Source: Oegoconia quadripuncta
Taxonomy: Eukaryota; Arthropoda; Insecta; Lepidoptera; Autostichidae
Direction of reading: 5' to 3'
Assembly: GCA_949316235.1 (NCBI GenBank)
Contig: OX438743.1
Coordinates: 20,705,771-20,769,770, forward strand
Length of the DNA: 64,000 bases
Below the pieces are notes generated by a model that saw nothing but the letters and a program-made list of their open reading frames with translations, was not told the origin of the DNA and did no database searches. Shown here piece by piece: positions 1 through 64,000 of this stretch; position 1 is the first letter of the stretch; each line of letters opens with the position of its first letter. A program made the position numbers and the translations under genes.

Positions 1-1044
1 TTGGAGGAGGCGTGTCATTGCGGCGTCTCCTACCTTCGGGGAAGACCAGGCACACTAGGCTAAGGGACGCTGATCGAGCCTCTGAAAATGTGGAGCAGAG
101 GTATGTCAAATAATTTACGAGGTTAGTCCTTCACACATTAAATTTTTGAGATTTCGCCACATCGAATTGCAAAATCGCGTTGTTCTTAAAGTAGAGGCGA
201 TGTTATTTTTGCCGCCCGGAGGCACGCCCACATCCCGCTTTGAGTATGACGTCACTGATAACCTCCCATAAATAACAACGCGTTTTCGCACTGCACCGCG
301 ACGCACGTATGGCCAAATCTTTAAATGTATGATTTATCCTATATTCAGACTTAACAAAGTTAATACTCTAATTAATCATTTATTCCTAAGAATATAATTA
401 ATCTAAATGAGAAACAATTTAAAGACCATGTCAAAACAACATTAACAAAAAGGTTACTACTAAATTAGTGACTATCTGAATGGCAAAAAGCTTCTTCTTC
501 TACTACTTCACCCAGCTCTCAAAAATGATTTTTTTTTAATAATTTTTGATAATACTGCATAATATTGAATAATATGTAGTCATTTCTGAATTAGGAGGAT
601 TTACTACTGTAATAGAATAGAATTACTATGGTTTACTTTACCCTTAATATTGTGACATCACACTTATCAACATAAGCGCTCTTCATAACGAGATCGTCAC
701 AGATATTAACCCTTCCGACTCGCACTATTCGAAAAAAAAAGCAATTAAAAAACACTTGAAAGTGCCCCAACGGGAGGGTTTCCAGAACATTCGTAATTAC
801 TCGTAGTTAGTCGGCTCGTTAATGTCGCCTCGACTCCAGTACCATTGTTGGGACACGTGCCTATAGCTGACATTATTGAGTGTTTTACAACGACGTGTTC
901 CTTGACTTCTGATTGTTTTAATATAGTTTATTTACTCAATGTTTGGATTTTTACGGTTCCGTCTCGAACGAAATGTTTTTTGGACGCTTGATCTCGAAAG
1001 ATGATAGATCACTTGATACGACACGACAATTTTTTGAAGAATTC
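1..1044. other. AT-rich non-coding DNA
   Basis: No open frame looks like a gene on either strand. The first ~110 bases are more GC-rich and may be the edge of a repeat that continues outside the window. The stretch is presumably intron of the + strand gene whose first visible exon starts at 1986, because no upstream exon with convincing splice sites was found. Confidence 0.4.
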
Positions 1045-1225
1045 AGGGAATGATTGAAGAAAAGAGAGGATGGAGAAGACCTAGGCGTAATTATTTTGAC
1101 CTGACCAAGTGAAAGAAAAGGTGAACGTAGTGTCGTACCAAGAGGTTAAGTCGAAGGAGGAAAGCAGAGAGACGTGATCATTATCGATCCATCGACAAGA
1201 ACATAGCCCTTAAATTGAAGTATGA
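1045..1225 (+). pseudogene. LINE reverse-transcriptase C-terminal remnant
   Basis: Degenerate frames read like GRPRRNYFD..KEKVNVVSYQEVK, a signature seen at the C-terminal end of RTE-type LINE polyproteins. The same block recurs at 42795-42915 and 46345-46510 in the same orientation. It is 5' truncated and contains frame breaks, so it is a dead fragment. Confidence 0.6.
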
Positions 1226-1524
1226 TCTCTTATCATCCTTCATTATGTAAGCAAGTTCCATAACATTGTTAACATGTGTGACGACAGACGTAAAACGAAG
1301 CGAGACTATAACATTCCTTGACATTTTTGGTACGGAAACGTAATAATTTCATTTCTAAGAATGTGAGTCTTTTGTTGGATGTTCAAAACGTGGCACTTCC
1401 GCATCTGTAACCTATATGAGTTTACCATGAATTTATAGAAAACTATAACTCTGTGTAGCATATTGATTTAATGAGGTCAGTTTGCTTGAGCTCATGATAG
1501 ATTTACCAATTTTGTTTACATATA

Positions 1525-1625
1525 TACGCTACACGCTACGATCCTGATACACCTCTTTGCTTCATTCATTCTCATACATTTCTTCACACATACTCGCCGT
1601 TCTGTTGTTTACTCAAATAAAATTT
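1525..1625. repeat. Dispersed repeat fragment (GCTACGATCCTGA family)
   Basis: The segment with CTACGATCCTGATACACCTC followed by TTCATTCTCATA matches 4345-4400, where the equivalent is CTACGATCCTGACACACCTT. It is a recurring retroposon 3'-end block. The class is unknown. Confidence 0.4.
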
Positions 1626-1724
1626 GGAATACAGGCATCATCATTCGCTCTCTTACATATATATCACACAATGAGACAAAGAGTCGAGACTCTTTAGTTG
1701 GTGGTCGAGTATTTTTAAAGTTCC

Positions 1725-1815
1725 GCCCAACCAACTACCAACCATCTCATCTGCCGCCAAATAGCGATGTTGATAGCATTGTTGTTTCCGGTTGTTGATA
1801 TAAGATACCCCAAAC
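1725..1815 (+). repeat. tRNA-headed SINE (family S1), middle fragment
   Basis: It matches the middle of the SINE copy at 55868-56195: CTGCCGCCAAATAGCGATGT, then a GCATTGTTGTTTCCGGTTGT block. The tRNA-like head and the tail are both missing. Confidence 0.55.
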
Positions 1816-1985
1816 TCGTTGTGCAAACGATTACATTGCGTAAACTCATGATATATGTCAACAAAATCCAGGCATAATAATGTTGTATGTGTTATCTCGT
1901 TAATGCGAAATCACTCTTTCTGTCTCACAAAAAACATCACTCAACCAGGAAAATTTAAACTAATATCTCTTCTCTACAAATACAG

Positions 1986-2184
1986 AGATGAGGAAGACCA
2001 AAATACGGACATAGAAGCAGAAGCAGTGGATAACGTGAGCGTCGCTAGCGCAGGAAGCGTCGTCAGCCAAGCTACCATCACCCCGGAGACTATATCCTCA
2101 AGCAGCGCACCGGCTGGACGACAAAATGTAGCACAGTCACCACTGCGACGATCACATACTGTGTCTGCAACCAACGTGCCTCAG
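1986..2184 (+). CDS. Exon a of the 1986-6587 gene
   Basis: Acceptor TACAG before 1986 and donor GTTAGT after 2184. The encoded segment is acidic then Ser/Thr-rich (EEDQNTDIEAEA...SVASAGSVVSQ). The frame stays open upstream to an ATG at 1855, but the splice acceptor and exon-like composition favour an internal exon over a start there. Confidence 0.75.
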
Positions 2185-5100
2185 GTTAGTAAGTCTTGGA
2201 GACTTTGAGAGGATCCTCTTTGGTGTGAGCACCAAATTGATTTGAGAAACAACATGATGTTCAATATCTACTCAGGTTTAAAGCAACACGTTAAGGAGTT
2301 AGTCATTTTAGATAAATAGATAAAACCACACAAAATATAAGGCACATGGCTGAATTATAATTGCTCTTGTGACACCCAGCAGGAGAAAAAGGTAGTTTCC
2401 TTCCCCCTACTCGACATCATTATATCAACCTCGGTGTGTCTACATCATATCAACATAGGCGTCCCCCATACATTTCCAGAGCGACCAGTTGGAAGCGGCC
2501 TGCATCCAGCGACTTCTCGCGACCTTTATTAATTAGACGTTCCGCGCTACGTTTGCCAGTGCATGTCTGGACTATAGAACTCTTATACTCCACGACTCTC
2601 CACCCACTGCCTCTTCAACTAATTCACTGGGAATGTTGGTGACTTTCGTTCTTCTGTGCATTCCTTCATTTCTGTTTAAACCTCTTAGTGAAACACCCAG
2701 CATTTTAAACCATTAATGGCCTCCATATTGTGATGTAGTATCCCCACTTGGAGAAGAAGAACAGGAATCACACCACCGAAATGACACCTTCAATCTGGTA
2801 GGTTTTCAATAACGCATGGGTTAGGTATTACCAATATGATCAATAACTACCTATATTGATACATAATATAGTCCCCATGCTTATACTAACTCATTTTACA
2901 GATCACATCACCGCCTCAAGAGTCAACAAGCGAGACAGTGACAGTGGAACTGAACACGAGTATCACAAGCGTGAGTGATAGAGATGAGAGCTGCAGTGAG
3001 AAGGACAGGGACAGCATGTGGGAGAAGGATAGGAGTGAAAGTCGAGCTTCGTCCTCCACATCCGCCGCAACCCTCACCAACGTGAGTGGTAACAGAATGA
3101 AATAATTTAGAAATCGTTTGTAATGTAATTGTGTTAATTTTGATCAACAGCAATTTCAGAGCGATATTTGCCCTGCCTTTCCTTAAAAGTATCAGGGGAC
3201 AAGAAGCTACTAAGATGTTGAATGGCATCTCCCCAGTTATACAGCGTATTTTATTATATTTCTAGCTTTCCGCCCGCGGAAACTGTATATCCCGCGGGAA
3301 CTACTCACTGTATCGGGATAAAAATATCCTATGCCTTAATCCAGAGTATGTTCTACCTATATACTAAACTTTATCCAAATCCGTTCAGCCGTTTCGCCGT
3401 GATTGAGCTACAAACAAACAAACATCCAAACTCTCGCATTTGTTAGATAAATTAATTTTTATCTCTATTGAATATTTGTGGAAAAAATTTTATATGGAGC
3501 TACGTAATTAGCCAATCGACTGTAATATTTTCATACGAGTGTTTCTACGCTGCGAACTGAATACCTGCATGCTGAAAATCTGGTTAATTTTAAGTCATAT
3601 TCACCAATTTCTAGTAACTCTCCTGCAGTAATGATGCTGAGGTTGAAGCCAAGTCGATCGAAAAACCTGCCTCAATGTCGACGCAGTAGATACGTTCTAA
3701 TTTCATTTTCAAGGGACGACCTCATTTATCTAATGCTCTTTCAAGGGGTGGTACTCGCCGGCTTTGAGCGGGGTAGTCGCTGCCAGGATCCGCGACAACC
3801 CTAAACACACAAAGGAGAGCTGCAATCGGCGCCTCTTGAGGTCTGACCTAAGTCTCACCTCCCATCCTGAGATGGAGATCGACTATTATGACTATGAAGT
3901 TAATAATGCTGGTAAGTAATGCATTTGAAGTACTCGAGGTATCACTCACCTTCGAAAACAATTAGTGAAATTAAGCAATTATTGTATCAGTCCTCGGATA
4001 TGTGATCGCTAATGGCATTTCTATACGAGTGATTCTGTGCTTCGGAGGGCACTTTAAAAGTCGACTTCAGTTGTTTTCAATTGGAGGCTATTGTCAAGCC
4101 AATTAGGTGGCATATGGGGACGGTTTAAAAACACTGACAATAACAGTCAGTTGGCCACTAGTCAGACACAAATCTATGGCTCGCGTTGTGGGTTATAGCC
4201 TATTGCAACTCCCCAGTAAAAGGAGGCTGTGCCCCAAAATCAGGAACGCGAATCTAAGTATATTGATGCACGATGTGAGAATTACATACATACATACATA
4301 ATGTCACGCCTGTTTCCCGTAGGGGTAGGCAGAGACCACAGACTTCTACTTGCTACGATCCTGACACACCTTTTCTGCTTCCTTCACTCTCATAAGGTTG
4401 TTCATACATGCTCCTCGGTTTAGGGTACTCTTGACTTGGCCTTTCTTTAAGATGTCCCCGATTTGAGAATTGTGTTAATATAATGTGTATTGTGATATAA
4501 TGATAAGGTCAGGTTTATAATTGTAATTTATGGTATGGTTTATGGTAGGGTCCATTTTGCCTATTAGCTACTTACAATAGTTGCGGGTTCCAGGTGAGCG
4601 TGCTTCCGTCTTAGGCCTCATCTTCATTAATTGAGGTTAATCGCAAGCCCGATAAATAGAAGAAGAATCAGCCTACGTTTGGTTACAGGTTCCGTTCCTG
4701 GTTCCTATTTGGGAATGGACCCAGCATTCTTGGTATGGATACCGCCGCTTGAAGAAGGGGATATCATCAAAGAAATGGACGAGACCAAAGCTCCTGTTTA
4801 TGAGGTACCTACCTATATAAAGTATGAAAATGTAGAAATAATTATTTTTCCCTTTGCAAAAAAATCACCGAGTAATTTGGCAAATTACGCCAATTTTAAT
4901 AATTCAATCTTTGAAGAATAATTTTTTCAGTTGTACTGGAAACTCCTCCAATTATATGAATGATTAAATTAGGTAACAATTTAAATAGGTACATTTTAAT
5001 TTCAATGGAAATTAGATTCAAGAAAACATGTAATGTAATCATTTAAACTAAGTTATTAAACTATTTAACAGATGTACAGCGTTTCTTGTCGCTTCTTCTC

Positions 5101-6587
5101 AGTAATCGTAAAACCTTGTGAAGCTATGTGTGGTTTTTAAAGTTATATTGGCTTTCAAAAAATTAAATTTTGGCATGCTTCTAAAAAAAAATTGATTTCG
5201 GATTGACTGTAGCTAAATCAAGATCCTGATATAGCTTATTCGCCTAATGTTTTTCAGAAATGCTACTAATATGCTAAAGTTTGAATTACTTATTTGGGTT
5301 ATAGTTTCTGAGTGAGTGCATTTCCACTTCCAGCTTTATTAACTTAACATCAGCTGCCCATAAAAACATAACAGTTATTAGAAATGCTACTAATATTTTG
5401 ACAATGCTAATGTTTGGATTACTTATTTGAATTATAGTTGTTAAGGAGTTGACCGCAGTCCCATCCTTAACTTGGGGATTCTGAGTGAGCGCATTTCCAC
5501 CTTCAGCTTTATTAACTTACAGCTACCCATAAAAAAACAACGTTTATGTTCACCAACGTAATCTTAAAATAATTTGTACCTAACAATTGTTATATGCGTG
5601 AAAAGAGAGATACAATGAACTATTTTAACGTCTTCGCTTTTTCCTTCATTACACTTTCAATATTAGCAGGTCTGCTGCATGCAGTCTCGCGCCCAGCTTG
5701 CACTGGTAGGGTTACATATACAGTCAACTGTATAATAAGGAATTTACAAGTAATAAATAAATAAATATCTTTGGACATACACACAGTGCCATCTAGTTCC
5801 ACATTAAGCAACTATAGGCTTGTGTTGTTTATATCAGATGGTTGATATACTAAATAAATACATTATTATTTTTTTTATAAATAAAGGCTATTTAAAATTT
5901 ATCTTTCTCAACCAGAATAGTTTTAAATATTGAATGCTGATGGCTGACCATGAGTATTGGCATTACAGAGAAGAGGCCTATACCCAGCAGTGACATATAG
6001 GCTAAAATGGTGATGATGATCGTTGGCGAAAGGAAAACCATTCTGCATCTTAGTTTAATAATTATTCATTGTTACAGGAGATTCTTCCAAAAGAACTCCG
6101 GCCAGATCCAGGTAGCAACACGGAATCTCCCGAAGATCGGCCTTCATCAAGCACCCTCAAACGGAGCGCCGACAACCGATCCGTCAAGTCCAACGACTCA
6201 GTGAAATCAATACGAAAGGTGATCGACCGGAGCAATATAATACACCCTCTCAACTTCAGCATCACCGATCTACAACATTCACCGAAACTGTCGAAAAGAT
6301 TTAGGAAGAAAAAAGACGAGAACGTCACAATACAAATGAAAGAATTGACAAGCTCACCCATAAAAGTACACAGACGAGAGAATAGAAGTGATTTGGATAA
6401 TTCATCAACGTTGAAAAGGGTTAATGACAATGCGAGGGAAACTCACTCTGATACTCTGAGGAGAAATATGGATATGTCCGACATAAAATTCGCAGATGAA
6501 AATTCTGACTCTTCAAATGAGATCAAATTCGCTGATGATTCACCTGATAGTAATAGATTACTCGACAAATTTGATGTCAAACCTTAA
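1986..6587 (+). CDS. 3' part of an unrecognised host gene (five visible coding exons)
   Basis: Five exons join in frame: 1986-2184, 2902-3081, 3746-3911, 4689-4804 and 6078-6587, ending at TAA. All junctions have AG/GT signals and compatible phases (0, 0, 1, 0). The product is polar and low-complexity (runs of Ser, Asp, Lys, Arg; repeated SDS/DNSD acidic stretches near the C-terminus). The exception is a compact patch across exons 3-4 reading DYYDYEVNNAG then GSYLGMDPAFLVWIPPL, which looks like a conserved docking motif. No signal peptide, membrane segment or enzyme domain is visible in this part. The composition suits the cytoplasmic tail of a large receptor or adhesion protein, but that is inference. 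The 5' exons are outside the window. Introns carry RTE, SINE and short-repeat insertions. I do not recognise the family. Confidence 0.8.
2428..2672 (-). pseudogene. RTE-type LINE 3' coding remnant
   Basis: Read on the minus strand, it matches the C-terminal segment of RTE-like LINEs also present at 28745-29160, 58535-58890 and 63036-63326. That segment has a GRP..RW.DD stretch and a nucleotide block like GCAGGCCGCTTCCAACTGGT. Stops and indels are present. It lies in the intron between the first two visible exons. Confidence 0.65.
2902..3081 (+). CDS. Exon b of the 1986-6587 gene
   Basis: Exactly 60 codons, phase 0 at both ends, with acceptor TTTTACAG and donor GTGAGT. It encodes a Ser/Asp/Glu-rich segment (SVSDRDESCSEKDRDSMWEK). 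Confidence 0.8.
3256..3450 (+). repeat. Lepidoptera-type dispersed repeat (family H)
   Basis: It starts near CTAGCTTTCCGCCCGCG and ends at CGCATTTGTTAG, with core TCCAAATCCGTTCAGCCGTT and TTCGCCGTGATTGAGC. Other copies are at 46738-47580 (split), 48515-48600, 51107-51325, 51498-51695, 53718-53912 and 63478-63685 (reverse). The ends (CTAG at one side, a TAATATTAGT motif at the other in better copies) resemble non-autonomous Lep1-like Helitrons. An origin as a LINE tail cannot be excluded. Confidence 0.6.
3746..3911 (+). CDS. Exon c of the 1986-6587 gene
   Basis: Acceptor CTTTCAAG and donor GTAAGT. It begins in phase 0 (GWYSPALSGVVAARIRDNP) and ends with one base of a split codon. It carries the first half of the conserved-looking patch (PEMEIDYYDYEVNNAG). 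The frame is uninterrupted although it is too short to stand out as an ORF. Confidence 0.75.
3975..4240 (+). repeat. Degenerate copy of the 5S-rRNA-like SINE
   Basis: It retains the downstream body shared with 45441-45790: TACGAGTGATTCTGTGCTTC, then TTTAAAAACACTGACAATAA, then a block ending GGCTGTGCCCCAAAAT. The 5S-like head is heavily eroded. It lies in an intron of the host gene. Confidence 0.5.
4285..4420. repeat. Dispersed repeat fragment after the SINE
   Basis: It contains GTCACGCCTGTTTCCCGTAG and the CTACGATCCTGACACACC block shared with 1525-1625. It is probably a retroposon 3' end. No coding potential is seen. Confidence 0.4.
4689..4804 (+). CDS. Exon d of the 1986-6587 gene
   Basis: Acceptor GTTACAG. 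The first two bases complete the split codon from the previous exon. It encodes GSVPGSYLGMDPAFLVWIPP followed by an acidic stretch. The donor GTACCT is weaker than consensus but gives phase 0, matching the next exon. Confidence 0.75.
5258..5551. repeat. Imperfect tandem duplication in an intron
   Basis: Two copies (about 5258-5374 and 5379-5551) share GAAATGCTACTAATAT, then TGAGTGAGYGCATTTCCAC, then CAGCTTTATTAACTTA and a CCCATAAAAA block. The second copy carries extra sequence in the middle. Confidence 0.6.
5752..5870 (-). repeat. SINE family S3, 3' fragment
   Basis: The reverse strand matches the tail of the SINE copies at 46941-47250 and 61170-61400: GTGGAACTAGATGGC, then TGTGTGTATGTCCAAAGATA, then an ATTTATTTATT tail. 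The tRNA-like head is absent. Confidence 0.6.
5935..6025 (+). repeat. RTE-type LINE 3' terminal fragment
   Basis: It carries AGAGGCCTATACCCAGCAGT and ends in a TGATGATGATC run. Both are usual at the 3' end of insect RTE elements. It lies just upstream of the terminal exon. Confidence 0.55.
6078..6587 (+). CDS. Terminal coding exon of the 1986-6587 gene
   Basis: Acceptor TTGTTACAG, phase 0 start (EILPKELRPDPGSNTESPED), stop TAA at 6585-6587. It gives 169 codons of highly charged sequence: a basic block around SKRFRKKKDEN, then acidic repeats (IKFADENSDSS... IKFADDSPDSN) and an end reading DKFDVKP. No known domain is recognised. Low-complexity repeats suggest an unstructured tail. Confidence 0.85.
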   Translation, partial: EILPKELRPDPGSNTESPEDRPSSSTLKRSADNRSVKSNDSVKSIRKVIDRSNIIHPLNFSITDLQHSPKLSKRFRKKKDENVTIQMKELTSSPIKVHRRENRSDLDNSSTLKRVNDNARETHSDTLRRNMDMSDIKFADENSDSSNEIKFADDSPDSNRLLDKFDVKP

Positions 6588-7060
6588 GCTAACGTTTTAA
6601 TGTGCAACGGATACGGATTTGTCTATGCGGTACTAATACAAAATTATGTTTTTAGAAAAAATTACGACGGTACCAACACAGTACACCTATACGGGCGAAC
6701 TCTAATTCTAGCAATTAGGCGGAACATAAATTATAGTTACAAAAAAACTTGTTACTCTGTCTCCAACGCGTCTATCCATAGACTTTTTCTTGCAAGGCTC
6801 AAATATAAAACTTTTCAATTAGAATTTCCATGACGGTGTACCGGAAAATATATATTATCAAAATCCGTACGATACTCGGTTAATATGTCGGTACTGATTG
6901 CACCATTATATTCAATCTCTTTCCAAAAACCATGTATTTAATATAATTACTTAGATTACTTTATAGGAATTATAAGTTTCACCAAAGATTTTAGATGTAT
7001 CGTTCATGCCACATTTATTTGAGTATTAAGGACCAAACTGTGAATAAACCTGACTATCAT
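6588..7060 (+). other. Probable 3' UTR of the host gene
   Basis: AT-rich sequence after the stop, with an AATAAA polyadenylation signal at 7043-7048. No open frame looks coding. The UTR could extend further, since later AATAAA-like sites occur near 7603. Confidence 0.55.
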
Positions 7061-7814
7061 TCATAGCATTAAAATCATATTCAAATGTAGTACGTATATT
7101 TTTCAATGACTTCATACCATATTCACTGATCTTAAACTAGTGTAAGAATAACTTTTATATGATAAATGTTTCTCCAAGGATGTGGTAGTTTTGTAGGTGA
7201 ATTTTTGTCTTCACTCGTAGTGCTCATGTCATTCTGTGTTTCACTTTTGCACTGTACATAGATCATTGTAGCAATAGCCCGTAATTTTTATTTTTAATGT
7301 TTAGAAGACTGACATTATGGGCAGTGCAATATCTTCTAAAGTGCTATAATCCTGTTTATTTAAATATTTAACTTTAGTTTATGTGTTAAAATTGTTGTTA
7401 AAAGTTTACAGATGGCGCCACTGTTGAGTGTATCTAATGTCCGCAAACAAAACCGAACTCTGTGTTGATTCTTTTAAGGGTAATTTTAATATCAAGGTAC
7501 GCTGAGTGTCCAGTAGCGTCCTCGTCAGCTTTTTAATTAGACATCGATTTTAAAAAGGAAATGCTAGAAATAACACACTACTGCCTGGCCATCTTGGTCC
7601 ATTTAATAAATGCAATGTATACAAAGATATAGTGTTATATATTTTCCACGTTTTCTTTTTAAAATTAATGTTATATTTAAAGATCCGCTGAAAGCGCCAC
7701 AGGACGCTCAGCTTAAGAATATTCGACAGAAGCGCTGCCAGGCAATATTTAGAGGAGAAATTGGAAGTTTTAAGAAGATAAAAAGATTTGTGTCGGTGTT
7801 AATCTCTTGGCAAA
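7061..7814. other. Intergenic DNA, nothing recognised
   Basis: AT-rich, without a convincing gene or named repeat. A short open frame at 7610-7861 has no recognisable motif. Confidence 0.4.
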
Positions 7815-9045
7815 TGCATACAATTAAAGTTTGGCTACTCTACCCTTTTAGGGTTTATTAGTAAACAAGGAACCCTTCTAGTCTCGCCATGTCCATCTGT
7901 CTGTCCGACTCATAGCTCAAAGGCTGCTAGTACTGGAACGCTATTATTCGGCATAGGTAAGGTATTCGTTTAAGAAATATTAAGCTTTAAAGTGCAAATT
8001 TTTATAAGAGTGGAGTGAACAATTAGTACTTTAAAGCTTTTTCAAATGGATCTCGGTATCGAAAAACTGCTCAAGTTAACTTCTAATATTTTTGAAAGAT
8101 AGATGGATTTATTTGCATCATGTACACACACATAACAAATTTTACATATGAAAAATACAACTAAAACAATAAAACACAAGTACAGAAACAACAAATTATT
8201 ATGTGTGTGCCGCAGTATACAAAAAGGCTACGGCTCAGTGTATGGATTTGCCCGAGGCGGGCAAAACACTGGTATTCTGCTGGAACCTGAGGGTTGGTCC
8301 TAAATGACCTTTTTTTTTTGCTCCTCCTCCAGATCGGAGCGGGACTACCCACTAAAACCCCCCGGCGACCTTCCTCGGCAGTAGGGAGGACCTGGGAACG
8401 CATAAGCGGCTCCAGGTCCCCCCCCGCCTCGCCCCCCCCCCCCCCCCCCCACACAAGGGGAGGCCCATTCCCGGAGGACGGCTAAACGCACGCCCTCCAC
8501 GGGGGGCGCCGTCGAGCCTCAGACCGCGATCAGCCGGCGGTATGAGGCGCGACAGGGCCCGATGCGACGACACCCCCCCGGTCGCTCCGGGGGGTGTCAT
8601 CCTCTCCCGGGTCGCGTCCGGCGGCTACATCGCCCCGAAGATGTAGCCGCCCGCGACCCCGGGCGACGTGCAGGGGGGCTAGCGAGCGTTGCCGCCCCTC
8701 CGACGTCGCCTCCTGCGAGCGGGATCGGCCCTCTCCCGATCCCGCTCTGCGGCCTCCTTCTCGAGCATGACTGCTTCGCAGAAGGAGGCCGCTGCCCTCC
8801 AACCCTCCGGTCCTAAATGACCTAGCCAATGACGGCCCACACGATCTTTTTTGGCGGAAAATATTATTCAAGATTTTATTTTACTACTTTGTCGGCGTGA
8901 TTAATTACAAATTATAGCTTTCTAGTACATCTGAGCTAATCCGCTAACAGACAGACATACGGACATGCCGAAACTTATAAGAGTTCCTTGTTGACAATGG
9001 AACCTTTAAAAGTATAGTCTGGCCTTTTAATTTTAAGCGAATACC
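7815..9045. mobile_element. Foldback element with ~150-bp inverted repeats, hosting insertions
   Basis: The left arm (about 7815-7975: AACAAGGAACCCTTCTAG, CATGTCCATCTGTCTGTCC, then AGCTCA...GTACTGGAACGCTAT) is matched in reverse complement by 8880-9045 (AACAAGGAACTCTTATAAG, CATGTCCGTATGTCTGTC, then AGCTCAGATGTACTAGAAAG). The interior holds a LINE-like tail (8100-8295) and an R1-type retroposon (8310-8808). No transposase is seen, so it is non-autonomous or eroded. Confidence 0.55.
8310..8808 (-). mobile_element. R1-type LINE 3' retroposon with 14-bp target duplication
   Basis: A GC-rich island of 499 bp flanked by identical GGTCCTAAATGACC at 8296-8309 and 8809-8822. A T10 run at its left end shows the element is on the minus strand with a poly(A) tail. 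The minus strand contains GGGGGGTTTTAGTGGGTAG and clusters of C/G runs typical of the 3' UTR of lepidopteran R1-clade LINEs. The related + strand fragment at 37938-38115 shares that block. Open frames here are GC-driven and not genes. It is a 5'-truncated insertion, clearly younger than the foldback element around it. Confidence 0.75.
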
Positions 9046-9634
9046 AAAGAAATCGACACCATTGATAGTGAAATGGAGTCATTATTCTAGTCACTTGGAT
9101 GAATAGGTATTGTAATGTGATGTTCTTTGACATTGTACAGTGGGCACAATGTACCAAAAGGTGTATCAAACATCTGTATTTGAGATTACCTCGACTGTAT
9201 ATAAGGTGAAATCGTTAAATATTGGCAGACGATTATTCTATGAAAATAAGATATTTAACACGATATCGCAAGTTTTGTCTAACGAATAAAGTTGTAACAA
9301 TATTTTTTGTTACAAAAAATAACGCGTTTTGGACAACTAATGGAGTCAATATAGCTATCTGTAAGTTTGAGTTTACCTGCGATGGCAACATGTATGAATT
9401 TGCTGCAAGCAAAGATATTGTTTGTTTGTCGAACTTAGGGTTTTGTGCGCTTGTTTATGCATTTTCAGATGTAGGTAAAATTTACTATACGTATAAATTT
9501 ATTTTTGGCAATAACCGCCTCAAACCTTTCTTAATAAAAATTTAATTGCTACAAATGTAAAAGAATGAAAACCAGAAAAAAATCTGAATTTTGAAAAGTA
9601 TCAATATTATTATTTTTAAAATTTATTGTTGCCA
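9046..9634. other. AT-rich DNA, nothing recognised
   Basis: A 107-codon open frame at 9222-9545 (+) shows no motif, has AT-driven composition and no neighbouring splice context. I see no supported feature. Confidence 0.35.
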
Positions 9635-9637
9635 TTT

Positions 9638-9705
9638 TACAATACAATACAATACAAATACACTTTATTGCACAACAGAAAAGAAAATACAGTTTCAAAA
9701 AAGTG
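9638..9705 (-). repeat. Retroposon 3' tail
   Basis: The reverse strand reads TTGTGCAATAAAGTGTATTT followed by repeated GTATT units. This is a retroposon 3' terminus, and the same tail occurs in + orientation at 63915-63950. Confidence 0.5.
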
Positions 9706-10019
9706 GTACGAATAGAATGTACAATTTGGCGACCTTATCACTAAAAGCAATTTCTTCCACGCAACCTTTGGGTATAAGGACAGTACATTAATCATTAGAC
9801 ATAGCACTTTTATATACAGACCAAGCTTATAATTCATATATATAATCGCTCGGCAATACGATACGATTACACCTTGTATTTGTGGTCGATTGATCCCAGT
9901 GTTACCACTTTGATTGAATCGAGACAAAGGAATTTTTCTTAGTTCCCAGTTCAATGATTGAGCTAATGAGACTTTATTTCTTTATTCAGTCCACTTAACT
10001 TCACCAGTAACACACAATA

Positions 10020-11056
10020 TACAGGGCGTCCCACGGCTATGCCACATGGAGGGAAAGTACCTTGAATTTTGTAGATGGAACATTTTACTGAAAGAAGACA
10101 TTATTTTAATTTAAAAAACAATTTAAACTGCATTCATAGATTTTTAAATAAGTACATGGTTGAACCGGGAATCGAACCCTTTATTTATAAAAAAAAATTA
10201 CCATGTAGCTTTATCATACCGATCGAAAGGCTTCATCATAAGGATTATTTTTTGCTAAATAACATAGTGTCAGAAATAAAAGGAAGACCATGAATTTTAA
10301 CATTAGATGTGCAATTGTGTTCAGAAAAATGAAAAGCTGACATTGCCGTAAGGACATACAACTGACATCATTACTAATACTAATTACCCACTCGAGAAGT
10401 AGGCATCATTTCCCTATTATAATTTAAGTTCATGATAAAATGATAAAGAGATACGTAATTAGTAAGTAGGTACCTGGTTGTATGCCGTATCCTGAATCTG
10501 CCAAAAGACGCGTAAATGATTTTCTCCATCGCAATGCGGCTGGCTGATTAGATTTTCTTTTATGGGGTTATGTAAAAAATTTAGTTTACAAGAACCAGTA
10601 TCAAAGTGTCCACGAGCTACAAACAGAACTTCGACGTATTATTCTAAATATCCACCACAACATGATCAAAAAATCGACAGGGAGCGAAATAATCAAAAGA
10701 GTGCGACTTTGTATTGAACAGGAAGGGGCTCATTTTGAGCATTTGATAAATTGATTAATTTTGTATTAAAAATGTTAAAATTCATGGTCTTCCTTTTATT
10801 TCTGACACTATGTTATTTAGCAAAAAATAATCCTTATGATGAAGCCTTTCGATCGGTATGATAAAGCTACATGGTAATTTTTTTTTTATAAATAAAGGGT
10901 TCGATTCCCGGTTCAACCATGTACTTATTTAAAAATCTATGAATGCAGTTTAAATTGTTTTTTAAATTAAAATAATGTCTTCTTTCGGTAAAATGTTCCA
11001 TCTACAAAATTCAAGGTACTTTCCCTCCATGTGGCATAGCCGTGGGACGCCCTGTA
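10020..11056. mobile_element. Tc1/mariner-like foldback element with ~285-bp terminal inverted repeats
   Basis: The left arm 10020-10304 and right arm 10771-11056 are near-perfect reverse complements. The ends read TACAGGGCGTCCCACGG, and each flank carries TA (10018-10019 and 11057-11058), the target duplication of the IS630/Tc1/mariner superfamily. The ~465-bp interior contains only the C-terminal end of a transposase (10551-10754). Each arm contains a tRNA B-box-like GGTTCGATTCCC, read outward in the right arm. One partial end of the same family is at 56940-57090. The very long arms relative to the short interior suggest internal deletion plus arm duplication. Confidence 0.8.
10551..10754 (+). 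pseudogene. Mariner-like transposase, C-terminal fragment
   Basis: An in-frame stretch of 67 codons plus stop begins DFLLWGYVKNLVYKN and ends RLCIEQEGAHFEHLIN. D-F-L-W-G-x(1-2)-K-x(2)-V-Y and the final C-x(4)-G-x-H-F-E-H are characteristic of insect mariner/IS630-type DDE transposases, and the D of DFLLWG may be the last catalytic acid. The N-terminal DNA-binding and earlier DDE residues are missing, so it cannot act on its own. Confidence 0.7.
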
Positions 11057-11559
11057 TAATAGTGATGCGAGACGCAGCGCGTTGTTACCAAAGTAAAATA
11101 AATATTTCTAACTGAAATTTTAGAAAACCCCTGAGAAAAGAAGCGATATCGTGCAGATAAACAACATCAACTGTGTTTCGATATCGAATGTATAAACATC
11201 TTCGATACGGCTTTACCGATTTTTATCAAACATGGCTAATTATTGTTCCCCCGGTTAGTCTTACATTATAAAAAAAAAAAACCATACGCAAATAGGACCA
11301 CGAATTTCTGAGATACACGGTCACACCCGAGAGATCGGTCTTTCCTGAAACCTACAACCTTGGGATCTTCAAAAGCAGGGTGAATAGGCATTTACTGAGA
11401 TCGCGTGCTTCATCTTCGGCCACATCGACACTTTCCCTCAGGTGAGATTGCTATCAAGCGCGTAATCATAAAAAAAAAGATTAAGACTGAATTATATTTT
11501 CCAAAAAGTCTCATTGGTTCAATCGTAAACTAAGGATATTTTTGTCTGAATAAAGATTG
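11057..11559. other. Repeat-poor DNA with a weak LINE trace
   Basis: Around 11325-11455 a degenerate + strand reading (ERSFLKPTTLGSSKAG.., GDCYQAR) resembles the RT C-terminus of the LINE family at 12940-13290 without a clean frame. Otherwise nothing is recognised. Confidence 0.3.
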
Positions 11560-11806
11560 TTTGCTCTTGCATTTATTTATTTAAACTTAGTATCATAAAC
11601 ACTATGATAGTGTGTTATTTTTAATATTATTGAGAACTATTATAGCGACATTTGTTAGTATTAAGTAATGTTATTTAAATTTTTCTTTCGCGTAATTAAA
11701 ATGTTTTTATTTTGTATTTGAAATTGTTGTTTTATTTCAAACACATCGAATATATCGCATTTATCTATCCCATTCCCACTTGTCCCACTTATCTAATATC
11801 TAAATA
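11560..11806. repeat. Dispersed repeat flanking a MITE
   Basis: Reverse complement of 43332-43590, including the block TATCATAAACACTATGATAG, with short indels between copies. Both copies carry the same MITE at the same junction. Confidence 0.6.
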
Positions 11807-12228
11807 TTGGGTCTTTACCTATGAAATTGGAGTTTTTCTTCTTTGTTAATCATATGTAACAATTCCTGCGATTTTCAAAGCTATATCCAAATTTGTTTTG
11901 GGTATAGCTTTTTATAGAAAAAAGGTTTCACATGAAATATTTTTTTAATTTCTGGACTAAATCACATAATAAAAAACATTTGAACAGAGCTCTTTTCATG
12001 TGCTTCCCATAGATTTTCTTAGATTCGCTGAAACTTTTATAAAGCGGTTGCTTTTAAAAATTAACGCTGCCTATACTTAACTTAATGTTACCCGATAATA
12101 CAGACAAAGTTTAGCTAAATTTGGATTTGCCGTTCCCAAAAAAAAAAAAAACAAAAATGTTTGTATGGAGAAAACAGTCTTAATGAAATTCTTCATACAA
12201 AACGCCAATTTCATAGATAAGGACCTAA
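11807..12228. mobile_element. Tc1/mariner-type MITE (family M1)
   Basis: 422 bp with 24-bp TIRs: TTGGGTCTTTACCTATGAAA on the left and, in reverse complement, TTAGGTCCTTATCTATGAAA on the right, followed by TTGG. TA occurs at both flanks (11805-11806, 12229-12230). There is no coding capacity. Another full copy is at 44817-45245 and a truncated one at 43083-43331. Confidence 0.75.
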
Positions 12229-12504
12229 TAGTTTAGTGTTAAAATAAAAGTAATGTTAAATTTACAAATGGTGTAAATCTCTTAATAAGGGGGGATTCCG
12301 GTGCTCCGACTGCATCCAACGACTCCATTCGAATTTATCTGGATCCCGATTCTCGCACACTACATTTCACTGTGTAAGACATTGATAGATACGTAATAGA
12401 TAGACAAAGCCTTTATTTGTTTCCACAAAAAAGGTAACACATCAACTACAATAACATAATATTGTACCACTAACGCATGTGTATGCAAATTGCGCATTAG
12501 TTTT

Positions 12505-12915
12505 TTTTTTTATGCACGACGGGTTCGTACTTGGCCTCAGTCACACCTGATGTTAATTGAAGATGAGGTCGAAGGTGGAAGCGTACTGACCCGGAAACCC
12601 CAACTGGGGGACTGGCTATCTTATCTCTGACAACGGGAACACAACAATGCTTTTAACATTGCTGCTTGGCAGCAGATTTAGATAAATAAATAAATAAATA
12701 AAAAGACATTTATTCATCCCAAAATTCCCAAAAATAATTAATTTCTTAGAACTAGAACAAAGTTGAGATAAGATGGTGGTAGCTAGCCAGGAGGACATTT
12801 AAAATGCCCTACCACCAACCAAACCGAGTACTTAAACATGTACACCGCTGGGGATCGAACCCGCGACCTCCGAAACGTAAACCCAATGTTGTTTACATTG
12901 AGCCACGGAGGCGGT
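12505..12915 (-). mobile_element. tRNA-headed SINE (family S1), with an internal insertion
   Basis: The minus strand reads from a tRNA-like head (ACCGCCTCCGTGGCTCAATG, B box GGTTCGATCCCC) through the shared body to a GTGCATAAAAAA tail. An ~80-bp piece with ATAAATAAATAAATA interrupts the body near 12680-12765. Other copies share the same body order, which defines the family. Confidence 0.75.
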
Positions 12916-12939
12916 TAGTATGTCTGCCTCTATCATACT

Positions 12940-13290
12940 TTTTTTTTCTTTATTTGCGAGGGCGGCAAACGAGCATGCGGGTCACCTGATGGAAAGCAAT
13001 CACCCATGGACACCCGCAACACCAAAAGGGTCACAGATGCGTTACCGGCCTTTAAGGAAGGTGTAGGCTCGTTTCTTGAAGGTTCCAATGTCGTACTCGT
13101 TCGGGAATACCGCTGCAGGAAGTCCGTTCCACAGGGTGGTCGTACGTGGTAGGAAGTGTCTTGAGAAACGTACAGTGGTAGACTTCCACTCATCCAGGTG
13201 ATGTGGATGGAGTTTTAATTTTCGGCAAGAAGTGTAACGGTTAAATTTAGCAGCGGGTATTAGCTCGAACAGTTCTTCAGAACACTCCCC
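12940..13290 (-). pseudogene. LINE reverse-transcriptase C-terminus (family L1)
   Basis: The minus strand encodes [20 protein letters not shown] then [20 protein letters not shown] and ends near VAGVHGRR. This motif order is usual at the C-terminus of CR1/Jockey-type LINE reverse transcriptases. It is truncated upstream and abuts a SINE 3' end at 13291. Further fragments are at 34150-34330, 45985-46200, 48755-48960 (+), 57805-57848 and 62035-62155. Confidence 0.7.
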
Positions 13291-13404
13291 ATGAGGTGTT
13301 GGGGTTTCCGGGTCAGTACGCGTTTCCTTCGACCTCATCTTCACTTAACATCAGGTGTGATTGAGGTCAAGTACGAACCGTTCGTGCATTAAAAAAAATA
13401 GTAC
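13291..13404 (+). repeat. SINE family S1, 3' fragment
   Basis: It contains GTTTCCGGGTCAGTACGC, then TTCACTTAACATCAGGTGTG, then GTGCATTAAAAAAAA. This matches the last third of the copy at 55868-56195. Confidence 0.7.
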
Positions 13405-13448
13405 TAACATGACAAAAGTGGAAAATCTAGTGATGTTTATCTACATTT

Positions 13449-13531
13449 GACGGCCGATTGGTGTAGTGGATAGTGACCCTGTCTGCGATACCAACGGTTG
13501 CGGGTTCGAATCCCGCGAGGGGTAAATGTTT
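13449..13531 (+). repeat. tRNA-headed SINE (family S2), head only
   Basis: It has the RNA polymerase III boxes of a tRNA-derived SINE: A box GATTGGTGTAGTGG and B box GGTTCGAATCCCGCGAGGGG. After TAAATG it breaks into a T-run and another SINE. A full copy is at 37171-37400. It is not a functional tRNA, because no proper acceptor stem can be paired. Confidence 0.7.
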
Positions 13532-13534
13532 TTT

Positions 13535-13660
13535 TTTAGGCACAACAGGTTGGTAATTGACCTCAATCATACCTGATGTTAAGTGAAGATGAGGTCGAAG
13601 GTGGAAACGTACTGACCTGGAAACCCCAATACATTTGGGGGACTGGCTATCTTATCATTC
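13535..13660 (-). repeat. SINE family S1, 3' fragment
   Basis: Reverse orientation tail: GACCTCAATCATACCTGATG, GATGAGGTCGAAGGTGGA and GGGGGACTGGCTATCTTATC. Confidence 0.65.
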
Positions 13661-13858
13661 ATGTCAGACTAGTGGTCATCTGACAATCAGTGTTTCAAGG
13701 CTTAATGTGCCCTCCGGAGCACGGAAACACTCGTATTAAAATGCAATTAGTGACCACCCATCCAAGGATTGATCGCTCCAGACATTGCTTAACTTGACTA
13801 ATCGAAAACGAATAGCGAATGCGACTACGCCACGAGTGCTTCCACGAAAATCAAATTA
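13661..13858 (-). repeat. 5S-rRNA-like SINE copy
   Basis: On the minus strand the head reads CGCATTCGCTATTCGTTTTC, then GTTAAGCAATGTCTGGAGCG, then CCTTGGATGGGTGGTCAC. These align with the interior of eukaryotic 5S rRNA (GTTAAGCAAC..., CTTGGATGGGTGACC). The non-5S body shared with 45441-45790 follows. Confidence 0.7.
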
Positions 13859-14254
13859 CTTATTTTTGTTTAAAAGTCAGAATTCGAAAGCCCTTGATTG
13901 AATACATAGTTGAAAATTTCATCTCGGTTTTATAGGCCATGTTTCGTGAAACAAGCTTCTGACTAGTATACCGTACGTGAGGTGCATGCATCGTATGCTG
14001 GCTCGGATGAGGCATGCAACTTAATTGAACCGGGTATCGCATGACGGCAATATTAAATTCCCGCTGAGGCCTGTTCACACGAGCGATTTGGGAATTACTG
14101 ACGCAGAGTGAGATTATCTATCCATATTAAATAATAACAAGGTTCTGACTGAGCGAGAAAAGCCCGAGCGAGTGAACCGATGTTGACCACAAACGGGAGA
14201 TATGTTTCAAATTAAAGTTCTTTTAAAAAAGGTTCTATTTTTTCACACTACAGA

Positions 14255-14521
14255 CCCTCAATCACACCTGATGTTAAGTGAACTTGAGGCCAAAGGTGGA
14301 AGCATACTGACCAGGAAACCCCACAACAACAATAACATTGCTGTTTTGGCGGTAGCCGTAGATAATATTGGTGGTAGCTAGCCAGTCGGACATTTAAAAT
14401 GCCCTACCACCAACCAAACCGAGTACTAAACATGTACCACGCTGGGCATCGAACTCGCGCCCTCCAAACTTCAAGTTTCGTAAGCCATATGTTGTTTACA
14501 TTGAACCACGGAGGTGGTTAT
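14255..14521 (-). mobile_element. tRNA-headed SINE (family S1)
   Basis: Minus-strand copy with a degenerate tRNA-like head (ACCACCTCCGTGGTTCAATG) and the full body, but with a weak B box. It has scattered substitutions and is older than the copies at 41253 and 55868. Confidence 0.65.
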
Positions 14522-14585
14522 ACATACAGCAGGGAAGAAAGGGAGCCCTCTAATTGGTAATACGAAGGGATCTAATTCGGCGACT

Positions 14586-14624
14586 ACATGTTTGATCACA
14601 ATTTGAAATTGTGATCAAACATGT
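14586..14624. repeat. 39-bp perfect palindrome
   Basis: ACATGTTTGATCACAATTT, one spacer base, then its exact reverse complement. No MITE-like body surrounds it. It lies between a SINE and a 5S-like SINE. Confidence 0.8.
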
Positions 14625-14649
14625 GCAAAAGAAAAAATAATTAACTACG

Positions 14650-14870
14650 GCGGATTGGTCGATTGTCAGACCAGTGGCCACTTGACAGTGTCTGCAAGAC
14701 GTCCCTGTAGGTCACCTACTGGGTTTAACCGACCAACTATTTAACGTGCCCTTTGAAGCAAGGAAACACTGGTATTCAAAAGCCCAAGAACTAACTAATG
14801 ACATTGCTTAACTTTTCTAATCGAAAACGAATAGCGAATGCGACTGCAACACAAGAGCATGGATAAAATA
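14650..14870 (-). repeat. 5S-rRNA-like SINE copy, degenerate
   Basis: The minus strand retains CGCATTCGCTATTCGTTTTC and AAGTTAAGCAATGTC, but the TTGGATGGG block is lost. The downstream body resembles 45590-45700. Confidence 0.55.
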
Positions 14871-15069
14871 AATTGTCACTTAGCTACTAATTAGTTAAAT
14901 TTAGTTCTTAGTTCTTAGAGAGTACATAAAGTACCATTACTTTAATTACACTGGAAGTAGAAGTTGTGCAAACTCAGTTCAATTTAACTAGTTTTGTGTT
15001 TTAGAATAAAGTATTAGACGTAACGTCTGCGAAAGAACGAAAGCCTCTGCTGTCCCAAGTTCCCATTTA

Positions 15070-15340
15070 ATTCTGGGATCGCAAGAGGGTGGGTGTTTCA
15101 ATATATACGAGATCAAATCTGGAATGAAGAAATCAGTAGAAAGTGACCGCCGGAAAAATAAACTGGTCCTTCCAACAGCCAGATTGGAGATGTTCAGGAA
15201 TAGCCCACTGTATAGATGCATTCTTATGCTTAAAATTGTTTCCATTCAAAGGTATTTGTTTATTACACTCCATCCACATTCTACACTCTCTCACTCACAC
15301 ATACACACAAATGATGTAAAGCAATGCCTTAGTTTTTAGC
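15070..15340 (+). pseudogene. LINE reverse-transcriptase C-terminal fragment
   Basis: The + strand reads KSVESDRRKNKLVLPTARLE then MFRNSPLYRCI, an arrangement typical of the end of Jockey/CR1-like RTs. An ACACACATACACAC stretch and an AT-rich 3' end follow. It is 5' truncated. Confidence 0.5.
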
Positions 15341-15499
15341 TTATATACTAGCAAAGTTAGCTGAGTACCAGTTAATATTCAATTTGCAAATTAGAAATCT
15401 CTATAAATTTGGCTTTAGAATTTTTAAGAAATATTTTTAAATGTAATTACATGCTGTGTGATTTCTATATAAATAAATAAAATAAAAAAAAATAAAAAA

Positions 15500-15640
15500 A
15501 AAATCTAGTCTATAATAAAATACCAGACTCTCATAAAATCGAAGAAAATGATAATATCTTTAAACATAAACTTAAGGCTTTCTTAATTGGTAAATCTTAT
15601 TACAGCATAGATGAATTCGTGTAATAATAAATAATGAATG
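15500..15640 (+). pseudogene. LINE C-terminal fragment
   Basis: The reading NIFKHKLKAFLIGKSYYSID followed by EFV and stops matches a common C-terminal pattern of CR1-like RTs (K-x-L-K-x-F-L-x(3)-S-Y-Y-S-x-D-E-F). No upstream RT core is present. Confidence 0.45.
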
Positions 15641-16390
15641 ATATGACAAAGATAATGACAGTGCTATTCTCAAATTAACTAAATATAAAATTGCATACAT
15701 AGAAATAGACACATAGAGGAAAGTTACCTACGCATGATATAATTAATTTAATTGACATTCTAAAATGGACTTATGCGCGACATTATTAATATTATTATTG
15801 ACATCTTATTATATTCGTTGAAATAGGATAGGGTGTATTTTTTAATTTGTTATTTTTTGTTATTGTTGATTGACTGTGGAATTGGAGCACTTTCTTTAAG
15901 CTTCCAACATACATATGTAGCTTCATAAAAATTATAACTATTAGTAACTGAAACGACATTAATAACATAAATATCCCTTTCCTCCATATTGCCATGCCTG
16001 ACAAGGTACATGTGTATGTTAGTACTTACCTATGTATTGTAACTATGACATGTGTAATGCAATAAATCGTCGGCTTATTGCAAGAACTCATTAACCGACC
16101 GATTCACTTTTAGGAGTAAAACTACTTTTTAGTACGTGTTAGTTAAGGATTGTATTGCTTTGCCCATAACATCGTTAATATAATGCCTGAAATAAAAACA
16201 CCACTGTTGTATCATTGGTCAATACATCTACTAATAGAAATGAGTCAGATTTACTGGTCCTACTATACACACTTTTTTTTTAAAACTAAAAATAAAAAGT
16301 TAATGATTTCTGGCAAACGTGGGTTTGTTTGGGGAGTCAATTAATTATTTTAAAAAATTAACTAAAACATCAACATTTTGTAGCGAAATG
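15641..16390. other. AT-rich DNA downstream of the minus-strand gene
   Basis: Nothing supported. Short open frames lack motifs. Confidence 0.4.
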
Positions 16391-16396
16391 TTTATT
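16391..16396 (-). terminator. Candidate polyadenylation signal of the DUF7869-type gene
   Basis: The minus strand reads AATAAA about 390 bases after the stop codon. It is the best placed signal. The intervening 16397-16787 would be 3' UTR. Confidence 0.45.
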
Positions 16397-16787
16397 TAAA
16401 AACAAGCAATCTCAGAAAAACAAATAAAATTTTTCATTAAACAATCTTTACACAAGAAACTGCAATCGTCTACAGTGTCTTGAAATTTAAAGACAATGGA
16501 CAATGGAAATTGTAGCTTTTGCTGCAATTTTATATAAAACGTTCATAACGTACTATAATTTTTACAAAATATTTAGTAACAATCTACTGTTTTATTAACA
16601 ATCACTTACTTAAACAATATAAAAATTAGCTTACGACAAACTCAGTCTCGAAAGTTTCAAAACAGTCTTGTGTTTTTGGATAAGGTATTACAACAACAAA
16701 AAAACATTATTAGAACCTCTTAAACAATTAAATAAAATAAAAAGTAGTTACTGAGCTTAAAACACACAAAAAAAACCAACCATGTTT

Positions 16788-18601
16788 CTAATTTTCCGTA
16801 TCGGAAATCTCTTCTTCTGGGATAAAATCTGGGCCTTCTTTGTCAGGTAAACTTTCGTACCATGGGTGTAGTTCTGCAGGTATAATCTTTTCGTTGCACA
16901 TTTTTAATAGATCTCTTTTCTTGGATTTAGTTATTGGAAGCTTATTGCTATACGCTTTTTTAAGAGAATAGTTGTTGTAATCAAAATCATCTTTGATTAC
17001 TTCAGGCTTGCGTTTTCTCAGATTTATTGAATTAGAAACAGCTGGTGTTTGTTTATCCGATATGTCGAGTTCTTTATAATCAGAAATGTAGTCATATCTA
17101 TAGAGAACTACATTAGGGCGTTTTTTCTCAAACCTGAAACATTTCACCTTTAGCCATTGCACCTTTCGTCCTTCGGTGTCAATTATTCTATTGACCATTA
17201 AGTGGTTTTTCAATTCTTTTAGATCCAGGATATCAGTATGGCTCATCACAATAGGTTCATAAGGCTTCTTTGGTGTCTTTTTCTTATCTAACTTTCGGTT
17301 CGATCTAGCCAACCTTATGACATTACAGAGATCAATTATTGAATAAATTGGCATAAGACGCATCTGATGTTCAATAGCGCTATGTATACTATCGACCTCC
17401 ATGTGTGTGTGTCCCGATTCTAAATACTTATGTTCGATCGCCTGTAGATGGGTAGTTTGAACTGCGTATAACATTAAGCATAACAGGAACTGGTTACGAT
17501 TTTGGCCTCCGCAGGTATCAGAGAATATGGATATTTCGGTAACTGTAGCCGGTAGACGTTGGATCCATAGGTACAGTGCAGTTCCCACTTCATCGCTTCC
17601 TTTTTTTCCATCCACTTCAGACCATAGATAGCAGATACCATCATTTGGGGATCGCGCTTCATAAATAGTAGCATTATACACGTTTAATTTACGAAGGTAG
17701 TAAAGCAGAGAAACATCACTACTTGGCAAATGCAACACTTTCTGTAAGTCAATCGTGATGGAGTTAAAATTGTCATCTTCATTCGCCCGAACTTTATCCA
17801 GTTTGCGGTATACGTTTATGGATACGGGTGTTTTAGATCCATCACTAGTACATTTTTCTATGTACAGTTCGTACATTTTAGATATGGAAAGAGTGGTATC
17901 TAAATACTTTTTAGACGAAGTTTTTCTGCAGTAATGTGACTCCATGGTGGGAAAAGACTCGATGTGATTTTTGATGAATTGTACATCTTCATCTTTGGTT
18001 TTATTGACTGGTTCGTGCTTACCACGTCTATCCTGTCCTTCGAAAGAACCTGATGTTCCCATTTCCGAAAATGCTTTATTGATCGGGCCATTCGAAATAC
18101 AAAGAGTGTTTTTGAAAAAAAATTCACATACCCTGATCTTTTGACCGTCCTGTTCAAAATAATAGGAGCGAGATGTAGTCCTCTTCCTGGTAGCATTTAC
18201 AAAGCGTCTTTGAGGCGCCTGTGCATTAACGTTCTTGAGTATGAAATCTTTCTGACGAGAATAATCTGATAGTGCCCAGTAAAACTTACAAATTTCCTTT
18301 CGGTCCTGCTCAGGAAATTTTAGCAAGCAATTTAGTTTACACTTACACTCTCCAGATTTAGGTGCTTTGGGAGGCTGTTCCTGCCTTTTATAGTTTTTGT
18401 AAGGCAAAGATTGTGAACGATTCCTTCTTTGCGCATTTCGATCATAAGTGTCCTCTCTTCGTTTATGCCATTTGGTAGTCTTGATTTTTTTGGCGGAACA
18501 ACTTCTACGTCAACGTCAATATTATCGCTGCTGTCTTCCGATTTATTTTCTGCGGGTACATCTTCAGGATTCTGCCAGTCAGGATCAGCAACCGAGTCAT
18601 C
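16788..18601 (-). CDS. Exon 4 (main domain) of the DUF7869-type gene
   Basis: Acceptor CTTGTAG, phase 0. It begins DDSVADPDWQNPEDVP, then loses one base at the A7 run. In the shifted frame it continues TTKWHKRREDTYDRNAQRR and the whole conserved body to TAG. The exon is 1814 bp, one base short of a multiple of three, which fits a single-base loss. An open frame beginning at a TTG at 18407 is only the part after the shift. Confidence 0.8.
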
Positions 18602-21600
18602 CTACAAGATCAGAAAACAAGTAAGTATCCAAGTAATTAGGTATTGTGAAGATGTGAGTGCGTGTGTGCATGGTTGTGTGAGTATGTGAGAATGTGAACG
18701 TGTGTTTAGGTACAAAGGTTTTGTAGATAGTGTGAGCAGTAAGTGTGGGAGTAGACTATCTACGTCTGCCTATCCCTTAACTATCTCTATGAATGCGGTA
18801 TATCAAGTAGTCATACTTTATAGGTAAGTACTTACAGTTAAATACAAGTCATCGTCTAGGGACACCACTTCGCGATAGATTCGATTATATGGTGGGCTGA
18901 TATTTTCAGAAACATTGTCTATAATCTGAATGAGAAAAAGTACAGAGTCACTTGTTGCTAATTGAAAATGGATATATATTTTTTTAATTCATAAGTCGTA
19001 AAGGTTTTTACATCGGATAAGAACTTGAGGATGACTTTATTTTCTTCTACTTCCGTTTCATTTTTCAGATTTCCTTTGTTTTGGGGTACTGGCCGTGAAG
19101 GCGGCGGCGTACCTTCGATAATATCAGTTGAGCACTGAAAAAAGTCATAAAAATTTCAACATAAAGTAAGTATAATATCTAGCAAGTAATTGCCAGAACC
19201 AGAAGGAGAAAGAGCTGGCATCAGAGAAGGAGGTAAGTGGGTCTACTTTTCTACTCCAACTTATCAAATAAACCAGGTAATCTTACCACGCAAGCAGCAA
19301 GCAAAGTAGCAAGAAAGTAAATAAGGTAGATAGATAAGTTTTAAAACATCTCACAACCTAAGCCTGGTGCCTATAATACAATCAAAGTTGCCTTAGGCCC
19401 TATAGGTACTAGGTCTAAGTATACAGGTATATAAACGACTTACACTCGTCAATGAGCTATCACTTCCTCCCAGGTAGGAATTTTACGTCAAAACAACGTT
19501 AGTTTAAAGTCGGCCGCTGACGTAATTGACGTTACAGAGTGACGTCTGACGGTTCCTGATATAACGTCAAAATGTCACGGGCACAAGACGTCATTCATAG
19601 ACGTCACAAAGACCAATTAATTGTAACCCAAAAACGACCTTTCATTCGACTTAATTGAAACCAAATTGTGACGTCCTGGGACGACAAAATCTCACGGGCA
19701 CAAGACGTCATTCGTAGACGTCATAAAGACCAATTAATTGTAACCCAAAAGCGACCTTTCATTCGACTTAATTGAAACCAAATTGTGACGTCTTGGGACG
19801 ACGAAATTTAAACCAAAGTATGACCCTTGATTGATCAGTTTGCGACGTCAAAGAGATTTATTTGAGACTAAAGTGAAACCTATTTATGACCAATTTGCAA
19901 CGTCTAAGTGACGTATTTTTAAAGACCTTATACTGATGTATTTTTTTACCTAGAAATGACCTTTAACAGACCATTTTGTAATGTATTTGAAACCTAAAAC
20001 AGACCAATGACGGATCAAGCTGTATCGTCTAGGTAACGTAAGTATATGAAGCCCAATTCTGAGGAATATTTAAGTCTGGCAGACGAATTTGGAACCTAAA
20101 ACTGCCCTTTGTCAGTCCAAGTCTGTATTTTTCTTTTAAATTAAAGATCGACCCGTCGAATAGGTTGATTGAACAAGCAAACCATAATAACGAGTCCATA
20201 CGCGTCTGAATTAATGCATGACCAAAGGTCTCGACTAACTATATAAGGTTTCAATAGTAATATTACTTTAAGTCTACAAGACCTCATGCTTTGGTTTCAA
20301 ATACATTCATCATACCCTTAGGTAAGGAATTCAATTGTGAGGTTTGTGTGCTGAGAAGTAATAATTAAGACCAATGCATGAGAAATAATAACCGAATTTA
20401 TTACCTGTTATAAAACACAAAGACATTATCACAAAGTGATATTCATAGCCATGCAGAGATAGAGAACTATTTGATGGGGGCGTTTTATTTGAAAGTATAT
20501 AATAAAATTAGTGTTATACAATTAAAACATCAGAGGTATGAAAAAAGGCATTGAAAAAGGTTCTCTACAATTCCACCAACTTTCTGTAAACTATTCCTAC
20601 TACTATTCTGTTACTTTTTAAGTTACATAACCTCCAAATTTCTACGTTTAGTACCGATCGTCACCACTTATCAGAATAGTTGGTGGGACTGTACATATAA
20701 ATCTACCTAAACTTCCCCCATCTAACATTGTTTAATTAGTTACTTTTTTGCCATACACAAACATTATGTAGTATTATGTACAATGTCTAGAGTAACCCTG
20801 AAAATACTTATCAGCTCCGAAAAGTTATATAACTCTGTTTATAAGCAATATACCGGCTGTCAGTATTAAAAAATAATGCAGTGTAGAGTATGCCATAACT
20901 AGAGCTATACAATTAGTCACTATTCAATTATGTCTCATATACTTAATAATGAATGAATCATTGAGTGAGATATTACATACCACTGCAACAGGAAGTAATT
21001 TATAAAATATAAAGTAACACTAAAGTCAAAACAAATAGGGTAACACAGACTCAAAATCAAATTTTGTGATTGGATCTATTTTGGCCCGACCCACTCTTTA
21101 CTCTGCGAGATATGTATTACTTAGCATGTACTTTCTTCATTCTTATATACCTATATTTGTTAAGATATTGAAACATTTATACTCATAAGTAACCGACTTA
21201 GCCTGTTTTTAGCCCGGTCCCATCATACACTTATAGGTGGTACATACCACTACATCAATGCTAAACATGTCTTCAAAGATATTAAAGTAGACAGGCGGGC
21301 TGGGGTGGAATCTATATGCGCAGTTGTATCTAAGAGAGAAAACCACAAAATCTATACTTTATGTATGTAGGTACAAATAGTCTCGAGTCAAACTTTTGAC
21401 TATTTTGAGTTCTTTGGGTTATTTGAGTAGTTCGAGACTATTTGTACCTACATACATAGAATTTAATTGCACCAAAAACGTGATGTAAGAAGAGCCGATA
21501 CATACAATGATTAATTATATCGAGCTATTAAGTGAATTGAAATCTGTATTGTCAGGTCTAACTGGGAAAACTGTGTAGTAAGTACTACACCTGTCAATAC

Positions 21601-24600
21601 AGATTTCAATTCACTTTAATAGCTCGATATAATTAATCATTGTATGTATCGGTTCATTCGCTCTGTAACAGCATAGTATTGTATATATCGTGGTATGGAT
21701 AGGGTCGGGCTAATAACACAGGTTGACCCGGTCATCCATAAGTACTTCAATATCTTTTACACATGAACTACACTGGGACAGGCCACTCATTAGGTATGCT
21801 TAAACTATTTTTATTACATTATCCACAATTATACACTAGTCTACAATTAAGAAATTCGAATTTTTATGTAAGTGCTTAATAAAAATATTTAGAAAAAGTT
21901 TGTTATTCTATGTTAGAATGAACCAAAGGGAAACATAAATATGATTCATTGGAGTCAGGAATAAGAACACATTTTGATGTTACATCTGCTATTGTTAGAG
22001 TGTTTAAATTTTGTGAAATATTGTCAACAATAAAAATATTCAGAATAGAAGAATCAAATGGATACTTATAGAATGAAAGGTAGGTATTGAATTCTTTTCC
22101 ATATAAAACCACGGTTTTATCATTTTTTCTCTCTAGAATATTATGTACTTGGAAAACTTTATTTTCCTTCGTCAAACAATAGCAATCAGCTTCTCTATGA
22201 GAGTACACGTATATACTAAAATCTTTACAAATCAGTTTTTTATAACCATTGTATTGATAATGTTCAACACTGGGAAAAGGTCCCAAATTATTTTCATTGC
22301 AAATTAGTACTTTATGTTCAGAATTTATCTTAGGTAATAAACTGCTTTCTTTCAAACGTCTATAGATTTGTTGAAGTGGTTTGTTAGGTGACCTAACCAT
22401 ACCTTTTAAGGTCTTTAGGTAGTTTTCAAAGGGGAATGCTGAAAAATTATCTAAAACACCATGTAATCGTGTCTCTTCACTTAAGTGACACAATGAGTGA
22501 ACATTATAGACTAGAAATTTTGAACCATAAATCTTTTCCGAGTGTTTAATAAACATGACTAAGATTTCTTGAACAAAATCATGCCCTAGATTTGTTAAAT
22601 GTCTTTGTGAACATAGAATGGAAATGCCACAGTGAAATAGAAGAAAATTTTCATAGAGTGATGTACGCAAAACATGTTTCAACACAATAGGACCAAGATA
22701 AATCAAAAACATACGAAATTCCGTAGCCTTCCATCGAGACAAGTCATGCAAACCACGAGGTAATCTATTAAATTCAATAGGCATACACTTCCTACAATTT
22801 ATAAGCCGTTCAGATATTTGAGTCACTAGTCGACTTTGTAAGCGAACAGTCAGTTCACCGCTCACCCAAGCATTCAAAAGTTTTTTCATAACGCCTAAGC
22901 ATACAGCATGCATATAATCTATAGGGAATGCTGACACCATACCAATTTGAAGTCTTAATAAGGGCGATTCACCAAGGTGATGATCTTCATCTGATTGTCT
23001 TTCAAATTGTAAGTCAGTTCTCCGTGTAGCTCTGACACTTCGATATATTACACGTCCTTGTACATAATCCCCTGATTCAAGACATTTGTCACAAGCAGAA
23101 TAACCACCATGGGATTTGGTACATTTGATCATTGCCCTGGCTGGTGCATCACAAACAAAACTGTGAACACTAATAGTGAAATGTATGTTTTTAAAAGAAA
23201 ATCCTTCGTGTAGCAATTTGGAAAGCTCGTTTACAAAGTCGACTAAAAACTTATTTAGAGGGGTAGGTTTCGATTCTCCATAATACAGAGCGATGACAAA
23301 AGGCTTTGCAGACACATAATTATTCTTTATCAATCCTAGAATTGGCCATAATTGTGAATTCCTACTTTTAAATAGGGGAAGTCCATCCACATTAAATGAC
23401 ATTACTATTTTATTTTCCAATTTCGATAAATCACAATCATTTAATATGTTTTCTAATTGATGCTGTAAACCTATATAAACTAATTCACCCGAGTCTAATA
23501 CTTTAGTTGATATTTGCAAAGGAGTTTTAAATAATGTACGACTATTCCTAGGCAACTGAGAACAAATTGGTGCAAGAATTTTTAGGAGACAATCTGTAGC
23601 TTTATGTGAAATACTATATTGAATACCCCATTCCCTCAGTTTAAAATATAAGTTAGCATCAATTTTGTTTAGAGTTTCATTAGTCTTGTATGGACTATGA
23701 GAACACTGTTGGTCAACATGGTCAAGTGCATAGGATGAAGAACTTTCACCGATGCTAGCAGAGTTACACTCAACATTAAAACCTGATAAAATAGGGGAGA
23801 CATCATGAATTTGATTGAGATTAGAAGTAGTCCCTACATTGTTATTGGTCGAAGGTATATTTAGTTTATCATAGATTTGTTCATGAATAGGATTGAGAAT
23901 AGAACAACTAGTCCCTACATTGCCATTGGTAAAAGGTTGCTTATCAAATTCTACAGTTTTCTGGATATCATTTATAATGCCCAGTTTTATAGATCTAGCC
24001 CTTCTCTGCATCTGACGATGACATACATCATTTTTATTTTTATATGGAATCTTTTTCATTATTTATTATTGGGTCTAAAACTGGCTGTGTTAATCAAACT
24101 AGCCGATATTGATGAACGGTGTTAACGTTCTCTGGTGCGTACTTAATCCAGTGTCAAATCAGTTTTAGTAGATATTGATGCACAGCGTTTAACCCTCTCT
24201 GGCGCGTGTTTAAGCCATGTTTTTATGGCATCTTCAATATCTTTATGGCTTGCCTCTGGATGGTGTATCCTTACACTATCTAAAATAAAAAAATCATCTT
24301 AGATCAAAACTTGTCACATTCCTTACATAAAAACTATTATTTAAAAATGTTCATAGGTTCTTAAGATTTTGCATCTGATTATATGTAGCTATTTTGCCCA
24401 AAAAGCACCCATGAAATATCTATAATCTTTTTATCCCTTGGTGAGGAAGGCCCACCTCCTTTTCTTCCAACCCATAGAAAGATACCAACATGAGTAAGAT
24501 TTTATTAAAGCCATTTACCTATCACAACTGCTCGAAGGCGCAAGTCAGCAAATGGTTTCTTTGTGGATCTTTTCCCATAAAAATTAAATTGTGCAGCTAA

Positions 24601-27600
24601 AGAATCTACCATCACATGTTTAAGAATCCTGTACACTCTAATATGAAAGTCTCGGCCACCCAGAGAGCTTAAGAATGTAATCTGGAAAAAACATCTATAT
24701 TTAAGTAAATGGAGTTGGTTAAATATATCATATTTACACAAGGAAAGTGGTGTGACAATTTAGATTACCAGTTCTGTTGATCTTGTTTGGTCTTGTAGTA
24801 AATTTTCTACTTCCACTAAATCCTCTTCAGTTTGTAAAGGAAACTTAAAATCAATAGGTGTCAGTGCTGCAGACCGAATTCCTTTTTCTTTTAAAAGTGC
24901 AATTATTTGTTGGTTTTGTGCTTGCAATGAGGCAAGCATAGATACCACTTTTTCCTCATAATCTGGAAAACAAGTGAACTTAATCAGGTAATGGTATACA
25001 GGGTGAATTTGAATTTGTGTAATTCCCATTAACTTGTGACGCCACTCTTGAATACGAACAACTTACCCCAAGGAACTCAAAAAATTTGATTACCCATACA
25101 AAGTAAACCATTCTGAAACCACTTTTAGTATGGAAATCTAACAATTTTCGGTTGCTGACTCCACTCCTGATTATGAACAACTTTCGACTAGAGACCATAG
25201 CCGAATTCAGCCGAAAATTGTTGGACTTCTTTACTATATGAATACTAAAGGTGGTTTTAGAATTGTTTACTGTGTATGGTTAATGGAAAATGTTTTGATC
25301 TAATTAGGCTATGGGTCCTAATGGAAAGTTGTTCGTAATCAGGAGTGGAGTCACCAGTAAACAGGAATTACACTAACCTACACCTATAACATTTTGGTAT
25401 GGACCCTAAAAAAGACGAAAAAACGCTGTATGTGATACCTACATGACAGTTTGTAACTGGAGTTGTGATTGCTGTTTATTTCTACATCGTCACATTGTTG
25501 GTCAGATTTGGGGGAGCTTCCTGCACCCGGAACTGTAACAAATAGCGACTTTTAAAGGTACAAATATTTTTCAACGTAGAAAGAATCAATTAATTCAAGA
25601 CATTTGAAGTAAAAAAATATTAAATTTTATATTTAAATTATGTATGTATTACAAAAAAGAATCGAAAAACAACGAAGCAAACTATTCTTTGTGATTTCGA
25701 AGTGGGGCTTGTATCAATCATCCTGTGATGATCGTCATTGTGAATCAAAAACCATACCCTGTATAGATAGCTTACCTGTTCGCTTATCATTGGGTCTAAA
25801 TACACATCCAGAAAGTGCTTGCTTTGAAACGCAGTTTCTATTAGATATTTCTGTAGAATTATGAGACTTTGCTGCACTCAGGCCTGCAATTCATATCCAA
25901 GGTTATGTACTACACAAACGAGAGATAATCACTTTAGTGCCAATGTAATTCCAAACCACTCAATATAATTTGCTAATTCATAATGAAAACTCACACCCAA
26001 TAATATGGCAAGCACAGTTTAATGTTAAATAATATGATGTGGATGAGAATGGAAACCTATAGCCTATTAGTGATGTAGTTGGTCAAGGTAGGTGCAGTTT
26101 GTGGATGCCGATTTAGCCCGAGCAGATTGATCGGACCTCAGCCAGGAGTAGTCAATGGCTAGATAAAGCACACTATCCCAGTAAATGCCTATTCACCCCA
26201 AAATACAAATGTTTCATCGGTCTTCATTTGACTGAATTAATGAACAAAACGTGATTTCCACATTGCCTTAAGTAATAATTACTTGTATTTCCCCAAAATT
26301 CAATGAGGTAAAATATTTGATATCTGAAATATTCTAACCAGCCAGAGAAATCTAATAACTATAGCAGACAGGTGCACCACCAACTGATTTAAACAGGTTG
26401 TCAATTACACGAGTCAAAGCAACAATACAAAACTTACAATGCAAAAACTGTTTTTTCAAAGCAGGAGGGCGATCACTTTCATTCTCTGAATCGGAAATAT
26501 GTTGTTTGCGATAAAGTTTGCGCTTTGGCCTTTCTAATTCTATTTCTTCAGCATCTGTTTGCAGGTCAGAGGTGACTTCCACCAATTTTAACTTCTTTTT
26601 TGCTTTCTCTAAGTCATCTAGCAACACACATATAAACACGACTAAATGCAAGTATGGCAAAGGGGGTCACAAATAGTTGTTGGGCGTCTACGTGGTATCA
26701 AATTTAGCGATCGAACGCAAGTGAGCTAAACGGCAAATTACTAGCGATCGAGCGCAAAAATTTTTACGTGTAAGGTTATATAAAATTAAAGCGAAGTTTC
26801 CGCGCCTTCAACGTTAAGTAAGTCTTTGCGTATTGTAACCAATGATATTATATTTAATGTAACAGTCCGGAAACCAAATGCATGGTCAAGGTTGTTTCAT
26901 AAAAAAAAATATTCTAAGCCCTTTTCGTTCCTGTCCCCGTTTGTTACACTTCAATATCTAACGGTTAGTAGGTAAGTCAGCTTGCACCTTAACCAAATCT
27001 GTTATAATTAACCCCACAAAACAACAAAAAGACACACCAAACCACAAAAGCCCTGCATATAAGATCTTGAACACTTACCAGTTTCATAGAAACTTCGTTG
27101 AATTCCATACGTTTTCCAGGTTGAGTCTGGTGATGAACTTAAAAGGTATTTATTGTATGATTTTCCTTCTTTTACTGGTGGCCAGAACACTTCTTGTTTC
27201 CGTGGTGTGAACCAATCGGCACGCACAATAGAAACCGAAGCTCCATCTTGTTCTAAAAATTGCACTATGGAATACATTACAAACAAATTCTTGCTTTAAC
27301 AGTTGGACGGGCGGCGTCCATCGATCGAGAGGGAGCGTCGATATTTGGTGTTGCCAGATACTATAATTTGAATTCCCTCCTAGTAGTCGGTCGGAGAGTT
27401 TAATATCAAAAACTTTTCCATAAAAAAGACAACCATCGAAATCTCTTGAATCAGCTACTATATAGTAAAAAAATAATTTAACTGAAACGCGCATATCTCT
27501 CAATCAATCATTTTCTATGTTCACTGACGTAATTATTATTATTTCTAAATAACAAAAAATTCTTTCGAATTGTATCAATTGTGCAAATGTATTAGTTCAA

Positions 27601-30600
27601 GAGCATGCTCATTTCAAGCATGCTCGTGAATGAGCATGCTTTTTAAGCAAACAATACGGAAGAAAAAGAGAAGAAAAAAAAATTGGGCCCGTAATTGAAT
27701 AATCCCAGCGAAATACTTTTGGCGCGAAAACAAACTTGCACGCACGAATAACTGACATACTAGCATGTTCATAACCAAACCTGTTCAGACGTGATTAAAG
27801 CACGCCCCCTGTTACCCCCGCATCAGGTAGCATGCCCAAAAATTGCACGTCGATCGATTTGTAAGCATGCCCATATAGGCATGCTCGATACTAGCAATGG
27901 TTTCGACACACATACCACTAGATAGCACTTGCGCATTAATAGCTTGCTTTCGTGCTACTTATAGCATGTCTATCTGTACGTTTAAGCTTGCTTGTCAATC
28001 GCCCAGAGAATGTTTTAACCCGCGGCAAAAACTAGGGGTGTTATGTGTTTGACGGCGTTGTGTGTGTGATTGTGCATGATTGTGTGTGTTGTTTTGTGTG
28101 TATGTCCAGTCTTTGTCTGGACGTATCTAACTAATGCATGAACTGATTTGAGCTTAGTTTCTTTTGTATTAAGTAAGGGCACAGGTTATAAGCTTATAAG
28201 TCAGGTTTGATGAAAATCGGTTAAGGCGTTTGGAAAATATTTAGGTTTTAACGCAGTTATTCGGTGTATTTGGATGAGATTATAGTCTTTCAGGGGTTTT
28301 TAAATTTTAAGTTTATTGTCATGTGACATAAGTATTGTTTCTGAGGCAATATTATAACGAAGGCCTTGCAAAAACTACACAATTATAAAAAGAATTACGC
28401 GAATCAACCGCCAAATCTCGGAATTATCGGTGTACATACATTAAAAAAACATTCAAGCGGCCGAATTGAGAAACTCCTCCTTTTTGAAGCCGGTTAAAAA
28501 GTCAAAATAGGGGATAATGATAGGTATTTCACGCGAGGGAATAATAATGTTATTCATTCATTATTGCACCCATAAACATAAAAATAATATTTAACATATA
28601 TAGCTAAAATATACAAAGGCGGTTGGTCTATCGCTGAGCAATTTTCTTTATTCGGCCTCACGCAGTTACAAAGTTTTATGTAGTTTGTTATGTCGTTTAA
28701 TTGTGCAATTCAAAGTATGTGATTGATCGTTTACTAATACTTGTATTACCAGTGATGACTTATGGCACAGAAACGTGATCTCTGACTGTGGGGCTTATAA
28801 GAATACTCAAAATCACACAACTTTTGAAAGGGCAATGCTCGACGTTACGCTACACGATCTAATCAGGTATGAAGAAATCCGTAGATGAACGTAAGTCTCG
28901 GACATAGCCCAGCGGATTAGTAAGTTGAAGTGGCAATGTGCAGGGCACATAGACTCGAAGAACTGATTGGCCGGGCAATACAGTGCTCGAGTAGAAACCA
29001 CGCATCGGCAAGCGCAACGTAGGACGTCCACTCACAAGGTGGACGGACGACCTGATGAGAGTCGGAGGAGGTCGCTGTATGCAGGCTGCTTCCAGTTAGT
29101 CGCTCTGGAAATCTATGTGAGAGGCCTATGTTCAGCAGTGGACATCGGCTCTGGCTGATATAAAGATAATGATTTATCGTTCCACCACTATTGTATATAT
29201 ATATGTGACATTAGTTCGTTTTTAGTTTATTGAGATACCTACGCGCACGCACAGTATCTGTGATTTCATTGTGAAATGCTGACAAGGAGAATCAATCAAA
29301 CTAATAATAAATAATACTAAATATTTTTGACAAGTGTGTATTGGTGTAATGTAAGTACTAGTTTTTTTTAATAAAATCGTCAATATCCAAATAGTGTAAT
29401 AAAAAAACACAAAGACGCTAGAAGACGCTAAAGAGTTTGTGCGCTAAGCTGTTCTAAACCACGCCACCGATTTTGATACCGTTTTTCTTACGGAAGATTA
29501 ATATTTTTTTATGATTGACGGAATTTATATGTAATACATGTATATTATATTTAAAAAGTTAATTGCACCGGTGCGAAACCGCAGCAGGTCGCTAGTTTAT
29601 AATCTAATAACACCCACCGCTACATAAAGATGGGGAGATGTTTCGATGCTAGCAACACAAGTAGCACTTTACAATAGTGCTCACCAACGGACACCAAGAG
29701 GTTTTCCTGTATTTCGCGGCTAAATCATTTAATCATTTACGGTATTATTTAGTGAAAGTTTCATAAATACCAAAAATTTTTTATCTAATATCAAGTGGAG
29801 TAGATTTAAATGTTACGACTCTAATAAGTATTTGCAATTTAACTGTAAACGCTCGATAATAAAAAAAATGAATAATCTCCGCCCATCAATAATTTTATTC
29901 AATATTATCTATGAGGATATTTACTTCCTGTTGCATTTTTTAAAGTTCCCCTTTCTTTGGAAGAACTGGAAGGCAAAGGATGGTCAATCTATAAAGCCAA
30001 GGGGTGCAATGTTTGAATCATGATCGTTGGGCTTCCATATTTGTAAATAAATGGTTCAACAATGTGAATAATACTTTTTGAAAATGCTAACTTTTGAAAT
30101 GCTATCTTGAATCTGTAATTTTCATATGCACAAGTAAAAGTGAACGACTCAAGGCTTACTCAGAGTCATAACGCTTACTTGTATATTTTTTTGGAACAAG
30201 TTTGTACTTTCAGACAGGCAACTGCACTTGAGTTCATACAGTCTGGTGTTTTAATTTTATTATTACTTTTGTCCCGTAGCAATAATCTTCTATAAGAGGG
30301 CAATACCTTACGGAAGATTTTAGCGGCTTCTTTTGGAAACGAACACAAAAGCTCAGTATTCCCGTCTTCACTTGTGTAGTCAACGGCTCGACATATACTA
30401 GCAACGCGACGTTATTGGAAATGCGAATACATCGAGACCAGCTTGTACTAAGTATAAGTCTTGATATTTAGGGTCTGCGGCCGCCTGTACACTACAATCA
30501 ATAAGCGCCAACAGCCTTAGGGTTTTAAGTTTCTATTCTTTGCTACACACTATAAATTTTAAGACATCAAACAGTAGTCAAATTGAAGACATCTAGAAGA

Positions 30601-32436
30601 TTCTGCTTTAGCTCTTTCTAAGACTTTTAACGTTCATCTAATTAAACACGTCCTACGGCTTCTAATACTTTTAAAACGTCCAATATTCATCTAGTTTAAG
30701 ACGTCCATAAGACATATTTTTAGATCCATTTAAAACATTCAATATTCGTCTAATGGAGTACGTCATTGAGACGTCTATATTCGGTAAATTTTGTGACGTC
30801 TAATAATTGTCCATTTGAAACATCTCTAAGACGTCTATATTAGATAAGTTTTCAGACATCTAATATTCTTCTAATTAAACACGTCTAAATGACATTTACT
30901 TTAGATGCATCAATGTCAATCTAATTGAAGACGTCCTTACCACGTCTATTTTAGATGTGTTGTGAGACGTCTAATCCTCGTCTAATTAAAATCAACTAAT
31001 GACGCCTATTTTAGGTCAATTCAAAGACGTCCAATATTCGTCTATTTGAAGATGTCCTTAAGACGTTTATATTAGAACCTTTTTAAGACGTATCATGTTA
31101 AAACGCTTAGTTTGGATATGTTTTCAGACATCTAATATTCGTCTAATTGAAGACACCTCTAAGACGTCTTTGATAGGTAATATTTATGAGGTCCAATATT
31201 CGTTTTTTTGAAGACGTCCTTAAGATGTCTATTTTAGATAACTTTTGTGACGTCTAATATTCGTCTATTTGAAAACGTCTATTTCTATATCTTCTTAAGA
31301 CGTCCAGTATTCGTCTAATCGAAGACGTTTCTAAGACATCTATTTTAGACAAGTTTTGAGACGTCCAATATTCGTCTAATCGAAGACGTTTCTAAGACGT
31401 CTATTTTAGATACGTTTTGAGACGTCCAATATTCGTCTAATCGAAGACGTTTCTAAGACGTCTATTTTAGATAAGTTTTGAGACGTCCAATATTCGTCTA
31501 ATTGAAGACGTCTTATAGACGTTTATTTTAGATAATTTTGAAGAAGTCCTATATTCGTCTAATTGTAAATGTCCTTAAGACGTCTACATTAGACATTTTT
31601 TAAGACGTTTCATATTCGTCAAATTGAAGACGTCTATAGGACGTACGGTGTTGGACTGTAACGACTGTCACGTCAAAAGGGCGGAGATAAATAACGTGAC
31701 TTTTACGTTTCTTTAATGACGTCCCTTATACGTTTATTGTAGACGTCGTTTAGAAGTACGTCATGGGTCTGTAACGTGCAATACGTGATAATGACGTCTT
31801 AGGTCTTGTCGCTTGCACGTCCCTGACGTCACCTTCCTACCTGGGCTGAAAGCTTTCTTTTTCGTTCATCACAACAGCCAGTTGCTGGAGGCAAGACGTC
31901 CTGTCAATGAAAATACCACCTTTAATAAACGAAGGTACTAAGTACCATATTAGATTTTGTAGATAGGTACCTAGGTATCATCAGATGTATTGGTAGTGAA
32001 TGCGTACCTACCAGATCAATTAACAAGCGACATAATTTAGAACGAGGTAAGTACCTACCTAATACATCGAGGTAATCCTTCGCGAAGCAAGAAAGTAAGT
32101 AGATAGGTAGGCGCTATACACATACATGCATTATGTAGATGGAAAAATTCCAAAAAGCAGTACCTAGATGTGTAGGTAAGCCGGTGTACTTATTTTAGGT
32201 ATGTAATTATATAGACAGAAAAGAGGATCACGAAATGTATGGTGGTGGTCTCATTTTAAATTCATCACAAAAATGTTAAATGTAAAAATACTTACATTTT
32301 CCGTTGACGCTTCCTTGAAATTATCACGGTTTTCAATGTTCTCCTTATTGAAGTTCAATTGGTCTAACATCTGTCTTCCCCGCCCTTGTTTAAAATTTTT
32401 GTTTCGCTGCATTTTGGAAGAAATCATTATCTGCAT
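16788..32436 (-). CDS. DUF7869-type protein gene, four exons, one frame break
   Basis: Exons on the minus strand: 32436-32296, 19134-19012, 18925-18836 and 18601-16788. All junctions are phase 0 with good AG/GT signals, for about 722 codons from the first ATG. The N-terminal part is acidic. A basic Cys-containing segment (CKCKLNC) follows, then the body with RRGKH, FPTMESHYCRKTSS, LWSEVDGKKGSDEV, SDTCGGQNRN and LESGHTHMEVDSIHSA. These motifs, in this order, mark a family of uncharacterised arthropod proteins annotated as DUF7869. The fold is often thought RNase H-like, but the role is unknown. Exon 4 is one base short in an A7 run (18485-18491), so the annotated frame shifts there. Intron 1 is ~13 kb because it carries the 12.4-kb transposon. 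Family assignment is by motif memory. The gene may itself be of transposon origin. Confidence 0.8.
18485..18491 (-). other. Frame break at an A7 homopolymer
   Basis: The upstream exon frame (VDVEVVPPKK) and the downstream body frame (TTKWHKRRED) meet at seven adenines on the coding strand, and eight would restore one frame. It is either a genuine disabling deletion or a homopolymer assembly error. Confidence 0.7.
18836..18925 (-). CDS. Exon 3 of the DUF7869-type gene
   Basis: 30 codons, phase 0 at both ends, acceptor CTCATTCAG and donor GTAAGT. It encodes an acidic linker (SENISPPYNRIYREVVSLDD). Confidence 0.75.
19012..19134 (-). CDS. Exon 2 of the DUF7869-type gene
   Basis: 41 codons, phase 0 at both ends. 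Acceptor TTTTTTCAG, donor GTAAAA (weak at +5). It encodes CSTDIIEGTPPPSRPVPQNK and a Glu/Lys-rich tail. Its upstream partner is exon 1 at 32296-32436, across the transposon. Confidence 0.7.
19469..19490 (+). repeat. Left terminal inverted repeat of the 12.4-kb element
   Basis: CCCAGGTAGGAA then TTTTACGTCA. It pairs with 31824-31845. CT precedes it. Confidence 0.8.
19491..20170. repeat. Left subterminal GACGTC array with a 117-bp tandem duplication
   Basis: About nine GACGTC hexamers occur, often as AGACGTCA or TGACGTC. Two near-identical 117-bp units lie at 19575-19691 and 19692-19808 (start TCACGGGCACAAGACGTCAT). Beyond ~19850 the units decay to GACC-rich sequence (GACCAAT, GACCTTT). Subterminal repeats of this kind bind transposition proteins in plant CACTA elements, and that role here is inference. 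Confidence 0.7.
20171..21360. other. Non-coding 3' region inside the 12.4-kb element
   Basis: AT-rich sequence with no gene or known repeat, between the left array and the hairpins near the end of the transposase gene. Confidence 0.4.
21361..21457. repeat. Inverted repeat hairpin
   Basis: ATGTATGTAGGTACAAATAG and TCTCGA at 21361-21386 are mirrored at 21432-21457 (TCGAGACTATTTGTACCTAC then ATACAT). The loop is ~45 bp. Confidence 0.75.
21495..21652. repeat. Long hairpin / MITE-like inverted repeat
   Basis: Arms of ~63 bp (21495-21557 and 21589-21652) are almost perfect reverse complements, with ends CCGATACATACAATGATTAA. It lies about 250 bp past the transposase stop codon and may be a nested MITE or a structural 3' element. 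Confidence 0.75.
21903..24059 (-). CDS. tnp2-like (Transposase_21 family) transposase, 718 aa
   Basis: A single uninterrupted exon from ATG at 24059 to TAA at 21903. The first ~140 residues are low-complexity (Asn/Ser-rich). The conserved core contains FNVDGLPLFKSRNSQLWPIL (~222-241), a VCDAPARAMIKCTKSHGGYS segment with a following CDKC Cys pair (~302-326), DEDHHLGESPL, FPIDYMHAVCLGVMKKLL (~378-395), RWKATEFR and FSAFPFENYLKTLKG (~539-553). The Asp of VDG, the Asp of CDAP, the Asp of IDYMH and the Glu of PFEN are candidate catalytic acids, by inference. Family role: cut-and-paste transposition of CACTA/EnSpm-type elements in the nucleus. It lies 83 bp downstream of the DUF4806 gene on the same strand. 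No frameshift or stop interrupts it, which suggests recent activity. Confidence 0.88.
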   Translation of the reverse strand: MKKIPYKNKNDVCHRQMQRRARSIKLGIINDIQKTVEFDKQPFTNGNVGTSCSILNPIHEQIYDKLNIPSTNNNVGTTSNLNQIHDVSPILSGFNVECNSASIGESSSSYALDHVDQQCSHSPYKTNETLNKIDANLYFKLREWGIQYSISHKATDCLLKILAPICSQLPRNSRTLFKTPLQISTKVLDSGELVYIGLQHQLENILNDCDLSKLENKIVMSFNVDGLPLFKSRNSQLWPILGLIKNNYVSAKPFVIALYYGESKPTPLNKFLVDFVNELSKLLHEGFSFKNIHFTISVHSFVCDAPARAMIKCTKSHGGYSACDKCLESGDYVQGRVIYRSVRATRRTDLQFERQSDEDHHLGESPLLRLQIGMVSAFPIDYMHAVCLGVMKKLLNAWVSGELTVRLQSRLVTQISERLINCRKCMPIEFNRLPRGLHDLSRWKATEFRMFLIYLGPIVLKHVLRTSLYENFLLFHCGISILCSQRHLTNLGHDFVQEILVMFIKHSEKIYGSKFLVYNVHSLCHLSEETRLHGVLDNFSAFPFENYLKTLKGMVRSPNKPLQQIYRRLKESSLLPKINSEHKVLICNENNLGPFPSVEHYQYNGYKKLICKDFSIYVYSHREADCYCLTKENKVFQVHNILERKNDKTVVLYGKEFNTYLSFYKYPFDSSILNIFIVDNISQNLNTLTIADVTSKCVLIPDSNESYLCFPLVHSNIE
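24092..24219. repeat. 65-bp tandem duplication at the DUF4806 C-terminus
   Basis: Copies at ~24092-24156 and ~24157-24219 share AATCA..., GATATTGATG, a TCTCTGG block and TTAA. On the minus strand the upstream copy encodes WLKHAPERVKR in frame. The second copy encodes the like WIKYAPENVNT, but in another frame after the stop, so the present C-terminus was set by the duplication. Confidence 0.6.
24143..27277 (-). CDS. DUF4806-domain accessory protein of the transposon, 356 aa, seven exons
   Basis: Exons on the minus strand: 27277-27079, 26617-26438, 25883-25776, 25532-25443, 24962-24769, 24681-24519 and 24279-24143. All phases join and give 356 codons plus TAA. The start is ATG at 27277 (MYSIVQFLEQDGASVSIVRA). 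The N-terminal block (DWFTPRKQEVFWPP...STWKTYGIQR) resembles the small N-terminal module found before DUF4806 in many insect and cnidarian proteins. A basic Lys-rich/acidic linker with KRKLYRKQH follows, then a coiled-coil-like stretch (ASLQAQNQQIIALLKEKG), then DUF4806 across exons 5-7 (FLSSLGGRDFHIRVYRILKH ... KKPFADLRLRAVV). The biochemical role of DUF4806 is unknown. Its place just upstream of tnp2 on the same strand suggests a DNA-binding or helper role, analogous to TnpA. The exon 3 acceptor choice (25883 versus 25873) is uncertain. Confidence 0.8.
24519..24681 (-). CDS. Exon 6 of the DUF4806 gene (domain core)
   Basis: Acceptor TTTTTTCCAG, donor GTAAAT. It encodes ITFLSSLGGRDFHIRVYRIL and the GKRSTKKPFADLRLRAVV segment, the most diagnostic part of DUF4806. 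Confidence 0.8.
24769..24962 (-). CDS. Exon 5 of the DUF4806 gene
   Basis: Acceptor TTTTCCAG, donor GTAATC. It encodes YEEKVVSMLASLQAQNQQII (heptad-like) and FKFPLQTEEDLVEVENLL, the entry to DUF4806. Confidence 0.75.
24997..25395. mobile_element. Foldback MITE in a DUF4806 intron
   Basis: The left arm (TACAGGGTG..., GTGTAATTCC, ACTTGTGACGCCACTCTTGA) and right arm (reverse complement GTGTAATTCCTGTTTACTGG then TGACTCCACTCCTGATTACG) pair over ~150 bp around a short centre near 25190. It lies wholly within intron 4. A partial copy is at 37741-37935. Confidence 0.7.
25443..25532 (-). CDS. Exon 4 of the DUF4806 gene
   Basis: Acceptor TTGTTACAG, donor GTAGGT. It encodes PGAGSSPKSDQQCDDVEINS. The split codons at both ends agree with the neighbouring exons. 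Confidence 0.65.
25776..25883 (-). CDS. Exon 3 of the DUF4806 gene
   Basis: Donor GTAAGC. The acceptor is AATTGCAG at 25883 or a second AG ten bases downstream. Both keep phase and differ by little. It encodes STEISNRNCVSKQALSGCVF. Confidence 0.6.
26438..26617 (-). CDS. Exon 2 of the DUF4806 gene
   Basis: Acceptor GTTGCTAG, donor GTAAGT. It encodes DLEKAKKKLKLVEVTSDLQT, then a basic nuclear-signal-like ERPKRKLYRKQH, then an acidic SDSENESD. Confidence 0.75.
27079..27277 (-). CDS. Exon 1 of the DUF4806 gene
   Basis: Begins at ATG 27277, donor GTAAGT. It encodes the N-terminal module with SIVRADWFTPRKQEVFWPPV. The start is set by family similarity and the lack of an upstream in-frame ATG. Confidence 0.78.
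27278..28744. promoter_or_regulatory. Upstream region of the DUF4806 gene with a GCATGC cluster
   Basis: Between ~27600 and 27990 there are eight sites like (A/G)AGCATGC(T/C)C: near 27602, 27619, 27631, 27760, 27829, 27863, 27879 and 27966, several perfectly palindromic. A GT-rich tract follows at 28060-28115. The clustering near the 5' end of the transposition genes suggests promoter or autoregulatory binding sites. That is inference, and no TATA box is assigned. Confidence 0.5.
28745..29160 (+). pseudogene. RTE-type LINE 3' coding remnant nested in the transposon
   Basis: The degenerate + reading contains RIGKRNVGRPLTRWTDDL and ends EAYVQQWTSALAD, the usual C-terminus of insect RTE reverse transcriptases. 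Several stops and frame shifts occur. It is an old or dead fragment carried inside the 12.4-kb element. Confidence 0.65.
29161..30489. other. Non-coding 5' region inside the 12.4-kb element
   Basis: AT-rich, with no gene recognised. A short repeat-like tail (GTGCGAAACCGCAGCAGGTC) is near 29570. Small open frames have no motif. Confidence 0.4.
30490..31823. repeat. Right subterminal array of ~61-bp GACGTC-rich units
   Basis: Degenerate tandem units of about 61 bp run through ~30560-31640: GAGACGTCCAATATTCGTCT, AATCGAAGACGTTTCTAAGA, then CGTCTATTTTAGATAAGTTT. The best-preserved copies are at ~31340-31510, and units toward the gene side are more diverged. About two dozen GACGTC hexamers are visible. 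Closer to the terminus the spacing changes and TGACGTCA appears. The array is much longer than the left one. These are likely transposition-protein binding sites by analogy with CACTA subterminal repeats. Confidence 0.75.
31824..31845 (-). repeat. Right terminal inverted repeat of the 12.4-kb element
   Basis: TGACGTCA at the inner side, then CCTTCCTACCTGGG, followed by the flanking CT. It pairs with 19469-19490. Confidence 0.8.
32296..32436 (-). CDS. Exon 1 of the DUF7869-type gene
   Basis: Donor GTAAGT directly after ACGGAAAAT, phase 0. In-frame ATGs lie at 32436, 32427 and 32412. The one at 32412 has the best Kozak context (A at -3). It encodes NKNFKQGRGRQMLDQLNFNK and an Asn/Glu-rich tail. 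It is separated from exon 2 by the 12.4-kb transposon plus ~0.8 kb. Confidence 0.65.
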
Positions 32437-32570
32437 GGAACACACGCATTGCGCATCGCATCCCGGAGTGGACTGAACAGCGAGCCGCGCCCGCGCGACC
32501 ACCTACATCACCCCGCACGGACCGCTCTTCCCCGCGTGCAAACATTTTCCACTTTCCTTTCCACTCTTGA
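32437..32570 (-). promoter_or_regulatory. GC-rich putative promoter/5' UTR of the DUF7869-type gene
   Basis: The only CpG-dense short stretch near exon 1 (GAGCCGCGCCCGCGCG on the + strand). It sits immediately upstream of the first ATG. No TATA or initiator is assigned. Confidence 0.4.
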
Positions 32571-33864
32571 ATTAAATCACTAAGCCACAATCGAATAAAC
32601 CACAAAGTTTGCAAGAAGTTGTTATCTTCTTTTAATTTAAATTCAATCATTAAAATTGCTTGAATGTAGTAATTAAAAACACATTAAATACAAATAATGA
32701 TTTTAGGCAAATCTGAACCAGCGTTAGTTAAAACGTTTAAAAACTATATAAAAGTCATTAAGATTACTTACTGAACAATTGTGATAGACTTGGTATTACA
32801 TAAACTAACTAAATGCCATAAATTAATATTAACGAAACTTAATTAAGTCATTTTATACTACACATATTTCGATAATGTTAATTAAAATGTTAAAATGAAT
32901 TCTGTTAATTTTTATTTCGCGTTTTAGACAGAAAAACCAATTATAAATAATAACTTACATGGCTTAGTGATTCTAAGCAAAATCGTGAATTACGAAACTG
33001 CAGTTAACGACTTTATGGCTAAGGCCGTAACAGCTAAAGTTGAATAGATAGAAATTAGTGAGTTTTTGTGTTTTGTAGAGGATGTAAAAAAATGTCCATA
33101 CGTTTAAAAAACGCAGTTAATGATTTTTTGTAGTTAATGATTTCTTGTAATAAGCCGACGAAATATATGTATATGAATATGAATATGAACGAAAGTTGCT
33201 GACATTAGTAATTACTATCTGTACTAAAGTATATTAAAATATAAATAAATAAAAAAATAAATAAAATAAATAAAAATCTACAAGTAGAACATCTTCCCGA
33301 TAAATATGCAACAAAGATGAGAAGAGGCGGTGCGGTGGGGTCGGAGGACGCTTGCCGGCGATTGCTACATGAGTGCCGGCGGAGCAGTCGGGGTTGTACG
33401 TCATGCGACTCGGGCGCACAGAACATTATTACGCGCGCCCGCAACTCAAGCACTACTTTACTGTTATTTATTATGTATACATTATCGAACACGTAATAAA
33501 TGTCATGAACATAAGCTTTGCTCTTTTTCAAGATATTGCAACAGGTAGGATAGTAACCTATAGATTTGTTTACTTCGGTTGGATATGGTGTGAGAAATTC
33601 AATTGTCGTAGATGATTTAGAGAATCGTACGATTGGATGTACATATATTTGTTTTCTTAGCTTGGTGGGTAAGAAATGGTCGATATTACCTGTAGTGGAA
33701 CTTCCTATGCACTTCTCTTTTTCCTTTTGTCACATCATTGTCATTCATTTAACTTGTTATCATAATTACTACTCAACACTAGCTGTATCAACAACGATTG
33801 ACCACAAATGTACCTGCGTGTACTTTTATGCACTCGTACTTGTAGGGGTTGTAACTGAAAACCA
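32571..33864. other. Upstream intergenic DNA
   Basis: Mostly AT-rich. An ATAAATAAATAAA tail is near 33240-33275. A GC-rich stretch at 33320-33450 has open frames on both strands but no recognisable protein. No gene is supported. Confidence 0.4.
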
Positions 33865-34060
33865 GTGTTTCGCTCTTTGAGTGATGTGCCACACTGAGTT
33901 ATATATAACCCATTTGTGCTACTGCGGCACACACTCGTTCTTTGTATTTTCCAGTCTTTACGTTTATTTGTATGTATATTTCTTTGTAATTTAAAAATTG
34001 TGTAGTTGTGTACACGCAGTGGCGTAAATAAATGCTTTATCTATACATCTATCTATTAAA
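33865..34060 (+). repeat. Retroposon 3' region
   Basis: It resembles 56735-56935 in layout and words: ACTGAGTTATATATAACCCA, then AAATAAATGCTTTATC followed by TATCTATC repeats. The poly(A)-like simple repeat at the right end gives + orientation. Confidence 0.5.
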
Positions 34061-34149
34061 ATATCGATAACCCCGGAGTCAACGGATAAGTTTGAGAATC
34101 ATGATATTATTATTAAATTGTAATCATTTATAATATAAAGTAGGAATTC

Positions 34150-34330
34150 GTGATTTTTTTTTATATGAGAGCACGGCAAACGAGCATGCGGGTCACCTGA
34201 TGGAAAGCAATCACCGCCGCCCATGGACACCCGCAACACCAAAAGGGTCACAGATGCGTTGCCGGCCTTTGAGGAAGGTGTAGGCTCGTTTCTTGAAGGT
34301 TCCAATGTCGTACTCGTTCGGGAATACCTA
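34150..34330 (-). pseudogene. LINE family L1 RT C-terminal fragment
   Basis: The minus strand reads [18 protein letters not shown] and VAGVHGR followed by the 3' UTR block. It is truncated at the same conserved region as other copies. Confidence 0.65.
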
Positions 34331-34784
34331 ATAATTCATTTTAATACCATTATTAAAAAGTCGCAGAAGTTTTCGCGATTCTTATAGATTTGACGTAGGT
34401 ATGCGAAGCTAGTAGGTGCGATGACGACATCCCTCTACACCCGTCTCGCGCTAAACCTTTATGCACTATGAGTCCTCGCTATTCCATAATGAGAGCACAC
34501 AATAGCAACGAATCTAAATTTATATTGATCCTCAAAATCCGCTCTGATAAATATCTGACGTGTTTGCCATCGACTCACTAACAATTTTTTTCTTCGACAT
34601 TTCTTCTTATCTTTACCTTAGTATGTTTTTAATGTCAAATAAATCTATTAGCTAATGAGATATTGTAGTTAAAAATTTTATATTTACTCTTGAAATTTCA
34701 ATACAATAAGGCTCTAATACAATAACAGATTTTATTCAAAAAATAAAATTTAGAAATGTAAATTTTGTAAGTTGGTGGACCTTA
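34331..34784. other. Nothing recognised
   Basis: AT-rich, without supported features. Confidence 0.35.
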
Positions 34785-35045
34785 ATGTGTGCCCCGCCAC
34801 CCCCTTTGGCGTCTTCCATATGAACGTTGCCTGTTTTTTTCTCATTGATAAAATAAGGTACAATTGAAATGAAGTAGGTCTGTTAATTTGTATTTTCATT
34901 TGCACTTACATTTAATTTTTTTACTCGGAAACAAAATTTTTGAGGCTAGTTTTTTAATGAACATATTATTTTATTGTCGTGTACGTGCAATTGCCAAAGT
35001 TTGTCGGGTTTATTTTGTTATACCTTATTATATTGATTAATTTGA
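34785..35045. repeat. Dispersed repeat, inverse of 57090-57305
   Basis: Shared blocks: GAACGTTGCCTGTTTTTTTC, CATTGATAAAATAAGGTACA, then CAAAGTTTGTCGGGTT. The class is unknown. In the other copy it is joined to a mariner-like end. Confidence 0.55.
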
Positions 35046-35084
35046 CATACATCACCTAAAATTATTATATTTTATTAAAATCAT

Positions 35085-35370
35085 ACTTTCTATGCACGTG
35101 GGTCCAGGGTACGAAGATGATGAGAACTAGTATGTAGAATAATAAAATTATTATTATTAAGCTGGGCAAAGGCCTCCCTCATCTGTTTCCAGTCGTTTTT
35201 GCTCTTGGCGAGCAGAAACCACACCTTATTAAAACAATCAAGCTCGTCTCTCCACCGTTTTCGCGGTCTGCCACGTTTGCGTCTGGCGGTTGTAGGAGTC
35301 CAAATAGTGGACGCATTTGCCCACAACTCGCACGGCATGCAGCCCACGTGACCCGCCCAGTCCAACTAAT
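35085..35370 (-). pseudogene. LINE C-terminal coding remnant
   Basis: The minus strand reads WAGHVGCMPCELWANASTIW then RKRGRPRKRWRDELDCF, the W-x-G-H-V...RGRP..RW.D pattern of RTE-like LINEs. It is interrupted at its left coding end by the SINE at 35371-35600. Confidence 0.6.
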
Positions 35371-35600
35371 AAAAAATAATAAATAAATAAATATTTCGTA
35401 CACTTACACCAGTCATCTAGTCCCAAACCAAGCAAAGCTTGTGCTATGGATAATCATACATGAGTATTTATATAAACATCCACGACTCGGGAATAAATAT
35501 TCGTATTCACCACACAAAGATTTACCCCTCGCGGGATTCGAACCAGCAACCGTTGGTTTCGCTGACAGGGTCACTATCCACTACTACAACCGGTCGTCGA
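35371..35600 (-). mobile_element. tRNA-headed SINE (family S2)
   Basis: The minus strand starts GACGACCGGTTGTAGTAGTGG, with B box GGTTCGAATCCCGCGAGGGG, then the body (ATGAATACGAATATTTATTC, GGGACTAGATGACTGGTGTA) and an ATTTATTTATTTATTATTT tail. It is a near full-length copy in opposite orientation to 37171-37400. Confidence 0.8.
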
Positions 35601-36185
35601 TAGAAAAAGAACCGTTTTTTTTTTCGAGAAATATATATATTTCTCCTAAGTCACAGGTTATCCCCGTCTTCTTAGAAACCATTGGACTTGACGTAGCTTG
35701 AGTTAAATTCCTTAATTCCCGACGTCCGGTCACAACTAATAATGAGTCCCCTTTCTGTCCAGGACTCAGTTTAGCTAACCAGCAATCCCCAGGCCGGATT
35801 AATAGATATACGTCCTTTAGTAGAGATATAGTATACTGGAAGGTGCAACTCATTTTTAAGTCTAATAATAATTACAATCGTAATGTTCATATGAGGGTTA
35901 ATTCGGCACTTTTAGTCCATCCTAGGGCACATTTAGAGGTTACGTGACAGTTTTGCCATAATGAGTGAGCAGGATTACTATTTTTTGGGCAAAAAACGTT
36001 TCCCAAAGTATATCATGCCAAAGTATGTTTCCCAAATTTTCATTTGGCAAAACAACTCTTCGCAATTTTACAGTTAGCAATACTATTTTCGGCAATTTAT
36101 TGTAAGAAATAATTACATGGCCATGTTTCATTTTACCAAGTATTATGTAGTCAAATATGGTTCTTCCCAAATATATTGTTATTAT
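35601..36185. other. Nothing firmly recognised
   Basis: It contains words such as TTTGGCAAAACA that look repeat-derived. A 130-codon minus frame at 35940-36332 has no motif. Confidence 0.35.
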
Positions 36186-36195
36186 ACAAATCAAT

Positions 36196-36463
36196 CCCAC
36201 CAAAAACATTTCATATAAAATGTTGCCAAGACGACCACATAAGGTTTGCCCTGTGAGAAAGATATCAGATGTCATGTAGAGCCAAGCTTCTGAATCTACA
36301 CGGCCTAACTCCACCGACCCCAACTTCAACAAATTCTACATATCAGTAAATATGTATGGCTTGGCTGTTTCGTTACTTACTTCAGAAACTAAATATTGGC
36401 ATCACCTCCACGACGGTAGCGAAACGTCTGGGCAACATTTTACATGAAATGTTTTTGGTGAGA
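36196..36463. repeat. Inverted-repeat pair
   Basis: CACCAAAAACATTTCATATA with AAATGTTGCC near 36200 is mirrored near 36432-36461 (GGCAACATTTTACATGAAAT with GTTTTTGGTG). The 30-bp arms have two mismatches and the interior is ~200 bp. It could be a MITE with inset arms. Confidence 0.55.
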
Positions 36464-36552
36464 TTTCAGTTCTTTTTGTAAGTTGCTAGGCAGTCTGTTT
36501 AGTGTTTATTTTTTCTTCTTTTCTGGGGTGTATTTCTTGCACATCAGCAGTA

Positions 36553-36830
36553 CCCGATTCTTCATGATCCACAGAGTATGTCGGTTGAAGTTGGTCTTGG
36601 TATTGTCTCTATAAATGTCTTTTTATTTGGGGGGGCCCGATTCTTCATGATCCATAGAGTATGTTGATTGAAGTTGGTCTTGGTATTGTCTCTATGAATG
36701 TCTTTTTATTTGGGGGGCTCCGCCCCCTCAACCCCCTGATTCTTCATGATCCACAGAGTATGTTGGTTGAAGTTGGTCTTGGGATTATGTCTTTGAATGT
36801 CTTTTTAGTAGGTAGTGCCCTTGCGCTTCG
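36553..36830. repeat. Three-copy tandem repeat (83-98 bp)
   Basis: Units start at about 36553, 36636 and 36734 with CCGATTCTTCATGATCCA and share GAAGTTGGTCTTGGTATTGT and AATGTCTTTTTATTTGGGGG. The third is preceded by an inserted GGGGGCTCCGCCCCCTC stem. After the array comes a GC-rich end (GCGGGGGCACTACCGTGCCC). Confidence 0.75.
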
Positions 36831-37170
36831 CTTGACTCATCTTGGCGGGGGCACTACCGTGCCCCCAGATACCGGCGCTTCATTGATTTAACAGTCGATA
36901 CAAATGATACGTATCTATCATTTGTATCTTTAGTTCAGTACTGATTCAAAATATTCTTTGACGCATACATACGTTGAGTGAGAACGTGGCACTTTTCTAC
37001 TTTAGATAAGTATTTTATGTGCGACTAGCCAATTCCCCGTTCTCTCCTTTTCTGCTACGGTATATGTATGAATGAACAACTGACCCGGCACCGCTGAGCG
37101 ACCAGTTCGAACTTTGCCGCGGAATAAAAGATACACTGATCCATTTGGACACCTCACTATAGATACATAC
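36831..37170. other. Nothing recognised
   Basis: Single-copy-looking sequence without a supported feature. Confidence 0.35.
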
Positions 37171-37400
37171 GACGACCGATTGGTGTAGTGGATAGTGACC
37201 TTATCAGCGAAACCAACGGTTGCGGGTTCGAATCCCGCGAGGGGTAAATGTTTGTGTGATGAATACGAACATTTATTCCCGAGTCTTGGATGTTTATATA
37301 AGTATTTATGTATGTTTATCCGTTATCTAGTATCCATAGCACAAGCTATGCTTAGTTTGGGACTGGATGATTGGTGTAAGTGTCCGAAATATTATATTAT
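37171..37400 (+). mobile_element. tRNA-headed SINE (family S2), full-length
   Basis: A box GATTGGTGTAGTGG at 37178, B box GGTTCGAATCCCGCGAGGGG near 37225, then the body with GTGATGAATACGAACATTTA and GGGACTGGATGATTGGTGTA, and an AT-rich tail at the right. Pol III boxes and family copies support it. Confidence 0.8.
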
Positions 37401-37740
37401 ATTATATAGTAAGCGATGTAGTTCAGTCTTATCTTTCGTTGGCGAAATACACACCGCTATTACCTTGACGCATCCAGTGGACGTTCTTGATCCCCGGACA
37501 TGGCAATTTGTACGAACATTAGTTTAGTTTTTGCACTACAATTAAGTCACATTCGGCTTCGCAGCGGGATATCCGACTGTAACGGTCAAGTACGGCGACG
37601 GACAATGTAATATATAACAAGGTAGGTACAATCGTCTCATTCGGTACTTTACTTACCAAAATTGTCGTAATACTAAGTGCGGATACCAGTATGAGTTGGC
37701 GCTGTTGCAAATAAAATAATCGTAACTATTCATAGAGTCT
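37401..37740. other. Nothing recognised
   Basis: No gene or repeat could be supported. Confidence 0.35.
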
Positions 37741-37936
37741 ATTATTATACAGGATGTTTTGGAATTCGTGTAATTCCCCGTTAACCGGTGATGACGCCAC
37801 TCTTAATTACGCACAACTTTCCCCAAGTACACATAGTCGAATTTGATCAAAAAAATTTCGATTACCCATATAAAGTAAATCATTCTGAAACCACCTTTAG
37901 TATGGAAGTCCAACAATTTTCGGCTGAATTAGGCGT
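37741..37936. repeat. Half copy of the 24997-25395 foldback MITE
   Basis: It shares GTGTAATTCCCCGTTAACCG, TGACGCCACTCTTAATTACG, then AAAGTAAATCATTCTGAAAC and CAACAATTTTCGGCTGAATT. It stops where an R1-type tail begins, consistent with an insertion and loss of the rest. Confidence 0.65.
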
Positions 37937-38115
37937 GGCTGCGGACGATTACCGAGGGGTACCCGTGGCCACGCCGTTTCGGTGCGCGCGGAGGAACACC
38001 GGGGGGGTTTTTAGTGGGTAGGACCGCTCCCGTCTGTATCCGTCCCACATATCCTCACCGCTGACCCCCGTCAGCGGCGGGTCGAACGCGTAAATGCGTT
38101 TTCCCCGCGTCAAAA
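37937..38115 (+). repeat. R1-type LINE 3' UTR fragment
   Basis: GC-rich: CCGAGGGGTACCCGTGGCC, then GGGGGGTTTTTAGTGGGTAG, then GCTGACCCCCGTCAGCGGCG, then TGCGTTTTCCCCGCGTC and an A-run at ~38112. This is the familiar 3' end of lepidopteran R1-clade elements in + orientation. Confidence 0.7.
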
Positions 38116-38503
38116 AAAAAAAAATTGTATTTCCATACTCAAGGTCAAGGTACTTCCTACAAACTACTATTACGTAATTATTATTTTGTATATTTACACT
38201 ACACTATACATATACTAATCCGACTATAATTATTTATTATTGTTCTGCTAATCTGTAGACAAGGGTTCCTGTAGAATTAGGAATCTGTAGACGTGGGACA
38301 TAACGGTCGCATGAGCTGAGTGCTAACCAATTTATGCACGCCGCAACACGTGAAAGAATTGTCGGGATCTTCTTCATAATTGTATTTCTATTTTAGTTAT
38401 AATTTACTACTTCTTTGTTTTTGTATCGTGTTGTTCTTAATAAACCTATTCTTATTCTAAAGTGAGAGACAGCGTTTCAGTATCACAATTCGTCACTGGT
38501 ACA
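38116..38503. other. Retroposon tail and unassigned DNA
   Basis: An AATAAACCTATTCTTATTCT tail near 38440 suggests a + strand retroposon 3' end. The remainder is unassigned. Confidence 0.35.
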
Positions 38504-38729
38504 AGTTCTCGAGGCGTAAGATCAGCTTTGCATTTGTGTGAGTGCACACAGATAGAGATACGGCTTGTGGCGCAGCGCGTCCCGCGCATTGTTTAAACGC
38601 GGCCTGAGGCGCGGCGTGTCCGCTGCGCGTCGCTTCCCTGCCGCGCACATGCCGCACTTCACCTCTTGTACCGCTAGCAGCTTGACGTCACTCACACAAA
38701 TGCAAAGCTGAGCTTACGCCTCGAGAACT
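38504..38729. mobile_element. MITE with 41-bp inverted ends and GC-rich core
   Basis: AGTTCTCGAGGCGTAAG followed by ATCAGCTTTGCATTTGTGTG at the left is mirrored by the right end (CACACAAATGCAAAGCTGAG, CTTACGCCTCGAGAACT). The core is rich in GCGC (GGCGCAGCGCGTCCCGCGC), unlike its surroundings. There is no coding capacity, and the target duplication is not clear. Confidence 0.7.
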
Positions 38730-38924
38730 ATAACACATATTGATGTACGCTGTAATCTTTATGTAGTTTTTGTTAATTGTGCGTAAAATTTGATTTCATT
38801 GATTGATTGATGAGTGATGACTTATAGCCATAGACTTAAATTATCATCTTCATTTTCTTGCCCTATTCCCTATTTATTTAGCAGCACGACATTTTCCTCC
38901 TCTCCTCTAAATCAAAATTAAAAT

Positions 38925-39115
38925 CAAAAAATCAAAACCAAAAATGCTTTATTTTGTAGGTACACAGGGTACACTTACAATAGTCAGATTTTAAATTTTT
39001 TAAGCTACTGCTTGTTCTAAAGGCAATTTTCCCCTGAAAAGAACAAGCAAGAAACTCGAGAGGTTTCTCTTAAAAAAAAAAGGTTTTATTATTACAAAAT
39101 TATTAATTATTGCGT
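38925..39115 (-). repeat. Retroposon 3' fragment (family T)
   Basis: Parallel to 47575-47760: AAAATGCTTTATTTTGTAGG, GTACACTTACAATAGTCAGA and AAGCTACTGCTTGTTC. On the minus strand it ends AATAAAGCATTTTTG, a 3' end. Confidence 0.55.
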
Positions 39116-39369
39116 ATGCGATATGCGTATAAATCTACTCCCGCGGTGAGGTTAGGTCACTACTGCGCGTTTGCAGGGTCGCCATATACGGGTGGACGAA
39201 AGTAAATAAAACCCCGATGACTGTTACATGATCACTCCTTTAATTAATAACCGATAAATCTATTATATGGATACACACACATGTTCAATAGTTTAACACT
39301 AGTAGGTATATTTATGTCTGTATAGACACTACAATTTTATATTATAATATTTCATTATTAATTGTGAAT

Positions 39370-39610
39370 CTATCAGCAGTAACCTTCTCATTCACTCACT
39401 TTTCGTTCATATCACCCTTCACACAATCCATCCATATTTCCGTGATCTCCCTCTTCCTTTCCAACCATCGACATCCATTATTCATAGTAACATGCATTTC
39501 ATCCCTCTTCATAACATGTCCATACCAAGTTAAACGGCTTCGTTTCAACTTTTCTGTCACGGGTGCTAATAGCCATTGACTTATTATTACTATTATTATT
39601 ACTAGTATCA
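39370..39610 (-). pseudogene. RTE-type LINE C-terminal remnant
   Basis: The minus strand reads LKRSRLTWYGHVMKRDEMHV then WLERKREITEIWMDCVKGDM, the typical W-Y-G-H-V-x-R...W-x-D-x-V-x-x-D-M end of RTE pol. It is truncated on both sides. Confidence 0.65.
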
Positions 39611-39964
39611 AAGCTTACACCCAAAACGACCGCAAGGACAAAAGTCATCTTTAATGTACAAAGCTGAATGTACAAAAAAGTAATCGTGAGACTTACCTCA
39701 TTCGCGATGTTTTTACTACTTAGCGGCCTAGATCACTTTATACCGTATCAATTTTTATTGCGTATTTTTGTCATCATTTGTAGGTAATGAAACTTATTCA
39801 TTACATGCTGCAATCTGTGTTTGTTTTTAATTTTTAATAAGTACAATTCACTCCTCTCGGAGAAGGCAAAGGGAAGTAAGCCTATACAGTCATCTCTGAT
39901 TTTATATTGTTAACATATATTTATAACATTCTCACTCAATTCTATTAATTTTTATTCCACATAC

Positions 39965-40240
39965 TACTTTTTATTTATATTCAGTGTTGGTGAAACGTCC
40001 GTACGTCACGCGAGGCTCCACAGAAAATCAGCGTTGTAGTTATTAATACAACTGCAACTCATGCTGAGTGGAGACCTTTTTGGCACCACTTTACGACACC
40101 GATTTGTAATCTATCTTATCATTTTTAGCTGTATATTAAGTATGTTATTGTTATTTTTTTTTCTCTCTGTTTTTGTATAACTAATGTGTCGTCCAGTGTG
40201 TCAAATAAACGCTTTCTATTCTATTCTATTCTATTCTAAT
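39965..40240 (+). repeat. Retroposon with TTCTA tail
   Basis: ACGTCCGTACGTCACGCGAG, then GAGTGGAGACCTTTTTGGCA, then AATAAACGCTTTC and a (TATTC)n tail at 40217-40240. The orientation is +. Probably a LINE 3' UTR. Confidence 0.6.
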
Positions 40241-40589
40241 GGTACTTACCTACTTCCGAGAATTCCAAGAGAGAGTCCCAAAATAAATTTCTTTGAATCG
40301 TTTTCTACGTAATAATTACAAGGCGCGATCCCGACTGCGTACCGCGTATTTTTTTAATATTAGAAATATTTTTCTATCGCTCATGTAGGGGAAAATTCTA
40401 GCAAATAGTATGACATTGACAAAATGTCGCGTATATTGAGTAATGATGATTGAATGGGGTTCTTAAAAGACGCGTCTCTTCGGTTCTACAAGATAATGAA
40501 AACGGATTTTGTAATTTTCAAAAAAGGTCAAAATAAAAAGCTGGTAATAATTTATAATAATATAAAAAAAAAAACAAGACGTAACAACA

Positions 40590-40753
40590 CCGTTGACTTA
40601 AGCGGTGGATGCGCTTGTTGTCAGAGATAAGATAGCCAGTCCCCCAAATAAGATGGGGTTTCCGGGACAGTACGCTACCACTTTCGGCCTCATCTTCACT
40701 TAACATCAGGTGTGATTGACGTCAAGTGCTAACCCGTTGTGCAGAAAAAAAAA
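40590..40753 (+). repeat. SINE family S1, 3' fragment
   Basis: It contains AGAGATAAGATAGCCAGTCC, TTCACTTAACATCAGGTGTG and GTGCAGAAAAAAAAA. Confidence 0.65.
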
Positions 40754-40837
40754 ATGCGCGCTGCCCAGTACTCTCAAGTTGCTCAGGAGACTTGCCATCT
40801 TATACCCTAACAGACGGAATATATAACGGAATGTTAT

Positions 40838-41015
40838 CAACATTGTTGCTTGGCGACAGATTTAGATAAGACGGTGATAGCTCGCCTGACGCATATTCAA
40901 AAATGTACCACCAATCACTTTGAGTAGCTACTAAACATGTATCTCGCTGAGCATCGAACCCGTGAACTCCATTTTGTAAACCTTATGTTGTTTACATTAT
41001 GCCGCAGAGGAGGTT
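40838..41015 (-). repeat. SINE family S1, 5' half, degenerate
   Basis: The minus strand begins with a mutated head (AACCTCCTCTGCGGCATAATG), B-box-like GGTTCGATGCTC, then the first half of the body. Confidence 0.6.
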
Positions 41016-41252
41016 TGTATGTATATGTTTTGTAAGCTATAAACATTCAGGGTTACAACAAAGATAAAAAGATGGACTCACAAGAAAGGTACCAGCATGA
41101 TTATAGTCCCGAGTCAAGTGCGATCTCGGGAAATGTTGCCACGTTCCAACGCGGCAAGCAACGATATGAGAAGCCGGTTGTAGCATTAATTTAAACTAAA
41201 GTTACACTTTTATCATTAGGATCAGGTGTGGTTTATTATTCATCAATGGGCG

Positions 41253-41585
41253 TTAACCACCTCCGTGACTCAATGTAAACAACATTGGGTTTACGCTTCG
41301 GAGGTCACGGGTTCGATCCCCAGCGGGGTACATGTTTAGTACTCGGTTTGGTTGGTGGAAATTTCAAATGTCCGCCTGGCTTAGCTATCACTGTCTAATC
41401 TAAATCTGGTGCCGAGCAGCAATGTTAATAGCATTGTTGTGTTCCGGTTGTCAGAGATAAGATATCCAGTCCCCCAAATGTGTTGAGGTTTCCTGGTCAG
41501 TACGCTTCCACCTTCGACCTCATTTTCACTTAACATCAGATGTGATTGAGGTCAATTACCAAACTGTTTTGTGCATAAAAAAAAT
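41253..41585 (+). mobile_element. tRNA-headed SINE (family S1), full-length
   Basis: Head ACCACCTCCGTGACTCAATG, B box GGTTCGATCCCCAGCGGGG, body through CGGTTGTCAGAGATAAGATA and TTCACTTAACATCAGATGTG, end GTGCATAAAAAAAA. It is one of the two best copies. Confidence 0.8.
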
Positions 41586-42299
41586 TAAGTCCACTACTCC
41601 ACGTATACCTTACATCTCTTGCCATTGGAGAATCTGACCTTATTGAGACCCTAGATAAAAGCGATATTAGGTTTATTTTATCATTGCCGACCTAATAAAA
41701 TAAATCGTCCTACAGTTGCTGCCCCATGCCTGACACTTGGATACTTTTCAGACGGACATACACCGCGGTGATCCATGAGTTGACATATTTCGTCCAGAAC
41801 ACTAAAATGAGCAGGTATAGAAATACACTTAATGCCCCTCGAAGCACAAGATAGATCGATAAAAATACATACTACCAAAATAAAAGAACACAAACAATAT
41901 ACCCTGTGTAATTAAATAACAACACAATAAATAAATGACAGCATAATTCACTGACGTAAATCAAACCAGATTTTCCAGGGATGGGCTGTACCTACTGTGC
42001 ACTGAAAGGGCTCTGACTCCGTATATACTGCAGTACAGACAGTGGCCCATACCAAGGCGCTGATTATTCTGCCAGTACCGCTTACTGAAAAACGCACGCA
42101 ACATTTCTGTAGCGAAATCAATAAAATTATTATACCATTAATATTATTTTATTTATTTTTTTATTTTAAGAACACAAACAGTCAAAGCATAATACAAGAA
42201 ACATATTGGTAAAATAACAATTCTTTGACAAACAGTGTCCACAGATAAAATTTTTCAGAAAACATATTCATTTAACACCACCAGAACTATAACACTGTT
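41586..42299. other. Nothing firmly recognised
   Basis: A 70-codon minus open frame at 41681-41893 (CISIPAHFSVLDEICQLMDH) has no assigned family. The rest is AT-rich. Confidence 0.35.
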
Positions 42300-42400
42300 A
42301 TGAAAATGCCACACCCATCCCAGAATTTACTGCACCAGATATTGCTTAACTTCGCTAATCGAAAACTAATAGCGAATGCGACTGAAATACGAGTGCTAAT
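42300..42400 (-). repeat. 5S-rRNA-like SINE fragment
   Basis: The minus strand reads CGCATTCGCTATTAGTTTTC and GAAGTTAAGCAATATCTGG, the 5S-like head. Confidence 0.6.
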
Positions 42401-42794
42401 ATGAACTTACCTAACTCATCTTAACGGATGGTTAATCACAGTTTAACAAAATCATGCAATTGACTACAACACTAGCGACAGTGATACACCACAATGTCTT
42501 TTCCTCCAGCCGCGACAGGAATAGCTTCCTGGTAGTGAATCCTTCGTAGGAAATACTTAGAGGGTAGGGGGGTTCTAATTGCGTCCTTCACCTGCCGTGT
42601 AATTACTAGGGGTAGGGGGAAGGGATTATGTTGGGTGCCAGAGATAATAACTTGGTGAATTTATGCATCAGCTCCGGTGAAATTTTAGTGCTTCCATTTC
42701 GAGCTACGTGTATTCGTTATTGTATTTTAATATTATACAGCAGAAAATTTTATATCAGCATATTTTTGCGACAATAATGCTATAAGTTACATGC
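42401..42794. other. Nothing recognised
   Basis: It contains a G-rich patch (GAGGGTAGGGGGGTTC) near 42560 and no gene. Confidence 0.35.
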
Positions 42795-42915
42795 AGCAAA
42801 TAAAAGAGAAGTTGAACGTCGTGTCGTATCAGGAGGTAAAGAGGAAGGCGGAGAGCAGAGAGATATGGAAAAATCTCCACCGACAAGAGCATGGCTCTTA
42901 AATCAGATGATGATG
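42795..42915 (+). pseudogene. LINE C-terminal remnant
   Basis: It reads REVERRVVSGG then HRQEHGS. It is the VNVVSYQEVK family of 1045-1225, with a TGATGATGATAATG end typical of RTE tails. Confidence 0.5.
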
Positions 42916-43082
42916 ATAATGCTGCAAAAGATGAAAAGTGGTGTACAGTTGCGTGCCATTTATACAGGCACAAATGCAGTGTCCTTTACGTAAGTTTTTC
43001 CTTAAATGCATTGTCAAGATAGCTGATTCACAGGTACTGTTGTGAACAAAAATATTTTAAAACTGTTGCGAGGATTTATTTA

Positions 43083-43331
43083 ACCGGTTTATAAAAGTTT
43101 CTGCGAATCTAAGAAATGATTATGGGAAGCACATGAAAAGAGCTCTGTTAATTTTTTTTTGTTATGTGATTTAGTCCAGAATTTAAATAAAAATTAATCA
43201 TGTGACACCTTAAAATAATATTCCATTTTCCAAATGAAAAACACATTTGGATATAGCTTTGAAAATCGCAGGAATTGGTACATTTATGATTAACGAAAAA
43301 AAAAACTCCAATTTCACAGGTAAAGACCCAA
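43083..43331. mobile_element. Truncated MITE (family M1)
   Basis: It matches one half of 44817-45245 (ATAAAAGTTTCTGCGAATCT, GGAAGCACATGAAAAGAGCT) up to the terminal GGTAAAGACCCAA at 43331. Confidence 0.65.
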
Positions 43332-43590
43332 TATTTAGATATTAGAAAAGTGGTACAAGTGGGAATGGGATAGATAAATGCGATATATTCGATGTATTAG
43401 AAATAAAACAACAATTTCAAATAGAAAATAAAAACATTTTAATGGATCCGCAAAAGGAAAATTTTAATAACATTACTTAATACTACAAATGTCGCTAAAT
43501 AGTTCTCAATAATATTGAAAATAACACACTATCATAGTGTTTATGATACTAAGTTTAAATAAATAAATGCAAGAGCAAACAATCTTTATC
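43332..43590. repeat. Repeat flanking the MITE, inverse of 11560-11806
   Basis: Same block in reverse complement, including CTATCATAGTGTTTATGATA. The shared MITE/repeat junction shows that the two loci share ancestry. Confidence 0.6.
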
Positions 43591-44149
43591 CCAATAGTAT
43601 ATTTATTGCAGAACTTATTAATTAATAGAGATATTAAACAATTCCTATCTACAACTCTTTATTATCCGCGACACCTCGCATTATTGTTTGCCGGCACAAC
43701 GTTTTACCCGAGTCTACAATGTAATCCCCTAGTAGAAAGGCTTGTTAGTGTAGATCCTTATTACTGCAATGGCTTTGTTGGTGCGGGTATTACTCCCCGG
43801 ACTACTTGACTGGACACTGAAATAGAGATGTCCGTTGCACTTACATCCGCGTATTATTTTAGAATAGGTATTCATGCTTGTCGCTAAGCAACAATTCTCA
43901 GCATCATTATGTATGACCAATCAAGCAAGACATTTAGAACTTTGAACTTCGCTTCAAATACAATAGCTCTTTGAAGTCAAGCAACCTCACACTATGATTA
44001 TGGATCAAAACGTTAAATAATCATATTATTAAATGACAGTTTTCTGTCAAGATTGAGTATAAATGTTTACATAAGCAGATTTTTTTTATACATAACCATA
44101 ATCATGATAATCATAATCATTTATTGTTTTCCATGGTTATATAGGTCTT
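43591..44149. other. Nothing recognised
   Basis: Short open frames without motifs. Confidence 0.35.
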
Positions 44150-44300
44150 AATTTAAAAAATGTGTACAGTACAACGGGTTGGTCGTTGATTTCAATCACA
44201 CCTGATGTTAAGTGAAGATGAGGTCGAAGGTGGAAGGGTACTGACCCAGAAACCCTAACACATTTGGGAGGACTGGCTATCTTATCTCTGACAACCAGAA
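44150..44300 (-). repeat. SINE family S1, 3' fragment
   Basis: Reverse-strand tail with CACACCTGATGTTAAGTGAA and GGAGGACTGGCTATCTTATC. Confidence 0.65.
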
Positions 44301-44816
44301 GGCCAGAAAATTTGAAATAGGAAGGAATATAAAGATATTTAATTTTAATTTAAACATCTATCATTTGTGATGTTATTAGGATAGTATCGTAACAACTAGC
44401 ATTTAGATCCTAACTATTTATAGATGAATAAGGTAAAGGTAAGTTCTCAACAAAAAAAACGCGTTTCGTACATTTTACAATTAGTTAAAGTATGTTTTGT
44501 CTCTGTCATTCATGAGGAAATGTTGCATTGAAAGAAAGTGGTAAAACAATACTTTAACTAAAACAGGCTTCTAAAGCGTTTGTAAATTTTTATGAATATG
44601 AGGGTCAGTTTACATCTTTCACTATAATTCACTTCCTTATAACCTGACGGACGACAGAATAGTCAACGGTAACTCTAGCAGCAGTAACTACTCGCTTTAG
44701 GGATTAGAATTCCATCTCTTGAGAAAACAAGTAGCTCAGGTAAGGATTATACCATGATAAAGTGGATCAACTATGTAATTAAAGCTGCCTTGAATTTTGT
44801 GTACTAGATTATTATA
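44301..44816. other. Nothing recognised
   Basis: AT-rich, no supported feature. Confidence 0.35.
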
Positions 44817-45245
44817 TTAGGTCCTTACCTATGAAATTGGCGTTTTGTATGAAGAATTTCATTAAGACTGTTTTCTCCATACAAACATTTTTGATTTTTT
44901 TTTTGAGAACGGCAAATCCAAATTTAGCTAAACTTTGTGTGTATTATCGGATAACATTAAGTTAAGTGTAGGCAGCGTTAATTTTTAAAAGTAACCGCTT
45001 TATAAAAGTTTCAGCGAATCTAAGAAATGATTATGGGAAGCACATGAAAAGAGCTCTGTTCAAATTTTTTTTATTATGTAATTTTATTAAGCCCAGAAAT
45101 TAAAAAAATATTTCATGTGAAACCTTGAAATAATATTCCATTTTCCAAATAAAAAACAAATTTGGATATAGCTTTGAAAATCGCATTAATTGGTACATAT
45201 GATTAACGAAGAAGAAAAACTCCAATTTCATAAGTAAAGACCCAA
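44817..45245. mobile_element. Tc1/mariner-type MITE (family M1), full-length
   Basis: 429 bp with ends TTAGGTCCTTACCTATGAAA and (reverse complement) TTGGGTCTTTACTTATGAAA, flanked by TA at 44815-44816 and 45246-45247. It is a reverse-orientation relative of 11807-12228. Confidence 0.75.
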
Positions 45246-45440
45246 TACAATGGTGGCCGTACGTTTTATTGAAAAGGACTAACCCGTCTCTTCCGTTATA
45301 TGTTACGGGAATAATCTTACACAATATTCATTTATCAATAACGTTAGGTTTTAATTTGCTAACACTAAACACATTTTAAAATTCCATTTGTCCCGCGACC
45401 AAATTCTCAAATAATGCACGAAAATTCAAATTATCATTTA

Positions 45441-45790
45441 GTAAAGAAAATCACTCGTGCACTCGTGGCGAGCCGCATTCGCTATTCGTTTGCGGTTAGC
45501 GAAGTTAAGCAATATCTGGCGCGATCACTCCTTGGATGGGTGAACACCAGTGACATTTTAATACGAGTGTTTCCATGCTTCGGATGGCACGCTAAATAGT
45601 CGGTCCTGGTTGTTTTCATTGAAGGCAGTCGTTAAACCAAGTCGGACTACAGAGGGGGCTTAAAAACACTGACTGTCAGATGGTCACTATTCTGACAGAA
45701 ATCCACTGGGTCCGCATGGTGGATTAAGGTTCATACCCTGCTCGCTATGAGTGCGGACTGTGCCCCAATAGTGGAGACGTGTAAGGGCTG
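45441..45790 (+). mobile_element. 5S-rRNA-derived SINE, best copy
   Basis: The head carries GCGAAGTTAAGCAATATCTG, GCGCGATCACTCCTTGGATG and GGTGAACACC, matching the internal promoter side of 5S rRNA (A box and C box region). A non-rRNA body follows: ACGAGTGTTTCCATGCTTCG, TTAAAAACACTGACTGTCAG, GACTGTGCCCCAATAGTGGA. Four other degenerate copies in the window share head plus body, so this is a retroposon family and not a 5S gene. Confidence 0.75.
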
Positions 45791-45984
45791 TTGATAAAGA
45801 AAATGAAGCCGATGCGTAATGCAGCTTTTATGAGTACTGTCAGGACATGAAATTTTGATTCCCATAGTTTCTTTAGCCTTCCACGATATTGTTAACACAA
45901 TAGATCTTGTGAGTTATGGGTATACTTTTAGCTGCAGCTGATTGTACCTATTTAGAACATTTCCATTTTTTTTTGTTTTTTTTT

Positions 45985-46200
45985 TATATGAGAGGGCGGC
46001 AAACGAGCATGCGGGTCACCTGATGAAAAGCAATCACCGCCGCCCATGGACACCCGCACCACCAAAAGGGTCACAGTTGCGTTGCCGGCCTTTGAGGAAG
46101 GTGTAGGCTCGTTTCTTGAAGGTTCCAATGTCGTACTCGTTCGGGAATACCGCTGCCGGAAGTCCGTTCCACAGGGTGGTCGTCCGTGCTAAGAAGTTCC
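45985..46200 (-). pseudogene. LINE family L1 RT C-terminal fragment
   Basis: The minus strand contains [19 protein letters not shown], then [12 protein letters not shown] and the 3' UTR block, ending in a T-rich run at 45965-45988 (poly(A) on the coding strand). Confidence 0.7.
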
Positions 46201-46344
46201 ATTCTTACATTGAACAAAATTTTCATAGGTGTTCAAATATTTTTCTTTTGATTTTGGCGGAATCAAGTTTTCTTATACGGCTCTTCCCGTCTTTTGAATT
46301 TCAAGTGGCGTCAAAGTAGACATTACACTCACTCACTTTCTTCG

Positions 46345-46510
46345 CTTGAAAGATTGAAGGAAAGAGAGGAAGGGGAAGACCTAGGCGTAATTACTTTGAC
46401 CAAGTGAAAGAAAAGGTGAATGTCGTGTCGTACCAAGAGGTTAAAACGAGGGCGGAAAGTAGAGAGACATGGTCGTTACTCCACCGATAAGAGCATAGCT
46501 CTTAAATTGA
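46345..46510 (+). pseudogene. LINE C-terminal remnant
   Basis: Reads GRGRPRRNYFDQVKEKVNVV then SYQEVKTRAESRETW, the cleanest copy of the family at 1045-1225. Confidence 0.65.
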
Positions 46511-46737
46511 AAAGAGAGATTAATTACCAAGATATTACCTGTGTTGCAACTAATTAGCAGCTCAAAATACATGCATATTCATAGGCTAAACTAAGTTGTA
46601 AATCCACAGGTCCTCAACAAGCGTATACGAACACCGAATGCCACAACAAAGGAAAGCAGCGTTTGCTTTAAACGCTGATATTGAAAAGCAGATAAACATG
46701 TGCCAGCATGTTGATACATCAGGCAGATTATGTTACG

Positions 46738-46940
46738 ACTAGCTTTCCGCCCGCGACTTCGTTCGCGTGGAAGATTTTAATCGTCTATTTTGTTTTTTAT
46801 TTTTAATGCTCTATGTATCTAAGTAACATATTTTATAAATGTTTACATGTATGTATGGCTATCACATATGTAAGCTACGTAGTGTATATGTAGCGTTCGA
46901 TCCTGCTGAGCGCTTTATTAGACCACTATTATTTTATTAA
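46738..46940 (+). repeat. Family H repeat, first part
   Basis: Begins ACTAGCTTTCCGCCCGCGAC. The continuation after the SINE at 46941-47250 is at 47385-47580, so the SINE probably inserted within it. Confidence 0.55.
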
Positions 46941-47250
46941 CGACCTGTTTGGTGTAGTGGCACAGATTACTAATAAGTTACTAAAGTAAGTAGTGGTTAG
47001 AAACTCTGCTGCTCGCTCAAAAGGTCGCGGGTTCGAATCCCGCTAGGGACATATGTTTGTATGATGAATACAGACATGTGTTCCCGAGTTATGGATGTTT
47101 TTCATTTATATATGTATTTATTTACAAGAAAAAATGAATGTGTGTAGTTTATCAACCATCTGGTATCCATAATACAAGCCTAGTTGCTTAGTGTGGAACT
47201 AGAGGGCGCTATGTGTATGTGCAAAGATATTTATTTATTTATTATTTATT
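46941..47250 (+). mobile_element. tRNA-headed SINE (family S3)
   Basis: A box CTGTTTGGTGTAGTGGCAC, an unusually long spacer, and B box GGTTCGAATCCCGCTAGGG. The body has ATGATGAATACAGACATGTG and GTGGAACTAGAGGGCGCT, with an ATTTATTTATTATTTATTAT tail. It is related to S2 but distinct in the head and body. Confidence 0.75.
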
Positions 47251-47384
47251 ATTATAATGTCTACAATAGGTATATATGTAAGAACCTGTCATTAGCCGTC
47301 AGGTATAATTTTCCATTGTTATTTGTGATTTAACATGGCTGTTGGTTTTCCTTAATATAAATAAATATATAAATAAAATAAATA

Positions 47385-47580
47385 AAACCGGTTCAGCAAA
47401 AAATATTGCCTATATGTTGATCCAGGACCTAATCAGTCTATTTTTATTTTATTTTATTTTATTTTATTCTACCAATCAAATATCATCCAAATCCGTCCAG
47501 CCGTTTGGGCGTGAAGAGGTAACAAACATACATACAGACATACACACACACAAACATTCACAAATATTAGTTGGCATGTC
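47385..47580 (+). repeat. Family H repeat, second part
   Basis: TCATCCAAATCCGTCCAGCC, then GAAGAGGTAACAAACATACA and a terminal AATATTAGTTGG. A TTTTATTTTATTTTATTTTA stretch precedes it. Confidence 0.6.
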
Positions 47581-47760
47581 AAAATCAAAGTCAAAAATGC
47601 TTTATTTTCTTGGTACACAGAGTACACTTAAAATAGTCAATTTTACATTTTTTAAGCTACTGTTTATTCAAGATGCAATTTTCCCCTGAGAAGAACAAGC
47701 ATGAAACTCGACGGGTTGCTCTTTTAAAATCGGGCTTTGATTTTACATAAAAGTTTTTAT
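47575..47760 (-). repeat. Retroposon 3' fragment (family T)
   Basis: Copy of 38925-39115: AAAAATGCTTTATTTTCTTG, GTACACTTAAAATAGTCAAT. Confidence 0.55.
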
Positions 47761-48104
47761 ATTACAAAAGGGTTTTATATTTCATTATTAATTGTGATGC
47801 TGCATGCTGATAGATAACATATGGTATACAGTGTGAATTTTTCAAGTGGGTGTGCATGGCCAAATCAGAAAATATGAGAAATAGCGAAAAGTACTCAAAA
47901 GAGTCTCGGATTTTGATGATAACTAAATATGCATCACTGATTTTTTGAAAAAAAAAAAAAAAAATCCCCCTGTATTATTGCACCATTCGATAGTATAGCT
48001 AATAAGGAACGAATTCTGGGAAGCTTAAGGAAAGAGCTCGCATATAACAAAATACTTTTTTATTTTTCTTACGTTACCTACCTATTAAAATTGTTTAAAT
48101 TATT

Positions 48105-48430
48105 ATTATTTTTTATCCACAACGGGTTAGCACATGACCTCAATCACACCTGATGTTAAGTGAAGATGAGGCCGAAAGTGGTAGCATACTGACCCGGAAA
48201 CCTCATCTTATTTGGGGGACTGGCTATCTTATTTCTGACAACCGGAACGCAACAATGCTATTGACACTGCTGTTTGGCGGAAGATTTAGAGGTGGTAGCT
48301 AGTCAGGCGGACATTTAATATACCACCAACCAAACCGAGTACTAAATATGTACCCCGCTATGGATCGAACCCGCGACCTTCGAAACGTAAAGCCAATATT
48401 GTTTACATTGAGCTACGGAGGCGGTTATTT
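48105..48430 (-). mobile_element. tRNA-headed SINE (family S1)
   Basis: Minus-strand full-length copy. The head end at 48424 (ACCGCCTCCGTAGCTCAATG), B box GGTTCGATCCATA, complete body, and a tail at 48110-48120. Confidence 0.75.
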
Positions 48431-48514
48431 TATTAAGGCCATTATTCTCGATATATAGATGGATTCGACTTTTCATGAACTATACTGCATTCAGCATTGC
48501 AATAATACGGTAAA

Positions 48515-48605
48515 AGTGATTACCAAAATACCAAATTTCATCCAAATCCATTTTGCCGTGATTGAGCAATAAACAAACATCCGAACTTTCACACGTTCTT
48601 TTCAA
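48515..48605 (+). repeat. Family H repeat, 3' fragment
   Basis: ACCAAATTTCATCCAAATCC, then TGCCGTGATTGAGCAATAAA. Confidence 0.55.
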
Positions 48606-48754
48606 ATGAATGTGGATGGCCACGTGGATGGTAAACGAGGGGAAATGGTTTTTAAGCATGTTTATTGAAAATAGGTTAAGATGTTTCGAAGATTAGCTTT
48701 ATGTCAAGGATATTTATTATAAAAAAAAAAAAAAAATTATAAATTTATAGATAG

Positions 48755-48960
48755 AAACTTCTTACCACGTACAACCACCCTGTGGTACGGCGGTATTCCC
48801 GAACGAGTACGACATTGGAACCTTCAAGAAACGAGCCTACACCTTCCTCAAAGGCCGGCAACGCATCTATGACCCTTTTGGTGTTGCGTGTCCATGGGCG
48901 GCGGTGATTGCTTACCATCAGGTGACCCGCATGCTCGTTTACCGCCCTCTCATATTAAAA
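48755..48960 (+). pseudogene. LINE family L1 RT C-terminal fragment
   Basis: The + strand contains the stretch of codons for [20 protein letters not shown] with the 3' UTR block GGCGGTGATTGCTTACCATC and an A-rich end. It is the only forward copy in the window. Confidence 0.7.
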
Positions 48961-49579
48961 GAAAAAAATATATATATTTTATTCATTTTATGTAAAAGTA
49001 ATGTACTGTAAGCCGTATAAGTATTCCACAGAAAGCTTATATGTAATAAGTACCGGCAAAGAACCGGTTTATCATTAGAGCCTGTAAAAAGTATGATGAG
49101 CTTTATGGTCACATCGATATCTTTCATAACAAATATAATAAATTTTCAACATGTGTAAAGAAAATCTCATGAGGCGTTTATGCGCCGATTGTGGTGGACG
49201 TTGTATTGTCTTATCCATTGCTTCTTACGAAAGTAAAATAATGACGTTCGCGGAGGCAAAGCACTGTCTTACCATAGTCGTTGCATGAATGCTTATATTG
49301 GCAAGGCCCTAAATGCTTAAATAACATTAAGTACCTTCAATCCATATAACTATTTTGTTTTTGCCATATTTAACAGTTAAATGTAAGTGAATTTAGTTAT
49401 CCAGTAATTAATATAACATAGCATAACATGAATGTGTTAACTCAATGCAAATGTATTATACTTATCCGTGGAAGCTTTTTTGGCTAATGTATGATGCATA
49501 CTGTAACAAATACTGCTGTAATATTTATAGCTGTTTGCTTTCCTTTAAATAAATTAAAAAAATAAAAAAAAAGTAACCT

Positions 49580-50215
49580 TCTTACAGTTGGAAAATTATA
49601 TATTTTGCATGCCATCTTAAGATTACTTACGTGCATACCATACAATCCTGACAAGTTTCTCAATAAAAGAAAAAAGCATGCCGTGGCCCCAATAGTTTCC
49701 ATAAATACATCCTATGCTAGAAGACAATACCCTAAACAATCTGCGCATCTTTATAATTTAATAAATGAGATAATAAACATTATATCCCTTGACATGCCAT
49801 GATTGCAAGAAAACAGTAACTGGCTATCTAAAGACCAAAAACTATGATGAAATAGAATCTCTTTTGCAATATATTTCCTGAATATCTTATGTTACTTACC
49901 TTCCTTGATATCTAAATTGTACATGCAGCCATGTTGCTAAACCGATAGACTTCGCTTACACACATTCACAAACATAATACACACACAAACACACATACAC
50001 CCACACCCACTCACAAACACGCATACAACACATACCTCTACCTCTCTATTTTTATAATTTTATATCTAGTTGTTTGTTAAAATACTACGTACTTAATTTC
50101 TTGTTTAAATCATTTATGTAGTTGTAGAAGAGCGGAGCCTCCTAATACAGGAAAACATTTTCACTTAAAAGGAGACCCCTAATGCTGTTATAGATAATAA
50201 GAATAACTTACTTAA
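49580..50215 (+). pseudogene. LINE 3' region remnant
   Basis: A degenerate + reading (SINTSYARRQYPKQSAHLYN ... DYDEIESLLQ) resembles the end of a LINE ORF. A CACAAACACACATACACC stretch follows, then GAGCGGAGCCTCCTAATACA and AATAAACATTTTT at the end. Clade not assigned. Confidence 0.4.
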
Positions 50216-51106
50216 ATAAACATTTTTTAATTTTTTGATTTTTTTTATATATACACGTATACATTGAACAAACATAGGACAGAAACTACAATACAATTAG
50301 ATTTCTTCCAGCAAACCCTTGAAATATTTATTGCAGACAAAGAACATAAGTATACTTACAAATACAGAACAATCCATTAACAAAACATCACTGTTATTGG
50401 AACACATTTATAGGACGAACTTTTTAAATAGTTGAATAATTTTATTATACCAAAAAAATAGATATTACACGCAATACATCATATAATAGGCTGAATGAGT
50501 TACTGAGACAAGTTGAGATAGTGTTCCCTTAGTCGAATTTTAAAAATGGGTAGAGATTTTAACGCTGTTGGTAGGTAGGGTAGGGAGGGTTGGTCAATCG
50601 AATATCTCAGAAACTACACACGGCCCGTGTCAATGGCGGAAAAAAGCGACCTGTCGATAAAGTGACATACGATCACTCTTAAAAAAAAAGTAAAAAAAAT
50701 GTGTATGCTAATATTTCTTCTGTCCAAGTCAAATGTTATCCATTTTAAATTAGGTAATTGTTAAAAATTTCATAAATGTAGTAAATTTTTGATTTTGAGT
50801 ATTTGGTTCTAATTTAAACAGTTTTTACAAAACCTCCTTTTTGTTACAAATATTCGAGTTGGGGTTAGTTGAGCAACTAGCTCAATTGCAACCATCGACA
50901 AGGATGATTAAGTAAATATCGCAATAATTTCTTTTTTCCTAATTTATGTTTAATAATCTGTAAATCTTAAAATCATAAAATGTTAACATCTGATATAAAG
51001 TAGAAAAATTGAATATATTCCTGAAATTAAGCTAAAGATAAGTTTAGTTTTTATTGATTCTTATTTATAGATAACTTATTATGTTATGTTATGCCACTAA
51101 CATATT
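50216..51106. other. Nothing recognised
   Basis: AT-rich; no supported feature. Confidence 0.35.
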
Positions 51107-51325
51107 ATAAACTAGCTTTAGGCCCGCGACTTCGTCCGAGTGGAGATTTCATTAACATCGCTTCAGCAAAAAAATTGCCTATATGGTATTCCAGGTCCTG
51201 ATCTGTCCACCAACCAAATTACATCCAAATCCGTCCAGCCCTTTCGGCGTGAAGAGGTAACAAACATACATACATACAGACATACACACACACAAACTTT
51301 CGCGTTTATAATATTAGTTGGGGTA
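51107..51325 (+). repeat. Family H repeat, near full-length
   Basis: AACTAGCTTTAGGCCCGCGA at the left, ATTACATCCAAATCCGTCCA in the middle, CATACATACAGACATACAC, and TTATAATATTAGTTGG at the right. Confidence 0.65.
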
Positions 51326-51497
51326 AAAGTTGATTGTACAATAGCACTTTTATTTAATATCTAGTAAACATATAAGCCATACTTTGGCTGGAATTTTTAA
51401 CCACTCCATTTGCCCCACCCCGTTGCTCAACTTACCTCACCTATGGGGTACCTTGAGCATATCTGACTTTCTTCACTTAAATGGTTCTTATTAGAAA

Positions 51498-51695
51498 CTA
51501 GCTTTTCGCCCACGGCTTTGCCTGCGTGGAGTAATTTTATCGCGGAAATTTATTTAGCCCGCGGGAACTACTCACTTTATTGGGATTAAAACTGTCCTAT
51601 CTTTTAATCCAGAGTATGTTCTACCTTGTACCAAATTTCATCCAAATCCGTTCACATTCACATCCAAACTTTCGTACTTATAATATTAGTTAGAT
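51498..51695 (+). repeat. Family H repeat
   Basis: AACTAGCTTTTCGCCCACGG ... CCCGCGGGAACTACTCACTT ... TTATAATATTAGTTAG. The TTCGCCGTGATTG core is deleted. Confidence 0.65.
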
Positions 51696-52039
51696 AAATA
51701 GATTTTTTTTATTGACATTGGTTAGATAAATGAGTTACGTACCGTTTTATCCATAAAAACTTACATTTTCTTAAAAATACTGAGGTCCAATGTTCATAAA
51801 TTCATATCTGAAAAAGTTTAATAGCTGCCGAAGAGTCACCTTGTGCAAATGGAAAGTTATTGGAACGTGATCTTTTCAGATCAAATAGAGAAAGATTCTT
51901 GCGAGGTTGCTAAAGACAAGTATAAGGGCCTAAGTAAAGTAAATTTACCTGTTTATTTTTAACCCTAAATCAGCGTCAAGTACAAAGGAGTTTATTTAAG
52001 TTTTCTTCAAATTTAACCTTAAGAAACCGTTTTTTTTTC
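51696..52039. other. Nothing recognised
   Basis: No supported feature. Confidence 0.35.
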
Positions 52040-52372
52040 TGTTTTTTTTATGCACGACGGGTTCGTACTTAAACTCAATCACACCTGATGTTAAGTGAAG
52101 ATGAGGTCGAAGATGGCGTACTGACCCGGAAACCCCAACACATTTAGGGGACTGGCTATCTTATCTCTGACAACCGGAACACTACAATGCTATTAACATT
52201 GCTGCTTGGCGGCAGATTTAGATAAGATGGTGGTAACTAGCCAGGCGGACATTTGAAATGCCACCACCACCAACCAAACCGAGTACTTAAACATGTACCC
52301 CGCTGGGGATCGAATCCGCGACCTCCGAATCGTAAACCCAATGTTGTTTACATTGAGCCACGGAGGCGGTTG
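52040..52372 (-). mobile_element. tRNA-headed SINE (family S1)
   Basis: Minus strand: ACCGCCTCCGTGGCTCAATG head, GGTTTACGATTCGGAGGTCG, B box GATTCGATCCCCAGCGGGG, complete body, and tail GTGCATAAAAAAAACAG at 52040. Well preserved. Confidence 0.78.
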
Positions 52373-53717
52373 AATTTTTCTTAAGTAGCGAAACCAAATC
52401 GGTTTGGAATCAATTAAGCGGTTTTTGTCTCTATCACTACAAACTTCAAACGATACCGATGGGTGCACTTTCTGTCTGAATTAATCCGATTTATTATGGT
52501 TTAAGGTAGCGTCTCATTTTTGTCGCGTTCCGAACGCAACCTGTTCGAAAATACCGGCAAATAAAGGTATCTATCGGCCTCTATTTGCCGATATTTTCGA
52601 AAACTTTAAACTTCAAGAATATATGAGAAGATATTATAATACTAGATATAATAATAATAATATTAGATTTAATAATATTGTTTGCCTTCACCACTTTGAA
52701 TATCGGTCGTCATAATCTGTAAAGGGTTATGTATAAGGTATCTTAATGTGTAATTAATAACTGTAAATTGAAAATATAGAAAATCCCCGGAAAACTATGA
52801 TATCATCCAAACAACTGTGTTAAAAGCTAATTATCATCGAAATTGCTTAACCATTGACATTATACATAGCTAATAACCTTCGCACTCGTTTAACCTTCAA
52901 TATGAAAAAAACCTCCTCGAGTCGGACCACTACTGAAATACATCCGTACAAAAACTGGACACATACATATGTCGCTTTCAAATGCATAATACCCGTCATT
53001 TTTGTCGTTGGGATTAAAAATATGTAGCAAAATTTTTTTATTGCATTGAATTAAAAGCTTTCATTTCAACTTGAAATCTATAATACACTTACATTATTGT
53101 GGGGGACAGCAGTGGACTGTATGTTATTGTTACTTCTAAGACTTTATTTTTCGTTTTTACCATAGTAATTGTAATAGTTACAAGAATACACAAATTTACA
53201 AATAATATTTTTTACAATTACATTTTCTTGCTCGTTTCTGAAACGCTGTCACGCAACTAGTTAGAGTTGCGTGTATATGATACGACGGACGTCCGGCCAT
53301 CGCTCTCTCTCTCTTGCTCGCTGTCCGTATCAATTATGTTATAGCTCCATAGTAATTGTACATCACTGTTATACTGAAATTAAAAGAACCATATCACAAA
53401 AAAGAATCATTCCCATCTCTATACCGATTATCGTTCTACTTCAACAACTATGGGTCATTTAGGGAACGAGTTCACACTCAATTTAACTTTATCTCAACGA
53501 CTGAACTCCGGTTTTAAGCAAATTTTATTCCGACGAGGAAAATCAATGTGAAAGGAATATTATTACCGTTCTTTTTTAATGAAAATTTTTGGTGTGAATT
53601 GACCATAGCGACATTTGGTTGATGAGTTCGGTGAAATTGACTTTTTTTTTTCAATTAAGACGCTTCGAAAATTTGTAACTGTTTTGTTTCGTATTAAAAT
53701 TTTATTTATTTATTTAT
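52373..53717. other. Unassigned DNA
   Basis: A near 53250-53345 segment (CACGCAACTAGTTAGAGTTG, then CTCTCTCTCTCTTGCTCGC) stands out but matches no family here. A short inverted repeat CTATCGGC...TTTCGAAAA lies near 52550-52600. No gene. Confidence 0.35.
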
Positions 53718-53912
53718 ACTAGCTTTATCGTAGAAATTTGTTTATCCTGTGGGAACTACTTACTTTATCAGGATAAAAAATATCCTATGTTTCAATCCAG
53801 GGTTTGTTCTACTTAAATACCAAAACTTATCCAAATCCGTTCATCCGTTTCGCCGTGATTGAGCAACAAACAAACAAACATGCCAACTTTCGCATTTATA
53901 CTATTAGTTAGA
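53718..53912 (+). repeat. Family H repeat
   Basis: ACTAGCTTTATCGTAGAAAT, CTGTGGGAACTACTTACTTT, CGTTTCGCCGTGATTGAGCA and a terminal TATACTATTAGTTAG. Confidence 0.65.
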
Positions 53913-54171
53913 CTTTATTGTGCAGGCGTACAGAAGGCTCCATACTTAATCACGCCAGGCTACTTTACATGGTTAATGGAAGCGTGCTGGATCTTTACGC
54001 TTAACCAGCTTAAGCATGTGCAGTTCGCTTAAATGATAGTCCAGACTAGACGGTCATGTTAGAGCACTAACTTGAATAGCTATCATTCTATCATTAATTA
54101 TGTAAAACAGCCCTGTAATAACTATAATGACGACTATAGCTCGACACATCTTATTGTATTATGTGTGAACG

Positions 54172-54230
54172 ATGGACTTTTTCAGAAAGGAGTCACAAGG
54201 GCTTCTCCCTTGTGACTCCTTGTAAGTCCA
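54172..54230. repeat. Hairpin
   Basis: ATGGACTT...AGGAGTCACAAGGG, a five-base loop CTTCT, then CCCTTGTGACTCCT...AAGTCCAT. The inner arms are perfect over 14 bp. Confidence 0.7.
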
Positions 54231-54384
54231 TACATTACAGCTGCGTGTATTTGTTTAGAATTTTGAAAGTATTTCTCCCCAATAAGAAGTTATTTATTAT
54301 TAACTTCTTATTATTAAAATTATTATTATATTAATTAAAAATTATTTGTTTGTTTATTGTGCATTGAAAAGTAAAAGACCTGGG

Positions 54385-54535
54385 GCTCAACCGCCTAACT
54401 CAAAGCTACAGCGATAGCCATAGCAATGCACTGTCCGTCCTTGTCATTGTGTTACAATATGACAAGGACGGACAATGTATTGACGTCATAAACGATAGCA
54501 TTTCCCAAAGCAATTGAGTCAGGCGGTCTGACTGC
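54385..54535. mobile_element. Short palindromic MITE
   Basis: The outer arms (ACCGCCTAACTCAAAGCT and reverse complement ACCGCCTGACTCAATTGCTT) and the inner arms (CACTGTCCGTCCTTGTCA / TGACAAGGACGGACAATG) are inverted around 54450. No coding capacity. Confidence 0.65.
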
Positions 54536-54799
54536 TATTCGTGATGCGCACGGGGTCAACGCACGTACAGGTTCACTCACTATAACGCAACTATCACGTA
54601 GGTACTCAACTTTATTTTTATAAGTTTTTCACATTTCCATCCCGCATGCAATTGGTTTCAGACTATGGGTACCTGTTATAAGAAAGCTCAAGGTCACACA
54701 CAAGATAAACACCTAACTGAAGATGAACCAGATCAAACCTCCGATTGTGTAACGAATTACAAATAACAAGGGAATTTGCTTAAATTTAAAGTTCAAGAT

Positions 54800-55130
54800 T
54801 TTAATCATTGTGGCATTGAAACGTGGGAAAACAGAAGAAAGCTCAAGGTCACACAACAAGTTGTGAAGAGGGTAAAGCTCACCGTTTCACTACGGGATTG
54901 AATCAGGAATGGAGAATTCTTTAGAAGAATGAAAGTCACCGACCTAGCCCATATTAGTAAGTTGAAGTGGCAGTGGGCATGACATAGCACATAGCTCGTA
55001 GCCAATGAAGTATAAAAGTCCCACAGTGGAGACCACGCACCGGCAAGATCAGTTTAAGAAGTCTACTTACAAGTCGCCGATTTTCTTATCACACACTGGC
55101 TATCCTGAACATAAGCCTCTGCTACTGCAC
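54800..55130 (+). pseudogene. RTE-type LINE C-terminal remnant
   Basis: The reading contains words like RLHHYGI..RNGEFFR, KVTDLAHISKLKWQWA and HRQDQFKKSTYKSP, matching the region upstream of GRP..RW.DD. Multiple frame breaks. Confidence 0.5.
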
Positions 55131-55867
55131 GATTTGGTTCGTTTTTAATGGGAGGATTTGCCCTAATTGCTATACTGAATTTTTAGAAGCTCCGCACTAA
55201 TGCTGCCCACCGCTGGTCATGCTGCATTGTTCACGATCCCATAGTCACATTTAAGACGGGCTGGTCCTATTTTACTCGCTTCTCATATGCTGTCCTGTTA
55301 TCAAATATCATTATCCATTCCCTTTATTACTTACTCTGAACATTTGAACAAGTAATCCGCATCAAAAGCTTTCGTTCCGAAATTAAATTAATAATCTTTA
55401 TTGGTAAAGTCGAAAAATGCGAAATCAGGAAATCCAATTTCGTTATGCGGCGGTCTTTTCGAATGGCTTTCTGCTTAACATTTAATATGGATTCTGAATT
55501 ACGTTTTTTTTTTTTTTTTTTTTAATGCATTATTTCACTTGGATACCCAAGAAGCCATAGATTAGACGTGGAATATGGTTCATACCCTTTTTAACTTCAA
55601 AAAAGGAGGTTATAAATACGGTTGTATTTTTTTTTGTTACTTCAGAACTCAGTCATTTATAAGCCGATTCAGAAACTTCTTTTTATATTTAATAGGACAT
55701 ACTTCGCAGGATGGTCCCATGTTCATCGTAATCTTGTTCTGATGAATGGATCTATGTGGAATTGAGGGAAGTCCTCACATATTATAAGCATGCATATAGC
55801 AATTTTCAATGCGGTTTGGGGACTTCCTATGCCTTAGAATTTTTAATTCTCAGGCAGGCATTTTTGA
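55131..55867. other. Nothing recognised
   Basis: A T19 run sits at 55506-55523, possibly a poly(A) of a minus-strand retroposon. No gene. Confidence 0.35.
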
Positions 55868-56195
55868 CCGCCTCCGTGGCTCAATGTAAACAACATTGGG
55901 TTTACGATTCGGAGGTCGCGGGTTCGATCCCCAGCGGGTTAAATGTAGAAGTACTCGGTTTGGTTGGTGGAAGGGCATTTTAAATGTCCGCCTGGCTAGC
56001 TACCACCATCTTAACTAAATCTGCCGCCAAGCAGTAATGTTAAGCATTGTTATGTTCCGGTTGTCAGAGATAAGATAGCCAGTCCCCCAAATGTGTTGGG
56101 GTTTCCGGGTCAGTACGCTTCCACCTTCGACCTCACCTTCACTTAACATCAGGTGTGATTGAGGTCAAGAACCAACCCGTTGTGCATTAAAAAAT
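55868..56195 (+). mobile_element. tRNA-headed SINE (family S1), reference copy
   Basis: Head GACCGCCTCCGTGGCTCAATG, B box GGTTCGATCCCCAGCGGG, body with GTACTCGGTTTGGTTGGTGG, TGTCCGCCTGGCTAGCTACC, CAGAGATAAGATAGCCAGTC, TTCACTTAACATCAGGTGTG, end GTGCATTAAAAAATG. The most complete copy. Confidence 0.82.
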
Positions 56196-56375
56196 GCAGG
56201 TTTCCTCATGATGTTTTCCTTCACCGTTTTAAGAGCAGTCGGATAAATGCACATAAGTAATTAAATTTCCTCAAAAATTACTAAAAAAAACTCATTGTTA
56301 CATGGCCTGCTTGGGAATCGAACATGGACCACCCACATTGGGAGACCGTGTCTTAACTGCTGAGCCACCGACGAT
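56196..56375 (-). mobile_element. tRNA-headed SINE (family S4)
   Basis: The minus strand begins CGGTGGCTCAGCAGTTAAGAC (A box) with B box TGTTCGATTCCCAAGCAGG. The opposite end carries AAGGAAAACATCATGAGGAA, a block frequent in lepidopteran SINEs. It abuts the S1 copy tail to tail. Confidence 0.65.
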
Positions 56376-56639
56376 GGGTATTGTGTGAATAAAAATTTCC
56401 TTCACTTTGCTCTTTGAATCCGGAACCCCAAAACTTTATAATTCTATTTGCTGCTGTTTTTAGCTTTTCATTTAAGCTGTTTGCGGAACTCGTGTTTGAA
56501 TACAAGTAGTGCAGAAAGGTTACTCTTGTTGATTTGGTTTTTCGCTAAAAGTTGCGGGCTAATTTTAAAACGAGTTACTTAATTGCTTTTTATTCATACG
56601 AGCTGCAGTCGCTTTGTTAGAGGAATAATAAATGACCTG

Positions 56640-56735
56640 GGACTTACACATTTCGCCATCTTCCACACTAAGCAACTAGGCTTGTATTATGTATACCAGA
56701 TCGTTGATAAACTACACGATTACATGTTTATTTAT
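56640..56735 (-). repeat. SINE family S3, 3' fragment
   Basis: The reverse strand contains CTAGTTGCTTAGTGTGGAAG and ATGGCGAAATGTGTAAG. Confidence 0.5.
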
Positions 56736-56936
56736 CAGTGTTTTACTCTCTGAGCAATTATACACACTGAGCTATGAACCATTTGTACGGCTGTAACATA
56801 CACATACTCTAGTGTATCCTGATGTTACTTTTATGAATTGTTGTAAAATATTTTTATCCAAGTGCTTTGGAACTTATGGTATGTGTGTGACTGGAGATAC
56901 AAATAAACGATTTATCTATCTATCTATTTTTTTATA
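56736..56936 (+). repeat. Retroposon 3' region
   Basis: Related to 33865-34060: ACACTGAGCTATGAACCATT, then AAATAAACGATTTATC and (TATC)n at the right. Confidence 0.5.
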
Positions 56937-56939
56937 AAT

Positions 56940-57089
56940 ATACAGGGCGTCCCACGCCTATGCCACATGGAGGGAAAGTACCTTGAATTTGGTAGATTGA
57001 ACATTTTACTGAAAGAAGTCATTATTTTAATTTTAACAACAATTTAAACTACATTCATAGATAAAATTTTTAAATATTCTACAAAATTA
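56940..57089. repeat. One end of the mariner-like foldback family
   Basis: TACAGGGCGTCCCACGCCTA through TTTACTGAAAGAAGTCATTA matches 10020-10140. The opposite end is missing. Confidence 0.7.
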
Positions 57090-57305
57090 GCTCTAACAAA
57101 ATTAACCCGACAAACTTTGGCATTGGCACGTACATGACAATAAAATAATATATTCATTAAAAAAACTAGCCTTAAAAATTTTGTTTCCGAGTCAAATAAT
57201 TAAATGTAACTGCAAATGAAAATATACATTAACAGACTTACTTCATTTCGATTGTACCTTGTTTTATCAATGAGAAAAAACAGGCAACGTTCCATTGTTA
57301 TTACG
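57090..57305. repeat. Dispersed repeat, inverse of 34785-35045
   Basis: AACCCGACAAACTTTGGCAT ... GAGAAAAAACAGGCAACGTTC. The class is unknown. Confidence 0.55.
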
Positions 57306-57804
57306 ATAAATATATTTAGTAAGAGGTCTGTGAGTTAAATAAAGGCTTGTGATAGAAAATTATTCGAAGACCCTCGAACCTGGTGGTTCATTAATATGCA
57401 TGATCATAAACAGTCTCATGGCAAGTCGCTTGGTGGTAGCGATATTGCTACTGAAGTAGCGTTCACGTGACTATCTCGCACTTAGAAATCCGTGGAGATG
57501 CTTGTAAGTCATATAAATAAAGTTATTGCATTCCGTACCAAATATAACAAAACAAAACAAAAAATAAGTTTGTTAATTAATAGTATTTCTTACAAACAGA
57601 ATAATAATACAATTACCTACTTTAAAAAAAATCACATAGAAAAAACTTACTCGAAGACTCTGGTTGGTGAAATCGTATAATCGTTTGAAATTAATGTTAA
57701 AAATGATGGTATAATTTCAACTTCAATGTGAATTTTAGACAGTTGGTTGATTAATCTTTATGGGATAAGTACGCCTTTGTAATTAATTTTAAGTCAGTTA
57801 TTAT
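57306..57804. other. Nothing recognised
   Basis: No supported feature. Confidence 0.35.
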
Positions 57805-57848
57805 TTTTTTTATATGAGAGGGCGGCAAACGAGCGTGCGGGTCACATT
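57805..57848 (-). repeat. LINE family L1, extreme 3' end
   Basis: TATATGAGAGGGCGGCAAAC then GAGCGTGCGGGTCAC, only the 3' terminus. Confidence 0.6.
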
Positions 57849-58534
57849 TATAATATATTACAATTACTTATCTAAATTTAATGAATTATAATAGTTGCAA
57901 ACAAACAAACTTATGCCACAATGAAACAGAAAAATCGCAAATGTATCTAATACCAGGGAAATAAACATCGATTGGTCTCATTAGGTGTACTATAAAAACC
58001 ATCTTATCCTAGAAGTCTCTATAGACATGAAGTAATCAGAAGAAATATCTACATCATGTTACAATATAATACAGATAAGAACTTAATTATGGGCTCAAAA
58101 CTAACAGTTCAAAAAGGGATTCTAAAAGCGCCGAATATTTTTTTTATTTTCAATTACATCTCCATAGCATTCCTTGTTAACCATACGTCAGCCTAGTACC
58201 AGTATTAAAGTGTGCTTTAATAATGAGTTAGCGTGTCTAGACACATTCAGCCTAGCCGTGCCACAGGTAAAGTATAAATTTAATTTGCAATAAAGTGACT
58301 TCGTGCACTGCTTGTGTAATTAAAAAACTGGCAAGTGCGAGGCGTTACGGAAAGCCTGAAACAGAAAAACCTGTAGAGGCCTACATGATGATATACATTA
58401 AGCTGTATCAGCAAATCATGATTGTTTTTCTATAGTTTAAAATTGTTCGACTCAACCTCGAACACCGTCGCAAGGTCGCTCTCAGTCTTTTACAGGATGC
58501 ACTTCGGTGAGTGTGAAGAACGTTCACTGCTGAA
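57849..58534. other. Nothing recognised
   Basis: AT-rich, no supported feature. Confidence 0.35.
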
Positions 58535-58890
58535 CGTAATGTGTCCCTCATAGAATTGCAGAGTGACCGGTTGGAAGCTGCCTACATTCAGAGTCTTCCT
58601 GAGGCCACCTTGTGAGTGGACGTCCTACGCTGCGCTTGTCTGTGCGTGGTCTGCACTCGAGAAATTTAATACCCTACCGGCCATCAGTTCTTTGAGCTAG
58701 GTGCCCTGCTAACTGCCACTTCAACTTGCTCATTCACTGGGCTGTCAACCTTCGTTTCCCTACGGATTTCATCATTTCGATTCGATCACGTATGTTAATT
58801 CCGAGCATCACCTTCTCTAGTTGTGTGACTTTGAGCTTTCTAATAAGGCCTATAGTGAGAGATCACGTTTCAGTGCCATAATCATCACAT
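58535..58890 (-). pseudogene. RTE-type LINE C-terminal remnant
   Basis: The minus strand reads a GRPRQAQRRTSTHKV-like frame with breaks, followed by TAGGCAGCTTCCAACCGGTC. It is the same region as 28745-29160. Confidence 0.6.
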
Positions 58891-58899
58891 AATGTCAAT

Positions 58900-59650
58900 A
58901 CAAGGAGCAAAAATCAATTAGCTGTACCTTTTAGTAGACTTAGTAAAGTTAGTAAGTCATTCAGAGGTCAATGTGTGCGCTTCTACAACAAGGTTCCCAT
59001 GGATATACGGAATCTTCCGCTTAATAAATTTAAACTTATTATAAAACAAAAATTATGTAAAAAGGGATATTACAAAATTTCAGACTACATTAACTGTCAG
59101 TCAGTATGTCCAAGCTACTAAATACACAAATACACAAATGCACCAACTCAATACAGAAATGGACACACGCAATACTCAAATACACACATACGCAATACAC
59201 AATTGCATCCACGCAATACACAAATGCACACACGCAATACACAAATGCTCACACACAATACACAAATGGACACACGATATTACAAATGCACGCCCGCAAT
59301 TACACAAATGCACACACGCTATACGCAAATGCACAAATACGCAAAACACAAATTCACGTACACGCAATATAGAAATGCACACACGGAATCACAAAATTGC
59401 ACACGCGCAATCACAAATGCACTCATACTATACACAATTCCATTGTCTCTTTTTACTTTTTTATCAATGCTAACTTTTATTTTTTGTTTTAGTAAACCGT
59501 GGGGTGAAGATCTGGTTACCTGAGACACAGGTTTCCCTAGTTCAGGCACCAGTCTCCACATAAAATTATAGTCCCTAGCTATATTTAACTCTACTGTACA
59601 ATAATGCTATAATGTGGAGAAAAATAAATAAATGATTGATTGATGGATTG
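58900..59650 (+). mobile_element. CR1-like LINE 3' end with a minisatellite in its tail
   Basis: It begins with an RT C-terminus (SFRGQCVRFYNKVPMDIRNL, then PLNKFKLIIKQKLCKKGYYK and ISDYINCQ) in one frame. The 21-bp minisatellite (59107-59440) follows, then a 3' UTR (GTGGGGTGAAGATCTGGTTA ... AATGTGGAG) ending in AAATAAATAAATGATTGATT. The order ORF end, repeat, 3' tail suggests one truncated insertion. Confidence 0.65.
59107..59440 (+). repeat. 21-bp minisatellite
   Basis: The consensus unit ACACGCAATACACAAATGCAC is repeated about 14 times and decays to the right. A 21-bp period is seven codons, so all frames remain open and give HTQYTNA-like repeats without being genes. Confidence 0.8.
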
Positions 59651-59679
59651 ACTATCACGGAAAGATAAATCATCTTCTT

Positions 59680-59795
59680 TTTTATGCACGACTTTAGCAC
59701 TTGACCTCAATCACACCTGATGTTAAACGAAAATGAGGCCGAAGGTGAAAGCGTACTGACCCGGAAACCCCAATATATTTGGGGGACTGGCTATC
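59680..59795 (-). repeat. SINE family S1, 3' fragment
   Basis: GACCTCAATCACACCTGATG and GGGGACTGGCTATC in reverse orientation, cut sharply at the R1-like fragment. Confidence 0.65.
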
Positions 59796-59885
59796 AGCGA
59801 GCGGTATGAAGCGCGACACGGCCCGATGCGACGACACCTCCGAGGTTTCATCCTCCCGCGGGTCGCCTCCGACGACTACATTTAG
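59796..59885. repeat. R1-type LINE fragment
   Basis: GCGAGCGGTATGAAGCGCGA, then GCCCGATGCGACGACACCTC. It matches 8529-8637. Confidence 0.65.
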
Positions 59886-60349
59886 ACAGATACTGGTAGC
59901 ATAAGAATGGAATGCTAGAGCATCTAGTATACTTAATCCGGCACTGCTGCTACCCCAACATGGTGCTGCAAATAGAAGGCGATGCAGTTGCTCTAAAATG
60001 ATTGCCTTTATAGTCTGTAATTCAGATGCAAAGTAGATTATATATTAAAACTTTCGTAGTTCCACTATGACATGAGTGCACAAAATGAAGAATTTCATGG
60101 AAAATCCCGTACCGTATCATACATTCCCACTTTACAGTGGTTTTTATTTGAGCACGCGCCATTGGAGCATGTCGACGAATGCGAAAGCTTTTAAACAAAT
60201 GAAACTTAGACGTGCTCGTTTGAAAACCTACTTGTGTATTTTACCTTTTTCAAATTATTGCTGCATTACTACTCGTATGTCCATGTCAGTGTAGAAAGAG
60301 GTCACATTGTTTATTATATTGTTATTCACAGCCTGTTGATGTGTCATAT
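59886..60349. other. Nothing recognised
   Basis: No supported feature. Confidence 0.35.
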
Positions 60350-60973
60350 TTAACCCTTAACTACTCACGTGGGGTTCACTTGGACCCCAGTGCTAATTCA
60401 AAGTTATGTAATTTCTCGAATTTTGCAAGTATCTTCTCTACGCGCCTAGTAGCTGCCAAAAACGCTCATTACTTCACAATTCACTTGCATGCGTTCCCCA
60501 AAGTTGCTTTGATGCGTTTAGAGAGTGAGTCAAACGGGTTTTTTGGAGGTGACATTTTTGTTGAACCATTGCAAAAACATATGATACGAAGTAGGGAAAT
60601 TGAGAGTCAGAATCTTCCACGACACTCCCTCCATCAACTTCCAAAGGCTGTGTATCTTTTGTCCAAGATCTATAGACGTGAAAATGAAATCACGATACGC
60701 CAAAATTGTAAGGACCATTTGACAATATTATGTCACAATATGATGACATGTGACGTGTTACTTATTAATAATTTTAAGTTCTACGAATGGTAAGTGTTTA
60801 TGTTTTTGTTGATTTTTCAGATTGCTAAATAAAAAACTAAAATTTGGTAGAACCATAGAGGAATAACACTACCCGAAGTAGAACCAATTGTTTCATTTTG
60901 ATTTTGAAGGCGGGTCCATAAGCCCCCACGCGAGCACTTATATGAGTTTTTAGCGCAAGTAATTGAGGGTTAA
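60350..60973. mobile_element. piggyBac-like non-autonomous element
   Basis: TTAA at 60350-60353 and 60970-60973 is the piggyBac target duplication. The ends are CCCTTAACTACT and (reverse complement) CCCTCAATTACT, with 10 of 12 identical. Subterminal inverted blocks CACGTGGGGTTCACTTGGAC and (reverse) CGCGTGGGGGCTTATGGACC lie inside. A 150-codon open frame at 60341-60793 crosses the left end and has no transposase motif, so it is not counted as a gene. Confidence 0.7.
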
Positions 60974-61169
60974 AGGACAATTCAAGTACGAACAGTTCAA
61001 GTGTTAAGGCACATCGCTTGTCTATTTACTCAATTGACCAGAATCTAATCTTGCAAAGTGCTCGGATGTCGACAAATAGAGTAAACATTGTGATAAGAAC
61101 TGCTGGGGATTCAAGTGATGGGGGAGTATTTTTGCTTTATGTTATCAACACTTATATACCACTATACCA

Positions 61170-61400
61170 AAAGGTTGCGGGTTCGAATCCCGCTAGGGGC
61201 ATACGTTTGTGTGATGAATACGCATATGTGTACCCTGAGTTATGGATGTTTTCATTTCTAATAAATATTTATTTACCCAAAAAAATGTATTTATGTAGTA
61301 TATTAACCATAATTGGTATCCACAACACAAACCTGTTGCTTACTGTGGAACGAGATGGCGCTGTGTGTAGGTCTAAGGATAATTATTTATTTACTATTTA
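61170..61400 (+). mobile_element. SINE family S3, 5'-truncated
   Basis: It begins at the B box (GGTTCGAATCCCGCTAGGGG) and continues through ATGAATACGCATATGTGTAC, then TGTGGAACGAGATGGCGCTG, to ATTATTTATTTACTATTTAT. Confidence 0.7.
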
Positions 61401-61539
61401 TATGAGGGCTGATGAAATGTAGACTTTATTACCGATATTGATCTCCGTTGTTGTAGTGTCCGATCACGGCAACTGGGAAAAATATGAACGCGAAAGTACT
61501 TTGTCTCTCCGTATCCGATTTCCGAGCTTTTAAGCAGTT

Positions 61540-61818
61540 TTGCCACTCATATTACTGGCACTTTTAATTACGGTAGCCTTCTGCTATCCAGTTCCAGGTC
61601 CAGTATCCAGGTCACTGCAATCAGGCGCAGTCTGTGGTGTATACGAAATCGGGAGGCCGAGCTTCACTCGTCCTTCCCGATTGGATTGGCCTCAGTACCG
61701 CTTTGCATTTCATTGGCCACACTTCCATTTACCGAGGGGGGAAGTGGGAAACTTCTTTTCCTACTTACACACCCAATTTCTTTCTTTAAATAGTGTGGGG
61801 CCCAAAGTAGCAATATAA
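61540..61818 (+). other. Open frame with a signal-peptide-like start, unassigned
   Basis: 92 codons open from a TTG at 61540. The first residues (LPLILLALLITVAFCYPVPG) look like a secretory signal, and TTTTAAGCAG just upstream could be a splice acceptor. The region is unusually GC-rich for the neighbourhood. There is no ATG, no family match and no clear donor. It may be an exon of a small secreted protein or a chance frame in an LTR-like or other repeat. Confidence 0.2.
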
Positions 61819-62034
61819 TCAAGTAGGGCACCGTCTACCTTCAGTAGGCGCCGGGTTGAGTACCACTGTTGATCCTGGCTTACAGGAGTCATAGTGGGAG
61901 GTGTGTGGAGGTGGGATCCTGTCTCTCCTTTTGTTACCTTTTCACGATTAAACCTAAACTGATTGTATTGAAATTTAGCAGTGAGCTAATAAGCCTGGGA
62001 ACTGCAGAAGGATAGTAATTGACAAATGATTTTT
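61819..62034. other. Unassigned GC-richer DNA
   Basis: AGGCGCCGGGTTGAGTACCA, then GGAGGTGTGTGGAGGTGGGA. Could be part of an LTR or 5' UTR. Nothing conclusive. Confidence 0.25.
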
Positions 62035-62155
62035 TTTTTTTTTTATATGAGAGGGCGGCAAACGAGCATGCGGGTCACCTGATGGAAAGCAATCACCGCC
62101 GCCCATGGACACCCGCAACACCAAAAGGGTCACAGATGCGTTGCCGGCCTTTAAA
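62035..62155 (-). repeat. LINE family L1 3' end
   Basis: A T13 run, then ATATGAGAGGGCGGCAAACG, ending at GCGTTGCCGGCCTTTAA. The poly(A) on the minus strand shows orientation. Confidence 0.7.
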
Positions 62156-62621
62156 AATGAAGAAATACTTGTCAACATTACGAAGGATGGCGACGACGTA
62201 ACACTTCTTTCGCTTTGAGCTGAATTCATGGTAATTTTTAAGGTAAATTATACTCGATGGGGTAACCTGAGTCATCACATACATATCTCCCTAACTACCA
62301 CAAACACAAGCAAGTTGGCCTAGTTGTTATTGGCGGTATTTTGTAGCAGCTAGTTAATTGACGATTTTCATCGGGATTTCCTACACATAATTTTTTTTAT
62401 ATTAGGTAATACGTGTTCATTACAAGGGTCGGATCCCTTATTGTGCAGAAATACCGGACGGATCTGCGTATATGAATGCGGCCATATTAATCTATTACCT
62501 TACAATTTTATTTTTATTTATTTTTGTTTTCTTCTAGAGTTATAGTGGTATAGTGGTCTCTGTAAGTGTGTGTAAAAAGATAAATGACTATGAATGTCAT
62601 GCATGAGTCTTCGATGACGAC
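62156..62621. other. Nothing recognised
   Basis: No supported feature. Confidence 0.35.
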
Positions 62622-62622
62622 A

Positions 62623-62657
62623 TAGCTTTATCCGAATACCATATTCGGATAAAGCTA
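62623..62657. repeat. Perfect short palindrome
   Basis: TAGCTTTATCCGAATA, a three-base spacer, then its exact reverse complement. Confidence 0.75.
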
Positions 62658-63035
62658 TAATATATAGATTTTTGTGAGACCTGCAAACATATCTTTGTAA
62701 CTTTTCAGATAAATAAATACAAATATATTACGTGGGAGACATACAATTGAAAAATCTTTCATTTGAAAGTCTACATGCGCCACTGAGCTTAGAGGGGGGT
62801 TAGTCTACCCGTGGAGGCGCCGCGTTTCCCCTCGCAGCAGGGACACTCACCTTCATAGCAAAATATGTTTAGACCGTGTCCGCGTATTGCTTCGTGGGTT
62901 AACCTAAACTATGACCAAATGGCTTCACTCCAATTCTGCGAAGAAAGAAGTGAGAATCATAATATTCTTGTACTTCTTTGACCTTCTTTTTTATAAACAT
63001 TTATTGAAGAATAATGCGATAAAGGTTGGCTTAAG
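62658..63035. other. Nothing recognised
   Basis: No supported feature. Confidence 0.35.
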
Positions 63036-63326
63036 ATATGGAGAGGGCTATGATCGGCGTTTCACTACGGGATCGAATCAGCAATGAACGAACCATAGGC
63101 GAACGAAGGTTATAGCCCAGCATATTAGCAAGATGAAGTAGGCAGGCACATAGGTTGAAGAACTGATGGCCTGTGGGGAATTAAAGTTCTCGCACGCACA
63201 AGGTGGACAGATGATTTGATAAATTTCACAGGAAGTCGCTGGATGCAGGCCGCTTCCAATGGGTCACTCTGGAATTCTATGGGGGAGGCCCATGTTCTGC
63301 AGTGGACGTTCTGTAGCTGATATGAT
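63036..63326 (+). pseudogene. RTE-type LINE C-terminal remnant
   Basis: The + strand reads ISKMK.AGT then SRTHKVDR..L..FHRKSLDA and EAHVLQWTFCS, the usual RTE end. Frame breaks present. Confidence 0.6.
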
Positions 63327-63475
63327 TTTTTTAATGCACAACGTGTTGGTACCTCAATCACACCTGATGTTAAGTGAAGATGAGGTCGAACGTGGAAGCG
63401 TACTGACCCGAAACCTTAACACATTTGGGGGACTGGCTATCTTATCTCTGACAACCGGAACACGACAATGCTATT
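63327..63475 (-). repeat. SINE family S1, 3' fragment
   Basis: Reverse-strand tail with CACACCTGATGTTAAGTGAA and GGGGGACTGGCTATCTTATC. It stops exactly where the family H repeat begins (CTATTATAAATGTGAAAG). Confidence 0.65.
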
Positions 63476-63685
63476 ATAAATGTGAAAGGTTGGATGTTTG
63501 TTTGTTTGATTCCTCAATCACGGCGAAACGGATTTGGATGAAATTTGGTATATAGGTAGAACATACATTGGATTAAAACATACGATATTTTCAATCCCGA
63601 TAAAGTGAGTAGTTCCCGCGGGATAAACAAATTTCCGCGATAAAGTAGTTCCATGCAGGCGAAGTCGCACGCGGAAAGCTAGTGC
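63476..63685 (-). repeat. Family H repeat, reverse orientation
   Basis: TATTATAAATGTGAAAGG, TTCCTCAATCACGGCGAAAC, GGATTTGGATGAAATTTGGT, CCGCGGGATAAACAAATTTC, end CGCACGCGGAAAGCTAGT. Near full-length, and it interrupts a SINE. Confidence 0.7.
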
Positions 63686-64000
63686 AAAATACATTGAAAA
63701 CATTCGTGGAAACAGTCGCTAGACGAAAGGTTCGTACTACGCTGATCGCCGCGTAATTTCCGCTGATGTGTCATAGGTAATTTAAAAAACACTGCGAGCG
63801 TATTCATGCGAATTCTCGGTGCCGTACCTTCCGCAGGTGTGTCGCTACAATTAGTGATAAGGTCGCTAAATTGTACTCCTTTCTGTATTGTGTTTTGTAA
63901 AATGTATATTTTTTTTTTGTGCAATAAAGTGTATTTATATTGTATTGTACTACATAACCAAATCTTTGCTGCTGGGTATCACAATGTAAAATCGGTTCAA
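63686..64000. other. Window end: retroposon tail and unassigned DNA
   Basis: TTTGTGCAATAAAGTGTATT then TATATTGTATTG at 63917-63950 is a + strand retroposon 3' tail, as at 9638-9705 in reverse. The rest is unassigned. Confidence 0.4.

What the first reader, a model, noticed from the sequence alone, without database searches (positions are those of the whole stretch)
19469..31845. Apparently intact 12.4-kb tnp2 transposon with non-canonical CCCAGG termini and a second, spliced gene
Seen: matching 22-bp ends, CT on both flanks, an uninterrupted 718-aa transposase, a seven-exon second gene with all phases agreeing, and organised subterminal arrays. Known: tnp2/Transposase_21 proteins move CACTA/EnSpm elements, whose ends normally read CACT(A/G) with 2-4 bp duplications. 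Inference: this is a recently active autonomous element of a divergent tnp2 lineage in a lepidopteran, with its own terminal sequence and a DUF4806 partner.
Basis: partly seen in the sequence, partly recalled or inferred. Interest (0 to 1): 0.85.

Follow-up and report, generated by a model that had tools for sequence, protein, structure and literature searches.

The report
Recently mobile TRC-type CACTA transposon
This is an intact, very recently moving "cut-and-paste" jumping gene of an insect (probably a moth), belonging to a group described in 2006 whose ends begin with CCC; what is new is mainly the set of identical intact copies and a likely DNA-binding role for its second protein.

Summary
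Window 19469-31845 is a complete 12,377-bp DNA transposon: 22-bp ends (19 of 22 identical), CT on both flanks, a 718-aa transposase, a seven-exon DUF4806 gene, GACGTC-rich subterminal zones. The same assembly holds seven full copies (one on a chimeric contig). All 6 independent loci carry a matching 2-bp duplication, both proteins are identical in 7 of 7 copies, and two pairs of copies at different loci differ by no base. One insertion has a 500/500 empty site elsewhere in the assembly. Recent movement is shown; ongoing activity is inferred.

The claimed novelty fails. CCC ends, 2-bp duplications and a Transposase_21-type enzyme define the animal TRC (Transposon Related to CACTA) families published in 2006, with CCCAG and CCCTAGTAGC ends in mosquito and beetle. 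This is a new member of that kind.

Inferred here: the transposase core has a RAG1/Transib-like fold with a BAH-like tail; DUF4806 looks BEN-like (DNA-binding), so the partner may bind the GACGTC arrays as plant TNPA binds its ends. A second family in the genome, 52% identical in transposase, shares the anatomy: CCCAGGTAG ends, TA duplication, DUF4806 gene beside the transposase.

The parts
19469..31845 (.). complete transposon, 12,377 bp
   Evidence: both ends and 2-bp duplication replicated at 6 independent loci
19467..19468 (.). left copy of target-site duplication CT
31846..31847 (.). right copy of target-site duplication CT
19469..19490 (+). left terminal inverted repeat, CCCAGGTAGGAA...ACGTCA
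   Evidence: 19 of 22 identical to the right end
31824..31845 (-). right terminal inverted repeat
19541..19849 (.). left subterminal zone: 8 GACGTC sites; overlaps a 117-bp direct repeat, 2.1 copies (19564-19807)
   Evidence: parts retained in the 0.4-0.5 kb derivatives
30700..31830 (.). right subterminal zone: 23 GACGTC sites; includes a 61-bp-period array (31127-31644)
   Evidence: only about the outer 97-113 bp is kept in the short derivatives
21903..24059 (-). 718-aa transposase, single ORF; D225, D304, E545; C323/C326 and H521/H525; core 135-578 RAG1/Transib-like, tail 583-709 BAH-like (predicted)
   Evidence: identical protein in 7 of 7 full copies
27079..27277 (-). DUF4806 gene exon 1 (ATG at 27277)
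26438..26617 (-). DUF4806 gene exon 2
25776..25883 (-). DUF4806 gene exon 3
25443..25532 (-). DUF4806 gene exon 4
24769..24962 (-). DUF4806 gene exon 5
24519..24681 (-). DUF4806 gene exon 6
24143..24279 (-). DUF4806 gene exon 7 (ends with the stop codon at 24143); 83 bp before the transposase start
25014..25376 (.). nested inverted-repeat block in intron 4 of the DUF4806 gene (61-nt arms, 80%)
21353..21655 (.). nested inverted repeats downstream of the transposase (40-nt arms 98%, 34-nt 91%, 31-nt 94%)

Best explanation
An intact, recently and probably still mobile autonomous cut-and-paste transposon of the animal TRC group (Transposon Related to CACTA) within the CACTA/EnSpm-Mirage-Chapaev-Transib clade. 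Shown: complete structure, 2-bp duplications, identical copies at different loci, an empty site, intact coding in all seven full copies. Inferred: the transposase, a DDE enzyme with a RAG1/Transib-like core, recognises the CCCAGGTAG ends, excises the element and joins it at a 2-bp stagger; its BAH-like tail may contact nucleosomes. The second protein, whose DUF4806 domain has a BEN-like (DNA-binding) predicted fold, binds the GACGTC-rich subterminal zones and helps pair the ends, the role TNPA plays in maize En/Spm (recalled). I put identity and recent mobility at about 0.95, the RAG1/Transib-like catalytic core at 0.9, and the DUF4806 end-binding role at about 0.5.
Confidence: 0.85

Rival explanations
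1. A canonical plant-type CACTA/EnSpm element whose ends were misread, with true ends CACT(A/G) elsewhere.
For: DUF4218/Transposase_21 relationship.
Against: Six independent insertions end exactly at CCC...GGG with differing flanks and matching 2-bp repeats, and the empty site lacks exactly the element plus one TT.
Confidence: 0.01
2. An old, host-domesticated transposase locus, not a moving element.
For: Intact coding sequence; DUF4806 relatives exist as annotated insect genes.
Against: Identical copies at several loci with flanking duplications, an empty site and short derivatives.
Confidence: 0.01
3. The element moved recently but is now silent, and the second protein is a passenger or a regulator rather than an end-binding protein.
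For: No expression data; derivatives without the long right array appear to have moved; BEN-domain proteins are often transcriptional repressors (recalled), so a regulatory role is plausible.
Against: Coding intact in 7 of 7 copies; the DUF4806 gene is kept beside the transposase in a second family of this genome and in beetle gene models.
Confidence: 0.3
4. A categorically new superfamily of transposon with its own end sequence.
For: The window transposase does not reach Transposase_21; CMCT elements mostly have CA..TG ends (PMC12730594).
Against: Published TRC elements have CCC ends and 2-bp duplications (PMC1636069; PMC4298943); the TRC motif is present.
Confidence: 0.03

Closest known systems
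TRC elements (SmTRC1 of Schistosoma mansoni; 9.2-kb Aedes aegypti and about 5.2-kb Tribolium castaneum elements), DeMarco et al. 2006, PMC1636069
   Same: CCC at both ends, 2-bp duplication (there in 7 of 14 SmTRC1 copies, with three paralogous empty sites), Transposase_21-type enzyme, motif [LVI]Dx[LM]HxxxLG, two Asp about 80 residues apart (79 here), CxxC, a tandem-repeat region, more than one protein product. Aedes end CCCAGTCAAC and Tribolium end CCCTAGTAGCACC resemble CCCAGGTAGGAA here and CCCAGGTAGCACA in the second family.
   Different: SmTRC1 is about 4.5 kb with a 54-bp repeat and a 560-aa product. Its other products, in tandem with the ORF, are called not detectably conserved; here a conserved DUF4806 gene lies upstream of the transposase. 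The paper takes its catalytic Glu from another domain than E545 here.
Spongebob / EnSpm-4N1_HM (Hydra; short copies in Bombyx), PMC4298943
   Same: CCCAG ends, 2-bp duplication.
   Different: The paper could not define its transposase because of stops or frameshifts; the Bombyx copies are short. Here the genes are intact.
Maize En/Spm (CACTA)
   Same: Two-protein logic and motif-rich subterminal regions (recalled; PMC1636069 discusses TNPA and TNPD).
   Different: CACTA ends, 3-bp duplication, unrelated second protein (recalled).
Transib / ProtoRAG / RAG1
   Same: Predicted fold of the catalytic core, residues 135-578.
   Different: About 9-12% identity; Transib makes 5-bp duplications and has different ends (recalled).
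Plavaka, ESTA (PMC12730594)
   Same: Same broad CMCT clade; PlavakaA also makes 2-bp duplications.
   Different: PlavakaA ends TGT..ACA, PlavakaB CATCA..TGATG, ESTA has TA duplications, as stated in the passages seen.

Membership tests
TRC (animal CACTA-related), PMC1636069 | termini beginning CCC | tested here: met
   CCCAGG at both ends of 7 of 7 full copies
TRC (animal CACTA-related), PMC1636069 | 2-bp target-site duplication | tested here: met
   6 of 6 independent loci; empty site with single TT
TRC (animal CACTA-related), PMC1636069 | Transposase_21 domain | tested here: inconclusive
   window protein shows no Transposase_21 match at E <= 1 but DUF4218 at 27.8 bits, cut-off 27; of 29 aligned members 10 match Transposase_21 and 28 DUF4218 at E <= 1
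TRC (animal CACTA-related), PMC1636069 | eumetazoan motif [LVI]Dx[LM]HxxxLG | tested here: met
   IDYMHAVCLG; motif definition
TRC (animal CACTA-related), PMC1636069 | motif I around the first Asp, [ILV]x[ILVF]x[ILVF]xxDGxxx[FY]x(7-9)WP[ILV] | tested here: inconclusive
   IVMSFNVDGLPLFKSRNSQLWPI fits at every fixed position but one (Met for [ILVF]); compared by eye
TRC (animal CACTA-related), PMC1636069 | grouping with published TRC transposases in a tree | not tested
   the published sequences were not fetched
canonical CACTA/EnSpm | CACT(A/G) termini | tested here: not met
   termini are CCCAGG
CMC/CMCT clade | C(2)C and H(3-4)H between second Asp and last Glu | tested here: met
   C323/C326 and H521/H525 between D304 and E545; definition from PMC12730594
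BEN-domain fold (second protein) | BEN fold in the DUF4806 region | tested here: inconclusive
BAH-domain fold (transposase tail) | BAH fold at residues 583-709 | tested here: inconclusive

The most novel reading that the evidence does not exclude
Insect TRC elements are a distinct two-component transposition system, still mobile today: a RAG1/Transib-fold transposase with a chromatin-reading BAH-like tail cuts CCCAGG ends, while a BEN-fold DUF4806 protein reads GACGTC palindromes in the subterminal arrays. DUF4806, a domain of unknown function noted as abundant or enriched in some animal genomes, would then be largely a transposon-borne DNA-binding domain.
Probability: 0.4. Interest if true: 0.65.

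Novelty: new member of a known kind. Interest (0 to 1): 0.42.

Why it matters
TRC elements are known mainly, in the papers seen here, from SmTRC1 (a full-length copy, transcripts and empty sites) and from single or consensus elements in other animals. This genome offers several complete copies, some identical over 12.4 kb, plus short derivatives with defined ends, which makes the transposition mechanism of animal CACTA relatives directly testable and could yield a gene-transfer tool. If DUF4806 is a BEN-like end-binding domain, the high DUF4806 counts noted in Hydra (PMC7642931) and the enrichment in an ambrosia beetle (PMC13270666) may be transposon genes rather than host adaptations (inference).

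Tried and rejected
Viral contigs: 12 stretches matched peptide patterns, 0 encode a relative (single-sequence query, so close relatives only). PDB by sequence: no credible relative of the transposase (49 rows at E 0.16-0.6, nearly all tubulin; profile, two interferon rows) and none of DUF4806 (0 rows). Paper searches: CCCAGG with EnSpm, 0 papers; DUF4806, 4 papers, passages of two seen, neither mentions CACTA or EnSpm, the other two not opened; transposase with BAH domain and CACTA, 0; BEN domain with transposon-encoded/EnSpm, 4 papers, none holding 'BEN domain'; BEN domain with transposase/DNA transposon, 10 listed of 1,657, the one with 'BEN domain' has it in its reference list. Fused DUF4806-transposase proteins: only beetle (Rhamnusium) gene models; a search with the DUF4806 part of one gave 2 hits, the query itself and one firefly protein without a listed transposase domain. 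A third family's downstream end was not reached within 2 kb. Whether DUF4806 sits beside the other transposase families could not be tested: that genome search did not complete 15 times. Rejected: canonical CACTA, domesticated gene, new superfamily (see rivals). The C40 copy was dropped from independent counts: its left flank is C23's (7,937 bp, 100%) and its right flank the window's (9,971 bp, one mismatch), so the contig switches inside the identical element. Rows dropped: 9 of 17 loci gave no end pair; of the 8 with a pair, L025 repeats L036, L027 repeats L038 and L044 shares the flanks of L043, leaving 5 distinct, 4 of 5 with a 2-bp duplication (L036 fails, AC/AT). The first GACGTC control used mononucleotide shuffles; it was repeated with dinucleotide-preserving ones.

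Full report
What is there. Window 19469-31845 carries a 12,377-bp element with terminal inverted repeats CCCAGGTAGGAATTTTACGTCA / CCCAGGTAGGAAGGTGACGTCA (19 of 22 identical), flanked by CT on both sides. On its minus strand lie a seven-exon gene (27277-24143; 356 aa; six introns, all GT..AG, phases agree) and, 83 bp further, a single-exon 718-aa transposase (24059-21903). Both subterminal zones are rich in the palindrome GACGTC: 8 sites in the left 700 bp and 23 in the right 1,677 bp, against dinucleotide-preserving shuffle means of 0.24 and 0.60 (largest 2 and 3 in 200), and 1 site in the intervening 10 kb (mean 0.68). The left zone overlaps a 117-bp repeat (2.1 copies), the right zone a 61-bp-period array. 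In all four ends seen (this element and the second family below) ACGTC starts at position 17.

It is a mobile element, and recently moved. The window lies in an assembly of 622.6 Mb in 45 contigs. The left 132 bp matches 24 places, 8 at 100% including itself; the right 132 bp matches 21 places, 7 at 100%; the tool calls such counts lower bounds. Seven places have both ends, 12,373-12,377 bp apart. Six are independent loci with duplications CT (window), TT (C23), CG (C16), TA (C7), AT (C3) and AA (second C2 copy): 6 of 6. The seventh, contig C40, has TT on one side and CT on the other because its left flank is C23's and its right flank the window's; I treat it as an assembly chimera made possible by the identical element. 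Pairwise, the window and C23 copies show 0 differences and so do C16 and C3; C7 differs from these two by 2 substitutions and the second C2 copy by 6 plus one gap column; the two sub-families differ by 16-18 substitutions and 18-19 gap columns. At an assumed 2.9e-9 changes per site per generation (recalled, a butterfly estimate), zero differences in 12.4 kb puts a pair's common ancestor within about 42,000 generations at the 95% level. The transposase and all seven exons are identical in 7 of 7 copies. The joined flanks of the C23 insertion match C17:6284335-6284834, a 20.6-Mb contig, over 500 of 500 bases with a single TT: a perfect empty site. The simplest reading is that C23 is the other haplotype, so the insertion is polymorphic in the sequenced material; only 250 bp on each side were compared and the wider comparison did not complete. 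The C3 copy sits in an ORF whose downstream half matches DUF1759 (78.6 bits), a domain of BEL/Pao gag proteins (recalled).

Deletion derivatives. Short elements of 412-496 bp keep parts of the left 465 bp and about the right 97-113 bp. Of 17 loci examined, 8 showed an end pair, 5 of them distinct, and 4 of 5 have a 2-bp duplication. They suggest which ends suffice for mobilisation and that the 61-bp right array is not needed.

A second family with the same anatomy. Among 62 scored transposase matches (of 87 candidates) in the genome are several other families. For one with 52% identity, the C10 and C11 copies are identical for 990 bp after the transposase and diverge exactly after CCTGGG. The C10 copy runs from 9129897 to 9138030 (8,134 bp), with ends CCCAGGTAGCACA, TA on both flanks, GACGTC near the ends, and DUF4806-gene exons upstream of the transposase with the same first exon boundary by tblastn. 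Only this one copy was read at both ends.

Comparison with the known. PMC1636069 (abstract, passages and sections 5, 6, 8, 9 seen) defined TRC elements: CCC-starting ends and 2-bp repeats in Schistosoma (7 of 14 copies, three paralogous empty sites), Aedes (CCCAGTCAAC) and Tribolium (CCCTAGTAGCACC...), a Transposase_21 enzyme, and a eumetazoan motif that this protein has (IDYMHAVCLG). PMC4298943 (passages) adds Hydra EnSpm-4N1 with CCCAGCCAAC and 2-bp repeats, and short Bombyx copies that PMC5704228 (passages) calls defective. What I did not find in the papers searched (listings, with passages of those named) is the DUF4806 partner, its BEN-like fold or the BAH-like tail; Repbase and Dfam were not available, so these may be recorded there.

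How it most likely works. Shown: structure, 2-bp joining, recent movement. Inferred with good support: DDE cut-and-paste by a RAG1/Transib-fold enzyme. Inferred with moderate support: a BEN-fold protein binding GACGTC-rich subterminal DNA to assemble or regulate the ends. The lepidopteran host is likely but indirect (the best second-protein relatives are moth proteins).

Noticed in passing
window 16788-18407 (-): 539-aa ORF with a DUF7869 domain (45.6 bits) about 1 kb left of the element; possibly another transposon-derived gene.
   Followed up: partly
G000 contig C40 (L009, L010, L050, L051): A 40.8-kb contig joins the left flank of the C23 insertion to the right flank of the window insertion inside the identical element: an apparent assembly chimera.
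   Followed up: yes
own genome, rows: Besides this family, the genome holds several more related transposase families with multiple open copies (about 52%, 39%, 34% and 33-41% identity), one split by an apparent intron.
   Followed up: partly
G000:C17:16533837-16535952 and left end at C17:16549076: A decayed copy: transposase 95-97% identical with 2 TGA and 1 TAG, separated by about 10.7 kb from its left 1.7 kb; no right end matched there. It shows older rounds of insertion.
   Followed up: partly
window 25014-25376 and 21353-21655: Nested inverted-repeat blocks inside the element, in intron 4 of the DUF4806 gene and downstream of the transposase; present in the full copies, so older than their spread.
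   Followed up: partly
PMC7642931 and PMC13270666 (passages): DUF4806 is listed with high counts in a Hydra genome table and as enriched in an ambrosia beetle; these may be transposon-borne copies.
   Followed up: no
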